Source of the DNA: Mucilaginibacter psychrotolerans | Lineage (GTDB): Bacteria > Bacteroidota > Bacteroidia > Sphingobacteriales > Sphingobacteriaceae | Assembly: GCF_004519315.1 (NCBI RefSeq) | Contig: NZ_SOZE01000010.1 | Location: forward strand, 1-64,000 | Length of the DNA stretch: 64,000 nucleotides | Reading direction: 5' to 3' | Part shown: positions 1 to 64,000 of the stretch, one piece after another | How the letters are laid out: each line of letters starts with the position of its first letter | How positions within the stretch are numbered: position 1 is the stretch's first letter | Translations under genes and position numbers: made by a program | The notes under the pieces: model-generated | The model's input: the letters and a program-made list of their open reading frames with translations, nothing else | Database searches by the model: none | Told to the model about the DNA's origin: nothing

Positions 1-401
1 TGAGGTAATATCTCTTGACCAACATATTTTTAAAATTGTTTAGGGCTCCGTTTACTCTCACACTTTTTCACTTTTTCTTCAAGATTAACACTTCCTTTGT
101 AATTGACAAACATAGGAGGGCTTCGCCGTTACACCGATTTGTTTTCTGCCCTAGCAAGCTTGCTTGCTAAGTTGTATTGTATAAGATGTATGCCAATTTT
201 TTAATCATTTGTTAGTCAAGTGCTTGTGGTGGTATCGGGTTATCTGGTTGTTCGATAACGGACGGTGAGGTGTACGCTAATATACGGCTGTGGCGGGTCG
301 CCGGCAAATCTTAACAAACGGTGTTAAAAATTAATATTGAGGTAGTATTTGTTTTTTAATAAAAACCCTACATTTATTCATTCAAAAACTAAAAACTCAT
401 T
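1..401. other. Intergenic region, no gene seen
   Basis: I see no convincing coding frame here. The stretch is A/T-rich and contains a short palindrome-like AAGCTTGCTTGCTAAG around 155-170. It presumably carries the promoter of the small secreted protein that begins at 402, but no clear TAnnTTTG box stands at a usual distance. Confidence 0.5.
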
Positions 402-758
402 ATGAAAAGGAAGATTTTTACTACGGCTTTATTATCGTGCTGCTTTATGATAGCGATGGCCGCTTTTGCCGACCTGAACGGAAAATGGGTAGGCACCCTT
501 AGCACGCCCGATGGTCAGGCGCTTGATGTAAGCTATAACTTTAAGGTAGATGGCGAAAAACTCACAGGCACAGCATCATCTCCTGCCGGCGACGTTACTG
601 TTGACGATGGCAAAATAAAAGGCGATGATTTTACTTTTAAAGTAAACGTAAATGGTACCGATTACCCACACAGCGGTAAAGTATATGCCGATTCTGTTGC
701 CATGAACGTGGATTTTGGCGGCAGCAATGCGCATTTTGTTTTAAAACACGGCAAGTAA
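402..758 (+). CDS. Small secreted beta-rich protein of unknown function
   Basis: The protein has 118 residues. It begins with a clear signal peptide: basic MKRK, a hydrophobic core, and a likely cut after AFA near residue 23. The mature part starts DLNGKWVG and alternates hydrophobic and polar residues, with recurring glycine-aspartate turns, which suggests a small all-beta fold of the lipocalin-like kind. Similar short secreted proteins are common in Sphingobacteriaceae, often with no assigned function. It is monocistronic: a G/C hairpin terminator follows the stop by about 22 bases. No catalytic motif is visible, so I assign no activity. Export to periplasm or outside is the only firm prediction. 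Confidence 0.75.
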   Translation: MKRKIFTTALLSCCFMIAMAAFADLNGKWVGTLSTPDGQALDVSYNFKVDGEKLTGTASSPAGDVTVDDGKIKGDDFTFKVNVNGTDYPHSGKVYADSVAMNVDFGGSNAHFVLKHGK

Positions 759-780
759 TTATAAACCTGAAACTGAAGGA

Positions 781-806
781 CCCTGCCCCAAAAAGGCGGG
801 GTTTTT
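781..806 (+). terminator. Rho-independent terminator after the small secreted protein
   Basis: A CCTGCC/GGCGGG stem (one T-G pair) with a short A-rich loop is followed by a run of T. It lies about 22 bases after the stop codon of the preceding gene. Confidence 0.75.
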
Positions 807-828
807 GTTTTGGGGGGGATAAAATAGA

Positions 829-939
829 TCGTCATAGAACTTGTTTCAACACCCCATCATTAAAGTAGCCACCAAGCTTATCGGCTTAGCAAAGTGCCCA
901 CCTGCCGTGTGGGGTGTTGAAATAAATTCAACATGACGA
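829..939. repeat. 111-bp dispersed element with terminal inverted repeats, copy 1
   Basis: The ends are imperfect inverted repeats of about 28 bases: the left end starts TCGTCAT and reaches TTTCAACACCCC, and the right end is its near complement finishing in ATGACGA. A second copy with related ends and a related core in reverse orientation lies at 34189-34300. It has no coding capacity. It resembles a REP or MITE-like intergenic element. Confidence 0.7.
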
Positions 940-962
940 CAAATTTTTAAACTTACAACCCT

Positions 963-970
963 TACCTTTG
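963..970 (+). promoter_or_regulatory. TAnnTTTG -7 box close to a start codon
   Basis: TACCTTTG matches the Bacteroidota -7 consensus TAnnTTTG and ends 7 bases before the ATG at 978, which would give a leaderless or nearly leaderless mRNA. No good TTG -33 element is seen at the usual 19-21 base spacing. Confidence 0.45.
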
Positions 971-977
971 CGGCGAA

Positions 978-1349
978 ATGCTGCAACGTATAACCGCATA
1001 TTTGCTGATCGTATCCCTGGTAACGGTGAACTTTACGCGGCTGTTCGTTTATGCGGGTTTTGAGCTTAACCGCAATTATATTGCTACCAAGCTTTGCGAA
1101 AACCGCGATAAACCCTGGATGCATTGTAACGGCAAGTGCTACTTTATGAAAAAGATAAAGCAGGCCGAAGACAACAAAGCAGCCGGCGAACGCACAGCGC
1201 AAAAGAACCTTTTCCAGGAAGCTGGGTTTAACGAGCCACAGGCCGTTAAATTCCACTCCGTTTTGTTGGCGGTAATAGCAAGCCCCGAGCGTCCTATTCA
1301 CCTGCCGACTCAAATCCGCCCTATCTTTCAGCCTCCGCGGCTTTCATAA
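978..1349 (+). CDS. Cys-rich small protein upstream of a metal TonB receptor
   Basis: The protein has 123 residues. The N-terminus is hydrophobic (residues 4-25, LQRITAYLLIVSLVTVNF), so it is probably membrane-anchored or exported. A central segment around residues 40-60 holds three cysteines in C-x10-C-x3-C spacing with the core HCNGKCYFMKK. The rest is polar, with a proline-rich C-terminus. I remember proteins with this CxGKC-type core sitting just upstream of TonB receptors for metals in Bacteroidota, but no function is established. Its position 142 bases ahead of the TonB receptor, on the same strand, suggests a role in the same metal response. The opposite-strand frame at 846-1313 is a shadow of this gene. 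Confidence 0.7.
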   Translation: MLQRITAYLLIVSLVTVNFTRLFVYAGFELNRNYIATKLCENRDKPWMHCNGKCYFMKKIKQAEDNKAAGERTAQKNLFQEAGFNEPQAVKFHSVLLAVIASPERPIHLPTQIRPIFQPPRLS

Positions 1350-1491
1350 ATTCCATCTAAGTTTTCCTGATACAGCTTTTTTGATGATGGCATTGCTCAT
1401 CGTTAACTATCATGCATTTTAATTTTTGCATGGGCTGTATATTATTTTACGCACGGTTGGCTAAATGCCGACGGGCAATTGATATGTTTTT

Positions 1492-3849
1492 ATGAAACCA
1501 TTTACGCTATTATATCTTCTATTTTCTTTTTTTTCGGCAATAGCCTTCGGGCAAAATAAACTTACCGGCACCATTACCGATGCCCGCACCCACGAGCCAC
1601 TTGCGGGAGTAGCCGTTTGCAATGTTAACGACCCGGGCAACCCTGTAGATATTACGGTTACTGATACCAAGGGCAAGTTCGTAGTCAATGCCGACGGTGT
1701 TAAAACGCTTCGTTTTAGCCTGGTGGGTTACAACACGCAGTTATACAGCGTTACCAATAGCGGCACTTCTGTGGCCATTATTTTAGAACCCGCTACAATC
1801 GATCTGCAACAGGTGGTGGTGTCTGCCAGTCGCGAGCGACAAAGCAGGCAGAGCGCGCCAATTGCCATCAGTAAGATAAATTCCACACAGATACATGATA
1901 CCAAAGCTACCGCGCTGTACCAGTTGCTAAATAAAACGGCAGGCGTTTACATGGTAAACCTGGGTAACGAGCAGCATACTATGGCTATTCGCCAGCCCAT
2001 TACGTATAATGCGCTTTATTTATACATGGAAGATGGGTTGCCTATACGCCCTACGGGTATCTTCAACCATAACTCGCTATATGAGATAAACATGAGCGGC
2101 GTGCGCGATATAGAGGTGATTAAAGGCCCTGCATCTTCGCTTTATGGCAGTAATGCTATTGGTGGGGCGGTTAACTTTATCACCCAGGGGGCTCCGGCAG
2201 GCTATGCCGCCAACCTATCGTTTCAGGGCGATAATTACCATTACCGTCGGGTTGATGCTGATGGCGGCTTTACTGCAGGTAAGTTTGGCTTATATGCGGG
2301 AGGCTACATTGCGCATCAAAAAGACAGCTGGCAGGATTATTCTGACTTTGATAAATACTCGGGCAATATCAAAACCACCTATGATTTTGATGCTGCTACC
2401 CGGTTAACTACCTCTGCCACCTACAACTATCTCAATACCCAAACCCCCGGCAGCCTGGATAGCGCGCACTTTTACAACCGTAGTTATGGCGCTAACCAAC
2501 GCTTTAGTTATCGCAAAGTAAAGGCTTTCAGAACCAGTGCCCGGTTAGAGCATACATGGAACGATAACAGTAATACCTTTTTAACGCTGTTTTACCGTAA
2601 CAACTCTACCGCGCAGTTGCCTAGTTATTTTATATCAGATGTGCGCGATAATTCGGGTAAATACCTCAGCTCAAACGGGCAGGAGAACGACCAGCGCTTT
2701 CATAGTTTTGGCTTGCTGGCGCAGCACCGTACAGATTTTAGTTTCCTGCATTCGCGGCTGATAGTGGGGCTTTATGCAGATAACAGCCCAAGCAGTTATT
2801 ACGCCAAATACCTGGATATACAAAAAGATGTGGCTAATAATTACTATACGGGCTACACCAATACCGGCAGGTACATTGATGATTACCGCATCAAACTGTT
2901 CAACACGGCTGCATACACCCAGTATGAAATAAAACCCGTTGATGCCCTGCGCATAGTAATGGGCCTGCGGTACGATCGTATCCACTACGCTTTCAGCAAC
3001 AACATCCCAGCCGGAAGCACCAAATACAAGCAGCAGGAGACCAACAACTTCGATATTGTGGCACCAAAACTGGGGTTGACTTATAACTTTGGTAACAATA
3101 AAGGATTTTATGCCAATTACAGCGTAGGCTTTCAGCCACCCGAAACAGGCGATCTGTACAGCTCGCGTCAGTTGGTGCAGTTGAAGCAAGCCACTTTTAA
3201 CAATTACGAGGCCGGCGGATGGCTTGCCCTGCTGGATAAGAAGATGTACCTGGAAGTAAGCCTGTACGATTTGGAAGGCCGTAACGAAATCATCAACCAG
3301 TTACTGCCCGATAATACCACGCAAAACCAAAACGCAGGCGCAACCCGTCATCGTGGGATAGAGTACTCTGTAAACTATGCGCCTGTAAAAGAGCTGAGCT
3401 TCCGCTTCAGCGGCACCAATGCAAGGCATACGTATGTAGATTACAGTGAAGTGCGCACCAACTACGCCACCGGCTTAAGTAGCGTAACCAGCTACAACGG
3501 CAAGCGGATGAACAACGCACCCGCCTGGATAGCCAATAGCGAAATTACCTATAAGCCGCTGTACCTCGATGGCTTAAGGTTATCGGCAGAGTGGCAGCAC
3601 ATCAACCAATATTTCACCAATCCGGCTAATACCAAAACCTATTCGGGTTATGATATTTTTAATGTGCGATTGGGTTACGATGTAAAAACAGGCGCTTTAA
3701 ATGGCGCGGGCATATGGTTGAACGCGCTGAACGTTACCAATAAGCTTTACGCTACCACCGTCACCAGCAATCAATACGGCGATACCTATAATGCAGCGCC
3801 GCCGCGCATTTTTACCCTGGGCATTAGTTACGCTATAGCAAAACATTAA
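1492..3849 (+). CDS. TonB-dependent outer-membrane receptor, probably for a metal or metal chelate
   Basis: This 785-residue protein would import a ligand across the outer membrane using TonB energy. It has a signal peptide (residues 1-20, ending AFGQ), then a carboxypeptidase-like regulatory domain at about 22-110 (KLTGTITDARTHEPLAGVAV). A plug domain follows at about 115-235, with the typical stretch VRDIEVIKGPASSLYGSNA and GGAVNFIT. The remainder is a beta barrel that ends in alternating aromatic strands. The length fits siderophore or copper receptors rather than the larger SusC type, and no SusD partner follows. The next gene starts one base after this stop and encodes a PepSY protein, the usual partner of iron or copper receptors. 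The exact ligand cannot be read from the sequence. Confidence 0.9.
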   Translation: MKPFTLLYLLFSFFSAIAFGQNKLTGTITDARTHEPLAGVAVCNVNDPGNPVDITVTDTKGKFVVNADGVKTLRFSLVGYNTQLYSVTNSGTSVAIILEPATIDLQQVVVSASRERQSRQSAPIAISKINSTQIHDTKATALYQLLNKTAGVYMVNLGNEQHTMAIRQPITYNALYLYMEDGLPIRPTGIFNHNSLYEINMSGVRDIEVIKGPASSLYGSNAIGGAVNFITQGAPAGYAANLSFQGDNYHYRRVDADGGFTAGKFGLYAGGYIAHQKDSWQDYSDFDKYSGNIKTTYDFDAATRLTTSATYNYLNTQTPGSLDSAHFYNRSYGANQRFSYRKVKAFRTSARLEHTWNDNSNTFLTLFYRNNSTAQLPSYFISDVRDNSGKYLSSNGQENDQRFHSFGLLAQHRTDFSFLHSRLIVGLYADNSPSSYYAKYLDIQKDVANNYYTGYTNTGRYIDDYRIKLFNTAAYTQYEIKPVDALRIVMGLRYDRIHYAFSNNIPAGSTKYKQQETNNFDIVAPKLGLTYNFGNNKGFYANYSVGFQPPETGDLYSSRQLVQLKQATFNNYEAGGWLALLDKKMYLEVSLYDLEGRNEIINQLLPDNTTQNQNAGATRHRGIEYSVNYAPVKELSFRFSGTNARHTYVDYSEVRTNYATGLSSVTSYNGKRMNNAPAWIANSEITYKPLYLDGLRLSAEWQHINQYFTNPANTKTYSGYDIFNVRLGYDVKTGALNGAGIWLNALNVTNKLYATTVTSNQYGDTYNAAPPRIFTLGISYAIAKH

Positions 3850-3850
3850 T

Positions 3851-5296
3851 ATGGCAACAGCAAAACAAAACTTTTATAAATGGCACCGCATACTGGGTTT
3901 AGTAGCCCTGGTGCCGGTTATTTGTTGGACATTGAGCGGATTATCACATCCGTTCATGTCTAACTGGTTCAGACCGTCGATTGCGCGGGAGGTGTATAAG
4001 CCTTTGCCGCAAAGCGGGATAAAACCAACACTATCCATTAAACAGGTGCTGGATAAGAACCATATCGCCCGGTTCCGCAATTTTGGGCTGATAGCGTTAG
4101 AAGGGCAGGCCTTGTACCAGGTAATGGGCAAGGATAGTACGGTTAATTATTATTCGGCTGGTACAGGTGATATATACAAAGGTGGCGACGAGGCTTACGC
4201 CAAATACCTCGCCCGGTATTTTTTGCAGGATACGGTATCAAAAATCAAAGGCGTTACGCTGCAAAAAACCTTCGATAGCCACTACCAACCCATCAACCAC
4301 CTGCTGCCCGTTTGGCAGGTATCTTTCGATAGGGCCGACGGGATGGATGTGTACATAGAAACCACGCAAAGCCGCATGGGTACCTTCAATAACAACACCC
4401 GCAAAGCCATGCTGATGTTTTTTGAGCAGTTGCACACCTGGGATTTTCTGGCCGATTTAGGCGGCGACCAATTCCGCCTGGTGGTTTTGCTGGTTGTGGT
4501 GAGCATCATGTTCCTTTCCTTATTGAGCGGACTTACCATTTACGGCCTGTTTTGGAAGAAGTTTAAAACGGCGCAACAGAACCGTAAGCAGGCCGGGAGG
4601 GATGACACCCGTTTTGTGCACCGTTTTCATAGGCAATTGGGGCTTATTGTTTCCTTCGTGATGTTTACTTTTACCATCAGTGCTGCGTTTCACATCATTG
4701 TAAAACTGCATAACATCGCCCCTGAAGCAAAGGCCTATGAGCAACTGATCAGCACTGCCGACTTAGCCGCTTCTAACTTGCAATTGCCCTTAGCCGATAG
4801 CTCTATCGTAAAAACAGGCATCGTAAAGTTTGAAGGGAGTACTTATTACCAGGTGAGCACCAATAAAAAGGACATCCGCTATATTAATGTGGCGGATGGC
4901 AAAGAATTAACTGATGGCGACGCAGACTATGCAAGATACCTTGCGGGATTCTATCGCGCACCGCGCCCCGGAATTAAGCAAGTTAAAGGCAGATTGGCAA
5001 CCACCCAGATACGCCAGTTTGATAACGAATACGGCTTCATCAACAAACGGCTGCCCGTACAAAAGGTGGAGTACCCCGGCGGCGAAAACTGGTACGTGGA
5101 AACCACCACCTCGCAGCTGGCAGAAAAAGTTACCGGGATAGACCGCGCGGAAGGCTTTTCCTTCATATTTTTACACAAGTATTTCGGCATGAGCTGGGCG
5201 GGTAAAAACATCCGCGACGTGGTGAGCATGCTGGCCGCCCTGGGTGTGCTGGTGGTATCGCTGTTCGGCTTTGCCGCTTTTATCAAAAACAAATAA
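3851..5296 (+). CDS. PepSY-associated transmembrane protein
   Basis: The protein has 481 residues with four predicted membrane helices at about 12-34, 206-232, 260-285 and 455-478. Two large periplasmic portions lie between helices 1 and 2 and between helices 3 and 4. Both carry PepSY-like repeats, seen as duplicated segments (for example YYSAGTGDIYKGGDEAYAKYLA and the later INVADGKELTDGDADYARYLA). Members of this family sit beside siderophore or copper TonB receptors and are thought to act in inner-membrane reduction or release of the imported metal. The start codon follows the receptor stop by one base, so the two are surely co-transcribed. The internal duplication is the main structural feature visible. 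Confidence 0.88.
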   Translation: MATAKQNFYKWHRILGLVALVPVICWTLSGLSHPFMSNWFRPSIAREVYKPLPQSGIKPTLSIKQVLDKNHIARFRNFGLIALEGQALYQVMGKDSTVNYYSAGTGDIYKGGDEAYAKYLARYFLQDTVSKIKGVTLQKTFDSHYQPINHLLPVWQVSFDRADGMDVYIETTQSRMGTFNNNTRKAMLMFFEQLHTWDFLADLGGDQFRLVVLLVVVSIMFLSLLSGLTIYGLFWKKFKTAQQNRKQAGRDDTRFVHRFHRQLGLIVSFVMFTFTISAAFHIIVKLHNIAPEAKAYEQLISTADLAASNLQLPLADSSIVKTGIVKFEGSTYYQVSTNKKDIRYINVADGKELTDGDADYARYLAGFYRAPRPGIKQVKGRLATTQIRQFDNEYGFINKRLPVQKVEYPGGENWYVETTTSQLAEKVTGIDRAEGFSFIFLHKYFGMSWAGKNIRDVVSMLAALGVLVVSLFGFAAFIKNK

Positions 5297-5303
5297 ACTC
5301 GCT

Positions 5304-5516
5304 ATGAAGATACGTTTCGTACTATTCGCATTAACCGGCCTGCTGGCCATGGCCGCCTGCAATAACGCACCGAAAAAGGATGCCAAAGCCACAGCAACAG
5401 AAAAGCCCAAAGGCAAGTACTATTGTACCATGCACCCGGATATCACTTCGGATAAACCCGGTACCTGCAGTAAGTGCGGCATGGATTTGGTAGAGCGGGA
5501 CACGACCAAGAAATAA
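5304..5516 (+). CDS. Lipoprotein with heavy-metal-binding (HMBD) domain
   Basis: This 70-residue protein starts at the ATG at 5304; an upstream in-frame start would lie inside the PepSY gene and spoil the signal peptide. Residues 1-18 form a lipoprotein signal with a lipobox ending in LAMAAC. A short lysine/alanine linker leads to a compact C-terminal domain with YYCTMHPDI and CSKCGMDLV. That arrangement (CTMHP ... CxxCGM) is the heavy-metal-binding domain also found in CusB-like and copper-handling proteins. It lies 7 bases behind the PepSY gene and completes a TonB receptor/PepSY/metal-binding operon. The cysteine, methionine and histidine ligands point to copper or a similar soft metal. 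Confidence 0.85.
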   Translation: MKIRFVLFALTGLLAMAACNNAPKKDAKATATEKPKGKYYCTMHPDITSDKPGTCSKCGMDLVERDTTKK

Positions 5517-5550
5517 CAGGATTTAGCGGTTAAAGGATGGGACAGGATTT

Positions 5551-6050
5551 TTTCTGAACCATGATGAAAGGATTTAAGGATTGCCCTGATGCAATTCAAA
5601 ATCCTTTCATCTTTTAATCAGGTAAATCAAGGTTCAGACATCAGCGACATCATTTAATCATTGAAATCAGCGGTTCAGACAAAAAGCAATGCCATAATTT
5701 CTGAATCATGATGAAAGGATTTAAGGATTGCCCTGATGCAATTCAAAATCCTTTCATCTTTTAATCAGGTAAATCAAGGTTCAGACATCAGCGACATCAT
5801 TTAATCATTGAAATCAGCGGTTCAGACAAAAAGCAATGCCATAATTTCTGAACCATGATGAAAGGATTTAAGGATTGCCCTGATGCATTTCAAAATGCTT
5901 TCATCCTATAATCTGGCAAATCAAGGTTTAGGCATCAGCGACATCATTTAATCATTGAAATCAGCGGTTCAGACAAAAAGCAATGCCATAATTTCTGAAC
6001 CATGATGAGTAGGATTGAAGGACTGCCCTGATGCATTGCCCTGACGCATT
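5551..6050. repeat. Tandem array of a 147-bp repeat, about 3.4 copies
   Basis: Copies begin at 5551, 5698, 5845 and (partial) 5992; the landmark ATGATGAAAG or ATGATGAGTA recurs exactly every 147 bases. Each unit holds a 13-bp perfect inverted repeat, GATGAAAGGATTT with AAATCCTTTCATC (one mismatch in the third copy), separated by about 23 bases and followed by T-rich DNA. The array sits between two convergent genes. Related units in reverse orientation lie at 35787-36100. There is no open reading frame and no spacer variation, so it is not CRISPR. Confidence 0.9.
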
Positions 6051-6091
6051 TCAATCGTGTCAATCGCTTAATCCTGTAATCGTGTTCGTGT

Positions 6092-6940
6092 TTACCAACC
6101 CACGCTCATCCCGAAAGAGAAGTTCCTTAAGCCTTTTTGGGCGGGGCTATCATCAAACATATCATTCATGTAATAGCGGGCAAATACGCCTATGCCGCCG
6201 TAGCCTACCCGCACGAAGGGGCCGTAGCGGAATTTAGTAAAGTGGTAATCGCCACCGCGTTTTTGGCTGCCGTTCTCTGTGCTCTCCTGCAAAAGGCTGC
6301 TGCCCAGCAATAAGCCCATATCCAGCCCGCCCACAAAGTGAAACCTGCGACCGTCGGCATCATCGTGCGTGCGGAAATCCAACGCCACCGGTATACGCAG
6401 GTAGCTTGCCCTCAGGCGGTTTTTGGTGTATTTGATATCATCGGGTACAAAGGTGAGCACGTCGCCATCGCGCTGTATGGTGCCGCTTTCGCGCAGGCGC
6501 AGGTTAAACCAATCGAAGCCTCCTGCGGTGTATATCCTGAACGCGGAGTTGAAACGATAACTCAATTGCAGCACATCAAACCCAATGCTGCTGCTGCGCC
6601 ACGAACGATAGTTCAAAAACTGGTTTTGCGGCGATAGCTTAAAGCTGCCGTTATCGTTCAGCGTGGCCAGGCCTATATCGAAACGTGTAAAGGTAAGGCC
6701 AAAAGAAAAGCCCGGGGCCTTAGAGGCCGTGTAGGTGGTGTCGTATTCGTTATTGTTGATGTTTACCTCGGCAACGTCCTGGCCTATACCAAATTTTAAT
6801 TTGTGCCGCTTTTTGCTTTTAATAATGATGATGGTATCCGCATCGCCTTTATCGCTGGAGCGGGTTTTGATGGTATCGGTTTGCGCAAATAGGCTACTTG
6901 CCGCAAAACATATGATGAGGGTGTATATAAATGCTTTCAT
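6092..6940 (-). CDS. Outer-membrane beta-barrel protein
   Basis: The protein has 282 residues with a signal peptide (about residues 1-19, ending LFAQ). The mature part is rich in alternating strands and aromatic girdle residues, and finishes with FSFGMSVGW, a typical C-terminal outer-membrane beta strand. It fits the Bacteroidota PorT-like or OMP_b-brl_2 barrel group. A short basic segment (IKSKKRHKLKFGIG) precedes the first strand. It is the last gene of a three-gene operon with an ECF sigma factor and a one-helix membrane protein; the upstream gene stops two bases before its start. This layout suggests an envelope-stress or barrel-homeostasis module, but the ligand or cargo is unknown. Confidence 0.8.
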   Translation of the reverse strand: MKAFIYTLIICFAASSLFAQTDTIKTRSSDKGDADTIIIIKSKKRHKLKFGIGQDVAEVNINNNEYDTTYTASKAPGFSFGLTFTRFDIGLATLNDNGSFKLSPQNQFLNYRSWRSSSIGFDVLQLSYRFNSAFRIYTAGGFDWFNLRLRESGTIQRDGDVLTFVPDDIKYTKNRLRASYLRIPVALDFRTHDDADGRRFHFVGGLDMGLLLGSSLLQESTENGSQKRGGDYHFTKFRYGPFVRVGYGGIGVFARYYMNDMFDDSPAQKGLRNFSFGMSVGW

Positions 6941-6942
6941 GG

Positions 6943-7734
6943 TTATTTATTAGTTGCTATAACTTCTTCTTTTTTTACTCTGATGATGCCCAGGTTTATC
7001 CCGGTAATCAGCGACTCATCGTCGTCTTTGTTGCTGAATTCTATCAGCTTATCCTTACGTTTATCTACCTTGGCTACCACTACGTTTATCAGGTCGCCAA
7101 AGCTGCGGATGCGGCGTTTTTTTGGCTGTACGACAGCCAGGGTTTGGGCTGTCAGCGCAGGCACGGCCAGTGCGGCAATGCGCGTATCCTTTACTTCGGC
7201 GTTTACGGTTGGCGTAATAGCAGCCTGCGCAAGTGCATCGGATTTAACGGCCGCTAATATAACATCGTTATGCGTTGTTTGCTGCGCAATTTGTTGCGGT
7301 TGTTGTTGTTGAGCTATGGCGTCGGTATTCAGCGCCGGCAGGTTGCTTTTTTGTTTTTTGATGCTTTGCTTAACGCTGTGCTGTTTTACAGGCAGGCTTA
7401 CAACGGCTACCTGTTGAGCTTGGGGCGCTGTCACCTTAATTTCGGCGGCTTTTGGCACAACAGTGTTTGTTTTTTGGATGCCGGTATGGTTAACGGCTAT
7501 CAACTTTGATGGTTGGATAGTAGCTGGTTTTATTTTGGGGATAAAAAACAATCCCGCAGCAACCAACACCAGTACACTGGCAGCTATACTGATGAAAGGG
7601 AGGGCCGAGCGGTTCTTGCTGTCGATAACAACTTCTGCAGCAATATTATCCCATAAGTCTTTGCCCGGCTCTACTTCCAGGTCGCCCAGTTTATTCCGGA
7701 ACAATTCATCAAAATCCTTATTTTGCATATTCAT
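6943..7734 (-). CDS. One-helix membrane protein, probable anti-sigma-like regulator
   Basis: The protein has 263 residues. A short cytoplasmic N-terminus (MQNKDFDELFRNKLGDLEVEP, then DLWDNI) precedes one membrane helix at about residues 45-66. The periplasmic part is alanine, valine and glutamine rich (including a QQQQPQQ run near residue 140) and ends in a more structured C-terminal segment. The N-terminal pattern and the position right behind an ECF sigma factor, with a 17-base overlap, are typical of Bacteroidota anti-sigma-like partners. The zinc-binding HxxxCxxC motif of classic ZAS anti-sigma factors is absent. Direct sigma binding is therefore inference from context. Confidence 0.7.
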   Translation of the reverse strand: MNMQNKDFDELFRNKLGDLEVEPGKDLWDNIAAEVVIDSKNRSALPFISIAASVLVLVAAGLFFIPKIKPATIQPSKLIAVNHTGIQKTNTVVPKAAEIKVTAPQAQQVAVVSLPVKQHSVKQSIKKQKSNLPALNTDAIAQQQQPQQIAQQTTHNDVILAAVKSDALAQAAITPTVNAEVKDTRIAALAVPALTAQTLAVVQPKKRRIRSFGDLINVVVAKVDKRKDKLIEFSNKDDDESLITGINLGIIRVKKEEVIATNK

Positions 7735-8290
7735 AGCTTTTTTTTTCTGCCTTTAGTATCTGTTCTTTTAAAATGGTCCTCGCCCTTGATAATTGCGATT
7801 TGGAGGCACCCTCGCTAATGCCCACAATCTCTGCAATTTCCTTGTGCGAATACCCGTCGATGGCGTAAAGGTTAAACACCATGCGGTAACCAGGCGAAAG
7901 GCTCGTTATCAGTACCAATAAATCCTTCGCCTCCAGGCTCGATGCTGCTGTTGCATTTACCGATGGCTCCTGCCCAGCCTCGTCGATATCTACAACCTGC
8001 ATCATGCGGTGGTGTTTGCGGTAATACTCTATAGAACTGTGCACCATTATCCGCCGCACCCAACCCTCAAACGAACCATCGCCCCTGTAATTCTCTATCT
8101 TTTGGAACACCCTGATGAAGCCATTCTGCAGCATGTCTTCGGCCTCCATACGGTCGGTAGCGTAACGCAGGCACACGCCCATCATTTTTGAGGCCAGGCG
8201 TTTGTAAAGCATTTCCTGCGCTTTACGTTGCCCGGTTTTGCAACGGTGTACCAACTCGTCAATAGTGATTTTAGGTTCCAAAAACATCAT
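7718..8290 (-). CDS. ECF-type RNA polymerase sigma-70 factor
   Basis: The protein has 190 residues. Region 2 lies at about 20-90: LRYATDRMEAEDMLQNGFIRVFQ and FEGWVRRIMVHSSIEYYRK carry the usual core-binding and -10 recognition features. Region 4 lies at about 125-178 with the helix-turn-helix YSHKEIAEIVGISEGASKSQLSRAR. There are no extra domains, as expected for an extracytoplasmic-function factor. It heads a minus-strand operon, overlapping the membrane protein gene by 17 bases; the barrel gene follows. It probably directs transcription of its own operon under an envelope signal, which is inference. Confidence 0.92.
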   Translation of the reverse strand: MMFLEPKITIDELVHRCKTGQRKAQEMLYKRLASKMMGVCLRYATDRMEAEDMLQNGFIRVFQKIENYRGDGSFEGWVRRIMVHSSIEYYRKHHRMMQVVDIDEAGQEPSVNATAASSLEAKDLLVLITSLSPGYRMVFNLYAIDGYSHKEIAEIVGISEGASKSQLSRARTILKEQILKAEKKSYEYAK

Positions 8291-8349
8291 TTAAAGGTAA
8301 GATGGGAAACCGGTTAAAATGGTTGCATGGGCAATAAAATAATTTTAAC

Positions 8350-8357
8350 TAGCTTTG
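8350..8357 (+). promoter_or_regulatory. TAnnTTTG -7 box before the UPF0175 gene
   Basis: TAGCTTTG ends 3 bases before the ATG at 8361, so the mRNA would be leaderless or nearly so. A TTG at 8323-8325 is 24 bases upstream, slightly further than the usual -33 spacing. Confidence 0.45.
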
Positions 8358-8360
8358 AGT

Positions 8361-8588
8361 ATGAAAGTGATAACCCTCAACATACCAGATACCACTGATA
8401 TAGACGACAAAGAGGCGGCAATGTTGCTGGCAAGTAGTTTATATGAACGCGGGAAACTATCTTTAGGGCAGGCCGCCGACCTGGCAGGGTTATCTAAAAC
8501 TACATTTGCCGAATTATTGGGCAGCTACAATGTTTCCATTTTTAATTATCCTGCTGATGACCTCATCAACGATATAAAAAATGCCTGA
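8361..8588 (+). CDS. UPF0175 family protein, probable antitoxin
   Basis: The protein has 75 residues from the ATG at 8361; a TTG six bases upstream is also in frame but overlaps the likely -7 box. The sequence fits UPF0175: LLASSLYERGKLSLGQAADLAGLSKTTFAELLGSYNVSIFNY is the family's helix-turn-helix-like core, followed by a short acidic tail. UPF0175 proteins are small DNA-binding-like proteins paired with PIN-domain toxins. Here the stop overlaps the start of a DUF3368 PIN protein by 8 bases, the classic layout of a toxin-antitoxin pair. Confidence 0.85.
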   Translation: MKVITLNIPDTTDIDDKEAAMLLASSLYERGKLSLGQAADLAGLSKTTFAELLGSYNVSIFNYPADDLINDIKNA

Positions 8589-9039
8589 AATTATTATAGC
8601 GGACACGAGCTGTTTTATTTTATTGACCAAAATTGACCAATTAAACCTTCTGAAAAACCTTTACGGCACAGTTATCACGACAAATACAATAGCCACTGAA
8701 TTTGGGCAGCAATTACCTGATTGGGTCATCATCCAAAACCCTATAGATGAAAGGTATCAGCATTTGCTGGCGATGCAAATTGATAAAGGAGAAGCAAGCG
8801 CAATAACGCTGGCATTAGAAAATAACGATAGTACTGTTATCTTAGACGACTTAAAAGCCCGGAAGCTTGCAAAACAGTTAGAAATAGCGGTTACAGGCAC
8901 AATTGGCATTATTGTTAAAGCAAAGCGAGTTGGTTTAATTCCCTCAATCAAACCCTTGATAAGCAAAATAAAGCAAACTAATTTCCGCATAACCCCGATG
9001 CTGGAAAACCTTGCACTTGAAGAGGCCGGAGAATTGTAA
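8581..9039 (+). CDS. DUF3368 PIN-domain protein, probable toxin ribonuclease
   Basis: The protein has 152 residues. The start IIIADTSCFILLTKI places the first PIN aspartate at residue 8. Further acidic residues occur at ATEFG, DKGEASAITLAL and VILDDLKARKLA, the usual order of metal-binding acids in PIN domains. GTIGIIVKAKRVGLI is typical of DUF3368. PIN toxins cleave RNA, and the upstream UPF0175 partner overlaps by 8 bases. The pair is a likely type II toxin-antitoxin module; the RNA target is unknown. Confidence 0.87.
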   Translation: MPEIIIADTSCFILLTKIDQLNLLKNLYGTVITTNTIATEFGQQLPDWVIIQNPIDERYQHLLAMQIDKGEASAITLALENNDSTVILDDLKARKLAKQLEIAVTGTIGIIVKAKRVGLIPSIKPLISKIKQTNFRITPMLENLALEEAGEL

Positions 9040-9059
9040 CCTAACCTGTTTATATACCT

Positions 9060-10328
9060 ATGAAAAAATTATTTGCTCTGCTGGTAACTACACTTTTTAT
9101 CGGCCAAAACCTTTTTGCGCAAACAGCTTACACCCTTTTGAAACCCGATCGCGTTTTCGACGGGCAGGATATGCACGCCGGTTGGTGGGTGCTGGTAAAA
9201 GGTAACCGCATCGAGGCCATAGGCCTGCCTTCATCCATCACCATACCTGCCAATGCAAAAGTTATCGAACTAAAAGGCAGCACACTGATGCCCGGTATGA
9301 TTGAGGGCCACTCGCACCTCTTCCTGCATCCCTATAACGAAACCAGCTGGGATAACCAGGTACTTACCGAAAGCCGCCCCGAACGCACTGCACGTGCCAT
9401 AAACCATGCGAAGGCAACCTTATTGGCCGGTTTCACCACCGTGCGCGATTTGGGTACAGAAGGTGCCGGATACGATGATGTTGGCCTTAAAATGGCCATC
9501 AATAAAAGCATTGTACCCGGTCCGCGGATGTTGGTAGCCACCCGCGCCATTGTGGCTACGGGCAGCTACGGGCCCTACACCGGCGTGGCCGAGCTAAAAC
9601 TGATAAAAGGTGCCGAAGAAGCCGACGGTGCTGAAGGCCTTACTCGTGTAATACGCTCACAAATTGGCTACGGTGCCGATGTGATAAAACTGTATGCAGA
9701 TTATCGCTGGGGAACCCGGGGCACCAGCCAGCCCACCTTTACGCTGGATGAATTGAAAGCCGCCGTACAGGTAGCTGGCAGCAGCGGCAGGCAGGTGGTA
9801 GTACACTCGGGTACTACCGAGGGTATGCGCCGCGCCATAGAAGCCGGCGTAAATACCATTGAGCACGGCGACGGCGGTACGCCTGAGTTATTTAAGCTTA
9901 TGAAAGAAAAAGGTATTGCCCTTTGTCCTACCCTTAACGCAACTGAATCCATAGAACGCTACAGCGGCTGGCGCAAAGGCATAGACCCCGCACCGGCCAG
10001 CGTAAAACTGAAACACTACATATTTACCGAGGCCCTAAAAGCCGGCGTTACCATTTGCATGGGCGGCGACGTAGGCGTGTTTACGCACGGCAAAAATGCA
10101 GAGGAAATGCTGCTGATGGCCGAGTACGGTATGAAGCCCATGGACGTGCTGCGCTCTGCCACATCTGTAAACGCCCAAATTTTTGATTTGAAGGATCTGG
10201 GCAACATCAAAGTAAATTATTTAGCCGATATTGTGGCCGTAAACGGGGACCCTTCTACAAATATCAAAGCGGTAACACAAGTTACTTTGGTAATGAAAGA
10301 TGGGGTGATCTATCCGCTTAACAAATAA
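9060..10328 (+). CDS. Secreted metal-dependent amidohydrolase
   Basis: The protein has 422 residues with a signal peptide (about 1-21, ending LFAQ). It belongs to the amidohydrolase superfamily: the HxH metal pair is in EGHSHLFLH, a candidate bridging lysine in ADVIKLYADY, metal histidines in QVVVHSGTTEG and NTIEHGDGG, and the catalytic aspartate in CMGGDVGVFTHG. These are the elements of an imidazolonepropionase/prolidase-like amidohydrolase with a periplasmic location. It lies 27 bases upstream of an alpha-galactosidase on the same strand, so the two may be co-transcribed. The substrate (dipeptide, cyclic amide or similar) cannot be read from the sequence. Confidence 0.9.
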   Translation: MKKLFALLVTTLFIGQNLFAQTAYTLLKPDRVFDGQDMHAGWWVLVKGNRIEAIGLPSSITIPANAKVIELKGSTLMPGMIEGHSHLFLHPYNETSWDNQVLTESRPERTARAINHAKATLLAGFTTVRDLGTEGAGYDDVGLKMAINKSIVPGPRMLVATRAIVATGSYGPYTGVAELKLIKGAEEADGAEGLTRVIRSQIGYGADVIKLYADYRWGTRGTSQPTFTLDELKAAVQVAGSSGRQVVVHSGTTEGMRRAIEAGVNTIEHGDGGTPELFKLMKEKGIALCPTLNATESIERYSGWRKGIDPAPASVKLKHYIFTEALKAGVTICMGGDVGVFTHGKNAEEMLLMAEYGMKPMDVLRSATSVNAQIFDLKDLGNIKVNYLADIVAVNGDPSTNIKAVTQVTLVMKDGVIYPLNK

Positions 10329-10355
10329 ACAAAGCCAACCAATACAACCCATTAT

Positions 10356-12551
10356 ATGAATTTTGTACGCTCAACGTCCCTGCGCCCGGCACTGATTATT
10401 GTCGCATTGACATTTAATTGCTTGTTCGCTCTTGCACAATCTATCGTTATCCCCATCGAAACCAAAAACAACGCCATTGTACTGCGCGTGGGCGATGATA
10501 AACGGCTCAGCATGGTGTATTTTGGCGGCAAGCTCAATAATCCAACTGAATATGCTGCGGTACCTAAAACCACCAAACTGGATGGCTATGATAACGTGTA
10601 CAATTCGGCTTACACCACATCGGGCACGCATAACCTGCTGGAGCCCGCCATTGAGGTTACCCATGCCGATGGCAATAAATCGCTCGAGCTGCAGTACGTA
10701 AGCCATACGGTTACCAAAATAAGCGATGATGTATCGCTACTGAGCGTGCATCTGAAAGATTCGCTCTACAATTTCGAGGTGACGCTGAACTACCAAAGCT
10801 ACTATGCCGAAAACGTAACCGAGCAATGGAGCGTTATTACCCATCACGAAAAAAAGGATGTAGTGCTCAATAAATACGCCTCGGCCAACCTTTACATACA
10901 GGCCGATAGCTACTGGCTGAAGCATTACCATGGCGAGTGGGCACAGGAAATGCGCCCCGAGGAAGAGCAGCTTAACCATGGTATCAAAACGCTGGATAGC
11001 AAACTGGGCTCGCGCGCGGATATCTTTCAGCCGCCGGTATTTATGGTATCGCTTAACAAGCCCGCCGGCGAAGACGAGGGCCAGGTACTTTACGGCAACC
11101 TGGAGTGGAGCGGCAACTTCCGTATCGATCTGGAGGTTGACCCTACCAACAACCTGCGCATCATAGCCGGGGCCAATAACTACGCCGCCAATTATACGCT
11201 TAAGGCGGGTGTAGCCTTCGAAACACCAAAATTTTTGTACACCCTTAGCGATAAAGGCAAAGGCGATGCCAGCCGCAACCTGCAAAGCTGGGCACGCAAA
11301 TACAAGGTGCTTGATGGACAGGGACCGCGCTTAACACTGCTAAACAACTGGGAATCCACCTACTTCGATTTCAATAACGATAAGCTTTCGGCTTTGCTGA
11401 AAGACACCAAAGATTTGGGCGTTGATTTGTTCTTGCTGGATGATGGCTGGTTCGGTAACAAATACCCCCGCAACGGCGACCACGCCGGCCTTGGCGATTG
11501 GGAAGTAAACAAAGCCAAACTGCCCGATGGAATACCCTTTTTGGTTAAAGTGGCGAAAGAGAATGGCGTAAAATTTGGTATTTGGGTAGAGCCCGAAATG
11601 GTGAACCCCAAAAGCGAATTGTACGAAAAACACCCGGATTGGGTAGTAAAACAACCCAACCGCCCCGAGTTTTACATGCGCAATCAGTTGGTGTTGGACT
11701 TGAGCAACCCCGCCGTACAAAACTTTGTGTTCAGCGTGGTGGATAAGCTTTTTGTAGAGAACCCCGACCTAGCCTACATTAAATGGGATTGCAACGCGCT
11801 GATGTATAATGCGTACTCGCCCTACCAAAAAAACCAGGGCAATTTTTATTTCGATTATGTGCGCGGGCTGTACAGTGTGTTGGACAGGCTGCGGGCCAAG
11901 TACCCCAAAGTACCCATGATGCTGTGCAGCGGCGGCGGCGGCCGGGTTGACTACGGTGCGCTGAAATACTTCACCGAATTTTGGGCCAGCGACAATACCG
12001 AGCCTATCGAGCGCGTGTTTATCCAGTGGGAGTACTCGTACTTTTACCCCGCCCTAACCAGCAGCAACCACGTTACCGATTGGGGCAAGCAACCCATCAA
12101 ATTCCGTACGGATGTGGCCATGATGGGCAAGCTGGGTTTCGACATTGTAGTGAGCAAACTAAAACCCCAGGAACTGGCTTATGCACACGGTGCATTGGCA
12201 ACCTATAAAGAATTCAGCGAAGCCATTTGGCATGGCGACCAATACCGCCTGCAAAGCCCATGGGGCAACGATTTTGCTTCGATTATGTATGTAGATGCCG
12301 CAAAAAACAATGCCATCATGTTCAATTACCTGGTGAACAACCGCTACCAGGCAGGCAGCCACCTGCCCATCCGCATGAAAGGTTTGCAAGAAGATAAGCT
12401 GTACGAAGTAAGCGAAACCAACCTGATGCCGGGCCGCAGCGCGGGCATAGCCACCGCAACCTACTCGGGCAAGTACCTCATGACCGTAGGCCTAAACCCC
12501 GATGTACGCGATGGTAGAAATAGCGTGGTAATAGCGGTGAGGGGGAAATAG
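10356..12551 (+). CDS. Secreted GH36 alpha-galactosidase
   Basis: The protein has 731 residues with an N-terminal signal (about 1-27, ending LFALAQ). GH36 enzymes release terminal alpha-galactose from oligosaccharides. The N-terminal beta-sandwich (about 30-310) precedes the catalytic barrel. LDDGWFG, FGIWVEPEMVNPKSELYEKHP and the nucleophile motif YIKWDCN (Asp478) are present, and the acid/base lies in WASDNTEP (Asp546). The glycine-rich segment LCSGGGGRVDYG is also characteristic. A C-terminal beta domain closes the protein. The length matches the family. The amidohydrolase upstream is 27 bases away. It is likely exported to the periplasm to degrade galactose-containing plant polysaccharides. 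Confidence 0.93.
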   Translation: MNFVRSTSLRPALIIVALTFNCLFALAQSIVIPIETKNNAIVLRVGDDKRLSMVYFGGKLNNPTEYAAVPKTTKLDGYDNVYNSAYTTSGTHNLLEPAIEVTHADGNKSLELQYVSHTVTKISDDVSLLSVHLKDSLYNFEVTLNYQSYYAENVTEQWSVITHHEKKDVVLNKYASANLYIQADSYWLKHYHGEWAQEMRPEEEQLNHGIKTLDSKLGSRADIFQPPVFMVSLNKPAGEDEGQVLYGNLEWSGNFRIDLEVDPTNNLRIIAGANNYAANYTLKAGVAFETPKFLYTLSDKGKGDASRNLQSWARKYKVLDGQGPRLTLLNNWESTYFDFNNDKLSALLKDTKDLGVDLFLLDDGWFGNKYPRNGDHAGLGDWEVNKAKLPDGIPFLVKVAKENGVKFGIWVEPEMVNPKSELYEKHPDWVVKQPNRPEFYMRNQLVLDLSNPAVQNFVFSVVDKLFVENPDLAYIKWDCNALMYNAYSPYQKNQGNFYFDYVRGLYSVLDRLRAKYPKVPMMLCSGGGGRVDYGALKYFTEFWASDNTEPIERVFIQWEYSYFYPALTSSNHVTDWGKQPIKFRTDVAMMGKLGFDIVVSKLKPQELAYAHGALATYKEFSEAIWHGDQYRLQSPWGNDFASIMYVDAAKNNAIMFNYLVNNRYQAGSHLPIRMKGLQEDKLYEVSETNLMPGRSAGIATATYSGKYLMTVGLNPDVRDGRNSVVIAVRGK

Positions 12552-12614
12552 AAGTAAATTACGAAATTTTCATAACAGAAAACAAAATGTGTATCTTTAT
12601 GTAAAAATAGGTGT

Positions 12615-12794
12615 ATGAGAACGAATATTGATATTGACGACAACCTAATGGCTACGGCACAAAAAATCAGCAAGATAAAAACCAAAAAACTGATGGTCGA
12701 AAAAGCGCTGCAAGTATATATTGGCCTGGAAAATCAAAAGAAGATATTGGATTTCTGGGGCAAAGTGGAGATTGATGAAGAAGCCTACAAATGA
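12615..12794 (+). CDS. VapB-type antitoxin (DUF2191-like)
   Basis: This is a 59-residue protein that starts MRTNIDIDDNLMATAQ. The opening is the ribbon-helix-helix pattern of DUF2191/VapB antitoxins (RTNIxIDDxLM), followed by KTKKLMVEKALQVYI and a C-terminal acidic tail with WGKVEIDEEAY, which normally occupies the toxin's active site. The stop codon overlaps the start of the following PIN gene by four bases (ATGA). It is a clear type II antitoxin by family and layout. Confidence 0.88.
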   Translation: MRTNIDIDDNLMATAQKISKIKTKKLMVEKALQVYIGLENQKKILDFWGKVEIDEEAYK

Positions 12795-13186
12795 ATATCA
12801 TTTTAGTTGATACTTCGGTTTGGGTAAATGTATTTAAAGGTATTGAAACACAAGCAAGCCTGATACTAAAAAACAAATCGGATGATTTCGTTATAGCCAC
12901 CTGCCCTGTAATAGTGCAAGAAGTATTACAGGGAGTTGTTTCGGATCAACAGTATGGCAAACTGTCTAATTATTTTAAAGGGCTGAGACAGTTAAATGGC
13001 GATGCTTACCATCTGGCGAATGAAGCAGCTCAATTGTATCGTAAATTACGAAAAAATGGCGTTACCATAAGAAAACCGAATGATTGCCTTATTGCTGTTT
13101 ATGCATTAAGCCATAACGTCAAGTTACTTTACGACGATAGGGATTTCGACTTCGTTTCTAAATACACTGAGCTCAATAAGTTTTAA
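12791..13186 (+). CDS. vapC: VapC-type PIN ribonuclease toxin
   Basis: The protein has 131 residues and a full PIN domain. The first metal-binding aspartate is in LVDTSVWVNVFKG (Asp7); the glutamate is in CPVIVQEVLQG; further acids lie in RKPNDCLIAVYAL and LYDDRDFDF. This order and spacing is diagnostic of VapC toxins, which cut tRNA or rRNA. Its start overlaps the antitoxin stop by four bases. It is the second PIN-type toxin-antitoxin pair within 5 kb. Confidence 0.9.
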   Translation: MNIILVDTSVWVNVFKGIETQASLILKNKSDDFVIATCPVIVQEVLQGVVSDQQYGKLSNYFKGLRQLNGDAYHLANEAAQLYRKLRKNGVTIRKPNDCLIAVYALSHNVKLLYDDRDFDFVSKYTELNKF

Positions 13187-13256
13187 AAGGGCACTTCTAA
13201 TACCTAAATACTTATTCGCTTTCACCAGTAATGCGATAGCTTCCTTAGAAAGCATC

Positions 13257-13766
13257 ATGTCCCCTAAAACTTACACAGTAGAAAAAAAGGGCTTTGCGAT
13301 GATAGCGTTCATCGCAATCTTCGCCCTGCTCTTGCTTATTTACGGTCAACCGCCGTTTGCTGTCACTATAATAGCGGCAATCGTAGTTGCGATTTTCACA
13401 ACCGTGCAGTTGCGATGGGAATATACCTACAAGGTGGTTATAGACACCGATAATAAGCAGGTAACCGTAGTAACCAAAAGCCGCACGAATACGGTAATAG
13501 ATACCGTGCCATTCAATGAGGTATATTTCACTTATAAAAAACGGTTCGATTATTATGGTGGGGGCATGGGGCGCTTCGGCACGAAGCCAACAAGGGACAT
13601 CCTACAAATGGAGTGTAAGCGAAAAACCTTAGCGCTTTTAGTGCCCTGGCAGGACGGTTGGGATAACAGAATGATTATGAGCCTTGCTAAAGACCTCGCA
13701 GCAGCGGGCGTTAAACAAGTGGTGGATAAAGGCAACGATAATGAGATTGTAGTAATTCCTGCATAA
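13257..13766 (+). CDS. Two-helix membrane protein of unknown function
   Basis: The protein has 169 residues. After MSPKTYTVEKKG come two hydrophobic segments at about 14-31 and 35-51, separated by YGQPPF, so the protein forms a membrane hairpin. A soluble domain of about 115 residues follows, with strand-rich composition, including TYKVVIDTDNKQVTVVTK and a YFTYKKRFDYYGGGMGRFG segment; this recalls bacterial PH-like domains. The ATG at 13257 is the best start. It stands between the VapBC pair and pdxJ. I do not recognise the family. Confidence 0.65.
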   Translation: MSPKTYTVEKKGFAMIAFIAIFALLLLIYGQPPFAVTIIAAIVVAIFTTVQLRWEYTYKVVIDTDNKQVTVVTKSRTNTVIDTVPFNEVYFTYKKRFDYYGGGMGRFGTKPTRDILQMECKRKTLALLVPWQDGWDNRMIMSLAKDLAAAGVKQVVDKGNDNEIVVIPA

Positions 13767-13799
13767 ATATAAACCTTACCGCTATATTGCTATAACTAT

Positions 13800-13807
13800 T
13801 AACTTTG
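13800..13807 (+). promoter_or_regulatory. TAnnTTTG -7 box before pdxJ
   Basis: TAACTTTG ends four bases before the pdxJ ATG at 13812. The only TTG nearby (13787-13789) is too close for a -33 element, so the match is partial. Confidence 0.4.
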
Positions 13808-13811
13808 CCGT

Positions 13812-14528
13812 ATGGCACGCTTATCTGTAAACATCAATAAAATAGCTACGTTGCGTAATTCGCGCGGCGGCGACAACCCTAACCTGATACAGGTTGCAAA
13901 AGATTGCGAACGTTTTGGCGCGCAGGGTATAACGGTACACCCCCGCCCCGATGAGCGGCACATCCGTTACAATGATGTTTTTGAACTGAAGCAGGTGGTA
14001 AAAACCGAGTTCAACATTGAGGGCAACTGCGAGGAACAAAAATTCGTGAACCTGGTTCTGGCCAATAAGCCCGAGCAGGTTACCCTGGTGCCCGATATTT
14101 TGGGACAGCTCACCAGCAACCACGGCTGGGACACCATAGCCAACCAGCATTACCTGCAAAAGATCATCAAAGTATTCAAGGATGAAGGCATCCGCGTTTC
14201 GATATTCGTAGATCCTGTGGTAGAGATGGTGAAGGCTGCTGCAACCACCGGTACCGACCGTATAGAACTATACACCGAAGCTTACGCCACCCAATACCAT
14301 CAAAATAAAGAACAAGCCATTGCGCCATACGTAAAGGCTGCCGAAGTGGCCCATGAGCTTGGCCTGGGCATCAACGCCGGGCACGACCTTGATTTGAACA
14401 ACTTAAAATACTTCGCCCAAAACATCCCGGCGCTGGATGAGGTAAGCATAGGTCACGCCCTCATCACCGATGCGCTGTATTACGGGTTGGAGAACACTAT
14501 ACAAATGTACCTGCGCCAGTTAGTTTAG
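13812..14528 (+). CDS. pdxJ: Pyridoxine 5'-phosphate synthase PdxJ
   Basis: The protein has 238 residues. PdxJ condenses 1-deoxy-D-xylulose 5-phosphate with 3-amino-2-oxopropyl phosphate in the DXP-dependent vitamin B6 pathway. The family hallmarks are clear: [19 protein letters not shown] at the N-terminus, [17 protein letters not shown], the glycine/histidine segment [13 protein letters not shown], and [14 protein letters not shown] near the C-terminus. The length and full domain match the family. It seems monocistronic: the convergent CHU_C protein gene follows, and an 11-bp inverted repeat lies between them. A TAnnTTTG box stands four bases before the start codon. Confidence 0.96.
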
Positions 14529-14533
14529 TGCTG

Positions 14534-14593
14534 AGTCTGAAGTCGAAAGCCTTGAGTCGATAGTCCGAGTTCGTTAACTCAGGACTTCAGACT
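14534..14593. terminator. Inverted repeat between convergent genes
   Basis: AGTCTGAAGTC at 14534-14544 is perfectly complementary to GACTTCAGACT at 14583-14593, with an internal GAGTC/GACT-type sub-repeat. The right arm reaches the stop codon of the minus-strand gene. It probably acts as a bidirectional transcript end, although no long T run follows, so factor-independent termination is uncertain. Confidence 0.45.
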
Positions 14594-17500
14594 TAACGCA
14601 CAATAGTAACATTACCCGATAGTACATCGCCCTTTTTCAATGTGATTATGTAGTAGTACACGCCCACGGGTAATGGCTTGCCATTGCTTGTGCCGTCGAA
14701 CGGTTTTGCATAACCTATCGCTTGGAAAACCGTGGTACCATAACGATTATAAATATTCACTGTGGCACCGGGATAAGTATCTAACCCCGGTATATTCCAG
14801 TAATCGTTAATACCATCGCCATTAGGGGTAAAGGTATTAGGGATGTTGCCCTTTAACGCACTTAAGAACACTTTAACTTCTGTACGGGCACTTTCGCAAT
14901 AACCATAGGTGAGGCTCACGTAATAGCTGCGGCTTTCGGCGACGTTGATATTGATATTGCCGCCAATGGTATCTTTTATCGGCTGCGCGCTTGTGGCCGT
15001 TTCGTATATACGGTAGATAGCCGTAGGGAAGGGGCTGTTAACCTTAAGAACCGCGGGACCGGTATTATAAACCTGTATATTGTTTACAGATGGCGTAGGA
15101 GGAGTTACGGCCTCATCAATAATGGTGTAAGGCAGTTCGGCAAGGTTGCAGCCGCCATCGGTAATACGCAGTTTATAACGGCCCTTTAAAACGTTGCTCA
15201 ATGCGGCCTGGGTTTTACCGGGCATGGGGCTGTCGTTGTTATCGGCGTCGAGCCATTGATAGGTGTAATTGCCGGTACCTCCGCTTAGGGTAATGCCCGA
15301 TACGCCCCCAATGCCCACGCCGCACTGTGTGTTGGTCACGGTACCAAAGCTGTTTACGTTAAATTCGGGGTAGGCCTCTATTACAAAGATTTCCGGGTAG
15401 GTAACCGGGCAAAAATTCTTGTTTGTTAATTGCAGCGTATATTTTCCGGCTTTTAAAAATTGTACTTCTTTGGTGTATCCCACGGGGGGCCCTTTTTCAT
15501 CCAGCCATAAGTATTGCGTGGGCTCTTCGTTGGCCTTATCGGTATTCAGCGTTATGGTACCTGTGTTAAACGCAGCGCAGGTTTTTGTTTGGGTATAAGT
15601 GATGCCCGAAAAAACCGTTGGCGGGAAGCCCGCTACCTCAAAATCGTAGCTTTTGCTGCACGTGGCGTTGCTGATAGTGAGCGTGTAAAACCCGGCCGGC
15701 ACGTTCGTCAGGTCAATTTGGGTGCTTTTTACGGTATTTGTGCCGGTAATGGTCCACTGGTAGGTGCTGGCGTTGGTTGTTTTCAAACCTCTAATAGAGC
15801 CATTGTTCTCGTTGCAGGTTGCCGAGAGGCCGCCCTGGCCGCTAAGGTCGAGGCCGGGCACATTAGCATTTTTTATTTCGAAGGGGCCAATGGTTTGCGA
15901 ACAGTTTTTGTCTGCAGTAAAAACCGTAAGGCTATAGCTACCCGCCTCAACGTTGATCAGATCCAGCGTGCCCGAGCGGACGTTTTGTTGCTGATCTCTC
16001 CATTCGGCCAAAAGCGAGGCACCTGCCGTAATGCCGGTGATGCTTCCACCATTATTACAGCTCACCGGGGTGTTTTGCATTGCCGATGTATTTATCTCTA
16101 CAGCGGTATCTTTTATCTCAAAAATGGGAGAGGTTGCAGCGCAATCACCTGCCGTTATAACCAGATAATATTTACCAGGTATAGCACCAACCAGTTCTTG
16201 TGTTGTGGCAACCACAATACCAGCTTCATTATACCACGCAAAAGTTGAGGCACCATTTGAGGATAGGCCTTTGATAGAACCGTCTTTGCCGTTACAAGCG
16301 GGCTGTATTTTTACATCTTCGGGCGCATAGGTAAAATGCAATGACGAAAATTCCGACGTTGAGCCGTTGATGGTGCTGGATGCAATAACAGCATAGTTTA
16401 AAATATTGCCGCTAAACTGCCAATTGCCGTTTGCATCAGATGTTAAAGACGCAAAGAGCTGTTGCGGCTCGCAATAGCTGCACTCTATGCTATAATAAAG
16501 GTCAACACGCGAATTTGCAGTAGCCGTACCTGCAATTGCCGTGGCAGACCGGTTCGAAATTACAGGCGCCCTCGGATCGGCGTTCCACAGTTTAATGGGC
16601 CGCAGGCCACCGTTGCATTTAAATATATTACCAACAACTTCAATGCCAGGCGATTCAACATTGAATATTACGCCAAAGTTATCTAAGACACTTAAGGGAT
16701 CCAGGAAAGACCCGGCAAATATGTTTTGATCCGCTAAAGTTGTGCCTCCAATTTTCCCACCTGCTGTAGTATACGAAGGGATTATTGCCATGCCGTTATG
16801 GGGGATGACTTTGGTACCCGTAATGTCTGTTCCGAATTTATTCCCCTTCACAAAGAAGAAACAATCCGGAAATAGGGTCAGCTCATCTAAACTCAAATTA
16901 TTGCTTATTTCGCAACTAAGCACGTTCCCGCTTACGGCAATCGCGCCTGCATGAACAGGTGCCCTTTTCAGCAATTCCTGAGTTCCTGAATAGTTTAGGC
17001 CGAATTTATTATTACTAACTAATACGGCACCCAAAGTTGCGAAATGCCCGTAATATTCAGATATTAACAAATTTCCGGTCATCACATTGCCCTCTTGTGG
17101 ATTAGCGCCTCCCACGGTCACGTTCCGGACCTCCAAAAGTTCAACTGCTGCGGCCTTAAGTTCACATACAGACATACCATCTGATGTTATGCCGATAAAA
17201 TTAGACTGGATGGTAATATCTTCAGATAAATCGGTTTGATTTGGAAACTCATTGTCGACAACAATATCATTTTCAAAATTGCTGATAATGCAACCTTTCC
17301 CTGGCGCACCTATCCGCAACCTTTTAACAGTGGTTGCATCTATACCCCGGGCGGAAGTGTATTGGCTGAAGAGCGAGGGGGCCCGGTCTAAAAACAATCC
17401 ATATATCTCAATATCGGTTTGGTTCTCCATACTTAAACAAGCATTAATGAGAACGGTGCTTTCGTACACCGATAGCAATAGCCGTACCTTTGCATCACTT

Positions 17501-17787
17501 ACACCAAAAGGAGCGCCTGACTGCGTGGCTCCATCAATTTGAATATTGGAGGTTACACTTGGCAGCATACTTAATATTTTTATCGTCCGCCCCGCCTCAC
17601 TCAAATCGGCAATGTTGAAATTGATAAAATCTTTTACCGCGCTCCCGTTCGCTGCGGCCAGCGTCAAAGCCTCGCGAAGGGTTCCCGGCCCGCTATCGGC
17701 ATTACTGGTCACGGTAAACACATCCGCGTGCGCTTTCAGGCAAAAAAAACAAAGGAGTAAAAAAATGAAAACCCGCCTGCCAAACAT
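14593..17787 (-). CDS. Large secreted beta-helix protein with gliding-motility C-terminal (CHU_C) domain
   Basis: I start this at the ATG at 17787, which gives 1064 residues; an ATG 30 bases upstream is in frame but places ten extra residues before the signal peptide. The signal MFGRRVFIFLLLCFFCLKAHA is strong. Residues about 20-400 form a repeat-rich region with NISG- and GTAT-like turns, typical of right-handed parallel beta-helix proteins. Several immunoglobulin-like or SprB-type repeats follow (about 430-960), with recurring GxYxLxVT and CxxxxG patterns. The last 90 residues, LKGNIPNTFTPNGDGINDYW through GNVTIVR, are the gliding-motility-associated C-terminal domain that directs export by the type IX secretion system. 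It is thus a surface or secreted adhesin-like or polysaccharide-binding protein. The plus-strand frame at 15514-16248 is a shadow of this gene. Confidence 0.85.
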   Translation of the reverse strand: MFGRRVFIFLLLCFFCLKAHADVFTVTSNADSGPGTLREALTLAAANGSAVKDFINFNIADLSEAGRTIKILSMLPSVTSNIQIDGATQSGAPFGVSDAKVRLLLSVYESTVLINACLSMENQTDIEIYGLFLDRAPSLFSQYTSARGIDATTVKRLRIGAPGKGCIISNFENDIVVDNEFPNQTDLSEDITIQSNFIGITSDGMSVCELKAAAVELLEVRNVTVGGANPQEGNVMTGNLLISEYYGHFATLGAVLVSNNKFGLNYSGTQELLKRAPVHAGAIAVSGNVLSCEISNNLSLDELTLFPDCFFFVKGNKFGTDITGTKVIPHNGMAIIPSYTTAGGKIGGTTLADQNIFAGSFLDPLSVLDNFGVIFNVESPGIEVVGNIFKCNGGLRPIKLWNADPRAPVISNRSATAIAGTATANSRVDLYYSIECSYCEPQQLFASLTSDANGNWQFSGNILNYAVIASSTINGSTSEFSSLHFTYAPEDVKIQPACNGKDGSIKGLSSNGASTFAWYNEAGIVVATTQELVGAIPGKYYLVITAGDCAATSPIFEIKDTAVEINTSAMQNTPVSCNNGGSITGITAGASLLAEWRDQQQNVRSGTLDLINVEAGSYSLTVFTADKNCSQTIGPFEIKNANVPGLDLSGQGGLSATCNENNGSIRGLKTTNASTYQWTITGTNTVKSTQIDLTNVPAGFYTLTISNATCSKSYDFEVAGFPPTVFSGITYTQTKTCAAFNTGTITLNTDKANEEPTQYLWLDEKGPPVGYTKEVQFLKAGKYTLQLTNKNFCPVTYPEIFVIEAYPEFNVNSFGTVTNTQCGVGIGGVSGITLSGGTGNYTYQWLDADNNDSPMPGKTQAALSNVLKGRYKLRITDGGCNLAELPYTIIDEAVTPPTPSVNNIQVYNTGPAVLKVNSPFPTAIYRIYETATSAQPIKDTIGGNININVAESRSYYVSLTYGYCESARTEVKVFLSALKGNIPNTFTPNGDGINDYWNIPGLDTYPGATVNIYNRYGTTVFQAIGYAKPFDGTSNGKPLPVGVYYYIITLKKGDVLSGNVTIVR

Positions 17788-17857
17788 ATGTGATTTAAGG
17801 AGAGAGCCAAAATACAAAATATGCTTGTAAAACCATTGTCACTAAAACATTAGCCAA

Positions 17858-17888
17858 TTGTTATTCAGTAGCTAAAAGCTTACCTTTG
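17858..17888 (+). promoter_or_regulatory. Bacteroidota-type promoter of gcvP
   Basis: TTG at 17858-17860, a 20-base spacer, then TACCTTTG at 17881-17888 match the -33/-7 consensus TTG-N19-21-TAnnTTTG. The start codon at 17915 lies 26 bases further on. This is the cleanest promoter match in the window. Confidence 0.6.
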
Positions 17889-17914
17889 CGCTAAATTTAA
17901 GGGACACCCATTTG

Positions 17915-20824
17915 ATGAAGCTGAACATAGATTACCAGGAAAAATTCCAGCACAGGCACATCGCGCCAAACCCCGCAGACACCGATAAAATGCTAAAAAC
18001 TATTGGTGTGCAAACGCTTGACCAACTGATAGATGAAACGGTACCAGCCAAAATAAGGCTTAAAGCACCGTTGAATTTGCCCGCTGCCAAAAGCGAGTTT
18101 GATTACCTGAACACGTTGAAGGTAACGGCATCAAAAAACAAAGTTTTTAAATCATACATCGGCCAAGGGTATTATGATGTGATTGTACCGGGTGTTATCC
18201 AACGTAATATCCTCGAAAATCCCGGATGGTACACGCAATATACCCCATACCAGGCCGAGATTGCGCAGGGCCGTTTACAAGCGCTGCTCAACTTCCAAAC
18301 CATGGTTATCGACCTTACCGGGATGGAAATTGCCAATGCATCGTTACTGGACGAAGGTACCGCCGCCGCAGAAGCCATGTTTATGCAATACAGCCTGCGT
18401 AAAAATCAAAAAGCAAATGTGTTTTTTGTGAGCGAAGAGTTGTTCCCCCAAACGATCGACATCCTCAAAACCCGCAGCGAGCCTTACGGCATCACGCTGC
18501 AGATAGGCAATCATGCGGATGTTGAACTTACCGACGACATGTTCGGTGCTATTGTACAATATCCTGCCGGCAATGGCGAGGTGTACAACTATAAAGGCTT
18601 TGCCGACCAATTGCACGAAAAAAATATAAAGCTAACCGTTGTTGCAGATATCATGAGCCTTACCCTGCTCACCCCTCCGGGAGAATGGGGCGCTGATATC
18701 GTAGTAGGTAGCACGCAGCGCTTTGGCGTACCCATGGGCTTCGGTGGCCCGCATGCGGCTTATTTTGCCACTAAAGAAGAATACAAACGCTCTATCCCGG
18801 GCCGTATCATCGGTGTAACCATAGATGCAGCAGGGAACTATGCCCTGCGTATGGCCCTGCAAACCCGCGAGCAGCACATCCGCCGTGATAAAGCAACCTC
18901 CAACATCTGTACCGCGCAGGCACTATTGGCTATTATGGCCGGTATGTATGCCGTGTACCATGGCCCTAAAGGCGTAAAGCTGATAGCCGAGCGCATCCAT
19001 GGCTTAACCGTGCTGCTGGCTTCTTCGCTTAACGAATTAGGTTTTGGGCAACTGAACAAAGTATATTTCGATACCCTGAAATTCGACCTGGGCGTTTTGG
19101 CCGGGCCGATACACTCAGAGGCGCTGAATAACGAATCGAACTTTCATTACAACGGCACCGAGGTAACCATCTCTTTAGATGAAACTACTTCGCCGGAAGA
19201 TGTGAAGAACATCGTGCGTTTCTTTGCCAAAGTAAAAGGCAAAAGCTTAAGCGATGCCAATTTCGACAGCCTGCGCGAAAATGTTGAGACCGTAATACCT
19301 GCCGAATTACAGCGTACCTCTACTTACTTAACGCATGCGTTGTTCAACTCGCACCACAGCGAGCACGAAATGCTGCGTTACATTAAAGCATTGGAGGCAA
19401 AAGATCTTTCGCTATGCCACTCCATGATTGCACTGGGCAGCTGCACCATGAAACTGAATGCCACCACCGAAATGGTACCCGTTACCTGGGCGGAGTTTAG
19501 CAAGATGCACCCCTTTGCACCAACCGACCAGGTGGGCGGCTACATGCAATTGTTCGACGAACTGAACAAATGGCTGAGCGAAATTACCGGCTTTGCCGCA
19601 ATGAGCCTACAGCCAAACGCCGGCGCACAAGGCGAATATGCCGGTTTGATGGTTATCCGCGCATACCACCACGACCGTGGTGATACGCACCGTAACATCG
19701 CGCTGATCCCGTCATCTGCACACGGCACCAACCCTGCATCGGCAGCGATGGCCGGCATGAAGATCGTGGTAGTAAAATGCGACGAGAACGGCAACATCGA
19801 CGTAGAGGACATGCGTGCCCGTGCCGAGCAGTATAAAAACGAGCTGAGCTGCCTGATGGTGACTTATCCATCAACCCACGGCGTGTTCGAGGAATCGATC
19901 ATCGAGATCTGCGAGATCATCCACGCCAACGGTGGCCAGGTTTATATGGATGGCGCTAACATGAACGCACAGGTAGGTTTAACAAGTCCCGCCAACATTG
20001 GTGCCGATGTTTGCCACCTGAATTTACACAAAACATTCTGCATACCGCACGGTGGTGGTGGCCCTGGCATGGGCCCTATCGGTGTTGCCAAACACCTGGT
20101 ACCTTACCTACCGGGTCATGCGGTTGTTGATATTGATAATGGTAAAGCCATACACGCGGTGTCTGCTGCACCTTGGGGTTCGGCTTCTATCCTAATCATC
20201 TCCCATGCTTACATTGCTATGATGGGCGGCGACGGATTAACCAACGCCACCCGTTACGCTATCCTGAACGCTAACTATATCAAAACCCGCCTTAAGGCGC
20301 ATTACAACGTATTGTACACCGGCAGCAAAGGCCGTTGCGCACACGAGATGATCCTGGATTGCCGCTCGTTTAAAGCCTACGGCATCGAGGTGGTTGATAT
20401 TGCCAAGCGTTTAATGGACTACGGTTTCCACGCGCCTACGGTATCCTTCCCGGTTGCTGGTACGGTGATGATAGAACCAACCGAATCGGAACCAAAACAC
20501 GAGCTCGACCGTTTCTGCGATGCCATGATTTCCATCCGCAACGAAATTGAGGACGTAGAAAAAGGCTTGCTCGACAAAACAGATAACCCTTTGAAGAACG
20601 CGCCGCATACTTCGGCTGTAATTACCGGCAACGAGTGGGAACACCCATACACCCGCCAAAAAGCAGGTTTCCCGCTGCCCTATGTAGCGGCTTACAAATT
20701 CTGGCCATCAGTAGGTCGTGTAAACGACACCTACGGCGATAGGACGCTAATATGCTCTTGCCCGCCGTTGACTGACTACGAATTTGAAGAAAGCGAAGTA
20801 ACCACCCCGGAATACGGAACGTGA
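17915..20824 (+). CDS. gcvP: Glycine dehydrogenase (decarboxylating), P-protein of the glycine cleavage system
   Basis: The ATG at 17915 gives 969 residues; an in-frame TTG just before it is less likely. GcvP decarboxylates glycine with pyridoxal phosphate and passes the aminomethyl group to the H-protein. Two homologous halves are visible: the N-terminal half (about 20-450, [48 protein letters not shown]) and the C-terminal half (about 460-960) with the PLP-binding lysine in [20 protein letters not shown]. The length of about 960 is typical of the fused homodimeric form. It is transcribed alone, with the other gcv genes outside the window. A good promoter stands upstream. Confidence 0.97.
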
Positions 20825-20827
20825 TAT

Positions 20828-20875
20828 TGAATGTGCAGATTTGCAGATTTGCAGATTTCAAATGTGCAGATAAAT
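20828..20875. repeat. Short tandem repeat of GCAGATTT behind gcvP
   Basis: The unit TTGCAGA is repeated three times, with a fourth copy after a TTTCAAATG interruption. It lies between the gcvP stop and a terminator hairpin. It may be slippage-prone. Confidence 0.5.
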
Positions 20876-20886
20876 TGATTAGATTG

Positions 20887-20912
20887 AGGCTCCTATTTAA
20901 GGGGCCTTTTTT
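20887..20912 (+). terminator. Rho-independent terminator after gcvP
   Basis: AGGCTCC, a seven-base TATTTAA loop and GGGGCCT followed by six T form a hairpin with one G-T pair. The same hairpin sequence is duplicated almost exactly at 21489-21513. Confidence 0.7.
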
Positions 20913-20947
20913 GGTTGAGAAGAGGCTCGAATTTCTAATCTTTACAA

Positions 20948-21367
20948 GTGAGTAACGTTATAAAAACAATCGATTTAGTAAGCGATTTTCAGAAAAGGTC
21001 TATCGCTCAGATCAATGAGGCAGTTTTTACAGAAAAAAATGTGGCTGGCGAAACTATATTTGAGGTTTTGATTTGGTGGTATTATTTCGATTGGATCCTA
21101 TTTTCATATCCCGATTACGAGTCTCTTCCTAAGGAAAGTATTCTTTATAGATATTGCTGGTCGAGTTTATACGGAAAGGAGACTTGGGGAGATTATACCG
21201 AAGGCGAGGTGGAGGTAGATCGGCTTGAGGAGTTTTACGCGCACCTCAAATCTATTACATTGCGGGATGAACTTAATGTTGAAAAGGAGTTTGCTGCAAT
21301 ACTCGAGATATGCGAGTCTGCTATAAAACACAAAAATAAACTGTTTTTTATAGCAGATTATTTTTGA
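20948..21367 (+). CDS. Small protein of unknown function, possible immunity-type protein
   Basis: The protein has 139 residues from a GTG at 20948; no internal methionine exists, so GTG is the only plausible start. The sequence is acidic and rich in Trp, Tyr and Glu (IFEVLIWWYYFDWILFSYPDYESLPKE, YGKETWGDYTEGEVEVDRLEEFY), a composition shared with immunity or adaptor proteins of polymorphic toxins. There is no membrane segment. I do not recognise the family. It is followed at 21514 by a second unknown gene and then a DUF4304 gene, and preceded by an identical terminator to the one at 21489. The DNA is visibly more A/T-rich than gcvP, suggesting acquired material. Confidence 0.55.
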   Translation: MSNVIKTIDLVSDFQKRSIAQINEAVFTEKNVAGETIFEVLIWWYYFDWILFSYPDYESLPKESILYRYCWSSLYGKETWGDYTEGEVEVDRLEEFYAHLKSITLRDELNVEKEFAAILEICESAIKHKNKLFFIADYF

Positions 21368-21488
21368 TGAGTTTACTTTGCGTCTTCGCCCCTTTAGTTG
21401 AAAAAAAACGAACTGCAAAGCTCTGCGGCTCCTCTGCGAACTCTGCGGTTAAAAAAATCGCGAACCGATAAATTATATAGTTAAATTT

Positions 21489-21513
21489 AGGCTCCTATTT
21501 AAGGGGCTTTTTT
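21489..21513 (+). terminator. Second copy of the gcvP-type hairpin, abutting a start codon
   Basis: AGGCTCC-TATTTAA-GGGGCTT plus a T run repeats the hairpin at 20887-20912, with the flanks diverged. The T run ends directly in the ATG at 21514, so it is either the end of the preceding transcript or a leader hairpin for the next gene. Confidence 0.55.
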
Positions 21514-21882
21514 ATGGAGAGAATTTATAGGGATGAAGAAGTGCTTGAGTTATCTCAGGGGACTTATTTTATCCATGATGCCATCGTTACTCGCTTCGAT
21601 ATCAACCAGGAAGATCACCGTTTGCAAATAGAGGTATATTTTACGTCTATTGATTCGAAATGGTGGCCTGAGACGAAATTGAAACTACGTTTTATAGATA
21701 TTATCGAGTATGGATTCTACTGGAATGCCAGTTACAGTTTCTACTATGTAGAACGATATAAATTCTTTAGAAATGAGAAAGGATTTTATATGAGTTTGTG
21801 CCCGACAGATGAAAACGGTAGCCCTTCCGATGATGATGGCGATGTAATCATCAGCAAAAGTATTGAAGGGTATTTGCTATAG
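21514..21882 (+). CDS. Small acidic protein of unknown function
   Basis: The protein has 122 residues, opening MERIYRDEEVLELSQG. It is rich in aromatic residues (WWPE, YGFYWNASYSFYYVERYKFF) and has an acidic C-terminal DENGSPSDDDGDV segment. There is no signal peptide or membrane helix. I do not recognise the family. The ATG follows a hairpin and T run directly. One base separates its stop from the next start at 21884, so translation of the two is likely coupled. Its size and composition resemble immunity-type proteins, but that is a weak inference. Confidence 0.6.
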   Translation: MERIYRDEEVLELSQGTYFIHDAIVTRFDINQEDHRLQIEVYFTSIDSKWWPETKLKLRFIDIIEYGFYWNASYSFYYVERYKFFRNEKGFYMSLCPTDENGSPSDDDGDVIISKSIEGYLL

Positions 21883-21883
21883 T

Positions 21884-22417
21884 ATGGTAAAAAAAGTGAA
21901 TAAGTTTAGGCAATTTATCGAAAGCATTTTATCCAAAAAAAGTTTCACCAATAAAACGAGCATGACGGGCAAGGAATTAAGGCTTTTGATGGATAGGGCA
22001 ATAAAAGACATCGCAGTCCCTTTTTTTCGAAATAAGGGCTTTAAGGGCTCTTACCCTCATTTCAGGCGAATCAACGATGATCGGGTCAACCTGTTAACTT
22101 TTCAGTTTAGCATGTCAGGGCCAAAATTCGTCGTAGAAATTTCTAATTGCTCGCCAAAGGGTGTTCAGCGAGGATGGGGCCCCGATATCCCGCCATCAAA
22201 ATGTACCGCACATGACATGCACCTGCGGCATAGAATCGGTGCCATTAAACACAATACTCATTACTGGTTCGATTTTAGTTCAGGAGAAACCAATAGCAAC
22301 ATTTACGCCGAACGGGCAAAAGAAATCATGAGTCTTTGGGATGAAGCTGAAACGTGGTGGGACGAAGACCCTCATGAGCAGCGATTCGCATTGATTCCGA
22401 AAGATAACGAAAATTAA
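21884..22417 (+). CDS. DUF4304 domain protein
   Basis: The ATG at 21884 gives 177 residues; an upstream TTG at 21863 would overlap the previous gene. The DUF4304 signature is visible from about residue 25: LLMDRAIKDIAVPFFRNKGFKGSYPHFRR, then LLTFQFSMSGPKFVVEIS and the aromatic RIGAIKHNTHYWFDFS. The function of DUF4304 is unknown; the domain occurs in scattered accessory genes of bacteria, sometimes near toxin immunity clusters. It closes a run of three tightly spaced small genes on the plus strand. The following genes are on the minus strand. Confidence 0.8.
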   Translation: MVKKVNKFRQFIESILSKKSFTNKTSMTGKELRLLMDRAIKDIAVPFFRNKGFKGSYPHFRRINDDRVNLLTFQFSMSGPKFVVEISNCSPKGVQRGWGPDIPPSKCTAHDMHLRHRIGAIKHNTHYWFDFSSGETNSNIYAERAKEIMSLWDEAETWWDEDPHEQRFALIPKDNEN

Positions 22418-22440
22418 GTAAGCGGGGACAAAGCGCTTAA

Positions 22441-22941
22441 CTATCGTTCAAAGAGGCCGGCTATCGTTTGCATCGCTACAAACATCTTCCCGGAGTCGAG
22501 TTTTACAAAATCGTACTTGGCGTAGAAAGCTTCGGCATCGGAATCCAGTGGATCAACAATTACTGCCATTGCGCCAATGTGTTGCAAGGAAGCATCGTAG
22601 CATTTTTTTAAAGCATCAATTAAAAGGTATTCTCCTAAACGTTTTCCTTTATAATTTTCATCTAAAGCCAACCTCCCTAATAATATCGCCGGGAGATTAT
22701 GATAAGACGGAGGCATCTTTTTTTGAACATTTTCCGGCACAAGCGCTCGCGGTACACTGGTACTCGACAACGTATAGTAGCCAATTACACGGTCACCATC
22801 TACCATAACAGAGACCGTACTTAAACGTCTTTTAATATCCTGGCTTGCTTGCTTATGCAGGTAATCATCCAGCGTTGGCTTTCCGCATTTAAACGCCTTT
22901 TTGTTTAGTCGCGAATGCAGCGGTTCAATTGGGTAATTCAT
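22441..22941 (-). CDS. GNAT N-acetyltransferase, TacT-like toxin
   Basis: The protein has 166 residues and a GNAT fold: MVDGDRVIGYYTLSS (strands 2-3), then LPAILLGRLALDENYKGKRLGEYLLIDALKKC, whose second half holds the acetyl-CoA loop, and a final FYAKYDFVKL strand. TacT-type toxins of this family acetylate charged tRNA. The start ATG comes directly after the stop of a DUF1778 gene (TAAATG), the usual antitoxin-first layout. The N-terminal LHSRLNKKAFKCGKPTLDDYLHKQA is also characteristic of TacT-like GNAT toxins. Confidence 0.88.
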   Translation of the reverse strand: MNYPIEPLHSRLNKKAFKCGKPTLDDYLHKQASQDIKRRLSTVSVMVDGDRVIGYYTLSSTSVPRALVPENVQKKMPPSYHNLPAILLGRLALDENYKGKRLGEYLLIDALKKCYDASLQHIGAMAVIVDPLDSDAEAFYAKYDFVKLDSGKMFVAMQTIAGLFER

Positions 22942-23241
22942 TTAAGATTCGGACGGTTGATTATTCAACTCCCGATAACGTTCTGCAGCTTCCTGCAAGC
23001 GTTTTCCCGGTTTAGGTGGGTTCATAATGGCATCAAAGAAAACAGCCTTATCCCTTTCCGATACCAGGATGGCTTCGTGTTGTTCAACTATTGCTTTGGC
23101 TTTCTCTTGTACGGTAGTTATCACGAAATCTGTAAGCGTACGGTATCCGCCCAGCCTGGCAGCTAATTCAAAAAGTTCTTTTTGAACTGCAGTAAGCTTG
23201 GTATCAAATCTTGACTTTTCTGCTTTGAACGCTCTTTCCAT
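22942..23241 (-). CDS. DUF1778 antitoxin, TacA-like
   Basis: The ATG at 23241 gives 99 residues with MERAFKAEKSRFDTKLTAVQKELFELAARLGGYRTLTDFV, a ribbon-helix-helix of the DUF1778 family. The helical tail (VQEKAKAIVEQHEAILVSERDKAVFFDAIMNPPKP) is the segment that usually masks the toxin. An upstream in-frame start would add 17 unrelated residues. Its stop touches the toxin start. The pair is a probable TacAT toxin-antitoxin module, the third toxin-antitoxin system in the window. Confidence 0.87.
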   Translation of the reverse strand: MERAFKAEKSRFDTKLTAVQKELFELAARLGGYRTLTDFVITTVQEKAKAIVEQHEAILVSERDKAVFFDAIMNPPKPGKRLQEAAERYRELNNQPSES

Positions 23242-23282
23242 AATAGTCAAATGTACGGAAAAAATACGTACGAGTAAATTAT

Positions 23283-24035
23283 TTATATCCAATTGAAAGG
23301 TGCCGGATGAGTTAATTCGAAAATAATTTTGTCTCTCTCGTTAAGACCGTCGTAGTATTTACTGAACTCCATTATGATACTTTCTCCTGAACCCATGCGC
23401 CAAAACATATCCAATGGGTCAATTTCCGGATGCATTTTCCATGGAGGCGATACAGCATCGGCAAGTTCGTGGAAATAGCCGTATTTTATCAGGAAGTCGC
23501 GTGCTTCCATCAGCGCAAAGCCTAAAAGATTCAGCCCATCCCAAAAGTAAGGATTGCCGACACCCTCATCGTTTTCTGCCATACCAATGCCCCATATTTT
23601 GTCTGCGGGGCTGGCTTCAACCAAAATGCGATTAGCAGTATTGATAAGGTATTCGGCAAACTTTGGGTTTTGGTTGAACTTATGGATGTTACCATTCACA
23701 ACAATCTCATACCTGTAGGATAACCAAACTTGTTCGTCAAAACCCAGAACTTCACGCCCGAGTTTCTTTGCTTCGGCCGGGGTTGCGGCGGCTATGATCT
23801 TGTTGAAGGTTTTCTTGTCGGCAAACAATAGCGCCTTATTTGCCATCATCCAATGTTCAGTAGAGCGGTATGTTACGCCATCTACCGTAAAAGGCAATTC
23901 AAACCATTGGCTGAAACAAAATTTGCCAACATCCTCGCGTCTTTTGTTGGTATGCCCCCAAAAGAATATGTATTTAATGTGCTCTCCGCTGTCGAATTTG
24001 TCGGTAAGCCATTGTAAATCATAAGTGGTTTTCAT
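23283..24035 (-). CDS. NADAR domain protein with a C-terminal extension
   Basis: The protein has 250 residues. NADAR proteins (YbiA, RibX-like) are N-glycosidases acting on ADP-ribose-type or riboflavin-pathway intermediates. The family features are present: YIFFWGH at the N-terminus, FSQWFELPFTVDGVTYRSTEHWMMANKALLF, EAKKLGREV, then KIWGIGM and NLLGFALMEARDFL, ending near residue 183. The typical domain is about 150-180 residues; a further 65-residue tail follows (YFHELADAVSPPWKMHPEIDPLDMFWRMGSGE and onward), which I do not recognise. It lies in a stretch of toxin-antitoxin and other accessory genes, and NADAR proteins have been linked to anti-phage or ADP-ribosylation systems. Confidence 0.82.
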   Translation of the reverse strand: MKTTYDLQWLTDKFDSGEHIKYIFFWGHTNKRREDVGKFCFSQWFELPFTVDGVTYRSTEHWMMANKALLFADKKTFNKIIAAATPAEAKKLGREVLGFDEQVWLSYRYEIVVNGNIHKFNQNPKFAEYLINTANRILVEASPADKIWGIGMAENDEGVGNPYFWDGLNLLGFALMEARDFLIKYGYFHELADAVSPPWKMHPEIDPLDMFWRMGSGESIIMEFSKYYDGLNERDKIIFELTHPAPFNWI

Positions 24036-24106
24036 CGGACCGGTTCGGATTTTCAGGTAAACTTAAATATCATTTGCCTTAATGTACATCAGCACAAAAA
24101 ATAAAG

Positions 24107-25255
24107 TCAAACTCCTCCTATCACCCCCATCATAAACCCTATCGCCTCCTCAGAATGCAAAAGCTCCGTTGATTGCATCGTCATATCCGCCGTTTCCGCC
24201 GCCCGTATGCGCATTTGCTTTTCGTAAGCAGCAATTGCAGCAAGCGTATCCGGATAATCTTTATTCAACAATGCTTGCGATAATTCCAACGCATCCAGCA
24301 TGGCCATGTTTACGCCTTCGCCGGCGTATGGTGGCATCAGGTGGGCGGCATCGCCAAGGATGGTAAGGTTGGGTCGAGCCTCCCAGGTATGATCCAAAGG
24401 CATACAGTATTGCGGACGGGCAAAGAAAGGGCCGCTGGCGTTTTCGAATAAGCCTAGCCAGATTTCATCCCAGCCAGCGTACTCTGCATTAAACCATTCG
24501 AGTACTTGTGCTTTATTTGTGAAGTCTATCCCGCTGGCACGCACCCAGTTTTCATCGCATTTAAAGCCGGGGTAAAATACCAGGCTACCATCACCTTTAG
24601 AACTCACGATCAAACTCTTCTCATCGCCGAAGGCAAATATCTTCCCACCGTTCAACAGCTTGTGCATATCGGGAATAACTATTTCCGAATTGTAAACAGC
24701 TCCTTCAATCGCGGTAACACCCGCATAAAAAGGCTTGATGGGCGTTAAGTACGGGCGCAGCTTAGAGTTTGCGCCGTCTGCAGCTATAACCAAGTCGGCA
24801 TAGGCGATATCGCCGTTTTTAAAAGTAATATCCCAGCCACTTCCTTGCTGCTGCATGTTCAAAAATTGGCTATCCCATACTACCGTTCGCTCCACCAGAG
24901 AACTGAGCAGGATATTTTGCAGGGGCCCGCGGTCAATTTCCGGGCGCATAGTTTCCTGGCGCGGAGTGTCGCTATCATCAAATATCAAGGTTGCATGCTT
25001 ATCGGCAATGCGCAAGGCATCGGCACCGGGGCGGTAGTTGGCCCAGAAGGCTTCCATCAGTCCGGCTGCATCCAAAGCCGCCAATCCCGATTCTTCGTGC
25101 AGATCCAATGTTGCGCCCTTGGGGCGGGCATCTTTATGCGCATCGCGTTCGTAAACTTTTACATCGGCACCGTTCATTTGTAGCAGGCGGGCCAGGGTTA
25201 AGCCGCCGGGGCCGCCGCCTATCACGGCTATCTTTTTATTGTTGATCGTGTTCAT
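24107..25255 (-). CDS. FAD-dependent monooxygenase, Tet(X)-like group
   Basis: The protein has 382 residues. It is a group A flavoprotein monooxygenase: the FAD-binding KIAVIGGGPGGLTLARLLQ, the DLVIAADGANSKLR segment, and GDAAHLMPPYAGEGVNMAMLDALEL near residue 300. The N-terminal third aligns by eye with Tet(X): VYERD, GATLDLHEESGLAALDAAGL, and the PEI-RxxLxxILLSSL segment. From memory, the Tet(X) substrate-contact positions around Arg213 and His234 appear not to be conserved (Lys in GGKIFAFG and Val in GSLVFYPGF), so tetracycline inactivation should not be assumed. It is monocistronic. Confidence 0.85.
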   Translation of the reverse strand: MNTINNKKIAVIGGGPGGLTLARLLQMNGADVKVYERDAHKDARPKGATLDLHEESGLAALDAAGLMEAFWANYRPGADALRIADKHATLIFDDSDTPRQETMRPEIDRGPLQNILLSSLVERTVVWDSQFLNMQQQGSGWDITFKNGDIAYADLVIAADGANSKLRPYLTPIKPFYAGVTAIEGAVYNSEIVIPDMHKLLNGGKIFAFGDEKSLIVSSKGDGSLVFYPGFKCDENWVRASGIDFTNKAQVLEWFNAEYAGWDEIWLGLFENASGPFFARPQYCMPLDHTWEARPNLTILGDAAHLMPPYAGEGVNMAMLDALELSQALLNKDYPDTLAAIAAYEKQMRIRAAETADMTMQSTELLHSEEAIGFMMGVIGGV

Positions 25256-25386
25256 CTTAATGGCGCAGTGTTAGGCCCCGCTTATTAAGGTAGACGAGCA
25301 TCCCCCAAATACATTTTAAAAAATACACGGGGGTTAACTATCTGCATCAATAACAGTCAAACAGCCATATATTTGCTTTAGCCAAT

Positions 25387-26379
25387 ATGAAACACATCAA
25401 AACGCCCTTCTTCATAATTCTGCTTGTGACCTTTACGCTCGCTACCAAAGCCCAAATCAACAACGTACAGATAAACAACTACCGCATGTACTACGCGTTG
25501 GCAAAACGTTTCGGGCAGCCCTGGCTTGCGCTTCGCAGCTTTGAGAACCATAACCGCCAAACCCTGTTGCTGGTGAACCCGCAAACGCTGGAAACCCGGG
25601 TAGACGAAGCCTTGGGCTACCAGCTAATCCCCATGAGCCTGCCGCAACTGCTCTTACTGTTCAAAGATTCGCCCTACCAAAAGGCCCTTGCCCGTGCCGA
25701 AAAGCAATCTGCCGCTATACAGGATGCCGGTATAGAAACCGGTATGCCTACCGAAACCGGCATCAGCCTCACGGCAGATTTATGCCCCTCGCACAGGCCA
25801 TTGGATAAGCGCATCTTCATGGATATTTTTACCGGCTTTAAAAAGTTTGGGCGACCCGCGCCCATCGCATTATCGGTAAGTGGCGTGTGGATGCGGCAGC
25901 ACCCGCAGGACCTTGACTGGCTAAAAAAAATGGAGGCGTTGCATGAGCTACACATCACCTGGATAAACCATTCGTTTAACCACCGGGTGAGCGCCACCGC
26001 GCCGCTCAGGCAGAATTTCTTGTTGGAGCCAGGCACCGATATCAATTACGAAGTGCTGCAAACCGAACTGGCCATGCTGCGCAACGGGCTGCTGCCATCG
26101 GTGTTTTTCAGGTTCCCGGGGCTGGTATCGGATCAGCAGCTGGTTTACCGCATTACCGGTTTCGGCCTTATCCCCATCGGTACCGATGCCTGGCTGGCCA
26201 AGGGGCAGCAACCGCATGCGGGCAGCATCGTGCTTATCCACGGCAACGGCAACGAGCCCATCGGCGTTACCGATTTCATCAAACTGCTGTCCACTAAAAA
26301 GGGGGCCATTGCCGATAAGCAATGGCTGCTGTACGATTTGCGAGAAGCCGTGGACCAGGAGTTTGAGGCAGATAAATGA
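25387..26379 (+). CDS. Secreted polysaccharide-deacetylase-like protein
   Basis: The protein has 330 residues with a signal peptide (about 1-22, ending TKAQ). From residue 125 there are traces of a NodB-like fold: ISLTADLCPSHRP resembles the first motif (TxDD-like, with the second Asp lost), and ITWINHSFNHRVS holds an HSxxH zinc motif, followed by FFRFPG, a reduced form of motif 3 (RxPxG). The catalytic aspartate of motif 1 appears as the Asp of TADL. The role could be deacetylation of peptidoglycan or other polysaccharide, but the motifs are degenerate, so activity is uncertain. The first 110 residues are an unrecognised domain. Confidence 0.65.
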   Translation: MKHIKTPFFIILLVTFTLATKAQINNVQINNYRMYYALAKRFGQPWLALRSFENHNRQTLLLVNPQTLETRVDEALGYQLIPMSLPQLLLLFKDSPYQKALARAEKQSAAIQDAGIETGMPTETGISLTADLCPSHRPLDKRIFMDIFTGFKKFGRPAPIALSVSGVWMRQHPQDLDWLKKMEALHELHITWINHSFNHRVSATAPLRQNFLLEPGTDINYEVLQTELAMLRNGLLPSVFFRFPGLVSDQQLVYRITGFGLIPIGTDAWLAKGQQPHAGSIVLIHGNGNEPIGVTDFIKLLSTKKGAIADKQWLLYDLREAVDQEFEADK

Positions 26380-26508
26380 AGCACTTTGCAACCGTCCACA
26401 GCTAGCTGGTTATAAATATTAAAATATTTTTTATTAAATGCTGTAATTCACGATTTTACGAAAACAATTATTTGATATATTCGTAATAATAAATTATCAA
26501 CCGCCTCT

Positions 26509-28869
26509 GTGAATTATTTCCCTGTTCCTGCAAATGAGCAAGAACGTCTTAAGGCCCTGCGCCGGCACGACATCTTGGATACGCTTAGCGAACCTGAGTT
26601 CAACCGGATTACCGAGTTGGCTGCTATGATATGCGATGTGCCTATATCTTTGGTAACGCTTGTGGACGAAAAACGGCAGTGGTTTAAATCGGTACTGGGG
26701 CTTGATGTGCACGAAACACACCGTGAAATTTCGTTTTGTACCCATGTAATTATGGAAACCGAATTGCTGGAAGTACCCAATACTATGCAAGATCATCGTT
26801 TTAGTGACAATAGTTTGGTAACCGGGCCACCCGCTATACGTTTCTACGCTGGTTACCCTGTTATAGATCAGGAGGGATTTGCTCTGGGCACATTATGCGT
26901 GGCCGACCTCAAAGAACGGCACCTTACGGATGAGCAAAAAAGGGCATTACAATTATTGGCCGGTCAGGTTATGGAACTCATTACAGAGCGTAGGCAAAAA
27001 CAGGAACTGATGAGCTTTCAGAAAATGTTTAACCTGGCTAATGATTTGGTTTTTATGGGCGGCGATGACGGCGTGTTTAAAAGGGTAAACCAGGCTTTTA
27101 CCCGCCTTTTGGGCTGGAGCGAAGACTATTTGCTCAACACCGCTACCTTTGAATTTGTTCACCCTGATGATATTGCAGTCACCGTTAGCCAGTTGGAGCG
27201 GTTAGCTATGGGCGAACCTAAGGTGAGCTTTTTGCAACGCTTTAAAACCGTTACAGGCGAATACAAATGTATTGAGTGGACCTGCATCCCTCAATCTGCT
27301 TCGGGTATAGTTTTTGGCACAGGCCGAGATGTAACCGAAAAACTAAAACTGGAAAGGACACTCGCCAGAACCAGGGATATGCTGGAACGCACCAACACTG
27401 TAGCACGCGTAGGGGGCTGGGAGCTTGATCTGCGCAAGCAAAAACTGTACTGGACGCCTGTAACCAAGGATATCCACGCCATGCCGGCCGACTATGAACC
27501 TACCCTGGCCAGCACACTGGAATTTTACAAACCCGGCGAAAGCCGCGAACTCATAACAGCGGCTATAAACAATGCCGTAAGTATGGGTACGCCCTGGGAC
27601 CTCGAACTGCAAATTATCAATGCCCGCAGCAAAGAAGTTTGGGTGCACGTTATTGGCAACGCTGTTTTTGAGGATGGCGTTTGCAGGCGCTTATATGGCA
27701 CTTTACAGGATATTGACGATCATAAGCGCGTGGAAATTGCCCTGATGCAGGCCGTTAATACCCAAAAAGAACTCAATAAAGAGCTGAAGGAAAAAGCAGC
27801 ACTGGTACAGGAACAGGATAAAACCATACAGGATATAAAAGAGTATAAGTTCCTGGCCGATTCGATACCGGAAATCATCTGGACCTCGAACCCCGACGGC
27901 ACCATGGAGTACTACAACCGGTACTGGTTTGATTATACGGGTATGACGTTGGAAGAAACCGCCAAATTTGGCTGGGCTTTCATTTTGCATCCCGATGATA
28001 TTGAAAAGGATTACCTGGACTGGACACACTGCCTCAATACCGGCACCCCCTATCAATCTGAAGTGCGTTTTAAGCGCAAAACGGATGGCACTTACCGGTG
28101 GCATCTTGCCCGTGCGCTGCCCATGAAAAACGATAAAGGTGAAGTTATCAAATGGTTTGGCAGTTGTACCGATATAGACGAATACAAACGCGCCCTTATC
28201 CTGGAAAACAAGATAAGCCAGTTTGAAGATTTTAACCGCATCATAGCCCACAACCTGCGCGGGCCCGCTGCCAGCATAGAGATGCTGCTGAACATGATAA
28301 ATGATGAAGAAATTGCCGAAGAAAAGGATGCGCTTTTTAATATGCTAAAAACCAGCAGCTTTACCCTTAACGATACGCTGGACGAACTGATGAAGGTGCT
28401 GGAGGTACGCAACAATAAAAACATGGCGTACGACCAATGTTTTCTGCCAGAAATGGTGGCCATTACCGATGCCATGCTAAAAGGGCAGATTGTAGCTACA
28501 AAGGCCCAAATTACCACCAGCCTGCAGGTACCGGTGATGATGTTCCCGAAGATGTACCTCGAGAGCATATTTTATAACATGGTGAGCAACTCGCTTAAGT
28601 ACAGTAAACCCGGCGTGCCACCCGAAATACATATAAGTTCAAAAACCGAAGACGGCCGCATAGTGTTGGAATTTAGCGATAACGGGCTGGGGATAGACCT
28701 GGGCCGCCACGGCCAAAACATGTTTAAACTGAACAGCGTTTTCCACAAAGGCTATGATAGCAAGGGCGTGGGCCTGTTTATGACCAAAACCCAGATTGAA
28801 ACCTTTGGCGGAAAGATTACCGTTGAAAGTGAACCTAACGTAGGCACAAAGTTTACAATAGTGTTTTAG
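26509..28869 (+). CDS. GAF/triple-PAS sensor histidine kinase
   Basis: The protein has 786 residues from a GTG start. A GAF domain occupies about 1-160 (LDTLSEPEFNRITELAAMIC, EKRQWFKSVLG, SFCTHVI, GFALGTLCVAD). PAS domains follow at about 170-290, 295-410 (PAS_3-like, ARVGGWELDL) and 445-560 (SIPEIIWTSNPDGTMEYYN). The kinase core starts near 565, with the phosphoacceptor His581 in RIIAHNLRGPAASIEML, N-box NMVSNSLKYSKP and G-boxes DNGLGID and GVGLFMTK. No membrane helix is seen, so it is a cytoplasmic sensor. It is followed by a longer paralogue at 29012. No receiver domain or cognate regulator is adjacent. Confidence 0.9.
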   Translation: MNYFPVPANEQERLKALRRHDILDTLSEPEFNRITELAAMICDVPISLVTLVDEKRQWFKSVLGLDVHETHREISFCTHVIMETELLEVPNTMQDHRFSDNSLVTGPPAIRFYAGYPVIDQEGFALGTLCVADLKERHLTDEQKRALQLLAGQVMELITERRQKQELMSFQKMFNLANDLVFMGGDDGVFKRVNQAFTRLLGWSEDYLLNTATFEFVHPDDIAVTVSQLERLAMGEPKVSFLQRFKTVTGEYKCIEWTCIPQSASGIVFGTGRDVTEKLKLERTLARTRDMLERTNTVARVGGWELDLRKQKLYWTPVTKDIHAMPADYEPTLASTLEFYKPGESRELITAAINNAVSMGTPWDLELQIINARSKEVWVHVIGNAVFEDGVCRRLYGTLQDIDDHKRVEIALMQAVNTQKELNKELKEKAALVQEQDKTIQDIKEYKFLADSIPEIIWTSNPDGTMEYYNRYWFDYTGMTLEETAKFGWAFILHPDDIEKDYLDWTHCLNTGTPYQSEVRFKRKTDGTYRWHLARALPMKNDKGEVIKWFGSCTDIDEYKRALILENKISQFEDFNRIIAHNLRGPAASIEMLLNMINDEEIAEEKDALFNMLKTSSFTLNDTLDELMKVLEVRNNKNMAYDQCFLPEMVAITDAMLKGQIVATKAQITTSLQVPVMMFPKMYLESIFYNMVSNSLKYSKPGVPPEIHISSKTEDGRIVLEFSDNGLGIDLGRHGQNMFKLNSVFHKGYDSKGVGLFMTKTQIETFGGKITVESEPNVGTKFTIVF

Positions 28870-29011
28870 TTTCCCTTACCATTTACCACATAGCTTTTTC
28901 GAATATCTTAAAAACCTAACAGCTATTTAATCAAAACTTAATTTATCCCTATTTATTAAGTATAGCAATAAGTTTCTAATTTCTTATCTTCGTACAAACA
29001 TCTAAATACTT

Positions 29012-31747
29012 TTGATCTTGCAATCGTCCCCAATACCTCATAATGAAAAGGAACGGCTTCGGAGACTAATTGAGTACAATATACTCGATACATTGAGCGA
29101 GGATGAATTTGACCAGATTACCGAGCTGGCATCTATCATTTGCGATACGCCAATCTCGTTGGTTTCATTGATCGATACCGACCGGCAATGGTTCAAATCA
29201 AATAAAGGACTCGGTGCCACGCAAACGCACAGAGACCTTGCTTTTTGCGCACATACCATTATGGGTACAGAGGTGATGGAGGTGCAGGATGCCACCATGG
29301 ATACGCGTTTTAAGGACAACGCATTGGTAACGGGCGAGCCGGAAATACGTTTTTACGCCGGGTTTCCGCTAACCGATCCGGATGGCTTTACCCTCGGCAG
29401 CCTTTGCGTAATAGACCGTAAAACCAAAAAACTTACTGCACAACAAAAGCGCGCGCTTGCGCTGCTGGGAAAGCAAGTAACCGATTTGATCATTGAACGG
29501 CGAAAAAAACAGAAAAGAACAAATTTTGAGAAACTATTTGGGCTTTCGCAAGACTTAATATTTATAGGAGGTACGGATGGGTATTTTAAAGAAATCAACC
29601 CGGCGTTCACCACCCTGTTTGGTTGGGACCAAAATCATTTACTAAAAACGTCCACCTTTGAATTTATACATCCCGACGATATTGAAAGCACAACCGGGCA
29701 ATTAAACAAACTTTTACAAGGAAAGCCTACCATAAATTTTCATCAGCGTTTCAAAGCGTTAGACGGTACGTATAAAATTATTGAATGGACATCTAACCGT
29801 GAAGAAAGCTCGGGATGTATTTTTGGTATAGGGCGCGATGTAACCGAAAATATTTTGCAAAAACAGCACCTTGCAGATAGCGAAGCAAAATTAAGGGCGT
29901 TTTTCGAAAACTCAAAAGGCCTGATGTGTACTCACCATATCAATGGTAAATTAATATCAGTAAATACCTCAGGCGCCTCCTTGCTGGGTTATTCAGTTGC
30001 CGAGTTAAATGGGTTAAGCTTGTTCGATATCATTCCTGCAGAACGGCATAAGATGTTGCGCGCCTACCTGAAAAAGATAAAACAGGAGGGCCGCGCAGAG
30101 GGGCAAATGATAACACTGCATAAAGATGGATCGCAAAGGGTATGGATGTTTAATAATACCCTGCAAAATAATGGAAATGAAAGCTATGTAATTGGTAACG
30201 CCATAGACATTACCGAACGATATGCCCTGGAAACCAAATTGCAGCGCACCACTGAAATGCTGGAGCAAACCAACCAGGTAGCGCGTGTAGGCGGCTGGGA
30301 GGTTGATCTGCTATCGAATAAGGTCTACTGGACGTCGGTTACCAAAGAAATTCATGGGGTGCCTGCGGATTACGAACCCAATTTGGAAACAGGCATTAGT
30401 TTTTACAAAACTGGAGAAAGCAGGGAAAAAATAAGTTCGGTAATAGAAAAGGCATTAACCGATGGTTCGCCCTGGAATGAGGAACTTCAGCTTGTAGATT
30501 TAGTTGGCAACGAAGTTTGGGTTAGGGCATTAGGCAACGCAGAATTTGAAAACGGTACTTGCAAACGCTTATACGGCACTTTTCAGGATATAAATGAAAA
30601 CAAAAAAGCCGAAATTGCCCTGCAAAGATCATTTGCAACCCAAGAGGCCTTAAACGAAGCTTTGCTGGAACAGCTGGAATTGATTAAACGACAGGACCAA
30701 ACTATTGAAAAAATCAAAGAATTCCAGTTTCTGGCCGACTCTATCCCACAAATCATCTGGACATCGAAAGCTGATGGCGGCGTAGATTATTACAATCAAT
30801 TTTGGTTTAAATACACCGGCTTAAGCCTCGAGCAATCTATAGAATCAGGCTGGGATCCTGTACTGCACCCAGACGATGTACAAACCGACGACGCACTGTG
30901 GGCCAAATCGTTACGAACCGGCGAACCCTACAGATCTGAAGTACGGTTTAAAAGAGCAGCGGATGGCCTTTACAAATGGCATCTCTGTAGCGGGCTACCT
31001 ATGCTTAATGATGCGGGTGAAATTGTAAAATGGTTTGGCTCTTGCTATGATATTGATGAATACAAACGTGCAATTGATCTTGAAAACCGGATAAGCCTTT
31101 ACGAAGATTTCAACAGGATTGTTGCCCATAATTTAAGGGGGCCTGCCGGCAGTATCCGTATGATACTAAATATGTTAAACGAAACTGCCGACGAAAGCGA
31201 AAAAGCCGAATTCTTGCAGATGCTGGGCGAATCGAGCGACACGCTTAACGAAACGCTTACCGATTTAATGCAGGTGCTGGAAATACGGATCAACAAAGAA
31301 ATGCAGCGTGATGATTGCGACCTGTTGAAGATTGTTTCTGTTACAAAAGCGATGTTACAAGGGCAAATGCTGGCAAAACAGGCCACCATCACCACCGATT
31401 TTAAAATTGCAACCATCCCCTTCCCTAAAATGTACCTCGAAAGCATTTTTTACAATATGGTAAGCAATGCCATCAAATACAGCAAGGCAGATGTGCCGTC
31501 TCATATCCACATCCAATCGGCAATTATAGATGGCCGTAGTACACTAACCTTTGCCGATAACGGGCTGGGCATCGACCTCAAAAGGCACGCCGGGCAAATG
31601 TTTAAGATGAGCAGTGTTTTCCACAAAGGTTACGATAGCAAGGGCGTGGGCCTCTTCATGACCAAGACCCAAATAGAAACCTTCGGCGGCAAAATCACTG
31701 TAGAAAGCGAACCTAACGTGGGGACTAAGTTTACGATAGTGTTTTAA
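29012..31747 (+). CDS. GAF/four-PAS sensor histidine kinase, paralogue of the preceding gene
   Basis: The protein has 911 residues, starting at a TTG (29012) or the TTG at 29018; no ATG precedes the conserved IPHNEKERLRRL. It repeats the architecture of the upstream kinase with one extra PAS at about 290-405 (AFFENSKGLMCTHHINGKLISV). The phosphoacceptor is His706 in RIVAHNLRGPAGSI. The final 44 residues, from SVFHKGYDSKGVGLFMTK to TKFTIVF, are identical in protein to the paralogue while the DNA differs at many third positions. This argues for purifying selection on an old tandem duplication rather than recent conversion. It is cytoplasmic and has no adjacent receiver domain. Confidence 0.9.
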   Translation: MILQSSPIPHNEKERLRRLIEYNILDTLSEDEFDQITELASIICDTPISLVSLIDTDRQWFKSNKGLGATQTHRDLAFCAHTIMGTEVMEVQDATMDTRFKDNALVTGEPEIRFYAGFPLTDPDGFTLGSLCVIDRKTKKLTAQQKRALALLGKQVTDLIIERRKKQKRTNFEKLFGLSQDLIFIGGTDGYFKEINPAFTTLFGWDQNHLLKTSTFEFIHPDDIESTTGQLNKLLQGKPTINFHQRFKALDGTYKIIEWTSNREESSGCIFGIGRDVTENILQKQHLADSEAKLRAFFENSKGLMCTHHINGKLISVNTSGASLLGYSVAELNGLSLFDIIPAERHKMLRAYLKKIKQEGRAEGQMITLHKDGSQRVWMFNNTLQNNGNESYVIGNAIDITERYALETKLQRTTEMLEQTNQVARVGGWEVDLLSNKVYWTSVTKEIHGVPADYEPNLETGISFYKTGESREKISSVIEKALTDGSPWNEELQLVDLVGNEVWVRALGNAEFENGTCKRLYGTFQDINENKKAEIALQRSFATQEALNEALLEQLELIKRQDQTIEKIKEFQFLADSIPQIIWTSKADGGVDYYNQFWFKYTGLSLEQSIESGWDPVLHPDDVQTDDALWAKSLRTGEPYRSEVRFKRAADGLYKWHLCSGLPMLNDAGEIVKWFGSCYDIDEYKRAIDLENRISLYEDFNRIVAHNLRGPAGSIRMILNMLNETADESEKAEFLQMLGESSDTLNETLTDLMQVLEIRINKEMQRDDCDLLKIVSVTKAMLQGQMLAKQATITTDFKIATIPFPKMYLESIFYNMVSNAIKYSKADVPSHIHIQSAIIDGRSTLTFADNGLGIDLKRHAGQMFKMSSVFHKGYDSKGVGLFMTKTQIETFGGKITVESEPNVGTKFTIVF

Positions 31748-31768
31748 AGGGAACATAAAAAGCCTTTT

Positions 31769-31841
31769 GTTCGCGCAAAGCCGCTAAGAACGCAAAGGCA
31801 AGGTTTAATTTTTTTTGCGTCTTTGCGGCTTTGCGCGAAAC
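31769..31841. repeat. Intergenic inverted repeat (CGCAAAG type)
   Basis: TTCGCGCAAAGCCGC at the left end is matched by GCGGCTTTGCGCGAA at the right, with ACGCAAAG/CTTTGCG inside. Similar sequence occurs at about 21380-21440. It lies behind the second kinase gene and could end its transcript. Such G/C-rich intergenic repeats are frequent in this group. Confidence 0.6.
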
Positions 31842-31883
31842 TTATTACATTGCAATTTAGCATGATTAAAGTTAAACAGCCCC

Positions 31884-32285
31884 ATGCCCTACACCTGCCC
31901 CAAATGCGAACGCGAGTTAACCAGCGAAAACCAAATGCATTACTGCGCCAAGGTGAGCCTGGATAGCTTATTCAAAGGCAAATCGCCGGAGTTGATTTTA
32001 CTCTTCGATAAACTACTCGCCGAAGTTGCCGACTGGCCCGATGTATTGGTAGGCACCACGCCCAACTGTATCACCTTTATACACCGGCAAACCTTCTTCG
32101 TTATCCGCCCCATGCAAAAGGTGCTGGATATCAAGTTCTACTCCACCGAAAAAATGGAAGGCCCGCCCATATTCAAAAGCATAGCCACCGCGGGCAGGTT
32201 TCAAAATAATATCCGCATGAGCAATGTGAGCGAGTTGCGGCCACAGCTTTTTAGTTGGATAAGGGGGTCGTATGAGTTGTTGTGA
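31884..32285 (+). CDS. DUF5655 protein with N-terminal zinc ribbon
   Basis: The protein has 133 residues. The N-terminus MPYTCPKCERELTSENQMHYC holds a CxxC-x15-C pattern that suggests a zinc-binding knuckle. The rest is a DUF5655 domain: LFDKLLAEVADWPDVLVGTTPNCITFIHRQTFFVIRPMQKVLDIKF, ending with LRPQLFSWIRGSYELL. DUF5655 resembles small nucleic-acid-associated transport or DUF1801-like domains, but no reaction is established. It is a single gene, convergent with the DUF4276 gene. Confidence 0.75.
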   Translation: MPYTCPKCERELTSENQMHYCAKVSLDSLFKGKSPELILLFDKLLAEVADWPDVLVGTTPNCITFIHRQTFFVIRPMQKVLDIKFYSTEKMEGPPIFKSIATAGRFQNNIRMSNVSELRPQLFSWIRGSYELL

Positions 32286-32311
32286 GAAGGTAATCTTGAT
32301 TGATAATTGCA

Positions 32312-32968
32312 CTATAGCCCTTCAGTGTTATCTTTCATTAAAGCTGCTTTTAACTTTTGCAACCAAGCAGAAAGTCCCGGACACTTTTGAATAATAACCT
32401 CTATCCCCAACGCTTCCAAAATCATCTCAGCTTCCAAAACCTTGTCGTATTTAAATATTTCTATTAGGCGTTTTGAAGGAGCACCTTGAGGACTTGTATT
32501 AATTTCTTCGGGATTTTCGTATTTGTTGATAATCTCCTGTAGCCTGCTCAACTTTTTTTCATCATCTACAACTATCTTAAATCCATCCATTCCCGAATAC
32601 ATCAAAGCTTCCATCTCGTGCTTTTGTATGTAGGGAATGATTAAATCTCCAAATTCTTCTAGAATCATATTTTCTATTATTGAGATATCATTTGCGTTAT
32701 TACTATACCCAGGGAAATTATTTGGCAACCTGAAGAAATCTAAAAATGTAGTAATGATAACATTACCTTGTGCCAAAATGCGACCGATATCGTTTTTCAG
32801 ATATTCATAACTTATATTTCCGCCTTTTTTATTTAGCTGCCTGTTTGTAATTATCTTTTGGGCATGCATGGCGTTTTTAAAACCATCTTTGTATAGATAA
32901 GGAATAACATGCTGATTTATAAATATTACTTCGGTATCACCTTCTACCAAAAAAACAAGCCTTTTCAT
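32312..32968 (-). CDS. DUF4276 protein with TOPRIM-like features
   Basis: The protein has 218 residues. It starts MKRLVFLVEGDTEVIFINQHVIPYL, in which VEGDTE matches the first TOPRIM acid motif; TTFLDFFRLP supplies an aspartate where the second motif is expected; a C-terminal segment with KRLIEIFKYDKVLEAEMILEALG and LSAWLQKLKAAL completes the family pattern. I assign it to DUF4276. By analogy with DUF4435/AriB and OLD nucleases, it could be a nuclease or RNA-cleaving effector. Its start lies three bases behind the AAA ATPase stop, so the two are an operon. The DNA is visibly A/T-rich. Confidence 0.75.
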   Translation of the reverse strand: MKRLVFLVEGDTEVIFINQHVIPYLYKDGFKNAMHAQKIITNRQLNKKGGNISYEYLKNDIGRILAQGNVIITTFLDFFRLPNNFPGYSNNANDISIIENMILEEFGDLIIPYIQKHEMEALMYSGMDGFKIVVDDEKKLSRLQEIINKYENPEEINTSPQGAPSKRLIEIFKYDKVLEAEMILEALGIEVIIQKCPGLSAWLQKLKAALMKDNTEGL

Positions 32969-32971
32969 TTA

Positions 32972-34063
32972 TTACATGTTTGAAGGCTGACCACCTATAA
33001 TATTTTTCTCCCAAACCTCACCCAAACTATAATCTTGTAACCACGAATTCAGTTCGACTTTGTTTAATCTATTAAAAACAGTCTCTTTCTCCTCTCGATC
33101 GGCAATCAGTATATCTTCTGGTTCAAAATAATCCACTAAATATACTGACTGAGAGGACACAATGATTTGCACTTCTTCTGAAGCCTTTCGAATTAAGCTT
33201 GCTAGTTTACTGATTGCTACTGGATGTAATCCTAATTCTGGCTCATCAATTATAATCGTCTTAGGAGGAGAAGGCTGCATTAACAGTGTTGCTAAACAAA
33301 TAAAACGCAACGTTCCGTCGGAGAGATGATTGGCATTAAAATAAGCATCGGGTTCTCCAACTTCTCGCCATTCTAATCGAATTTGATTTTCATTCAACCT
33401 ATCTGGCGACAACACAAATCTTTCAAAAAAGGGAGCAATTGATTTTATTGTTTTCTCTATTCTAACAAAATGCTTTGGATGCTTTTCCTGCAAATAATAC
33501 AGAAAGGCAGCGACATTTGAGCCATTATGTTTTAACATTAAATTATCATTAATGTTAGATGTACCTTTCATTGGCGACTTGTCACCAGTGTCATGAAAGT
33601 GATAAACTTCGAATTCCTTAAGTCTATTATTCACATAGTAGCCCTGACCATATTGAATACCTTTTAAGCTAAACTCCCTGACTGATTTAGCATAATTATG
33701 AAAATGCCATTTTCCATAGGAATTAAACGCCGTGTCCAGCGATTTTATATACAATGAATCCTGCGATTCGGCCAAAGAAATAATAAGCCTATTAGTTTGA
33801 TTAGAAAAATCACTTCCGAAAAAAAAATCAATATCAATTTGCTGAGTTTGCTTTTTTCCAAAATAAAGAAAACTGTCAGCCCCTCCCTTTTGAATAACGT
33901 AATCCCCTAAATTACGATCATATAGATTTCTAATAAGTGAAAAAATTGATATAAAATTGCTCTTCCCAACACCATTGCTTCCAATCAAAATATTAATTGG
34001 ACGCAATTCGATTGATTGATTCTTGATCGATTTGTAACCTTTTACGTCTATTTTAACAATCAT
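32972..34063 (-). CDS. AAA family ATPase paired with DUF4276, putative anti-phage module
   Basis: The ATG at 34063 gives 363 residues starting MIVKIDVKGYKSIKNQSIELRPINILIGSNGVGKSNF; a longer frame adds 22 residues outside the family pattern. It is an AAA_21/OLD-like ATPase: Walker A GSNGVGKSN, a signature-like NHLSDGTLRFICLATLLM, Walker B TIIIDEPELGLHP, and a final IVSSQSVYLVDYF. The pair with a DUF4276 TOPRIM-like gene three bases downstream matches the design of PARIS (AriA with AriB) and split OLD systems. That it defends against phage is inference from the design and from the A/T-rich composition. Confidence 0.8.
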   Translation of the reverse strand: MIVKIDVKGYKSIKNQSIELRPINILIGSNGVGKSNFISIFSLIRNLYDRNLGDYVIQKGGADSFLYFGKKQTQQIDIDFFFGSDFSNQTNRLIISLAESQDSLYIKSLDTAFNSYGKWHFHNYAKSVREFSLKGIQYGQGYYVNNRLKEFEVYHFHDTGDKSPMKGTSNINDNLMLKHNGSNVAAFLYYLQEKHPKHFVRIEKTIKSIAPFFERFVLSPDRLNENQIRLEWREVGEPDAYFNANHLSDGTLRFICLATLLMQPSPPKTIIIDEPELGLHPVAISKLASLIRKASEEVQIIVSSQSVYLVDYFEPEDILIADREEKETVFNRLNKVELNSWLQDYSLGEVWEKNIIGGQPSNM

Positions 34064-34138
34064 AATTAATAAGAAGTCCTTTTGATATATAGCAGTATAT
34101 CGAAGAAACAGTTTATACGAATATAGCATATATATCCC

Positions 34139-34176
34139 AAAAAAGGGACATGGCTCTCACCACATCCCTTTTTCTT
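34139..34176. terminator. Hairpin between the AAA module and a dispersed repeat
   Basis: AAAAGGGA pairs with TCCCTTTT around a short loop with GGCTCTCACC, followed by T-rich DNA. A near-identical hairpin stands at 34311-34345. It lies just beyond the start of the AAA gene, so it probably ends a transcript coming from the left or shields the AAA module. Confidence 0.5.
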
Positions 34177-34188
34177 AAAACAAAAACC

Positions 34189-34300
34189 CGTCATCCTGAA
34201 CTTGTTTGAGGACCCCATCTGCAGAGTTCGCGTCGATGCAAACCTGCTTAGCATGTCGGCCACTTTTATGATGGGATACCGAAAAAATTTCGGCATGACG
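34189..34300. repeat. 112-bp dispersed element with terminal inverted repeats, copy 2
   Basis: The left end is CGTCATCCTGAACTTGTTTG and the right end is its approximate complement ending GGCATGACG. The core (GCTTAGCATGTCGGCCACTTT) is related in reverse orientation to the core of the copy at 829-939. The element lies between two near-identical hairpins and has no coding frame. Confidence 0.7.
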
Positions 34301-34310
34301 TTGGGCAATT

Positions 34311-34345
34311 AAAAAAGGGATATGGCTCTCACCACATCCCTTTTC
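34311..34345 (-). terminator. Terminator hairpin of ahcY
   Basis: GGGATATGG and CCACATCCC form a stem (one A-C mismatch), flanked on the minus strand by a T-rich run (TCCCTTTTTT). It lies about 40 bases beyond the ahcY stop and duplicates the hairpin at 34139-34176. Confidence 0.65.
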
Positions 34346-34385
34346 TTATCTTAATTCCTGACTCTAAAAGTCTTTCGTCTAATAA

Positions 34386-35702
34386 TTAGTAACGGTAGTA
34401 CTCCGGTTTAAACGGACCTTCAACCGTTACACCAATGTACTCGGCCTGATCCTGGTCTAAAACTTCCAGTTCAACACCAATTTTGGCAAGGTGTAAACGG
34501 GCAACTTTCTCATCCAGGTGTTTAGGCAGGGTGTAAACTTCGTTTTCGTAAGCATCGGCGTTGGTCCAAAGCTCAATCTGGGCCAAAGTTTGGTTGGTGA
34601 ACGAGTTGCTCATTACAAAGCTTGGGTGGCCGGTAGCACAACCCAGATTTACCAAACGGCCTTCGGCTAATACAATAACGTCTTTACCTTCAATGGTGTA
34701 TTTATCAACCTGTGCTTTGATTTCGATTTTGGTGTCGCCATAAGCGCTGTTTAACCAGGCCATGTCGATCTCATTATCAAAGTGACCAATGTTACATACG
34801 ATAGCTTTGTCTTTCAATGCACGGAAGTGACCTTCGCGTACGATGTTCTTGTTACCTGTTGCAGTAACAACGATGTCGGCTTCGGCAATAGCGGTAGAAA
34901 GTTTCTTCACTTCGTAGCCTTCCATAGCTGCCTGTAAAGCGCAGATAGGGTCAATTTCGGTAACGATAACGCGAACACCAGCATTACGCAAGCTATCAGC
35001 AGAACCTTTACCTACGTCGCCGTAGCCACAAACAACACCTACTTTACCGGCCATCATTACGTCGGTAGCGCGGCGGATAGCGTCAACCAATGATTCGCGG
35101 CAACCGTATTTGTTATCAAATTTCGATTTGGTAACCGAATCATTAATGTTGATTGCAGGCACCAATAAAGTACCGGCTTTCATACGCTCGTATAAACGGT
35201 GAACACCAGTGGTAGTTTCTTCAGATAAACCTTGTATGCCAGCGGCAAGCTCAGGGTAACGGTCAAAAACCATGTTGGTTAAATCGCCACCATCATCTAA
35301 TATCATGTTTAGTGGCTGGCGGTCTTCGCCGAAGAAAAGGGTTTGTTCGATACACCAGTCAAACTCGGTTTCGTTCATACCTTTCCAGGCGTAAACAGAA
35401 GTACCGGCAGCAGCAATAGCAGCAGCAGCGTGATCTTGGGTAGAGAAAATATTACAGCTGGACCAGGTAACTTCGGCACCCAGCGCTTGCAGGGTTTCAA
35501 TCAGCACAGCAGTTTGGATGGTCATGTGCAGGCAACCCGCTATCCTTGCACCTTTTAAAATTTGTGCAGGGCCGTATTCGGCGCGTAATGCCATTAAGCC
35601 CGGCATTTCTGCCTCAGCTAGTTCAATTTCTTTGCGGCCCCAGGCAGCAAGTTCAATTTCCTTCACTTTATTTTTTACGTAGGTGGTTTCTACTGTCGAC
35701 AT
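34386..35702 (-). CDS. ahcY: Adenosylhomocysteinase
   Basis: The protein has 438 residues. AhcY hydrolyses S-adenosylhomocysteine to adenosine and homocysteine, removing the product inhibitor of methyltransferases. The family features are evident: [20 protein letters not shown] with SAH-binding residues, [38 protein letters not shown], and the NAD-binding [17 protein letters not shown]. The C-terminal FKPEYYRY, with its conserved Lys and Tyr residues, is the complete normal end. It is monocistronic. A TAnnTTTG box stands just upstream on the minus strand. This is a core housekeeping gene. Confidence 0.97.
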
Positions 35703-35721
35703 AGCTTTTCTGTTTTTTCTT

Positions 35722-35729
35722 CAAAAGTA
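35722..35729 (-). promoter_or_regulatory. TAnnTTTG -7 box of ahcY
   Basis: On the minus strand TACTTTTG ends about 20 bases before the ATG at 35702. No TTG is seen at the standard -33 spacing, so only the -7 element is supported. Confidence 0.4.
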
Positions 35730-35786
35730 AATAATAAAAATTCTTTAAAGAAGGCGTAGCGGTTTTGTTGCCATAGGGCAATCGGG

Positions 35787-36100
35787 ACCGCTGATTTTAA
35801 TGATTAAATGATGCCGCTGATTGTCTGAACCATGATTTGCCAGATTATAGGATGACAGGATTTTGAAATGCATCAGGGCAATCCTTAAATCCTTTCATCA
35901 TGGTCTGAACCGTTGATTTTTCGCGAAATATTAATTTTTTATTTGGTGCTTAAGAGGGCTACGCCGTTTTAATGATTAAATGATGTCGTTGATTGTCTGA
36001 AAAACTATGATGTACCGGTTTAAGGGATTACTTGTTTTGTAATCCTTTAATCGAGAAAATCAGGAAAATCATGGTTCAGACAATAAAATCAGCTGTTCAG
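35787..36100. repeat. Two dispersed repeat units related to the 147-bp array, reverse orientation
   Basis: 35787-35913 is a reverse-complement copy of the 147-bp unit at 5551-6050 (AATCCTTTCATCATGGTCTGAAC, ATGCATCAGGGCAATCC, with some substitutions). 35967-36100 is a further, more diverged unit with an AAGGGATTAC/GTAATCCTTT hairpin. The tail CGCTTAATCCTGTAATCGTG also occurs at 6062-6081. The region is otherwise without genes. Confidence 0.8.
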
Positions 36101-36138
36101 AAATAATCGTGTTTATCGCTTAATCCTGTAATCGTGTG

Positions 36139-36146
36139 TATCTTTG
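36139..36146 (+). promoter_or_regulatory. TAnnTTTG -7 box before the ABC ATPase gene
   Basis: TATCTTTG ends four bases before the ATG at 36151; this again suggests a leaderless transcript. The box sits at the edge of a dispersed repeat tail. Confidence 0.45.
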
Positions 36147-36150
36147 TTTA

Positions 36151-37149
36151 ATGGCAGATATACCTTTTTTGCAGGCGGTTTCGGTAAGTAAAATATACCC
36201 GGGGGCAACCCAATCGGGGGTGAAGGATATCAGCATAGAGATTGTCCCCGGCAAAATTACCGCTATAATAGGCGAAAGCGGCAGCGGGAAGAGTACCTTG
36301 CTGCGGATGCTTTTTGGTTTGCTGTCGCCCAACGAGGGCACGGTTTATTTTAAAGGAGAACGCATCTGGGGCCCTGAAGAAAAGCTTATCCCGGGGCACG
36401 ACGAGATGAAGATGGTTACCCAGCATACCGACGACCTGAACCTTTTTGCCCGCGTATGGGATAACGTGGCCGCCATGCTACCCAGCACCAACGTAAAGCT
36501 TAAGGAAGAAAAAACCGAAGCCGTGCTCACCCAGCTCAACATGATGCAGATGGCCTACAAACGTGTGGCCGATCTGAGTGGTGGCGAGAAACAACGCGTA
36601 GCCATAGCCCGCGCCATCATCACACGCCCGCACGTGCTGTTTTTAGATGAGCCCTTTAACCAGGTAGATACCTCATTTAGGGAAGGCCTGCAGCACGATA
36701 TACGCCAGATAGTACGCGAAAGCGGCATCACCGTGGTTATGGTATCGCACGACCCTGCCGAAGTGCTTTCCATGGCCGATGAACTGGTAGTGATAAGGGA
36801 TGGTGTTATCGTAGAAAAGGGCCACCCTAAGCAACTATATCAAAACCCCAAGCAGCTATATACCGCAGAACTACTGAGCAATTGCAACGTGCTTACGCCC
36901 GCAGAAGCTAAATTGTGTGGCATAGCTACCCAAAAAGAAAGCGTGGTGGTGTATCCCGAATGGATAAGACTGACCACTTCGCCCGAGGCCACCCAGTGGA
37001 CGGTGCGTGAAGTGCTGTTTAAGGGCTTTTACGAAGATTTGCTGCTGGAGTACAATGAAGTTGTCGTTCGCGTGGTAAACGGCGAGAATGACCGTTTTAA
37101 GCCGGGAGATAGCATTGGGATAAAGGTGAGGAAGTGGCTGGAGTACTAG
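36151..37149 (+). CDS. Orphan ABC transporter ATP-binding protein
   Basis: The ATG at 36151 gives 332 residues; five upstream in-frame residues overlap the likely -7 box. Walker A is GESGSGKST at about 36-44, the Q-loop lies in MVTQHTDD, the ABC signature is LSGGEKQRVAIARA, Walker B is VLFLDEPF, and the switch histidine lies in MVSHDP. The C-terminal 100 residues form a TOBE-like domain (EWIRLTTSPEATQWTVREVLFKGFYEDLLLEY), as in polyamine- or iron-type importers. No permease or binding protein is next to it, so the substrate is unknown. Confidence 0.9.
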   Translation: MADIPFLQAVSVSKIYPGATQSGVKDISIEIVPGKITAIIGESGSGKSTLLRMLFGLLSPNEGTVYFKGERIWGPEEKLIPGHDEMKMVTQHTDDLNLFARVWDNVAAMLPSTNVKLKEEKTEAVLTQLNMMQMAYKRVADLSGGEKQRVAIARAIITRPHVLFLDEPFNQVDTSFREGLQHDIRQIVRESGITVVMVSHDPAEVLSMADELVVIRDGVIVEKGHPKQLYQNPKQLYTAELLSNCNVLTPAEAKLCGIATQKESVVVYPEWIRLTTSPEATQWTVREVLFKGFYEDLLLEYNEVVVRVVNGENDRFKPGDSIGIKVRKWLEY

Positions 37150-37172
37150 CCCCCCTGAATATGGAGCTATTG

Positions 37173-37219
37173 AAATGCAAAGAGCCCGGCTACAACAAGT
37201 AGGCGGGCTCTTTGCATTT
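37173..37219. terminator. Bidirectional terminator between convergent genes
   Basis: GCAAAGAGCCCG and CGGGCTCTTTGC form a 12-bp perfect stem with a loop of about 15 bases; flanking A and T runs occur on both strands. It lies between the ABC ATPase and the PfkB kinase. Confidence 0.8.
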
Positions 37220-37232
37220 ATAGTTGCCAAGA

Positions 37233-38147
37233 TTATATCTCAAAAGAAGATAGCTGCACGAACTGCTGTACGCGTGCGGCCACTTCTTCGCCGGTAAGGT
37301 TCTTGATTTTTTCGGTCCCGAATTTCTCCACGCAGAACGATGCCAGGGCCGAGCCGAAGATGATGGCGTTCTTCATGTTGTTGAAGTTTACGGTGCCTAC
37401 TTTGGCCATGTAGCCTATGAAACCGCCGGCGAAGGTATCACCGGCACCGGTTGGGTCGAATACTTCGGCCAGGGGCAGGGCAGGGGCCGAGAAGATATGA
37501 TCCTGATGGAAGAGCAATGCGCCATGCTCGCCTTTTTTAATGATGAGGTATTTGGGGCCCATTGCCAATATTTTGCGCGCGGCTTTCACCAGCGAGTATT
37601 CGCCAGATAGCTGGCGTGCTTCGGCATCGTTAATGGTTAATACATCAACCATTTTGATGGTTTCCAGCAGATCATCAAGCGCAATGTCCATCCAGAAGTT
37701 CATGGTATCCATTACGATGAGCTTAGGGCGGTTTTTAAGCCGTTTAATCACCGTTTGCTGTACTTGTGGACTTAGGTTGCCCAGCATCAGATATTCGCAG
37801 TCCTGGTAGCTTTCGGGGATGATCGGATCAAAATCGGCTAAAACGTTCAGGTCGGTAACCAGGGTGTCGCGGCTGTTCATATCGTTATGGTACTTGCCGC
37901 TCCAGAAGAATGATTTTTCGCCTACCTTAATTTGAAGTCCATCGGTGTTTATGTTGTGCGCGTTAAAGTCGGCAATTTCTTCGGCGGGGAAGTCGTCGCC
38001 CACTACAGCAACGATGTTTACCTTGTCATAAAAGTACGAAGCGGCCAAACCGGCATAGGTTGCAGCACCGCCAACGATTTTATCTGTCTTTCCAAAGGGG
38101 GTTTCAATTGCGTCAAACGCCACAGTACCAATAACTAACAAACTCAT
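37233..38147 (-). CDS. PfkB family carbohydrate kinase
   Basis: The ATG at 38147 gives 304 residues starting MSLLVIGTVAFDAIETPFG; upstream codons in frame do not match the family. Both PfkB signatures are present: GGAATYAGLAASYF near residue 27 and the C-terminal ATP/catalytic motif DPTGAGDTFAGGFIG with its catalytic Asp. A NDAEARQL segment in the middle is the usual ribokinase/adenosine-kinase-type switch. The substrate may be adenosine, ribose or another sugar or nucleoside. It is transcribed toward the ABC gene and ends in the shared bidirectional terminator. Confidence 0.9.
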   Translation of the reverse strand: MSLLVIGTVAFDAIETPFGKTDKIVGGAATYAGLAASYFYDKVNIVAVVGDDFPAEEIADFNAHNINTDGLQIKVGEKSFFWSGKYHNDMNSRDTLVTDLNVLADFDPIIPESYQDCEYLMLGNLSPQVQQTVIKRLKNRPKLIVMDTMNFWMDIALDDLLETIKMVDVLTINDAEARQLSGEYSLVKAARKILAMGPKYLIIKKGEHGALLFHQDHIFSAPALPLAEVFDPTGAGDTFAGGFIGYMAKVGTVNFNNMKNAIIFGSALASFCVEKFGTEKIKNLTGEEVAARVQQFVQLSSFEI

Positions 38148-38268
38148 GCGAAAATATTTTAAATTTTTTTTGCGCAAATATTGTGAATTTACCTCAATAA
38201 TCATACTTTTGCACACTCCAAACCGGAAAATACTCGAGACTAGTTCGAGAGTATAGAAAAAGGAAGAT

Positions 38269-38342
38269 TCCTGAGTAGCTCAGCCGGTTAGAGCATCTGA
38301 CTGTTAATCAGAGGGTCGCTGGTTCGAGCCCAGCCTCAGGAG
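38269..38342 (+). tRNA. tRNA-Asn (GTT)
   Basis: A cloverleaf is readable: acceptor TCCTGAG/CTCAGGA, D arm with AGCTCAGCCGGTTAGAGC, anticodon stem TCTGA/TCAGA with GTT at 38303-38305, and T arm with GGTTCGAGCC. The discriminator is G and CCA is not encoded. A G/C-rich terminator follows. Two partial copies of its 3' end lie at 40637 and 48928, which marks it as an integration target. Confidence 0.93.
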
Positions 38343-38345
38343 CAA

Positions 38346-38373
38346 AGCCCCGCACGTCTGCGGGGCTTTTTTT
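38346..38373 (+). terminator. Terminator behind tRNA-Asn
   Basis: AGCCCCGC and GCGGGGCT with loop ACGTCT, followed by seven T, form a strong hairpin. It differs from the hairpin (CCCCACT/AGTGGGG) that follows the two tRNA fragments, so it may have come in with the inserted module. Confidence 0.85.
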
Positions 38374-38466
38374 ATGCATGAATTTTTAGATTAGAGATGC
38401 GTTGATAGCGGATCAGTCCGAATAATAAATTGGGGAATTATAGTAGCTTTGTATAGACAACGACGA

Positions 38467-39720
38467 ATGAGCAGAATCACTATTAAAAATATCGGCCCAG
38501 TCACCAGCGTAGCTTTGGAGCTTAATCGGATCAATGTGATCATGGGGCCGCAGAGTAGCGGAAAGAGCACAATCGCTAAGATTGTCAGTTTCTGCCAATG
38601 GGCGGAAAAAAGATATATTTTGGATGGAAACAAATTTGAATATGACTTTGAGGAAATGTTTATGGAGTTTCACCGAATCGGAGATAGTTATTTCAGCAGA
38701 GATTCGGCATTTATCTATGAAAGCGATTTCTTAAAGATAAGTCAGAAAGGCACGAATTTCAAATTGAAATTCGAATCAAAAAAGAGGAACGCCGATTTCA
38801 AGAAACCCAAGAATATTTACATTCCCGCCGAAAGGAATTTCGTATCAGTTATCCCTAATTTAGGAAAATACAATGAAACGAATGATAATATCATGAGTTT
38901 CCTGTATGATTGGTTTGACGCCAAAAAGAATTATAACGCAGTCAACCCGCTACCCATTTTGAACTTGGGTGTCGAATATGCATTTGACAAAGAAGTCGAT
39001 CAGTTGACCCTGCTGAAAAATAAAAAGATACTACAACTGAAAGATGCTTCAAGCGGCTTGCAGTCAGTTACGCCATTGCTAATGTTGATCCATTACTTGA
39101 CCCACGGGTTCTATGAAAACAGCAAATCAAACTCGGTTTACGAGCGGGAAGAAGTGGTAAAAACTATTATAGACAACCTGAATACCCAGATAGACGGTCC
39201 AGACAGAGATGCCTTAAACGGCTTTCAGGATCTTAATGACAATTTTGTACTGACTAAGGAAAACACTGACAGGCTCTTAAAGCTGGTAAGAAACCGGGGA
39301 CGCTACTTTTTCACAAATTTCATTATCGAAGAACCGGAGCAGAATCTTTTTCCATCAACCCAGCGCGATCTCATCTACCACCTATTTTCACTGATCCTGA
39401 ATACTAATCGTCCGCATCATTTACTTATTACAACACACAGTCCTTTCGTATTGTACGCAATCAATAATTGCATTATGGGCAAGCGAATTAGTAACGATAT
39501 GCCTCCTGAAGAGTATAATGAATTACGAAGTCATATGGCTTGGGTGGATTCGCACCAGATATCTGTCTGGCAGATGCAGGCTGGCCAAATTACATCCGTC
39601 CTCGACGAGCGAACAGGAACGGTCACCAAGCATTACTTTAATGAAATCATGAATGAGCTGTTAGAGGAATATTATGAGATGTTGAATTATTTCAAAGATG
39701 ATAGAAGCACTGCAAGCTAA
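38467..39720 (+). CDS. AAA ATPase of a two-gene module next to tRNA-Asn
   Basis: The ATG at 38467 gives 417 residues: MSRITIKNIGPVTSVALELNRINVIMGPQSSGKSTI, with Walker A GPQSSGKST at 27-35. A signature-like DASSGLQSVTPLLMLIHYL occurs at about 200, Walker B FIIEEPEQNLFP at about 293, and TTHSPF near 325. This is an OLD/AAA_21-type ATPase with no fused nuclease. A TAGCTTTG -7-like box lies at 38444-38451. The next gene starts 23 bases before this stop, so translation is coupled. The module is A/T-rich and is flanked by copies of the tRNA-Asn 3' end. Architecture and context suggest a defence system; no known type is matched with certainty. Confidence 0.82.
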   Translation: MSRITIKNIGPVTSVALELNRINVIMGPQSSGKSTIAKIVSFCQWAEKRYILDGNKFEYDFEEMFMEFHRIGDSYFSRDSAFIYESDFLKISQKGTNFKLKFESKKRNADFKKPKNIYIPAERNFVSVIPNLGKYNETNDNIMSFLYDWFDAKKNYNAVNPLPILNLGVEYAFDKEVDQLTLLKNKKILQLKDASSGLQSVTPLLMLIHYLTHGFYENSKSNSVYEREEVVKTIIDNLNTQIDGPDRDALNGFQDLNDNFVLTKENTDRLLKLVRNRGRYFFTNFIIEEPEQNLFPSTQRDLIYHLFSLILNTNRPHHLLITTHSPFVLYAINNCIMGKRISNDMPPEEYNELRSHMAWVDSHQISVWQMQAGQITSVLDERTGTVTKHYFNEIMNELLEEYYEMLNYFKDDRSTAS

Positions 39721-40303
39721 TTTTCCTGAGCACACGATTATCAGCCATGATGAACGAGCGCTATATGTTGTCGATGAAAAACCACTAAAGTTGGGAAGTG
39801 GCATCCGAGTACACATCACCGATCCGGGTGTCCACCATGTTTATTTGCACAACCCTAGACAGATACCCTTGCTTTTCGACTGTTTCCCGGAAAATAGTTT
39901 CTGGCACGAAGACGGAGAGCAATGTAAACAATGTGAATGCATTATCTTTCCTAAATCTTGCCTGCCGGACGACTGGGTTCTGGCTGTCGAAGCCAAATAT
40001 GCAAGCGTCGAAACAGCATTCAAAAAAGAGATTGATTATCCAAATATAATGGTCACACAGATTATTGATACCATTACTTTTTTGCGTAATAAAGGTGTCA
40101 TTCCTAATGGGAAAACTGTCAAAGCTTTGGTGGCATTTCCTAAATTGATAGAGGATTTCAACGCGTTTTTTTTCACCAATACGCCGTCAGTAGAAGATAT
40201 CCTGCTAAATCACCGGATCCTTATCCGGGCGGCGAATTTTGCCAGTATCAGGAACAATCGCAAATTATACCTAGGCGAACTTCGTGACTTCGATGCGATG
40301 TGA
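39698..40303 (+). CDS. Partner protein with possible PD-(D/E)xK nuclease motif
   Basis: The protein has 201 residues and starts inside the AAA gene. I do not recognise the family. CKQCECIIFPKS (a strand with an acidic residue and a CxxC-E pattern) followed by WVLAVEAKYAS gives E-x(about 20)-ExK, the spacing of a PD-(D/E)xK nuclease core. Later there is KALVAFPKLIEDFNAFFF and a C-terminal LYLGELRDFDAM. There is no membrane segment. It is inseparable from the ATPase by its 23-base overlap. As a predicted effector it would be activated by the ATPase on infection; this is inference. Confidence 0.65.
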   Translation: MIEALQANFPEHTIISHDERALYVVDEKPLKLGSGIRVHITDPGVHHVYLHNPRQIPLLFDCFPENSFWHEDGEQCKQCECIIFPKSCLPDDWVLAVEAKYASVETAFKKEIDYPNIMVTQIIDTITFLRNKGVIPNGKTVKALVAFPKLIEDFNAFFFTNTPSVEDILLNHRILIRAANFASIRNNRKLYLGELRDFDAM

Positions 40304-40636
40304 CTATTGATATGCACTCAGCGATTGCGCGTTAGTCATTAGATAAAAGAGGCAATCCGCCCTTAATTCAATACCTTTTCTTAACTTTCAGATAAGACTG
40401 ACTTTTTTGTAGCTGCTTCAGAAAAAAGTAAAGATCTTTCATTTTGAGGACGATTTAGTAAACGTGTGATACCAAGTGTTTCAAATCTTTTGCAAAAGAA
40501 TTAGAGAAGCTTCCCTGATGAGCTGAATTAAATTGCTTTTTAGATTATAGTTAGCCATAAGGGAATCGAGTCGTTTCTAAACTACTTTCTATTGTTAAAA
40601 ACTTTCAATTGTTCCACCAAGCGGTTCGAATTGCGA

Positions 40637-40651
40637 CCAGCCTCAGGAGCA
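40637..40651 (+). repeat. Copy of the tRNA-Asn 3' end, probable attachment site
   Basis: CCAGCCTCAGGAGCA is identical to 38330-38344, the 3' end of tRNA-Asn. Just upstream, GCGGTTCGAA also resembles the T arm. The copy is in direct orientation 2.3 kb from the tRNA, as expected of an attR-type remnant. Confidence 0.75.
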
Positions 40652-40668
40652 TCAAAAATCAATGATTT

Positions 40669-40697
40669 AACCCCACTTTGGCGAGTGGGGTTTTTTG
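40669..40697 (+). terminator. Terminator behind the first tRNA fragment
   Basis: CCCCACT/AGTGGGG with a six-base loop and six T. The same hairpin with the same preceding spacer (ATCAATGATTTAA) stands at 48961-48988. Confidence 0.75.
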
Positions 40698-40798
40698 TTG
40701 TGTGCCAGGGATGGATATGCGCTATAGGGTTAAAGTCCGTATCAAGCAACATAGTCGTAGGAGAGCATTGCCACAATCCGAATAGCTTAATTGCTGTT

Positions 40799-41920
40799 TT
40801 ATTTAAAAAGCTCACCAAGCTTGTCCAGCAAAACTTTGTCTTTAATATCGCGCGCAATAATTTTGCCTGTGGGGTCTATCAGCACATTAGCGGGAATAGA
40901 AGTTACCCCGTAAAGCACTGCTACTTCATTTTTCCAGCCTTTCAAATCTGACACCTGTGTCCAGGTAAGACCATCGTCTTTAATGGCTTTTATCCAGGCT
41001 TTTTTAGTTTGCTCGTTGTCCAATGAAATTCCTAAGACGGTAAAGTCTTTATTCTTGAACTTATTATACGCCAGAATAATGTTTGGATTTTCGGCGCGGC
41101 AAGGTAAACACCATGATGCCCAAAAATCAATCAAGACGTATTTGCCTTTGTAATCTGCCAATTTTATCATCTTGCCTTTTGTATCAGCAAGGGTGAAATC
41201 AGGAGCCATTAGGTTAACAGACGATCTTACCTGCCCGGTTATATCGGTTGCCGTTTTTTTACCTAACGGGGTAGCCTTTACTTCCGGCGTTAAGCTAGCA
41301 TAGGCGGCAGCTACCTGCTGTATTGGCGCGGCGCTACGCATTAAGTCTATTACAGTAACTAAGCTGATATAGGAATCAGGGTGAGTAGTAATGAATCCGA
41401 ACTTAACGGGCTCCATCTCGGCAAGCACTATTTGCCTTTTCTTTCTAAAATCAGCAACTTCGTTAATGTCTTTTTGCTGCTCTGGTTTCAGTGCTTCAAA
41501 ATCAAGCATTATTTTACGATACTTATTTTGCAAAGTTTTTAAATCTGCCGAAATGGTCATCAAATCCCTGTTAGTTTTAGTGCCTGAAATGTCTGCGTGT
41601 TTCAGCGAATCGTTAGTGGTAAATAAAATACCCCCTGGTTCTATGTAAAACCCAATAGAGTTATAGGCAACCTCTATTTGCATAGGATTTTCGTTTTGGT
41701 ACAGGCTGGCAGAAGCGATACCGTTTATACGGCCTGTAAAGCCGAAGGTATGGTTATTAACTAAAACCGAATCTAATTTCGATTTACCCTCAACTTTATA
41801 GATAAGATATATTTTATCTCCATTTTTAAAACCGTCGCCAGTGCCTTTGATCGTAAATGGAGCTTGGGCCAACGCCGCAAACGGCACCAGCAATAATAAT
41901 GACAGAATTATTTTTTTCAT
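40799..41920 (-). CDS. TlpA-like thioredoxin with N-terminal DUF4369 domain
   Basis: The protein has 373 residues with a signal peptide (about 1-19, ending ALAQ). An N-terminal DUF4369-like domain (about 22-230) is followed by a thioredoxin fold at about 235-373: DFTLADTKGKMIKLADYKGKYVLIDFWASWCLPC holds the CLPC redox pair, and SIPANVLIDPTGKIIARDI carries the cis-proline. Such proteins reduce periplasmic disulfides or cytochrome c apoproteins, tethered to the envelope. The next gene on the same strand (a GH106-like enzyme) starts far upstream with a 90-base gap, so co-transcription is possible but unproven. Confidence 0.88.
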   Translation of the reverse strand: MKKIILSLLLLVPFAALAQAPFTIKGTGDGFKNGDKIYLIYKVEGKSKLDSVLVNNHTFGFTGRINGIASASLYQNENPMQIEVAYNSIGFYIEPGGILFTTNDSLKHADISGTKTNRDLMTISADLKTLQNKYRKIMLDFEALKPEQQKDINEVADFRKKRQIVLAEMEPVKFGFITTHPDSYISLVTVIDLMRSAAPIQQVAAAYASLTPEVKATPLGKKTATDITGQVRSSVNLMAPDFTLADTKGKMIKLADYKGKYVLIDFWASWCLPCRAENPNIILAYNKFKNKDFTVLGISLDNEQTKKAWIKAIKDDGLTWTQVSDLKGWKNEVAVLYGVTSIPANVLIDPTGKIIARDIKDKVLLDKLGELFK

Positions 41921-42009
41921 AAGCTACGAGTTGTAAGATATGGTAAAAACAGACGGCAAAAGACAGGATAAGGCTTTTATTAGTATTAATATATCGGCTG
42001 AAGCCCACC

Positions 42010-44961
42010 TTATTTTGTTGCGGTGAAAATTCTGACCGGGCCTATCAACCCCGACTCGAGCTGAGGAGTATTTACATTCAACATGTCAAACCTAAAGGTC
42101 TCGTGAGTTTTAGTCAGTCTTTTTTCTTTTGGAAGGCTTAGATCATGCACCACACGGTTTGCCCATAAATTGATTACATCTATCTGTAATACATTGCCCT
42201 TCTGTTTTATGGCATCTGTAATGTCAACGCGCCAGGGGGCGCACCATAAAACACCTAAATCTTTGCCGTTAATGCGTACCACCGCAACATTTTTCACATC
42301 CCCCAGATCAAGGAATATCCTTTCGTCTTTTTCTTTTAAATTACCACCTGCCGGGGTATTCACATCAAACGTTTTGCTGTAGGTAGCCATACCCGAATAG
42401 TATTTGATCCCTTCTTCCGGGCGTTTTGTCCAGCTGATCAGCTCAGGGAATGTTGCCGTTGAAGGGCCACCCCAGGCAGCGTCAAATGAGGCGTTCCAGG
42501 CCCCATCTAAAGAACTTAGTTGAACAAGTTGCGGAAAGTTATGTGCGGTAGTACCATTAGCATTTACAGGTTTACGAAAAACGATAAAATAGGAGCCGAA
42601 TGGGTCCAGTTCCAACGGCATGGTAGTACAATCTTTTGTTTGCCGGTAAGCTGTTGCGTTGATCATTTTACCGGTTAATGCATCCCATATTTCCGGTTGT
42701 TTACCGGCAATTCTAAAGGTAAAATCGCGTGTTTGTTTTTTATCAGTTCTGTTGATTACGAAATAAATTTCCGTTTCACCGTTTTTACGATGGATATAAT
42801 CAAACTGATCCGCATCTTCAGCTTGTCCGTTAAAGGTAAAGTCTGATACTATACCATCAGCTTTTAAGACATCTCCCTCCGTTTTCCCCCAAATAATACG
42901 GCCTTTGCCTAACCTGCGTTCGGTTCGCGTTTTACCGTCTAGGTCACCCCATATCTCTGCGGCTATTTTTCTAACCTCCGCATCAGTCACCAGGTAATCT
43001 TTAAGTTCCCCGGCATTTTCAGGTGGCGCGCCAACCACTGTGGCCCCCATATAGATCAGGCTTCTAAGTTTCTTTATAACAGCAAGCGACATTCCTTTCG
43101 ATGGAATTGACGAGATATTTAGCCCCTGATATCGCCCAACTTCTGCGGCAATTTCCGGCGAAGGAGATACACAATTCTGTAAAACAAGCAATTTATAACT
43201 CATTCCGCCGGGCAGTACAACACGTCCGTTTTTTACGGTCATTCTATTCAAAAGTATATCCGGGTTAATGTAATCGCAGTCGTAACCAAAACCAAGCGTT
43301 GGAATATTGTATTTAGGCGGCGCCAAAAGCGGCGGTTTCTCTCCCAGGTAATAGCAAACATCTGCAACAAAGTTTCCTTGCTGAAGCATATACTGGCATC
43401 GATTGAGGTAGCTAAAAAAAGCCGGCGATTGTTCCCACCAGGTAATATTAGGCGAGAAATGGGTGCCTGCACAATATTCGTATCCCGGCTTACCGTCAGA
43501 GGGGGGCTGGCTGGTTGCCGAGTGTAACATCAAGCGGTTGATTCCTTCAACAAAGGCATCATTTGCGTAAGGTTTCAGATCTGATGGGCCAAGTGTCCAA
43601 TGGGTAGCATCTTTCTCCTGTTCTGTAAAAGCTTCGGCTTCGGCTTGCCTTTTACCGTACACATGTGCAGCTGTAGCAGTTTGCTTTAGGTTAAGTCTCG
43701 AACTTCGGTTTTTATTGTAACCACCGGGAGCATTACGATGCCCGTTAACCCAAAATTCACCGGCCAGTATGTCACTGGTACTAAAGTTCTTTAAAATATC
43801 TTGTGGTGGGATGTCATTCGGCCCGCCCGCTTCGTTACCCACTTTCATTCCGTATTTATGACATAAGTAGGCAAAATGCCCGTAGCAATTTTCAGCAATA
43901 CAATCCTGAATGGTCCTGTCAAAATCCTCACGGAAACGTGCAGTGATATCAGAATCTGAAATTGTGTAGCCAGCTAAAGCCGGCAGGAAAGGCTTCAGAT
44001 CATAACCACGGAATTTTTTAAACTGGTTAGGAAAATCCTGGGTCCAGGTTAGTTTACCGCATTCCCAACTGTCACTCCATAAATAGTCGATTTTCCCTCC
44101 GGCTTTTTTCGCCTCTTCAATAACCGTTTTGCCTAAATAATTAAAGTAATTGTCTAATGCCGACTTGCTTAAATAGTCGATCTCGTAGCCCTCGCCGCCT
44201 TTAAACGTATCACCTTCCGGGTACGCTTTCCATTTACTCCAGGGATGGCCGGTGAGCGTATAACCGCTTCTTAGGATTACCCATTTGCCGGGTGGTACAT
44301 TCCAGTTTAAAACTCCGTTGGGGTTTAATTGTGATGAAATGTCGATAACCTTTTTTGGATCAACAATTTTATCATTTGCTGGAACCGGATAGGCTTGAAC
44401 GATAATATCATGATAGTACCCTTCAACCTTCTCTGGCTGGGGTAAAGATCCGGAAAATTTTGTCCCGCCATCAACCGTGATTTCTGCTGTTACAATTTTT
44501 TTCATGGCATCATCTTGGGTAACAGAAGGCCCCATCAACGTCCATCCTCCAGCCAGGTTAAAACCAAACTCCAGGTGTAGCCTTTTAGCTTCACGAATAG
44601 CATGCCTGAAAAGGCTCCGCCATTCTTTACCTAAAAAATCGACACCTAAGAGTGGTTCTTTACCGCCGTAACCACCGTTGCAGATGAGGTTCACGCCGCT
44701 AATACCCTTCGCTCTAAATTCTTCGAGATCTCTCGTGATGCCTTCTTTGGTGACCCGATTATATATCCAAAACCAATATACCCTTGATCGGGCAGAATCC
44801 GGTGGAGATTGGAACCGGGTTAAAAGTGTGTCGGAACCTGACTTGTTATTTTTTAACCGATTATTGCGTTGCTGTGCCTGGCTAAAATTTGGAAAGGTTA
44901 AACCCAATAGTGCTATAAACGATATTAAAAAAATGTGGCGACCGGAATTTGCTTTGCTCAT
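42010..44961 (-). CDS. Secreted GH106-like alpha-L-rhamnosidase
   Basis: The ATG at 44961 gives 983 residues and a proper signal peptide (SKANSGRHIFLISFIALLG, ending SQAQQ); a longer frame adds 12 residues. The GH106 family features are visible: SRVYWFWIYNRVTKEGITRDLEEFRAKGISGVNLICNGG, then GFNLAGGWTLMGP, KIDYLWSDSWECGKLTW, and a GH2-like sugar-binding domain near the C-terminus (ERIFLDLGDVKNVAVVRINGKDLGVLW). GH106 enzymes remove alpha-L-rhamnose from pectin or other glycans. The length is normal for the family. It lies beside a two-component system and a thioredoxin in the second interval of the tRNA-flanked region. Confidence 0.85.
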   Translation of the reverse strand: MSKANSGRHIFLISFIALLGLTFPNFSQAQQRNNRLKNNKSGSDTLLTRFQSPPDSARSRVYWFWIYNRVTKEGITRDLEEFRAKGISGVNLICNGGYGGKEPLLGVDFLGKEWRSLFRHAIREAKRLHLEFGFNLAGGWTLMGPSVTQDDAMKKIVTAEITVDGGTKFSGSLPQPEKVEGYYHDIIVQAYPVPANDKIVDPKKVIDISSQLNPNGVLNWNVPPGKWVILRSGYTLTGHPWSKWKAYPEGDTFKGGEGYEIDYLSKSALDNYFNYLGKTVIEEAKKAGGKIDYLWSDSWECGKLTWTQDFPNQFKKFRGYDLKPFLPALAGYTISDSDITARFREDFDRTIQDCIAENCYGHFAYLCHKYGMKVGNEAGGPNDIPPQDILKNFSTSDILAGEFWVNGHRNAPGGYNKNRSSRLNLKQTATAAHVYGKRQAEAEAFTEQEKDATHWTLGPSDLKPYANDAFVEGINRLMLHSATSQPPSDGKPGYEYCAGTHFSPNITWWEQSPAFFSYLNRCQYMLQQGNFVADVCYYLGEKPPLLAPPKYNIPTLGFGYDCDYINPDILLNRMTVKNGRVVLPGGMSYKLLVLQNCVSPSPEIAAEVGRYQGLNISSIPSKGMSLAVIKKLRSLIYMGATVVGAPPENAGELKDYLVTDAEVRKIAAEIWGDLDGKTRTERRLGKGRIIWGKTEGDVLKADGIVSDFTFNGQAEDADQFDYIHRKNGETEIYFVINRTDKKQTRDFTFRIAGKQPEIWDALTGKMINATAYRQTKDCTTMPLELDPFGSYFIVFRKPVNANGTTAHNFPQLVQLSSLDGAWNASFDAAWGGPSTATFPELISWTKRPEEGIKYYSGMATYSKTFDVNTPAGGNLKEKDERIFLDLGDVKNVAVVRINGKDLGVLWCAPWRVDITDAIKQKGNVLQIDVINLWANRVVHDLSLPKEKRLTKTHETFRFDMLNVNTPQLESGLIGPVRIFTATK

Positions 44962-45147
44962 AACTTTATCTAGTAAAGATATTGGTTTGTATTGCAATTG
45001 CCCAATTGATTATGTTTTGTGTTGCCGGGGGGGATTACTATTTGCGGTTCCCCTAGTTGCCTACACAAGTTGGTGCTACAAAGCGTGCGGATTGGCTTGG
45101 TCAAGCCTCCCGGAATATTCAGGATACTGTGCGGCCAATCTCCTAAA

Positions 45148-45822
45148 TTACAGTTGCACAATATTATTCCTGATTGCAAAGATAACCAGGCCGGTTACGT
45201 TGCGCGAACCCGTTTTTATCAACAGGTTATTACGGTGGCCGTTAACTGTTTTTACACTTATAAATAATTTTTCGGCAATTTCATCAGCGGTAAATTGCTG
45301 GCAAGTGAGTTTAAGTATTTCCTCTTCCCGGGGCGAGATATTGGCGAGCAGTTTTTTGCCGTGCTTTGGTTTTTTGATCATACTCCCTTGGAGGGCTTTG
45401 AGCGTCCTGCTGTTGATATAGCTGCCTTTTTCAAATACTGCTACAATAGCTTCAAATATTTCCGAAGGGTCGCAATCTTTAACGAGGTAGCCATGGGCAC
45501 CGTTCTTGATCAGCTCGGTCATAAAGTTTTCGTCGTTATGTACCGATAGTACCAACACCTTTATCTCGGGGAACTTTTCGGCCAAAGCAATGGTGAGTTG
45601 TAAGCCGCTGTATTCTTTTTTGTTTTGCGGTGGTAAGGATAGGTCTACCAACAGCACATCAGGGCGTAGAGGTGTTTTTTCCAGCTTGTCAATTACCGAG
45701 AAGCCATCGGCACTTTCAAAAATCACATCAAAATTATCCCTTTGCTTTAGTATAGCTTTAATACCTTCCCTAAAAAGTATTTGGTCTTCCACTATACCCA
45801 TTTTAATCGTGCTTTCCATCAT
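45148..45822 (-). CDS. NarL/LuxR-type response regulator
   Basis: The protein has 224 residues. The receiver domain (about 7-130) carries the acidic pair in GIVEDQ, the phosphoacceptor Asp60 in DVLLVDLSLP, and the conserved Lys in GYLVKDCDP. A LuxR-type helix-turn-helix lies at about 160-215 (ISPREEEILKLTCQQFTADEIAEKLFISVKTVNGHRNNLLIKTG). It lies 22 bases behind a HisKA_3 sensor kinase, so the two form a two-component system. Its targets may include the palindromes at 48078-48130, which is inference. Confidence 0.93.
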   Translation of the reverse strand: MMESTIKMGIVEDQILFREGIKAILKQRDNFDVIFESADGFSVIDKLEKTPLRPDVLLVDLSLPPQNKKEYSGLQLTIALAEKFPEIKVLVLSVHNDENFMTELIKNGAHGYLVKDCDPSEIFEAIVAVFEKGSYINSRTLKALQGSMIKKPKHGKKLLANISPREEEILKLTCQQFTADEIAEKLFISVKTVNGHRNNLLIKTGSRNVTGLVIFAIRNNIVQL

Positions 45823-45844
45823 GATATGTTCAGGTTAACAGGAG

Positions 45845-46630
45845 TTAGTACCCACAAACACTTAGCTTAGCGATGATACCACTATCGGGCCCGTTGCTAT
45901 AGCTAAACCGGCCATTCATGGCCCTGGCCCGGGCATCCATACTTATTAGTCCCAAGCCCTGGCCGGCTTCTAAAGTATCGGGGAAACCGATGCCGTCATC
46001 TTTAAAGTTAATTATTAAATTTTCATCTAAATAATTAAATTCCAAAAAAATATTGTGCGCCTGCGCATGCTTAATGGTATTATTAATCAACTCTATGATG
46101 ATACGGTAAATGCCTAATGCAACAGGCCATTTTATAACCGGCCACTCGGCCTCATGCGTAAAAAGAACTTTTATATTGCCAGACTGGTTAATTTGCCAGA
46201 TAAACGATTCAATTGATTTTACAAGGCCAAAAGTTTCCAGCTGCGGAGGCATGAGTTGGTGACTGATATTGCGGACGCTTGCCATAGCCGACTCCGACAA
46301 ATCGATGAGATTTTGCACGTTCCTGGAAGTAACCTCGTCGTTTATACCTGCATCGTACTGCTTTTGCCGTATCAACGTGAGGTTCATTTTCATGATAGAT
46401 ATCACGGCCCCTAGTTCGTCATGCAAATCCTGAGCTATACGCTTGCGCTCTTCCTCTTGCACCATAATGCTGTTTTGCAAAAGTTTATCGCGTTGTTTTG
46501 CTTCAATTGCGGCCTTTTCAAGCTCAAGCGCCATCAGGTTTTTCTGGAAGTTTTGATACAGCAACACCACGCCTACCGAGATAGTAAAAAGTACAACGGT
46601 AAACGGTATGATGACATCAACGAGGTTCAT
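45845..46630 (-). CDS. HisKA_3-type sensor histidine kinase
   Basis: The protein has 261 residues. A single N-terminal membrane helix (about 6-27) is followed by a short coiled coil, then the HisKA_3 dimerisation segment with His70 in ERKRIAQDLHDELGAVISIMK. The HATPase domain holds IIIELINNTIKHA, FKDDGIGFPD and GLGLISMDARARAMNG. It has no sensory domain of its own beyond the helix. The upstream gene, a seven-helix membrane protein, overlaps its start by four bases and may be the sensor. The response regulator follows. Confidence 0.92.
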   Translation of the reverse strand: MNLVDVIIPFTVVLFTISVGVVLLYQNFQKNLMALELEKAAIEAKQRDKLLQNSIMVQEEERKRIAQDLHDELGAVISIMKMNLTLIRQKQYDAGINDEVTSRNVQNLIDLSESAMASVRNISHQLMPPQLETFGLVKSIESFIWQINQSGNIKVLFTHEAEWPVIKWPVALGIYRIIIELINNTIKHAQAHNIFLEFNYLDENLIINFKDDGIGFPDTLEAGQGLGLISMDARARAMNGRFSYSNGPDSGIIAKLSVCGY

Positions 46631-47280
46631 TTTTGTTTAATATGTTTCCAAATAGCTACTATGAAGAAAATATACATCGCTACCGATGCCAGGTCGTTAT
46701 AAACCCAAATATAATTTACGGTTGCCTCATCGGCATTTTTGATCAGGAAGTTGGAAAAATAGTAAATTAATAAAGTTGTAGAAAAATTGATAAAAATGCC
46801 AGAATTAATCAGCGCAACAGTTTTACCCATTGGTACTTGATGCATACCCGAACGGGGATCTAACAGTACTATGAAGGTAAATATCGACAAAATAATCAAA
46901 ACCAGCGCTTCAACAATAAGTGAGTGAGAATTAAAAGTACTGATGGGCTGTATAAAGGTGCTGTTGACGAAAGAAAATAGCAAGAACAGGGTCATTCCGG
47001 TGAAAAATATTTTTTTATCAATATACTTTTCAAGCGACGCGTAATAAAAGTAGGCGAGCAGCGTAAATTCAACAGGAACAGCAATATGCAATAAAAATAA
47101 ATTGTGCAATTTTAGGTTTGACAATACAAGTTGCAAAATTTGGATACCACTGTTAAAAAGCAGGAAAAGTTTGAACGAGAACAGCTTGCCGTCGAATTTT
47201 TTGAAATATATTGCAGCAAATGCCCCGGCCAATAACGGTGGGGCATTTGATGCTATCAGGATAAAGCGGACTACAGACAT
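46627..47280 (-). CDS. Seven-helix membrane protein upstream of a histidine kinase
   Basis: The protein has 217 residues and seven hydrophobic segments at about 3-27, 33-54, 59-80, 89-106, 118-140, 153-174 and 189-213, with a basic C-terminus (WKHIKQK). It lacks a signal peptide and any catalytic motif. The four-base overlap with the kinase start implies co-translation; in this group such proteins appear to act as membrane sensory partners of small HisKA_3 kinases. I do not know the ligand. Confidence 0.75.
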   Translation of the reverse strand: MSVVRFILIASNAPPLLAGAFAAIYFKKFDGKLFSFKLFLLFNSGIQILQLVLSNLKLHNLFLLHIAVPVEFTLLAYFYYASLEKYIDKKIFFTGMTLFLLFSFVNSTFIQPISTFNSHSLIVEALVLIILSIFTFIVLLDPRSGMHQVPMGKTVALINSGIFINFSTTLLIYYFSNFLIKNADEATVNYIWVYNDLASVAMYIFFIVAIWKHIKQK

Positions 47281-47317
47281 ACCTTATATTTTAATCCAAT
47301 AATGCTGGTTTTGGTTG

Positions 47318-47980
47318 TTATTGTACAGAGCAAGGCGGGCAAGGGTTATTTAAGTCAATTTCATATATTTTAACAGTTGTGTCGGATATCGATTTTGATT
47401 TTTTGGTATTATTCGCTTTACTTATATGCGTACTTCCATAACGTATATCATAAAACACAGGTTCGGGCCAGCCGTTCTGGAATTGGTACAGCTTTCCGGA
47501 TTTATCAAAATACAGATCTGCTTTTACAACAAATGTATTTTGTAGAGAATCAAAAACAGCCACAACGGGGTGCGCATAAATTTTTATAACAGGCTTTTCG
47601 TTAATTGTATCAATTCCCAGCGTTGTTTTTAGCATGAGCTGTTCACTCTTTGTAATCTTCCACAAAGTATCTATGTTCAAGCCAATGGAGAGTAATACAT
47701 CAGCACTTCTTATAATACTGCCATCATAGTGCAGACTTGTATCCCCCTTGGCTAAAAACGTTGTTTTTTGAGCCTTAACGACGTCATAAGGCACCAATCT
47801 CTTGCTGAAGGAATCAACTGGAATACTGTCTAAAGATAACAAAGAGTCTCTAAAGCTGTTTTTTGCGCTTCCGGTATTTGGTAGGGCGCTATTACCACTT
47901 GGCCTTAGTATGATTACTAAAATAAGAGAAACGGTGGATAACGCCAGTAAAAAAATGATCCATTTGTGTTGTAGTTTCAT
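47318..47980 (-). CDS. Membrane-anchored protein of unknown function
   Basis: The protein has 220 residues. One N-terminal helix (about 8-26, IIFLLALSTVSLILVIIL) anchors a periplasmic part of about 190 residues rich in Ser, Asp and strands. The C-terminus ends NPCPPCSVQ with a CPPC pair, which could be a disulfide or metal site but lacks a thioredoxin fold. I do not recognise the family. The gene is separate from the 7TM-kinase-regulator group by 37 bases and might belong to that operon. The upstream region holds two palindromic repeats. Confidence 0.6.
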   Translation of the reverse strand: MKLQHKWIIFLLALSTVSLILVIILRPSGNSALPNTGSAKNSFRDSLLSLDSIPVDSFSKRLVPYDVVKAQKTTFLAKGDTSLHYDGSIIRSADVLLSIGLNIDTLWKITKSEQLMLKTTLGIDTINEKPVIKIYAHPVVAVFDSLQNTFVVKADLYFDKSGKLYQFQNGWPEPVFYDIRYGSTHISKANNTKKSKSISDTTVKIYEIDLNNPCPPCSVQ

Positions 47981-48077
47981 GGTTTTTTGAGTTTAAGTAG
48001 CTGATTTGTTTTCCTTTACAATAATACTTATAAAACTAATCTATGAGATTGATGTCAACCGCAGGCTATTGAAAAAC

Positions 48078-48130
48078 AGGTATTTATACCTATGCTATTT
48101 GCAAAAACAGGTATAAATATCTATTTGCAA
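48078..48130. promoter_or_regulatory. Paired palindromic repeats, putative operators
   Basis: AGGTATTTATACCT (48078-48091) is a palindrome with two central mismatches, and AGGTATAAATATCT (48109-48122) is a near copy. Each is followed by CTATTTGCAA (48095-48104 and 48121-48130), giving direct repeats about 26-31 bases apart. They lie in the gene-free stretch 47981-48305 between divergent genes. A NarL-type regulator encoded nearby is a possible ligand. Confidence 0.5.
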
Positions 48131-48305
48131 TATCACCTATTTATCCTCTTACAGGGCGTTTTAATAAGCTCCAACTTTACAATATCAAAAGCTTTTGTAA
48201 AGCGGAGCAGATCCCGCTTAAAAAAACGGCCTCACCTGTAAGGGTAGTTTTTACAGGGGCTAAATCCCGGAAAGCCTAAAAAGAAGGGGATTAACAAAAT
48301 TTATT

Positions 48306-48716
48306 ATGGCAAATATTGCTATCTCTGCAAATCCTACTACGCAGCAATTTACAATCACCTTAGATCAATGGGAATGGACGAAATTGCAAATAAAAGAAAA
48401 CGGAGCTTGGGTTAATGTTCCAAAACAATCTGGTGGTGTACAATTCCAGTACACTGGTACAGGGCCTGTACAGTTCAAGGCGGTTGCTAATCACAACATT
48501 GTTATCGTAAATGGTCCAACTACGTTGTATATGACGGGGCCAGATAAAAAATCCACCTACATAGCGACTATTAGCTATGGCGATGTTAACTCGGAAATTC
48601 ATTTACATGGTGTTTTAATCGTTTTGGACGAATACCTGCCGATTGATTTGCCAGGCCCCTTGTTTTTTAGCCAGGGGAGAATGACGGGCGAATTTTATGT
48701 TGATGTTGCAAGCTAA
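48306..48716 (+). CDS. Small beta-rich protein of unknown function
   Basis: The protein has 136 residues with no signal peptide, membrane helix or cysteine. It alternates strands (IAISANPTTQQFTITLD, FQYTGTGPVQFKAVANHNIVIVNG, STYIATISYGDVNSEIHLHG) and suggests a small beta-sandwich. I do not recognise the family. It stands alone, divergent from the gene at 47980, with palindromes upstream and a stretch of 384 bases without genes downstream, holding a tRNA fragment and a terminator. Confidence 0.6.
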   Translation: MANIAISANPTTQQFTITLDQWEWTKLQIKENGAWVNVPKQSGGVQFQYTGTGPVQFKAVANHNIVIVNGPTTLYMTGPDKKSTYIATISYGDVNSEIHLHGVLIVLDEYLPIDLPGPLFFSQGRMTGEFYVDVAS

Positions 48717-48927
48717 ATATGTTATTGAAGCCGTTGATTAGCTTCTGAGAAAGCTGGTTTTCTGAAATAAATGGGTTTTAATTTAATGGCGAAACATCCC
48801 GGTTGAAATTTCGAATAACGCCGATGGCGGTGTAACGCCGAATTGGATTCAGCAATATCGTTACCAGGTGCTTGTGCCCGGTTTATGCTCCGCCGACGAA
48901 TGCTACATTTCTATTGAATATTTGAGT

Positions 48928-48942
48928 CCAGCCTCAGAAGCA
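48928..48942 (+). repeat. Decayed copy of the tRNA-Asn 3' end
   Basis: CCAGCCTCAGAAGCA differs from the tRNA end by one base, and is preceded by GAGT as in the T arm. The following spacer (about 20 bases) and terminator are nearly identical to those after the copy at 40637. It is probably an older attachment-site remnant. Confidence 0.7.
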
Positions 48943-48960
48943 TAAAAGATCAATGATTTA

Positions 48961-48988
48961 ACCCCACTCCGGCGAGTGGGGTTTTTTT
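48961..48988 (+). terminator. Terminator behind the second tRNA fragment
   Basis: CCCCACT/AGTGGGG hairpin with a CCGGCG-type loop and seven T. It is almost the same as the one at 40669-40697, and may be the ancestral terminator of tRNA-Asn. Confidence 0.75.
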
Positions 48989-49100
48989 ATGTCGTACTTC
49001 CTAAGCTTCTGAGCCCGGCAAATCTATCCAAGAATCATTTGTTTAATATAGCCTATAGATACCTCTTCGCGTGTATGATAAAGTGCAAAGCAACAATTGT

Positions 49101-50096
49101 TTAGTTGGAAAGGGCTTTTGCAGCGGCCGATTTCTTTTTCTCCTGGTCTTTAAAAAATCCTTTAAATAAGAAATTGTGCTTCAAAGCCTCCATATTTTGA
49201 TTAAAACCATCAGTACCTTTCATCACATTATCCAGCGTAATGCTTATCTTTTTGGCGATGAGTGAATCTTTAAGGAGTGCGTGCAAGGTTCCTTTCCCGT
49301 TATTAAGATCATTATTAACCGAGGTTACCATGGTGTTGGCCTGCCGTGTTAGCTGATCGGCATTTTCACTCGCCGACTTTAATTTGATCAAAGCCAGCTT
49401 TAAATTAGCTGCCAGCGCAGTGTCTGATAACAGCAAGCCCGCCGTACCCTTACCCTGCTTTATCCGAACGACAAGCTCATTGAGTCCCGCCGTCAAATCG
49501 TTGGCATTCCTGCTTGCCTTGTCGATGTTATGGAGCGATGACCTTAAACTGATGCCGATGGTCTTATCGTTTAGTACATCAAAGATGGCACTGCTATCTA
49601 ATCGAAGCACGGTTGATTTCAGCGCTTCGGAGATGCGGGCAATATTGCTATTTGTTTTAGAAAGCGTCTGTAGCATCTCGTCCGTACTGACCATCTTCTG
49701 TACGGCTAGTTCGTCGCCGCTATTCACAGGTTCGCTTGCCAGGTTGATAGGCGTAATGTTGATTACCTTGTTCCCCATCAGTCCTTCGGTACCAATAGCG
49801 GCCAATGCGTTTTTGTGTATAAAAGGCTTCACTTTACTGTCGATCTGCATCGCAACCTCAATGGTGGTATCATTCACCATCCGGATACTTTTTACCGTAC
49901 CGGCCTGTATCCCGGAGAATAGTACATTGTTGCCCTCCATCAGACCGTTCAGATTGGCAAAGCGCACCTTGAGTTCAAAGTCGCTTCCGAAAATATTACG
50001 GTTTTTGCCAATCATATAAAAAGCAACCATCATCACCAGTAGGCCAGCCAGTACAAAAAGGCCTAGTTTTATGTTATTTTCTCCCTGTTTTGCCAT
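49101..50096 (-). CDS. MlaD-like MCE substrate-binding protein
   Basis: The ATG at 50096 gives 331 residues: one N-terminal membrane helix at about 8-30 (IKLGLFVLAGLLVMMVAFYMIG) and an MCE domain at about 35-115 with VRFANLNGLMEGNNVLFSGIQAGTVKSI. A long helical, coiled-coil-like part follows to the C-terminus, as in MlaD/PqiB-like proteins that form tunnels for lipids. It lies four bases behind the ATPase gene in an E-F-D order. The complex moves phospholipids between membranes. The C-terminus ends KKKSAAAKALSN. Confidence 0.87.
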   Translation of the reverse strand: MAKQGENNIKLGLFVLAGLLVMMVAFYMIGKNRNIFGSDFELKVRFANLNGLMEGNNVLFSGIQAGTVKSIRMVNDTTIEVAMQIDSKVKPFIHKNALAAIGTEGLMGNKVINITPINLASEPVNSGDELAVQKMVSTDEMLQTLSKTNSNIARISEALKSTVLRLDSSAIFDVLNDKTIGISLRSSLHNIDKASRNANDLTAGLNELVVRIKQGKGTAGLLLSDTALAANLKLALIKLKSASENADQLTRQANTMVTSVNNDLNNGKGTLHALLKDSLIAKKISITLDNVMKGTDGFNQNMEALKHNFLFKGFFKDQEKKKSAAAKALSN

Positions 50097-50100
50097 GATT

Positions 50101-50895
50101 TTATTCAAAAAATTGTTTGATCTTCTGATCGGTTGCGTGCGCCAGTTCATCATAAGTGCCGTCGGCATAACATTTCCCTTCCAGTAATAAAATGACCCGG
50201 TCAGCGATGTTTTTCACACAGTTCATATCATGAGAAATGATGATAGAAGATGTTTGGTATTTCTTCTGTAATTGAAGTATTAACTGGTCAATCTCTCGGG
50301 CAGTAACCGGATCCAGGCCCGTAGTTGGTTCATCATACAAAATGATCTCTGGTTTGAGTATTAATGTACGCGCCAGAGCTATCCGTTTCAGCATACCGCC
50401 CGACAATTCCGACGGCATCATTTCTGCCGTGTGTTCAAGCGCCACATTGGCCAATGCTTCTTTTACCATCGCATCTACTTCTATTTGTAGCAGGTCTATC
50501 CAGTGCCGGCGTAAGGGAAATTCCAGGTTCTCCCGCACGGTCATTGAGTCGTAAAGGGCGTTGACCTGAAAAAGAAAACCTACCTTTGATCTTACCTTGA
50601 TCAGGTCATCATCATTGAGCATAGTCACATCATCGCCCAGAACGTTGATACTGCCTTTATCTGGTTTCAATAACCCCATGACGCATTTGATGAGCACCGA
50701 TTTCCATGCGCCGGATTTGCCTAGCACCACCACGTTCTCTTCTTTGTAAACGGTAAGGTTGAAGCCCTGCAAAACGATATTCGGCCCAAACCGCATATAT
50801 AAATGTTCAATAGTGATGACCGGAACAGCCGCAGGTGCAATCACTGTTCCTTTCTTTTGATCAGTTGAACTATCAGCTGCCTTTGCCGTTTCCAT
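50101..50895 (-). CDS. MlaF-like ABC ATPase with altered Walker A
   Basis: The protein has 264 residues. It is the ATP-binding subunit of an Mla-type lipid ABC transporter: signature ELSGGMLKRIALARTLI, Walker B IILYDEPTTGLDP, and switch IIISHDMNC. The Walker A loop reads GKSGAWKS at residues 59-66; the glycine normally before the catalytic lysine is tryptophan (Trp64, codon at 50704-50706 on the minus strand). All other motifs are intact. The first 25 residues form a flexible alanine-rich tail. Its start lies inside the permease gene, with a 55-base overlap. The substitution should impair nucleotide binding unless it is a sequencing error. Confidence 0.88.
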   Translation of the reverse strand: METAKAADSSTDQKKGTVIAPAAVPVITIEHLYMRFGPNIVLQGFNLTVYKEENVVVLGKSGAWKSVLIKCVMGLLKPDKGSINVLGDDVTMLNDDDLIKVRSKVGFLFQVNALYDSMTVRENLEFPLRRHWIDLLQIEVDAMVKEALANVALEHTAEMMPSELSGGMLKRIALARTLILKPEIILYDEPTTGLDPVTAREIDQLILQLQKKYQTSSIIISHDMNCVKNIADRVILLLEGKCYADGTYDELAHATDQKIKQFFE

Positions 50896-51605
50896 TTCTT
50901 TGACAGCACAACGGCCGAGTTGGCAGAATTGCCTACGCCTTGGGTACCTTTTGTCGAGTTAAAACCCTTATAACAGCCAATGAGTCCCACGGCAAAACCA
51001 AAGAACAGGGTTTTGATGACAGCCGGTATAATATCGCTGTAGGTTAAACTCTGAAAAACCTGGGCGAAAAAGAACCGCAGGCTGGTAACCGAACTGATGT
51101 TTACACCGATATAAGCACCAAATAAGGAAATGGCATCGCTAAGCAGGGTGAGTATCGGCAGCATAAAAGTAGTGGCAACCACGCGGGTTGCCACTAAATA
51201 TTTGAATGGGTTAGTTCCGCTAACTTCCATCGCGTCGATCTGTTCGGTAACCTTCATCGATCCCAGCTCAGCCCCGATACTACTGCCGATTTTACCGGCA
51301 AAGATGAGGGCAGTGATAACCGGCCCTATCTCCCGCACAATGGCGATGCCAACCATTACCGGCAATTTAGATTGTACCCCGTAACTAACCAGCGATGGCC
51401 GCAACTGCATGGTGAGCACCAGCCCCATAATAAAGCCGGTTAACCCTACCAGCGGAAAGGATTTATAGCCAATGAGATAGCATTGGGATAGCAATTCTTT
51501 AATCTCAAACCGTGGTTTTATCCCATGAGAAAAAAAGTGCCCCGTAAACCTGGATATTTTTCCGGTTTGTTCCAGGAAATCTGTGGTATCGGTTTTTAGT
51601 GACAT
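50841..51605 (-). CDS. MlaE-like permease with shortened C-terminus
   Basis: The protein has 254 residues. MlaE features are clear: YKSFPLVGLTGFIMGLVLTMQ, VREIGPVITALIFAGKIGSSIGAELGSMKVTEQIDAMEV with the conserved glutamates, NPFKYLVATRVVATTFMLP, and CYKGFNSTKGTQGVGNSANSAVV. In family members the last element is followed by one more membrane helix; here a basic tail of about 19 residues (SKKWKRQRQLIVQLIKRKEQ) replaces it. No nearby frame encodes the missing helix, so it seems a real loss. The gene overlaps the ATPase gene by 55 bases. Confidence 0.85.
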   Translation of the reverse strand: MSLKTDTTDFLEQTGKISRFTGHFFSHGIKPRFEIKELLSQCYLIGYKSFPLVGLTGFIMGLVLTMQLRPSLVSYGVQSKLPVMVGIAIVREIGPVITALIFAGKIGSSIGAELGSMKVTEQIDAMEVSGTNPFKYLVATRVVATTFMLPILTLLSDAISLFGAYIGVNISSVTSLRFFFAQVFQSLTYSDIIPAVIKTLFFGFAVGLIGCYKGFNSTKGTQGVGNSANSAVVLSKKWKRQRQLIVQLIKRKEQ

Positions 51606-51656
51606 AATTTATAACGGAAATTGAACAGTTTAAGACAGGGCATCAATTGGGCTTAC

Positions 51657-52088
51657 TTATTCTGTTGTAGCTCCGTCAAATTTTTCAGGATTGTCTTCCG
51701 CTTCTTTTTTGGTAACACGTAAAATGCCGTCTTTATGATTAGGCGGGCCGTATATGGTGTACATTTTCAATTCGTTCTTCCCGTCAGTATTAATTACGTT
51801 ATGTTTTGCGCCGGCAGGTACTACTATGGCATCCCCGTTTTTAACTTCGTACACGTTGCCGTTGATGATGCATCTGCCGCTGCCGCTCTCAAAGCGGAAG
51901 AACTGGTCATTGGCATTATGGATCTCTTCGCCGATGTCTTCACCCGGCTTCAGGCTCATGAGTACCACTTGTAAATGATTGCTGGTGTATAAAACGCTAC
52001 GGAAACTGCTGTTTTCAAGCACTTCGTTTTCGATATTGGCGCTAAAGCCCTTCATGGGCGTTGTGTACACATCTTCACTGTTTTTCAT
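51657..52088 (-). CDS. Cupin domain protein
   Basis: The protein has 143 residues with the two cupin motifs: LKPGEDIGEEIHNANDQFFRFESGSG (G...HxH-like, with Glu and His metal ligands) and GDAIVVPAGAKHNVIN. The start MKNSEDVYTTPMKGFSANIE and a C-terminal tail (RVTKKEAEDNPEKFDG) frame a single barrel. Cupins bind metals or small sugars; the role here is unknown. It is one of several stress/redox-type genes in this block. Confidence 0.87.
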   Translation of the reverse strand: MKNSEDVYTTPMKGFSANIENEVLENSSFRSVLYTSNHLQVVLMSLKPGEDIGEEIHNANDQFFRFESGSGRCIINGNVYEVKNGDAIVVPAGAKHNVINTDGKNELKMYTIYGPPNHKDGILRVTKKEAEDNPEKFDGATTE

Positions 52089-52214
52089 AGGATTGATTTA
52101 TAAATTAGTTTAATAGATGCCGGATGCATTAGGTATGCCTGATCGCATCGATCTCGATAAGATTCTTTCGTTGATGATATCACAGGATTCCGTCTGTTTC
52201 CAGCGGGTTTTAGT

Positions 52215-52430
52215 CTAAATATCTGCTAGAATGATCTTTTTTCGTTCCTCATAATCGGCTTTATCGATCTCACCGGAGGCCAGTCGTCTTTGCAGAATAT
52301 CTAAAGGGTTGTTTTTTTTATTCCGCTGGAAAGGGATATCATAAGGCGTGGCGAAGATCCAGAACAGTAACATGATCCATACGCACCACCAGATAAAATC
52401 CATTCCCCAAAAGTTGTTGTAGTAAAACAT
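52215..52430 (-). CDS. SHOCT domain small membrane protein
   Basis: The protein has 71 residues. One aromatic-rich membrane helix (about 9-27, DFIWWCVWIMLLFWIFA) is followed by NPLDILQRRLASGEIDKADYEERKKIIL, an archetypal SHOCT domain. SHOCT proteins are short oligomerising C-terminal modules with no assigned chemistry. A 17-bp perfect inverted repeat lies about 90 bases upstream of its start. Confidence 0.87.
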   Translation of the reverse strand: MFYYNNFWGMDFIWWCVWIMLLFWIFATPYDIPFQRNKKNNPLDILQRRLASGEIDKADYEERKKIILADI

Positions 52431-52517
52431 GATGTTGATATTTTAAAAAGTTTATTAATAACACAGCAAATCTGGCTTCTTTGGGCCACCGGTATGTTAT
52501 GTAATTCTTTAAATTAA

Positions 52518-52567
52518 TTACATCATTCACACCTGATACAGGTTTTGATAAGGTGTGAATGATGTAA
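52518..52567. promoter_or_regulatory. 17-bp perfect inverted repeat, putative operator
   Basis: TTACATCATTCACACCT (52518-52534) and AGGTGTGAATGATGTAA (52551-52567) are exact complements with a 16-base spacer. The left arm recurs at 58118, 62496 (complement, one mismatch) and 62848. The repeat is between divergent genes (SHOCT protein and the plus-strand gene at 52833), so it might control both. The surrounding stretch 52431-52832 carries no gene. Confidence 0.7.
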
Positions 52568-52832
52568 GCTATAAACAGTTTTGTGTAATGGTTCAGTAGC
52601 AGCTATTGGCCACTTTTACACTTTATTCTGCATAAGCTAATGGTGGTTATTTTATGGTGTATCTGTCTCTCTGCACGATCCCGCTAGAAGTTTTCTTCCG
52701 GACTTTGGGTGTCGGGTAGCCGAAGAAACGACGATGAAATACTTCACCGATAGCCATATAAGGCAACTGAGGGCGTTGATCCGGGAACCCACCCGGGTGG
52801 GTTGTGCAGAAAATCAATAGAACGGATAGTTT

Positions 52833-53096
52833 ATGAGTTATGAAATGATAACAACCGGTGACACCGGCGGGGTCGAATTTCTGCACATCACTTCAACCGT
52901 TTTCAGGAAATGGAAAGTCTGGCGTGTACAGTTTCACGACGGCAAGGAAACTTTTCTGTTTAAATGCGGTAACGAATGGTGGTGCTGGAGCAGATGCTAT
53001 CTAAACAAAACAGCTGTAAGAGCTGTTGAGGAATGCATAGAGGCGATCATTATCAGGAAGCAGCTGCAGGCTATTTTTAAATTTACTATTAATTAA
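52833..53096 (+). CDS. Small protein of unknown function
   Basis: The protein has 87 residues, with FRKWKVWRVQFHDGKETFLFKCGNEWWCWSRCYLN in the middle (a strand-rich, Trp- and Cys-rich stretch), then a helical C-terminus with AVRAVEECIEAII. There is no signal or membrane helix. I do not recognise the family. Its stop lies 5 bases before the NADP oxidoreductase gene, so the two probably share a transcript under the inverted repeat at 52518. Confidence 0.65.
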   Translation: MSYEMITTGDTGGVEFLHITSTVFRKWKVWRVQFHDGKETFLFKCGNEWWCWSRCYLNKTAVRAVEECIEAIIIRKQLQAIFKFTIN

Positions 53097-53101
53097 CGTA
53101 C

Positions 53102-54097
53102 ATGAATAAAGTAATTGTATTATACAGACGACCGGCCGGGAAACCAGTTCCCGGCGATTTTAAAACCAACATCGAAGAGATCCCGATAGCCGACAATGGT
53201 GAAGTGTTACTGAAAACGCGATACGTTTCGGTAGACCCGTACCTGCGCGGTCGGATGAACGACACGGACTCATATGTAGCCCCCTTTGAGTTAGATAAAC
53301 CCTTACAGTCGGGCATCATTGCCGAAGTTATCGATTCCAAACACACGCAGTTCAAAATCGGGGATATGGTTTTGGGTAACCTTAGTTGGAAAGAGTATCA
53401 GGTTTCAGACGGTGTCGGCCTCCGTATCATACCACCAGATCCCGAGTATATAACCGCCTACCTAGGCGTGCTGGGAATGACCGGCCTCACGGCCTATACC
53501 GGACTAACCCGCATTGGCAAACCGAAAACAGGTGAGACCCTGGTGGTTTCGGGCGCAGCGGGTGCTGTAGGTAGTATCGTCGGGCAGATAGGTAAGATAC
53601 TTGGTTGCCGCGTGGTGGGCTTAGCGGGTTCTGAGGAGAAAGTTGAACTGCTCACATCCAGATTTCATTTTGATGTAGCTATCAACTATAAAACTGAGCC
53701 GGACCTGAGCGCCGCGCTTAAAACTGCCTGCCCCAATGGGGTCGATATTTATTTTGATAATGTTGGCGGCAGCATATCTGATGCCGTACTAAATCAAATC
53801 AACAAGTATGCGCGGGTACCTGTGTGCGGCGCCATTTCATTGTATAATGATGCAGCGCCGGCAATGGGTCCGTATATACAGCCTGTGCTGGTTAAAAAGA
53901 GCGCGCTAATGCACGGTTTCCTGGTATCCGACTTTGCCGATCAATTCAATGAAGCCACCGTGCAGCTCACGGCCTGGCTAAAAGCCGGCAAGCTTACCTA
54001 CCATGAAACCATTGTGGAAGGGTTTGATCATATCCCCAACGCCTTCATCGGGTTGTTTGAGGGCCGCAACGAAGGCAAAATGATTGTGAAAATTTAA
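53102..54097 (+). CDS. NADP-dependent oxidoreductase, CurA/leukotriene-B4-dehydrogenase-like
   Basis: The protein has 331 residues. It is a zinc-free medium-chain reductase: VSVDPYLRGRMND at the N-terminus and the NADP-binding ETLVVSGAAGAVGSIVGQIGKILGCRVVGLAGSEEKVE (about 140-175), then NGVDIYFDNVGGSISDAVL. Such enzymes reduce alpha,beta-unsaturated carbonyls, consistent with a stress or detoxification role. It is followed closely by a DJ-1/PfpI gene. Length and motifs match the family. Confidence 0.92.
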   Translation: MNKVIVLYRRPAGKPVPGDFKTNIEEIPIADNGEVLLKTRYVSVDPYLRGRMNDTDSYVAPFELDKPLQSGIIAEVIDSKHTQFKIGDMVLGNLSWKEYQVSDGVGLRIIPPDPEYITAYLGVLGMTGLTAYTGLTRIGKPKTGETLVVSGAAGAVGSIVGQIGKILGCRVVGLAGSEEKVELLTSRFHFDVAINYKTEPDLSAALKTACPNGVDIYFDNVGGSISDAVLNQINKYARVPVCGAISLYNDAAPAMGPYIQPVLVKKSALMHGFLVSDFADQFNEATVQLTAWLKAGKLTYHETIVEGFDHIPNAFIGLFEGRNEGKMIVKI

Positions 54098-54120
54098 ATA
54101 ATAACTAATAATAAGCTTAC

Positions 54121-54804
54121 ATGAAAGTATTAATGGTACTCACCTCCCACAGCGAATTGGGAAACACCGGCAAGAAGACCGGATTTTGGGTTGAAGAGTT
54201 TGCAGCCCCTTATTATGTATTGGCGGATGCCGGTGCCGAAATAACGCTGGCATCGCCAAAAGGCGGGCAGCCACCGATTGATCCAAAAAGCGAAGACCCT
54301 GACGCGCAAACTGCCGCAACCCGCAGGTTTGATCAGGACAAAGCGCTTAAAGAACGGCTGGCAAACACGCTACCGCTGAATAGCGTTAATGAAATGCACT
54401 ACGATGCCGTTTTCTATCCAGGCGGCCATGGACCACTGTGGGACCTGGCAAATGATACAGACTCCATCGCCCTCATCGAAAATTTTTATGCGCATCATAA
54501 GCCTGTTGCTTTGGTTTGCCATGCACCGGGTGTACTCATGAAAGTAAAACGCACCGACGGAAGCGCTTTGGTTAAAGATAAAGCGGTAACAGGCTTCTCT
54601 AACACGGAGGAAGAAGCGGTTCAACTGACGGCCATTGTTCCCTTCCTGGTGGAAGACGAATTGAAGAAACTGGGCGGGGTTTACAGTAAGGGGCCCGACT
54701 GGCAATCTTATGTGAAACAGGATGGCCTGCTGATTACTGGTCAAAACCCGGCATCTTCGGAAGAAGCCGCGAAACTTTTATTAAAAGCTTTAGCCAAATC
54801 CTAA
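54121..54804 (+). CDS. DJ-1/PfpI family protein, Hsp31-like glyoxalase or deglycase type
   Basis: The protein has 227 residues. It is a class I glutamine-amidotransferase-like fold: EEFAAPYYVLADAGAEITLASPKGGQPPIDPKSEDPD, the oxidation-sensitive cysteine in VALVCHAPGVLM (Cys in the nucleophile elbow), and DAVFYPGGHGPLWDL with the conserved Glu/His environment. Hsp31/DJ-1 enzymes detoxify methylglyoxal or act as chaperones. The position behind the NADP oxidoreductase fits a carbonyl-stress role. Confidence 0.9.
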   Translation: MKVLMVLTSHSELGNTGKKTGFWVEEFAAPYYVLADAGAEITLASPKGGQPPIDPKSEDPDAQTAATRRFDQDKALKERLANTLPLNSVNEMHYDAVFYPGGHGPLWDLANDTDSIALIENFYAHHKPVALVCHAPGVLMKVKRTDGSALVKDKAVTGFSNTEEEAVQLTAIVPFLVEDELKKLGGVYSKGPDWQSYVKQDGLLITGQNPASSEEAAKLLLKALAKS

Positions 54805-54809
54805 CAGCC

Positions 54810-54974
54810 ATGGATGCCCAAACAACACCGGAAGGATATGACTGGCAGCCCGGCAACACAGGCGTATCTCAGCTATCTTCTTCCGGTGCAAAAGGGCAGG
54901 GCGGGCAAGTATTTAGTTGGAGCGGATGCCGCAGCTTAAGGCGGGATTTTATCATGCTGGCGATACGCTCATAA
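54810..54974 (+). CDS. Possible short peptide of 54 residues
   Basis: The frame starts ATG at 54810 and encodes MDAQTTPEGYDWQPGNTGVS at its N-terminus, with a C-terminal FIMLAIRS. It lies five bases after the PfpI stop and three before the flippase start. It may be translated as a coupling peptide, or be only spacer; no family is recognisable. Confidence 0.35.
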   Translation: MDAQTTPEGYDWQPGNTGVSQLSSSGAKGQGGQVFSWSGCRSLRRDFIMLAIRS

Positions 54975-54977
54975 AAG

Positions 54978-56039
54978 ATGACAACACTCGCCAAACCTGT
55001 AGTAAACAGCACAAAACCAATTAAGTTCTTTTCGCCATCACGGATTATTTTTTATGCCTTCGCACTGCTGGTCTTTTATTTCGCGCTGCATTACATTGGC
55101 AAACTGAAAGATATCAGGGATCTGATGCTGCAAATGAGCCCGGTTTGGCTTTTCTTAACTCTGGGCGCGCAGATTGCTACTTATATTATTAGTGCGTTCA
55201 TCCTACAGGGCCTTATCCGCAGCCACCCCGGTTCGGCAGATCTGCGTTCGCTTTTTAAAATGTCCATCGTTATTATGTTTGTTAACCAGGCCCTGCCTAC
55301 CGGGGGTATCAGCGGCAATGGCTATCTTTTTAAACAATTGACCAGGCGCCAGGTTCCGCGGCATACCGCATTTACTGCCCTGGTACTGCAAACAATCGGC
55401 TTTTATTTTGCCATCATGTTATTGTTGGCCGTTTTTTACAGCTGGTATCTCATCTTCCAAGTACACGTGGCTGCGACGATCAACTATGTGGTATTACTTG
55501 GATTTGTATTTTACAGCGCACTTACCTGCCTGGTGCTGTTGCTGTATAACAGGAGCACCGTGTTGTTTATTCTTCGGAAATTAAGCAGGTATAACTGGAT
55601 TAAACGTTACCTCAGAAAAGCGGGACTGCTTTCCCTGCAGAGCGAAAGCGAACGCTCCTTTCAGATGCTGTTCAATAACAGGAAAGTGCTCATGAAAACT
55701 GTGTTTTTTCAACTGGTAATTATTTTTTGCGATGTGCTAACCGTGTACGCGCTGGTGAAGGGATTCCATATCCCCATGTCTTTCGGGCTGGTGACGTTCG
55801 CCTTATTATTATCACTGGTTATCGGTGCATTGCCCATTTCTCCAGGTTCGCTTATTGTTTACGAAAGCGCAATGACCTATTTTTTTACCAAATTAGGCGC
55901 ACCTGTTCATGCGGCACTTATCATTACGCTGCTTTACCGGTTCTTTACCTTTTGGCTGCCTATACCCGTCGGTCTTATCTTATACAGAAATTTGGACAGA
56001 TCCGGCGAACCCCGCCCCGCCGTAACTAAGCAGCTTTAA
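54978..56039 (+). CDS. Flippase-like integral membrane protein (UPF0104/lysylphosphatidylglycerol synthase TM domain)
   Basis: The protein has 353 residues and eight or so membrane helices; the first is at about 22-44. The family motif TGGISGNGYLFKQL (NQALPTGGISGNGYLFKQL) lies at about residue 110, and LGAPVHAALIITLLYRFFTFWLPI near the C-terminus. Such proteins are thought to flip or transport lipid-linked intermediates. It ends 14 bases inside the convergent small gene at 56026. It is downstream of the PfpI gene with a short peptide between. Confidence 0.87.
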   Translation: MTTLAKPVVNSTKPIKFFSPSRIIFYAFALLVFYFALHYIGKLKDIRDLMLQMSPVWLFLTLGAQIATYIISAFILQGLIRSHPGSADLRSLFKMSIVIMFVNQALPTGGISGNGYLFKQLTRRQVPRHTAFTALVLQTIGFYFAIMLLLAVFYSWYLIFQVHVAATINYVVLLGFVFYSALTCLVLLLYNRSTVLFILRKLSRYNWIKRYLRKAGLLSLQSESERSFQMLFNNRKVLMKTVFFQLVIIFCDVLTVYALVKGFHIPMSFGLVTFALLLSLVIGALPISPGSLIVYESAMTYFFTKLGAPVHAALIITLLYRFFTFWLPIPVGLILYRNLDRSGEPRPAVTKQL

Positions 56040-56280
56040 TCTTGCTGATCTCTGCCATCAGTTCAAGCGCATCGTGTTTGCACTGGTCTATCATTTCGGC
56101 TGCAATGTATGGCTGCCTGGTCTTTACCTTTATATTGGCTTCGAACGCAAAAAACTCCATCTCGCGGTTTTTAAATTCTTGCGTGGTATAACCAATAGCG
56201 TTGCCGCTAAGTTCAATCTCCTTTTTTTTCAAAGCTAAAGCCGCTTTCACTTCGTTAACAATGGCTTCTATTTCTTTCAT
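56026..56280 (-). CDS. Short helical protein of unknown function
   Basis: The protein has 84 residues, predicted largely alpha-helical: EIEAIVNEVKAALALKKKEIELS and TRQPYIAAEMIDQCKHDALELMAEISKIKAA. It has no signal peptide or recognisable motif. It overlaps the convergent flippase gene by 14 bases and stands 28 bases downstream of the alcohol dehydrogenase stop; it could be the end of that operon. Confidence 0.6.
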   Translation of the reverse strand: MKEIEAIVNEVKAALALKKKEIELSGNAIGYTTQEFKNREMEFFAFEANIKVKTRQPYIAAEMIDQCKHDALELMAEISKIKAA

Positions 56281-56308
56281 CTGATTTGTAGTTTAAGTTT
56301 GGCGGTCC

Positions 56309-57382
56309 TTACATCACCAGTACTGCCGCCCCGTTCAGCCCGCCATTGCGCGTTGCGGCCAATGCTTCATTCGCCTGCCGCAGGGGAAACAGGCGGGTCT
56401 CGGTTTTAACTTCAATTTTGGCGATTAACGCAAAAAAATCATCACCATCTTTACGGGTAAGGTTGGCTACCGAACGGATGCTCCGTTCTTCCCAAAGCAA
56501 TTTGTAGGGGAACGAAGGTATGTCGCTCATGTGTATCCCGCCGCATATTACCGGGCAGCCTTTGTCGATATCTGCCAGGGCCTTCGGGATAAGTTCGCCC
56601 ACGGCCGCAAAAATGATGGCTGCATCCAGGGTAACAGGCGGTGCCTCGGTCGAGCCTCCTGCCCATACAGCGCCCATACGGGTTGCAAAAGCTTGTGCCT
56701 GCAAGTCGCCATCCCGGGTAAATGCGTAAATCTCTTTACCCTGCGATCTGGCGATCTGGATGAGGATATGCGCTGCTGCGCCAAATCCATAAAACCCGAT
56801 TCGCTTTGCCGCTGAATTAATCATTTGGTAAGAACGGTAACCGATAAGACCCGCGCAAAGCAAGGGCGCCGCTGCAGGATGCCCGTACTGCGGCGACAGA
56901 TGGAAGCAATATTTCTGAAATGCAACCGTATATTCGGCATAACCACCATCAATGGTATAGCCGGTAAAAAGCGCATTTTCACAAAGGTTTTCCTGGTCTC
57001 TAAGACAATATTTACAATGGCCGCAGGTATAGCCCAGCCAGGGTATACCAATCAGATCGCCTATTTGCAGGGAAGTTACCTTGCTGCCAACCTGCGCTAT
57101 AGTGCCAATGATCTCATGGCCCGGTATCAGCGGCAGTTTGGGTTTGGGGAGTTCGCTGTCCATGATGTGCAGGTCGGTACGGCATACGCCGCAGGCGATT
57201 ATCCTGACGAGGACCTGTTCTTCATTTGGTACAGGTATGGGCATGGTTTTGCAAACGAGCGGCTGGCCTGCTGCTTCCATAACCATGGCCTGCATAGTTT
57301 TGGGCAGGGGAGACCGTTCCGCCTGTTCTTTCAGCGAGTTGCTGGTGCTGCTGCCTTGTCCCTTCAAATTGTTGTTTTTCAT
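56309..57382 (-). CDS. Zinc-dependent alcohol dehydrogenase
   Basis: The protein has 357 residues. Catalytic zinc ligands are in CGVCRTDLH and GHEIIG; structural zinc cysteines in CGHCKYCLRDQENLC. The nucleotide-binding fold is at AAKRIGFYGFGAAAHILIQIARSQGKEIYAFTRD; in place of GxGxxG there is GFGAAAH, as in the YjgB/AdhA branch. The N-terminal 29 residues are an extra polar tail; a start at the second methionine cluster (MQAMVMEAAGQP) is possible. It lies 12 bases behind the BON protein gene and so forms an operon with it. Confidence 0.9.
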   Translation of the reverse strand: MKNNNLKGQGSSTSNSLKEQAERSPLPKTMQAMVMEAAGQPLVCKTMPIPVPNEEQVLVRIIACGVCRTDLHIMDSELPKPKLPLIPGHEIIGTIAQVGSKVTSLQIGDLIGIPWLGYTCGHCKYCLRDQENLCENALFTGYTIDGGYAEYTVAFQKYCFHLSPQYGHPAAAPLLCAGLIGYRSYQMINSAAKRIGFYGFGAAAHILIQIARSQGKEIYAFTRDGDLQAQAFATRMGAVWAGGSTEAPPVTLDAAIIFAAVGELIPKALADIDKGCPVICGGIHMSDIPSFPYKLLWEERSIRSVANLTRKDGDDFFALIAKIEVKTETRLFPLRQANEALAATRNGGLNGAAVLVM

Positions 57383-57394
57383 TTTTATCCTGAT

Positions 57395-58042
57395 TTATCC
57401 AACGATCAGTTCGTTTTTGACTAACATCACGCCAGGGGTGTTCCAGGCGATCTTTTCCGCTTCTTCTTTCTGGTAATAAGACTGCACCGTTCCATTCAAC
57501 GTGATAGTATTCGCTTCAATGTTAACCCGTATGTTTTGGTCAACAGTAGCGGAGTAGCGTAAAAGGGCGTGTTCAATGGTTCGTTTTTCCAGTGCCGCCG
57601 CTGTTTCAGGGGCGATAACGAGGTTGTTTGTGAAAACTTTTACACCCGCCACGCTGCCCACCGATTTTTTGGCATCTTGCTTTTGAAAGTTATGGCATAC
57701 TTCGCCATCCAGCGTAACATGCCCTTCTTCCACCTTAACCTTTATCCGGTCCAGGGGCACCCAGTTTAGCTTCAGATATGCCAATACATTTTTAGCTATT
57801 TCCTCGTCGGCCACTTCGTCGTTACTTGCTATCTCCACCGTAATATGTTCAACAATCGCTTTGACACCATCAATGCTTTTAGTTATGTTTTCCGTGTGGA
57901 TCTTATCCAGATAGCGCTTAACCACGCCCGATAGGGTGACCATGCCTTCGTGTACCTGCACCATAACCGCTGCGCTTTTCAGCGTTGGGTCTAATTTGAT
58001 GGCATCCTGAATATTTTTTAGTAAATCCCGGTCATTCTTCAT
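57395..58042 (-). CDS. Triple BON-domain protein
   Basis: The protein has 215 residues and three successive BON domains at about 5-72, 78-145 and 150-215. Each shows the VxVxxGxVTLxGxV-type pattern: VMVQVHEGMVTLSGVVKRYLD, IKVKVEEGHVTLDGEVCHNFQKQ and IRVNIEANTITLNGTVQSYYQKEE. There is no signal peptide, unlike the periplasmic OsmY group. BON domains bind phospholipid or surfaces and are stress-linked. The divergent 58043-58254 region carries two regulatory-looking sites. Confidence 0.88.
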   Translation of the reverse strand: MKNDRDLLKNIQDAIKLDPTLKSAAVMVQVHEGMVTLSGVVKRYLDKIHTENITKSIDGVKAIVEHITVEIASNDEVADEEIAKNVLAYLKLNWVPLDRIKVKVEEGHVTLDGEVCHNFQKQDAKKSVGSVAGVKVFTNNLVIAPETAAALEKRTIEHALLRYSATVDQNIRVNIEANTITLNGTVQSYYQKEEAEKIAWNTPGVMLVKNELIVG

Positions 58043-58117
58043 TTGTTTGGTGAGCGTTGGTGAAAAGTGAAGTTCCGCTTAAAGCGGGCGCTGCTGTTAT
58101 GCAATTCTATATTTTAG

Positions 58118-58133
58118 TTACATCATTCACACC
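58118..58133. promoter_or_regulatory. Motif TTACATCATTCACACC, putative operator copy
   Basis: This matches one arm of the 17-bp inverted repeat at 52518. It lies between the divergent BON and glucan phosphorylase-like genes. Confidence 0.6.
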
Positions 58134-58184
58134 CTGTGCCCTGCCGTGGCCAACGCCGGTTCGCCTTGCCCCGGGGTGTTTATA

Positions 58185-58198
58185 GTGATGTGCATCAC
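58185..58198. promoter_or_regulatory. Crp/Fnr-like site GTGATGTGCATCAC
   Basis: The inner TGATGTGCATCA fits the TGAT-N4-ATCA pattern of Crp/Fnr-family operators, with G/C extending symmetrically. It lies about 70 bases before the glucan phosphorylase-like start. Regulation by low oxygen or a related signal would fit, but no regulator is in the window. Confidence 0.5.
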
Positions 58199-58242
58199 CA
58201 AAGCTATTGACCACCATCATTAATGGCCGGCAGTTAATCACC

Positions 58243-58250
58243 TAATTTTG
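58243..58250 (+). promoter_or_regulatory. TAnnTTTG -7 box before the glucan phosphorylase-like gene
   Basis: TAATTTTG ends four bases before the ATG at 58255. A TTG upstream (58207-58209) is too far for the -33 spacing. Confidence 0.4.
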
Positions 58251-58254
58251 CGGT

Positions 58255-59949
58255 ATGGCTATCAGCAGAAAAGATTTGTTCGGGTACACCCCCGACCCGG
58301 CATACGCATTGCCCGTTGCGTATTTTTCCATGGAGTTTGCTATCGATCAGGCGCTGAAGATCTATAGCGGCGGGCTGGGATTTCTCTCAGGATCACACCT
58401 CAGAAGCGCATTTGAATTGAAACAAAATCTGATTGGTATAGGTATTTTATGGAAATACGGTTATTACGACCAGCAAAGAGACCGTAACGGGTTTATGAAA
58501 CCCGGTTTCGTAGAGAAGGAATATTCATTTCTGCAAGATACCGGCATCCTGTTCACCATAACCGTGCATAACGCGCCGGTTCAGGTGCGTGCTTTTCTGC
58601 TCCGTCCCGAAACCTTCGGCACCGCGCCGTTGTTTTTGCTGAGCACAGATATCCCGGAAAATGACGAAGAATCACGTTCTATTACGCATTGTCTTTATGA
58701 TGCCAACGAGGCCACGCGTATTGCTCAAAGTATGGTTTTAGGTATCGGCGGCGGAATGCTGCTTGATCTATTGGAACTTACGCCAGCTATCTATCATCTT
58801 AATGAAGGGCACGGCGTGGCGCTGAATTTCTACCTGTATGAAAAACATAAGACCCTGGCGGAGGTGCGTAAGCGGGTAGTATTTACCACCCACACGCCCG
58901 AAACAGCAGGCAACGAAGAACACAGCTTTGAACTGCTCGGGGAGATGTCTTTTTTCTATCACCTAAGTATACAGGAGGTTCGCTCGCTTTTAAAAATGGA
59001 AACCTTTAATTATACACTTGCTGCCCTGAAGTTTGCCCGTAAGGCTAACGGCGTTTCCAAATTACATGGCGAAATAGCGCGTAAAATGTGGGCCGGATAT
59101 GAAGGGGTTTGTGAGATCACGTCGATCACTAACGCGCAAAATAAAAACTATTGGGTGGATGAAGTGATCGGGCAGGCCATCGCTCAAAACGACCGCCCGG
59201 CTTTCAATTCACGTAAAACAGCACTCAAAAAACAATTGTTCAAAATAGTGGCAGACCAATGCGGTATGCTTTTTGATGAACGCAAGCTGACGATTGTTTG
59301 GGCCCGGAGATTTGCAGGTTACAAACGCGCAGACCTGATGATGCAGGATTGGGATCGATTTCTGAAACTGATTGGGAACACCCAATATCCGGTACAGGTT
59401 ATCTGGGCGGGTAAACCCTATCCCGAAGATGCGGAAGGCATTGCGCTGTTCAACCAGATCATTGGTAAAGCCAGGCCGTTGGCCAATTGTGCCGTACTAA
59501 TCGGCTACGAACTGGCTTTATCAGCTTCCCTTAAAAAAGGTGCCGACGTTTGGCTCAATAATCCACGGATGTATCATGAAGCCTCGGGTACGAGCGGGAT
59601 GACCGCCGCCATGAATGGCGCGGTTAATTTATCGATGCCTGATGGCTGGGTGCCGGAATTTGCCAGGGACGGTGAAAACTGTTTCCTGATCCCAACCGCG
59701 ATTAAGGAACAGCCGGTGGAGCAAATGGACCGCGATGAAAACAGCAATTTGATGGCTACGCTGGAAAAAACGGTATTACCCGCTTATTATACCAAACCTG
59801 ATCAATGGTTTAATATGGTTAAGCAAGCAGCTGCGGATGTGGATCCGGCGTTTGAATCGGCCCGGATGGTGCGGCAATATTATGAATTGATGTACAAGAC
59901 AGTTCTGCCGGAAGAAACTAAAGAACAGATGCAGCTGGCCTTTGAATAA
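58255..59949 (+). CDS. Alpha-glucan phosphorylase-like enzyme (GT35), PLP-lysine position changed
   Basis: The protein has 564 residues. It aligns with the short alpha-glucan phosphorylase group: PVAYFSMEFAIDQALKIYSGGLGFLSGSHL, LNEGHGVALNFYLYEKH, VFTTHTPETAGNEEHSFE, VWARRFAGYKRADLMM, and the C-terminal HEASGTSGMTAAMNGAVNLSMPDGW. In phosphorylases with PLP, the lysine stands at the position of Thr450 (GTSGMK or GTGNMK); here it is threonine. The enzyme may therefore act as a glycosyltransferase without PLP or be catalytically different. It heads a plus-strand group with a patatin and a HAD-ATPase. Confidence 0.85.
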   Translation: MAISRKDLFGYTPDPAYALPVAYFSMEFAIDQALKIYSGGLGFLSGSHLRSAFELKQNLIGIGILWKYGYYDQQRDRNGFMKPGFVEKEYSFLQDTGILFTITVHNAPVQVRAFLLRPETFGTAPLFLLSTDIPENDEESRSITHCLYDANEATRIAQSMVLGIGGGMLLDLLELTPAIYHLNEGHGVALNFYLYEKHKTLAEVRKRVVFTTHTPETAGNEEHSFELLGEMSFFYHLSIQEVRSLLKMETFNYTLAALKFARKANGVSKLHGEIARKMWAGYEGVCEITSITNAQNKNYWVDEVIGQAIAQNDRPAFNSRKTALKKQLFKIVADQCGMLFDERKLTIVWARRFAGYKRADLMMQDWDRFLKLIGNTQYPVQVIWAGKPYPEDAEGIALFNQIIGKARPLANCAVLIGYELALSASLKKGADVWLNNPRMYHEASGTSGMTAAMNGAVNLSMPDGWVPEFARDGENCFLIPTAIKEQPVEQMDRDENSNLMATLEKTVLPAYYTKPDQWFNMVKQAAADVDPAFESARMVRQYYELMYKTVLPEETKEQMQLAFE

Positions 59950-59953
59950 GATA

Positions 59954-60715
59954 ATGAATAATATAGGTTTGGTACTTTCTGGTGGCGGTGCGAGAGGAAT
60001 CTCCCATCTCGGCGTGTTGCAGGGACTGGAAGAAATGGGTATCAGCGTAAAGATCATATCTGGCGCCAGCGCCGGTGCAGTGATTGGCGCGCTTTATGCT
60101 GCGGGTTATACCCCAGGGGAAATATTAAGTCTTGCGAAAGCTCATACGCCCAGGAGTTTGATAGCTGCTGTAATGAGTTCCGGCGGCCTTTTCTCACCGC
60201 AGGTTTTAAAAGGTGTATTGATCGAAGCTATACCGCAAAATAGTTTTGAGTCTTTGAAAACCCCGTTAATGGTAACGGCTACTGATTTAGCCAACTGCAG
60301 CAGCATCACTTTCTCTGCGGGTGTGCTGCATGAGGTACTGGTTGGCTCGGCGGCGATCCCGGCCCTGTTCGAACCTGTTGTTTTGGAACAACGGCTGCTG
60401 GTAGACGGCGGCGTGTGCAATAATTTCCCGGCAGATTGCCTGTCGGGTAAATGCGATAAGATCATCGGATCTCATGTAAATAAACTGCTGAATAGTAGCG
60501 GCGGGAAATTGTCAAGGCTTCAGGTGTTGGAACGTTGTTTCCATTTGGCAATTGCAGAAAAGGTTGCCGCCCAGGCCAAATATTGTGATGTTTTGATAGA
60601 GCCGCTGCTGCCTCACTATAATATGTTTGAAATGAAACATGCAGACGAGATTTTCGACATCGGCTACAACGCAGTAATGGCGCAAAAGGAAAGTGTTTTG
60701 CAGCTGGCTGATTGA
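59954..60715 (+). CDS. Patatin-like phospholipase
   Basis: The ATG at 59954 gives 253 residues; an earlier TTG overlaps the previous stop. The oxyanion loop GGGARG is at about residue 9, the nucleophile elbow GASAG at about 37-41, and the catalytic Asp in DGGVCNNFPAD near 150. These are the Ser-Asp dyad features of patatins, which cleave acyl chains of membrane lipids. There is no signal peptide, so it is likely cytoplasmic. It follows the glucan enzyme gene by four bases, hence is co-transcribed. Confidence 0.9.
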   Translation: MNNIGLVLSGGGARGISHLGVLQGLEEMGISVKIISGASAGAVIGALYAAGYTPGEILSLAKAHTPRSLIAAVMSSGGLFSPQVLKGVLIEAIPQNSFESLKTPLMVTATDLANCSSITFSAGVLHEVLVGSAAIPALFEPVVLEQRLLVDGGVCNNFPADCLSGKCDKIIGSHVNKLLNSSGGKLSRLQVLERCFHLAIAEKVAAQAKYCDVLIEPLLPHYNMFEMKHADEIFDIGYNAVMAQKESVLQLAD

Positions 60716-60795
60716 TAGAATCATAGGGTCAGCTTTTGGCGGTTAGCTTTCCGCGACCGGCAACAAACGATATTTACACTAATCAGCAGGCATTG

Positions 60796-62496
60796 ATGCG
60801 CTATCATATACTAACAACGGATTACGACGGCACGCTTGCAGAGGATGAAATGGTCTCCGAAGCTACCCTGCAGGCGCTGGTTAGGCTTAAAGCCACCGGG
60901 AGGACGCTCATTTTGGTCACCGGTCGGGAGCTGTATCAACTACAGTTGATCTTTTCGGAGTACACCATATTTGATCTGATCGTTGCGGAAAACGGTGCGC
61001 TCATCTACGATCCTCGCACGCTGAAAAAGATATTATTGGGTGAACGCCCGCCTGAGGCATTTATTCAGGCGCTAAAAGACCAAGGCATTCCGCTTTCGGT
61101 CGGCGAGGTTATTGTCGCAACCTGGGAACCGCATCAGCAACTGGTGCTGGAAGCCATTAAAGCAGCCGGGCTGGAGCATCAACTGATATTTAACAAAGGC
61201 GCAATCATGATTCTGCCCCCCGGCGTTAACAAAGCCACCGGCCTGCATCAGGCACTTAAAGAACTGCACATGTCTGAACACAACACGGTAGCTGTGGGTG
61301 ATGCGGAAAACGATAACGCAATGCTGCAGGCGGCCGAGTGCGCCGTTGCCGTGGGTAATGCCCTGCCACAGTTAATGGCTAATGCAGACTGGACAACTAA
61401 GGGCCAGCGTGGCGAAGGCGTTGCCGAGTTGATTGGCCAGATGATGCGGGATGACCTGGCCATGCTGGATACAAAATTATCAAGGCACTACCTCGAAATA
61501 GGTGAAAAAATTGATGGTGCCGAATTTAAGATAAGCCCGTACGGAAATAATATTTTACTGGCAGGTACATCAGGCTGTGGCAAAACTACGCTGGCAGCTG
61601 CCTTTATAGAAAAGCTTATAAAAGGGAAGTACCAATTTTGCTTGATTGATCCGGAAGGCGACTACCAGGACCTTGCCGGTGCCATTACCATCGGCGACGG
61701 AAGCCACGCCCCGCTGATCGATCATGTGGTAAGAGTGCTCAGTATTCCCGCAGAAAATGCCATCGTTTCTTTCCTGGCAATACCATTGACGGAACGTCCT
61801 GTTTATTTCAAAAAGTTGCAGGTCGCCTTGTCAGCTCTGCGAAAACAAAGTGGTCACCCTCATTTTATCATCATCGATGAGGCGCATCATTTGCTGCCAA
61901 AAGATAACACGGAAAGCTTTAATGATTTTCCTGAAGATTTCACCAATGTGTTTGCCATTACCACGCAGCCGGCACTGCTTTGCCCCGACTTTTTAAAGCG
62001 GATCAATATCATGCTGGCGATGGGAGAAACGCCCGCACAGCAGATTGCTGAATTTGCCGCAATTTCCGGTGACGCGCTAGCCTTGCCGGATCTTCCTGAA
62101 CTTCACAAAAGGGATGTGCTGGTCTGGCAAAAAGAAACGTGTGGTTTCACTGTCATCAACGGCATTGAGCCGGGTAAATTTCTGATGCGGCATAAGCGCA
62201 AGTATGCCAGCGGCGACATGTACGCCAATAGTTTTTATTTTACCGGTCCAGCAAAGCGGCTTAACCTGAAAGCCAATAACCTGATGATCTTTATACAGAT
62301 GGCGGCTGGTATAGATGACGAAACCTGGCTATACCACCTGCACAGGCACGATTACTCAAAATGGTTTCTGAATGCCGTTAAAGACCCTAAACTTTCCAGG
62401 GGTGCTGAGGCAATCGAAAATAATGAACCCAATGCGGATCTGTCAAGGAAGGCGATCTTCAGCCTGATCCTCAACAGGTACACGCTTTCTGCTTAG
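60796..62496 (+). CDS. HAD-IIB hydrolase fused to a HerA/DUF87-like ATPase
   Basis: The ATG at 60796 gives 566 residues; an earlier TTG would add 20 unrelated residues. Residues 1-220 are a Cof-type HAD phosphatase: TTDYDGTLAEDE (Asp9 and Asp11), LVTGRE, and GDAENDNAML for the last motif. Residues about 245-470 are a P-loop ATPase: Walker A GTSGCGKTT (257-265), CLIDPEGDY, and Walker B FIIIDEAHH (Asp361, Glu362), similar to HerA/VirB4-type DUF87 ATPases. A C-terminal tail follows (VINGIEPGKFLMRHKRKYASG). The combination is unusual. The role is unknown; it is in line with the patatin and glucan genes upstream. Confidence 0.85.
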   Translation: MRYHILTTDYDGTLAEDEMVSEATLQALVRLKATGRTLILVTGRELYQLQLIFSEYTIFDLIVAENGALIYDPRTLKKILLGERPPEAFIQALKDQGIPLSVGEVIVATWEPHQQLVLEAIKAAGLEHQLIFNKGAIMILPPGVNKATGLHQALKELHMSEHNTVAVGDAENDNAMLQAAECAVAVGNALPQLMANADWTTKGQRGEGVAELIGQMMRDDLAMLDTKLSRHYLEIGEKIDGAEFKISPYGNNILLAGTSGCGKTTLAAAFIEKLIKGKYQFCLIDPEGDYQDLAGAITIGDGSHAPLIDHVVRVLSIPAENAIVSFLAIPLTERPVYFKKLQVALSALRKQSGHPHFIIIDEAHHLLPKDNTESFNDFPEDFTNVFAITTQPALLCPDFLKRINIMLAMGETPAQQIAEFAAISGDALALPDLPELHKRDVLVWQKETCGFTVINGIEPGKFLMRHKRKYASGDMYANSFYFTGPAKRLNLKANNLMIFIQMAAGIDDETWLYHLHRHDYSKWFLNAVKDPKLSRGAEAIENNEPNADLSRKAIFSLILNRYTLSA

Positions 62497-62723
62497 TGTG
62501 AATTATGTAAGTTATCCACAGAGTTATGCCCTTCACCGCTGTCAAATGGCATGATGCTGATACTGCCCGTTGATTTCCTGATGATGGTTTTAATAACTAC
62601 CGAATTGGGTACATATTCAATGATCTCCACAATAATATGTGCCTTTCCAGTTTTCAGTTCGGCAGGGTCTGCTTTCTTATAGTCCATAATAGTAGATTTT
62701 AATTGATAGCTGTCCATTTCCAT
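62493..62723 (-). pseudogene. Truncated cupin gene remnant
   Basis: The 76-residue frame starts as a cupin of the type VEIIEYVPNSVVIKTIIRKSTGSISIMPFDSGEG, which normally continues into a full barrel. After SGEG the reading departs from the family and stops within HNSVDNLHNSH. Its last codons coincide with the operator-like motif at 62496-62510. The barrel histidines are therefore missing, so it cannot fold as a cupin. It appears to be a decayed fragment. Confidence 0.55.
62496..62510. promoter_or_regulatory. Operator-like motif GTGTGAATTATGTAA
   Basis: The complement, TTACATAATTCACAC, matches the motif at 52518 with one mismatch. It lies at the stop of the HAD-ATPase gene and inside the truncated cupin frame. 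Confidence 0.5.
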
Positions 62724-62847
62724 AAACCTAATTTGACTTCCAGGTAGCCGATATCCTGTTTCTTTTTGAGAAATGATTACCGCTCAAGGCTAGCGAATAA
62801 AGGTGGATATTGTTAAAGGCAAACCGTTACACAACTCCATCAATAAG

Positions 62848-62862
62848 TTGCATCATTCACAC
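62848..62862. promoter_or_regulatory. Operator-like motif TTGCATCATTCACAC
   Basis: This matches the left arm of the repeat at 52518 with one mismatch. It lies in the gene-free stretch 62724-63111, upstream of the AraC remnant. Confidence 0.5.
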
Positions 62863-63111
62863 ATTGGCCTTAAAAAGCCGATCACGGCTTTCGCCGCTTA
62901 CTTTTTGTCTGTAAATTATTTTACTTTTTGGTTAAAACTTTAAGTTGTTTTTATGCTTACCTCTAAGATGAAGATACGGCCGGTTAATAAAATTACAGGA
63001 CGTGCCGCCTTAGTGAGAACTACCTGCCACAGCGGCATATGCTGCTAATGTTGCTAGCCTTCATCAACCGTAATTTTCCGCTCATTTTATTTAAAGCAGG
63101 CTCCTATAAGT

Positions 63112-63419
63112 ATGAAACTGTACGTGAAAACATGGTTTGTATCCGTTGCAAGATGATCGTGAAGCAACAGCTGAAGAGACTTTCCGTTCGTTATATTTGC
63201 GTTGAACTAGGAGAAGTGGAGATTGTGGGGAACTTGTCCGAGGTGCAATTGCAGGATTTTAAGGTTGCATTATCAAAATTCGGCCTGGAACTGCTCAACG
63301 ACAAAAAAAGCATTCTGATTGAAAAGATCAAAAAGGTTATTGTTGAACTGGTACATTATGCAGAAGAACCGGCCAAAGTTAATTTCAACAGCTTGGGGCA
63401 TTACCCATTAAACGAATAA
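63112..63419 (+). pseudogene. AraC-type regulator remnant, N-terminal part only
   Basis: From ATG 63112 the sequence reads MKLYVKT, then a frame change of one base is needed to continue as NMVCIRCKMIVKQQLKRL. This corresponds to the start of a Bacteroidota AraC family whose members read about 190 residues and end with a helix-turn-helix. Here the frame stops after VELVHYAEEPAKVNF with a short unrelated tail, so the DNA-binding part is absent. The open frame 63132-63419 may still be translated. I regard it as decayed; a sequencing error could also explain the frame break. Confidence 0.5.
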
Positions 63420-63499
63420 GCGCTGCCCCGCACCACCATCCCGGCCCGAGATGGCATTTATACCCCAAACTAATCAATGACTACTAAAGCACCATTTAA

Positions 63500-63889
63500 A
63501 TGATAGCGTTAACAACTCAAGTAGCCTGGCTTTTCCTGCTGGCCGTTCCTGTGGCCTGCATTGCCTGGACCGTTACCCATGAAGAGGTTTTCCGCGAGCC
63601 GCGGGAGTACTGTGTAAAGCACAGCTGGCAGGGAAAAACGCTGCTGGAGCGGAAATTCTTTTACCTTTTTACCTGTGAATATTGTTTTAGCCATTATGTG
63701 ACCATTTTTTTCCTGTGCCTTACTGGTTACCAGTTATTGATGGAGGGTTGGAGGGGCTACCTGATAGCAGGTTTTTCAATTGTATGGATCGCCAATACCT
63801 ATATGAGCTTATTTGGATTGATCCGGCAGGACATCGTTAGGGAGAAAGCGGAGATCAAAACGATGGAAAAGCAAAATAAAACTGATTGA
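63500..63889 (+). CDS. Small membrane protein of unknown function
   Basis: The protein has 129 residues, with membrane segments at about 4-26, 65-82 and 88-108. The sequence FTCEYCFSHYVTIFFL recalls the CxxCxSHW motif of DUF1360-type membrane proteins. The C-terminus is charged (REKAEIKTMEKQNKTD). No partner is adjacent. The function is unknown. Confidence 0.65.
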   Translation: MIALTTQVAWLFLLAVPVACIAWTVTHEEVFREPREYCVKHSWQGKTLLERKFFYLFTCEYCFSHYVTIFFLCLTGYQLLMEGWRGYLIAGFSIVWIANTYMSLFGLIRQDIVREKAEIKTMEKQNKTD

Positions 63890-64000
63890 ACGTTTGCCCG
63901 GATCGAAAACGAGGGTGAAAACCATTGATTTAATGATGCTTATCATTTAATAAGTTCCGGCACCCGGTACACGATGGCATTGACATTAATGCCGGCCCCA

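Follow-up and report, generated by a model that had tools for sequence, protein, structure and literature searches.

Findings

The window analysed here is a 64,000-nucleotide stretch of the Mucilaginibacter psychrotolerans genome (contig NZ_SOZE01000010.1, positions 1 to 64,000). It contains an uninterrupted open reading frame on the forward strand that starts with an ATG at 58255, ends with a TAA at 59949 and comprises 564 codons plus the stop. The 564-aa product belongs to TIGR02094, the alpha-glucan family phosphorylases, with 426.8 bits where the cut-off is 191.7; with the Pfam Phosphorylase profile it reaches 46.8 bits, above the Pfam cut-off. Its score against TIGR02095, the profile of the GT5 glycogen synthase GlgA, is 40.4 bits and thus below the cut-off of 328.45; the GT3 synthase domain (PF05693) is absent from its Pfam matches and from the window's genome as well, and Glycos_transf_1 (GT4) is matched weakly by 10 of 49 members of the clade described below. 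By profile score, the protein is neither a GT5 nor a GT3 synthase; by sequence, it is classed as a TIGR02094 homologue that is devoid of the lysine defining PLP-dependent phosphorylases. The block around this site reads EASGTSGM-T450-AAMNG, confirming the sequence-only reading, which had placed Thr450 at the PLP-lysine position of the GTSGMK block; the codon is ACC, at 59602-59604 (Table 1).

Two further genes follow on the same strand. An ORF for a patatin-like phospholipase (59942-60715) starts only a few bases from the studied gene's stop codon, an arrangement suggestive of co-transcription in the window's genome; no patatin homologue was found near the gene in 80 related loci. Beyond it, a 586-aa ORF (60736-62496) encodes an N-terminal HAD-IIB phosphatase of the Cof type joined to a C-terminal HerA/DUF87-like AAA ATPase, a fusion that looks unusual.

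Table 1. The lysine-less gene and its diagnostic residues in the window
Feature	Position	Strand	Description
PLP-lysine-less TIGR02094/GT35-like gene	58255..59949	+	564 aa (P0001); ORF call, TIGR02094 score, AF2 model
G39-G40-L41, N-domain glycine loop	58369..58377	+	Invariant in Thr- and Lys-type clades
H213	58891..58893	+	Conserved in both clades
N293	59131..59133	+	Conserved in both clades
R351-R352-xxx-Y356-K357-R358, phosphate-binding block	59305..59328	+	Conserved in both clades
K387-P388-Y389-P390	59413..59424	+	Clade-specific change: GKPYP vs GKAHP in Lys types
G417-Y418-E419	59503..59511	+	GY vs NY/DY in Lys types, from the alignment; GY aligns with GlgA too
E442-ASGTSGM-T450 block	59578..59604	+	Catalytic-site Glu retained; Thr (ACC 59602-59604) replaces PLP lysine

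Relatives of the protein were collected in a scan with one genome per species, and the best 80 matches all came from Bacteroidota, to which the lysine-less branch is, among these matches, so far confined. Position 450 is Thr in 75, Ala in two, Ser in two and Lys in none of the 79 Bacteroidota orthologues with a readable frame, which are 55-72% identical to the window protein; two plasmid copies, from Pontibacter and Runella, have Thr as well. Across all aligned clade members the residue is Thr, Ala or Ser and never Lys (82/82). Lysine is found at this position in 42/42 aligned TIGR02094 relatives from six phyla (Bacteroidota, Proteobacteria, Chlamydiota, Cyanobacteria, Actinomycetota and Deinococcota) and in 8/8 phosphorylases of the TIGR02093 group. 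An orthologue alignment had been proposed as the way to learn whether Thr is the rule in a subfamily, and with Thr, Ser or Ala throughout some 80 orthologues this is the case. A sequencing error or the recent decay of a single gene has next to no probability, given the same residue in 75/79 independent loci, intact frames and dN/dS values far below 1, and a single-genome mutation is likewise ruled out by the clade-wide pattern and the dN/dS values.

In a sample of 148 genomes of the phylum, 20/20 places in the window's class that exceed the TIGR02094 cut-off have Thr- or Ser-type codons, and in a sample of 247 genomes of the class the Thr/Ser motif occurs in 22 and the Lys motif in 23, the carriers belonging to different families. 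No genome with both types was seen in either sample. The exclusion in the class sample (23 Lys, 22 Thr/Ser, 0 both) has an estimated probability of about 1 in 10 by chance, tracks families and is weak alone. One genome of the same genus as the window (G099; L178, L180, L181) carries the gene twice, with Thr in one copy and Ser in the other, which is divergent. The Mucilaginibacter gossypiicola copy (L053:6001-7637), whose match length is not divisible by three, probably contains a frameshift or an assembly error.

In a maximum-likelihood tree, the Thr/Ser/Ala proteins form one clade (SH-aLRT 100) with a very long stem of 1.92 changes per column, and the Lys-type TIGR02093 and TIGR02094 groups fall outside it. 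Since a single state change suffices on this tree when TIGR02093 serves as the outgroup, the sequences indicate that lysine is the ancestral state and that it disappeared in a single ancient event, at the root of a clade that spans Bacteroidota. Within the clade, dN/dS of close pairs is 0.01-0.18, which points to strong purifying selection, and an alignment of 49 members has over 100 invariant columns. The earlier impression that the gene is not obviously decayed is thus upheld by these values and by the conserved catalytic residues.

Both clades keep, with few or no exceptions, G39-G40, H213, N293, W300, R351, R352, Y356-K357-R358, Y418, E442 and T446-S447-G448. We take G39-G40 to be the counterpart of Gly134-Gly135 of muscle phosphorylase, H213 that of His377, N293 that of Asn484, R351-R352...K357 that of K568-R569...K574, E442 that of Glu672 and Y418 that of Tyr648, which packs on PLP. 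The site for the glucosyl unit and the substrate phosphate (Gly135, His377, Asn484, Arg569, Lys574 and Glu672) is accordingly present as G40, H213, N293, R352, K357 and E442. In Escherichia coli MalP, the ligands of the PLP phosphate are K534, K540 and K554 (PMC11046441), and by homology to MalP and muscle phosphorylase the conserved residues are predicted to include those that bind the glucosyl unit and both phosphates, that of the substrate and that of PLP. R351, which corresponds to a residue touching the PLP phosphate in phosphorylases, is kept, and the aligned GlgA position is non-basic.

The other side of the site is different. The changes facing the would-be pyridoxal ring are K450T, the replacement of N/D417 by Gly and of N/D419 by Glu on either side of Y418, and GKAHP to GKPYP (386-390); in addition, TNGVH has become TNAQN, HTPVPAGHD has become HTPETAGNE and DGWW has become DGWV, with G294A, H296N, D47S and W466V/I as further clade changes. 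In the alignment about 40 positions conserved in Lys types are changed in the clade. The sequence-only reading had held the other family blocks to be intact, which is correct for the catalytic blocks and incorrect for several blocks that are invariant in Lys types. The pattern of an invariant phosphate side and a changed ring side leads us to the view that, as far as sequence can tell, the phosphate-binding floor has been retained and the pyridoxal-ring pocket rebuilt. No substitute lysine is apparent in the C-domain pocket from the clade alignment and predicted secondary structure: of the invariant lysines specific to the clade (K35, K88, K321 and K427), K427 is predicted to lie in helix 420-429, at its far end, and the other three appear, from sequence position and predicted secondary structure, to be outside this pocket. 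The sequence-only reading had named a PLP-binding lysine elsewhere in the fold as grounds for giving up its proposal, and no candidate for one is apparent near the site. The nucleotide-binding lysine of the GT5 KxGGL motif is absent too, the corresponding residues 37-41 being YSGGL.

An AlphaFold2 model (49 clade members; mean pLDDT 87.7) has the GT-B fold of glucan phosphorylases. The closest known structure is that of the Lys-type glycogen phosphorylase from Segatella copri (9l6i; Z 34.0, rmsd 2.5 A over 532 residues), followed by E. coli glycogen synthase with ADP (3cop, 2qzs; Z 31.7 over 439), MalP (Z 31.0 over 536) and muscle glycogen phosphorylase (Z about 29). With a profile of Bacteroidota GlgA the clade averages 10.0 bits and the Lys types 0.5, and in hhalign profile-profile comparisons with GlgA the clade scores 28-42, short Lys types 0.4 and long Lys types 12-40. 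The clade thus seems slightly more GlgA-like on average than the Lys types, with a range that overlaps that of the long ones, which is a hint only; as proof, GlgA-likeness was set aside on account of this overlap.

The window's genome is 99.8% complete, and a genome scan revealed no second GT35-like gene and hence no hidden copy of the Lys type. Full-length GlgA, GlgB and GlgC are encoded separately elsewhere in this genome, and MalQ and GlgX are absent from it. With the GT35-like gene unique and GlgA, GlgB and GlgC provided by other loci, the synthase slot of this genome is taken and its phosphorylase slot is empty. Gene co-occurrence was compared across 37 genomes of the window's class, 19 with and 18 without the clade. 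A GlgA or GT3 synthase is present in 16/19 genomes with the clade and 9/18 without (Fisher p 0.04, kinship ignored), MalQ at E<=1e-20 in 9/19 versus 0/18 (p 0.001, kinship ignored), GlgX in 2/19 versus 0/18, and phosphoketolase in 2/19 versus 0/18, one of the two adjoining the clade gene; kinship is ignored in the last two counts as well. The clade-bearing genomes with no recognised GlgA or GT3 glycogen synthase are G076, G111 and G118. The last of these encodes, next to glgC, a 401-aa protein that resembles GlgA but scores well short of its cut-off (G118:C1:3036700-3038200, L155), possibly a different type of glycogen synthase. All class genomes sampled match GlgA, many of them by way of a separate protein, about 260-316 aa long, that covers the N-terminal GlgA half only (for example G000:C21:63490-64167, L156); a conserved GlgA-GT5 fragment in Bacteroidetes has been mentioned (PMC11046441).

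Gene neighbourhoods offer metabolic context in Sphingobacteriaceae (phosphoketolase, universal stress proteins) and Pontibacter (type II GAPDH, DUF1622) only. In nine Mucilaginibacter and Pedobacter loci the clade gene is preceded on its own strand, at a distance of 0.1-2.1 kb, by a phosphoketolase gene, and phosphoketolase adjoins short Lys-type genes in Criblamydia and Leptolyngbya; the type II GAPDH and DUF1622 genes that precede the clade gene in Pontibacter are also found beside Lys-type genes. Outside these two groups the neighbours are not sugar-metabolism genes, and an operon logic shared across the clade was rejected, as the neighbours are mostly unrelated. Because of the genome content and the neighbours held in common with Lys types, the clade gene seems to occupy the place of a Lys-type phosphorylase, with the synthase slot filled by others, and the genomic context leans slightly towards the phosphorylase slot. 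In Chitinophagaceae-type loci (L052, L054-L056, L060, L062, L063, L068-L070, L072, L075-L078), a conserved gene for a putative lipoprotein of about 330 aa lies 91-318 bp upstream on the same strand; the one member scanned has no Pfam match. Most of these loci also have mntH 1-2 kb upstream, and eight have an mntR-like gene.

Possible functions

Since the lysine has been lost throughout the clade and no substitute is apparent near the site, covalent PLP is very unlikely, and the protein very probably lacks it as far as the sequences allow a judgement. We also consider it probable, from sequence conservation, that the protein is an active transferase, most likely one that acts on alpha-1,4-glucan, be it by phosphorolysis or with a nucleotide sugar. 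The earlier proposal of a PLP-free glycosyltransferase is in part borne out: the loss is ancient and fixed, no substitute lysine is apparent, and a working enzyme is supported by the catalytic residues and dN/dS.

The explanation that we tentatively favour on these sequence data is glucan phosphorolysis, or glucose-1-phosphate transfer, with no covalent PLP. The protein would be a catalytically active GT-B enzyme whose ancestor, an alpha-glucan phosphorylase dependent on PLP, gave up the PLP anchor in a single event. It would act in a catabolic slot on the non-reducing ends of an alpha-1,4-glucan, presumably glycogen or maltodextrin, and transfer glucosyl units between glucan and phosphate, with the substrate phosphate held by R352, K357 and the GGL loop. 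In the old pocket of the PLP 5'-phosphate, formed by R351, K357 and the N-terminal end of helix 446-453, there would now be a free anion, perhaps inorganic phosphate, or a non-covalently bound phosphate compound; an anion is expected there because R351 is kept at a position that is non-basic in aligned GlgA. Catalysis in GT35 uses the phosphate of PLP and not its aldehyde (PMC6411801, PMC11046441). Parrish et al. 1977 (cited in PMC12018205 and PMC6411801) reportedly examined how phosphate analogues affect pyridoxal-reconstituted phosphorylase, for which PMC12018205 is the source as an early example of chemical rescue, so that a free anion in the PLP-phosphate pocket has a chemical precedent. 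Against this explanation, the very long stem and the roughly 40 changed positions exceed simple cofactor loss and hint at a new reaction; the slight GlgA-likeness, the unrelated neighbours and the lack of MalQ and GlgX in the window's genome also count against it.

Alternatively, although we think it rather less than likely, the protein could be a nucleotide-sugar-dependent alpha-glucan (or other) glucosyltransferase in which a nucleotide occupies the pyridoxal site after the loss of the lysine; Y418 would then contact the base, while R351, R352, K357 and the GTSG helix would hold the NDP phosphates. The ring-side pocket changed in concert (K450T, N417G, 419E, GKAHP to GKPYP), as would fit such a replacement, and G417-Y418 resembles the GY of GlgA, in which the Tyr stacks on adenine. 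The GlgA-profile and hhalign scores, a model as close to the ADP-bound E. coli synthase as to MalP, and a stem long enough to imply a change of function favour the same reading, which also fits the proposal that PLP took the place of a nucleoside monophosphate in proto-GT35 (PMC11046441). On the other hand, 16/19 clade genomes already have a GlgA or GT3 synthase, the GT5 KxGGL lysine is absent (YSGGL), R351 persists at a position that is not basic in GlgA, long Lys types reach overlapping GlgA scores, and the fold comparison covers a Thr-type model alone. A return to nucleotide-sugar chemistry, or its new acquisition, by a clade of the glycogen-phosphorylase family that abandoned PLP seems unlikely to us.

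A non-catalytic protein that has kept the fold for glycogen binding or regulation is improbable. In favour of such a pseudoenzyme, the residue that holds the cofactor is gone and three clade genomes have no recognised synthase, but H213, N293, R352, K357, Y418 and E442 are invariant or nearly so in 82 sequences, not all of which binding alone would need, and residue 450 stays small. Still more improbable is an ordinary phosphorylase that binds PLP through another lysine or tightly and non-covalently. The Schiff base is dispensable for the chemistry in muscle phosphorylase, and Y418, W300, the counterparts of the PLP-phosphate ligands and four clade-specific invariant lysines are all in place; yet the predicted positions of K427, at the far helix end, and of K35, K88 and K321, outside the C-domain pocket, are unfavourable, and the ring-side residues N417, H389 and D/N419 have changed too.

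The GT35 phosphorylases are a textbook PLP family and an unusual one, in which the phosphate of the cofactor is catalytic rather than the aldehyde. An old and widespread clade without the anchoring lysine would offer a direct natural test of the job of PLP in phosphorylase. It would also put to the test the idea of a proto-GT35 enzyme in which PLP took over from a nucleotide (PMC11046441); if the nucleotide-sugar reading were true, the step by which GT35 is proposed to have arisen from an NDP-sugar enzyme would have been reversed, a natural reverse experiment. The 'glycogen phosphorylases' of the clade are probably misnamed: records of the kind 'glgP, alpha-glucan family phosphorylase' (e.g. 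Pontibacter, Runella) carry an activity name for which we found no experimental support, and such misnaming affects glycogen-metabolism models and counts of PLP enzymes. For the window protein, too, the name glycogen phosphorylase is best reserved until an assay backs it. A search of open-access literature, which left out most subscription papers, yielded no account of GT35 proteins that lack the lysine as a clade.

Comparison with known systems

The Lys-type TIGR02094 glycogen phosphorylase of Segatella copri (PDB 9l6i, 20yr) shares with the window protein the GT-B fold, 30% identity, the EASGTSG and RR-YKR blocks and the HTP, TN and GGL motifs. It differs in having Lys in GTSGEK, in being about 290 residues longer, and in its GKAHP, NY/DY, TNGVH and DGWW where the clade has GKPYP, GY, TNAQN and DGWV. 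The short Lys-type TIGR02094 proteins of Proteobacteria, Chlamydiota and Cyanobacteria are similar in length (about 565-620 aa), have no long N-terminal extension, are 31-34% identical and in some genomes have phosphoketolase, GAPDH II or DUF1622 neighbours, whereas they carry Lys at the PLP position (8/8) and fall outside the Thr clade in the tree. E. coli MalP and muscle glycogen phosphorylase (TIGR02093) are alike in fold and catalytic residues and unlike in their PLP lysine and large regulatory and N-terminal additions, with 16-21% identity to the clade protein. GlgA (GT5; 2qzs, 3cop) shares the GT-B fold, the E, R, K, H and N site residues and the GY motif; in contrast to the clade, it is an ADP-glucose enzyme with the KxGGL lysine and E-x7-Tyr (E-x7-Thr in the clade), at 16-18% identity. 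The GT4 trehalose phosphorylases, compared here by mode of action, have a GT-B fold and contain no PLP. They belong to another family and act on trehalose, and resemble the function that we tentatively favour for the clade in being retaining phosphorylases (PMC8950772).
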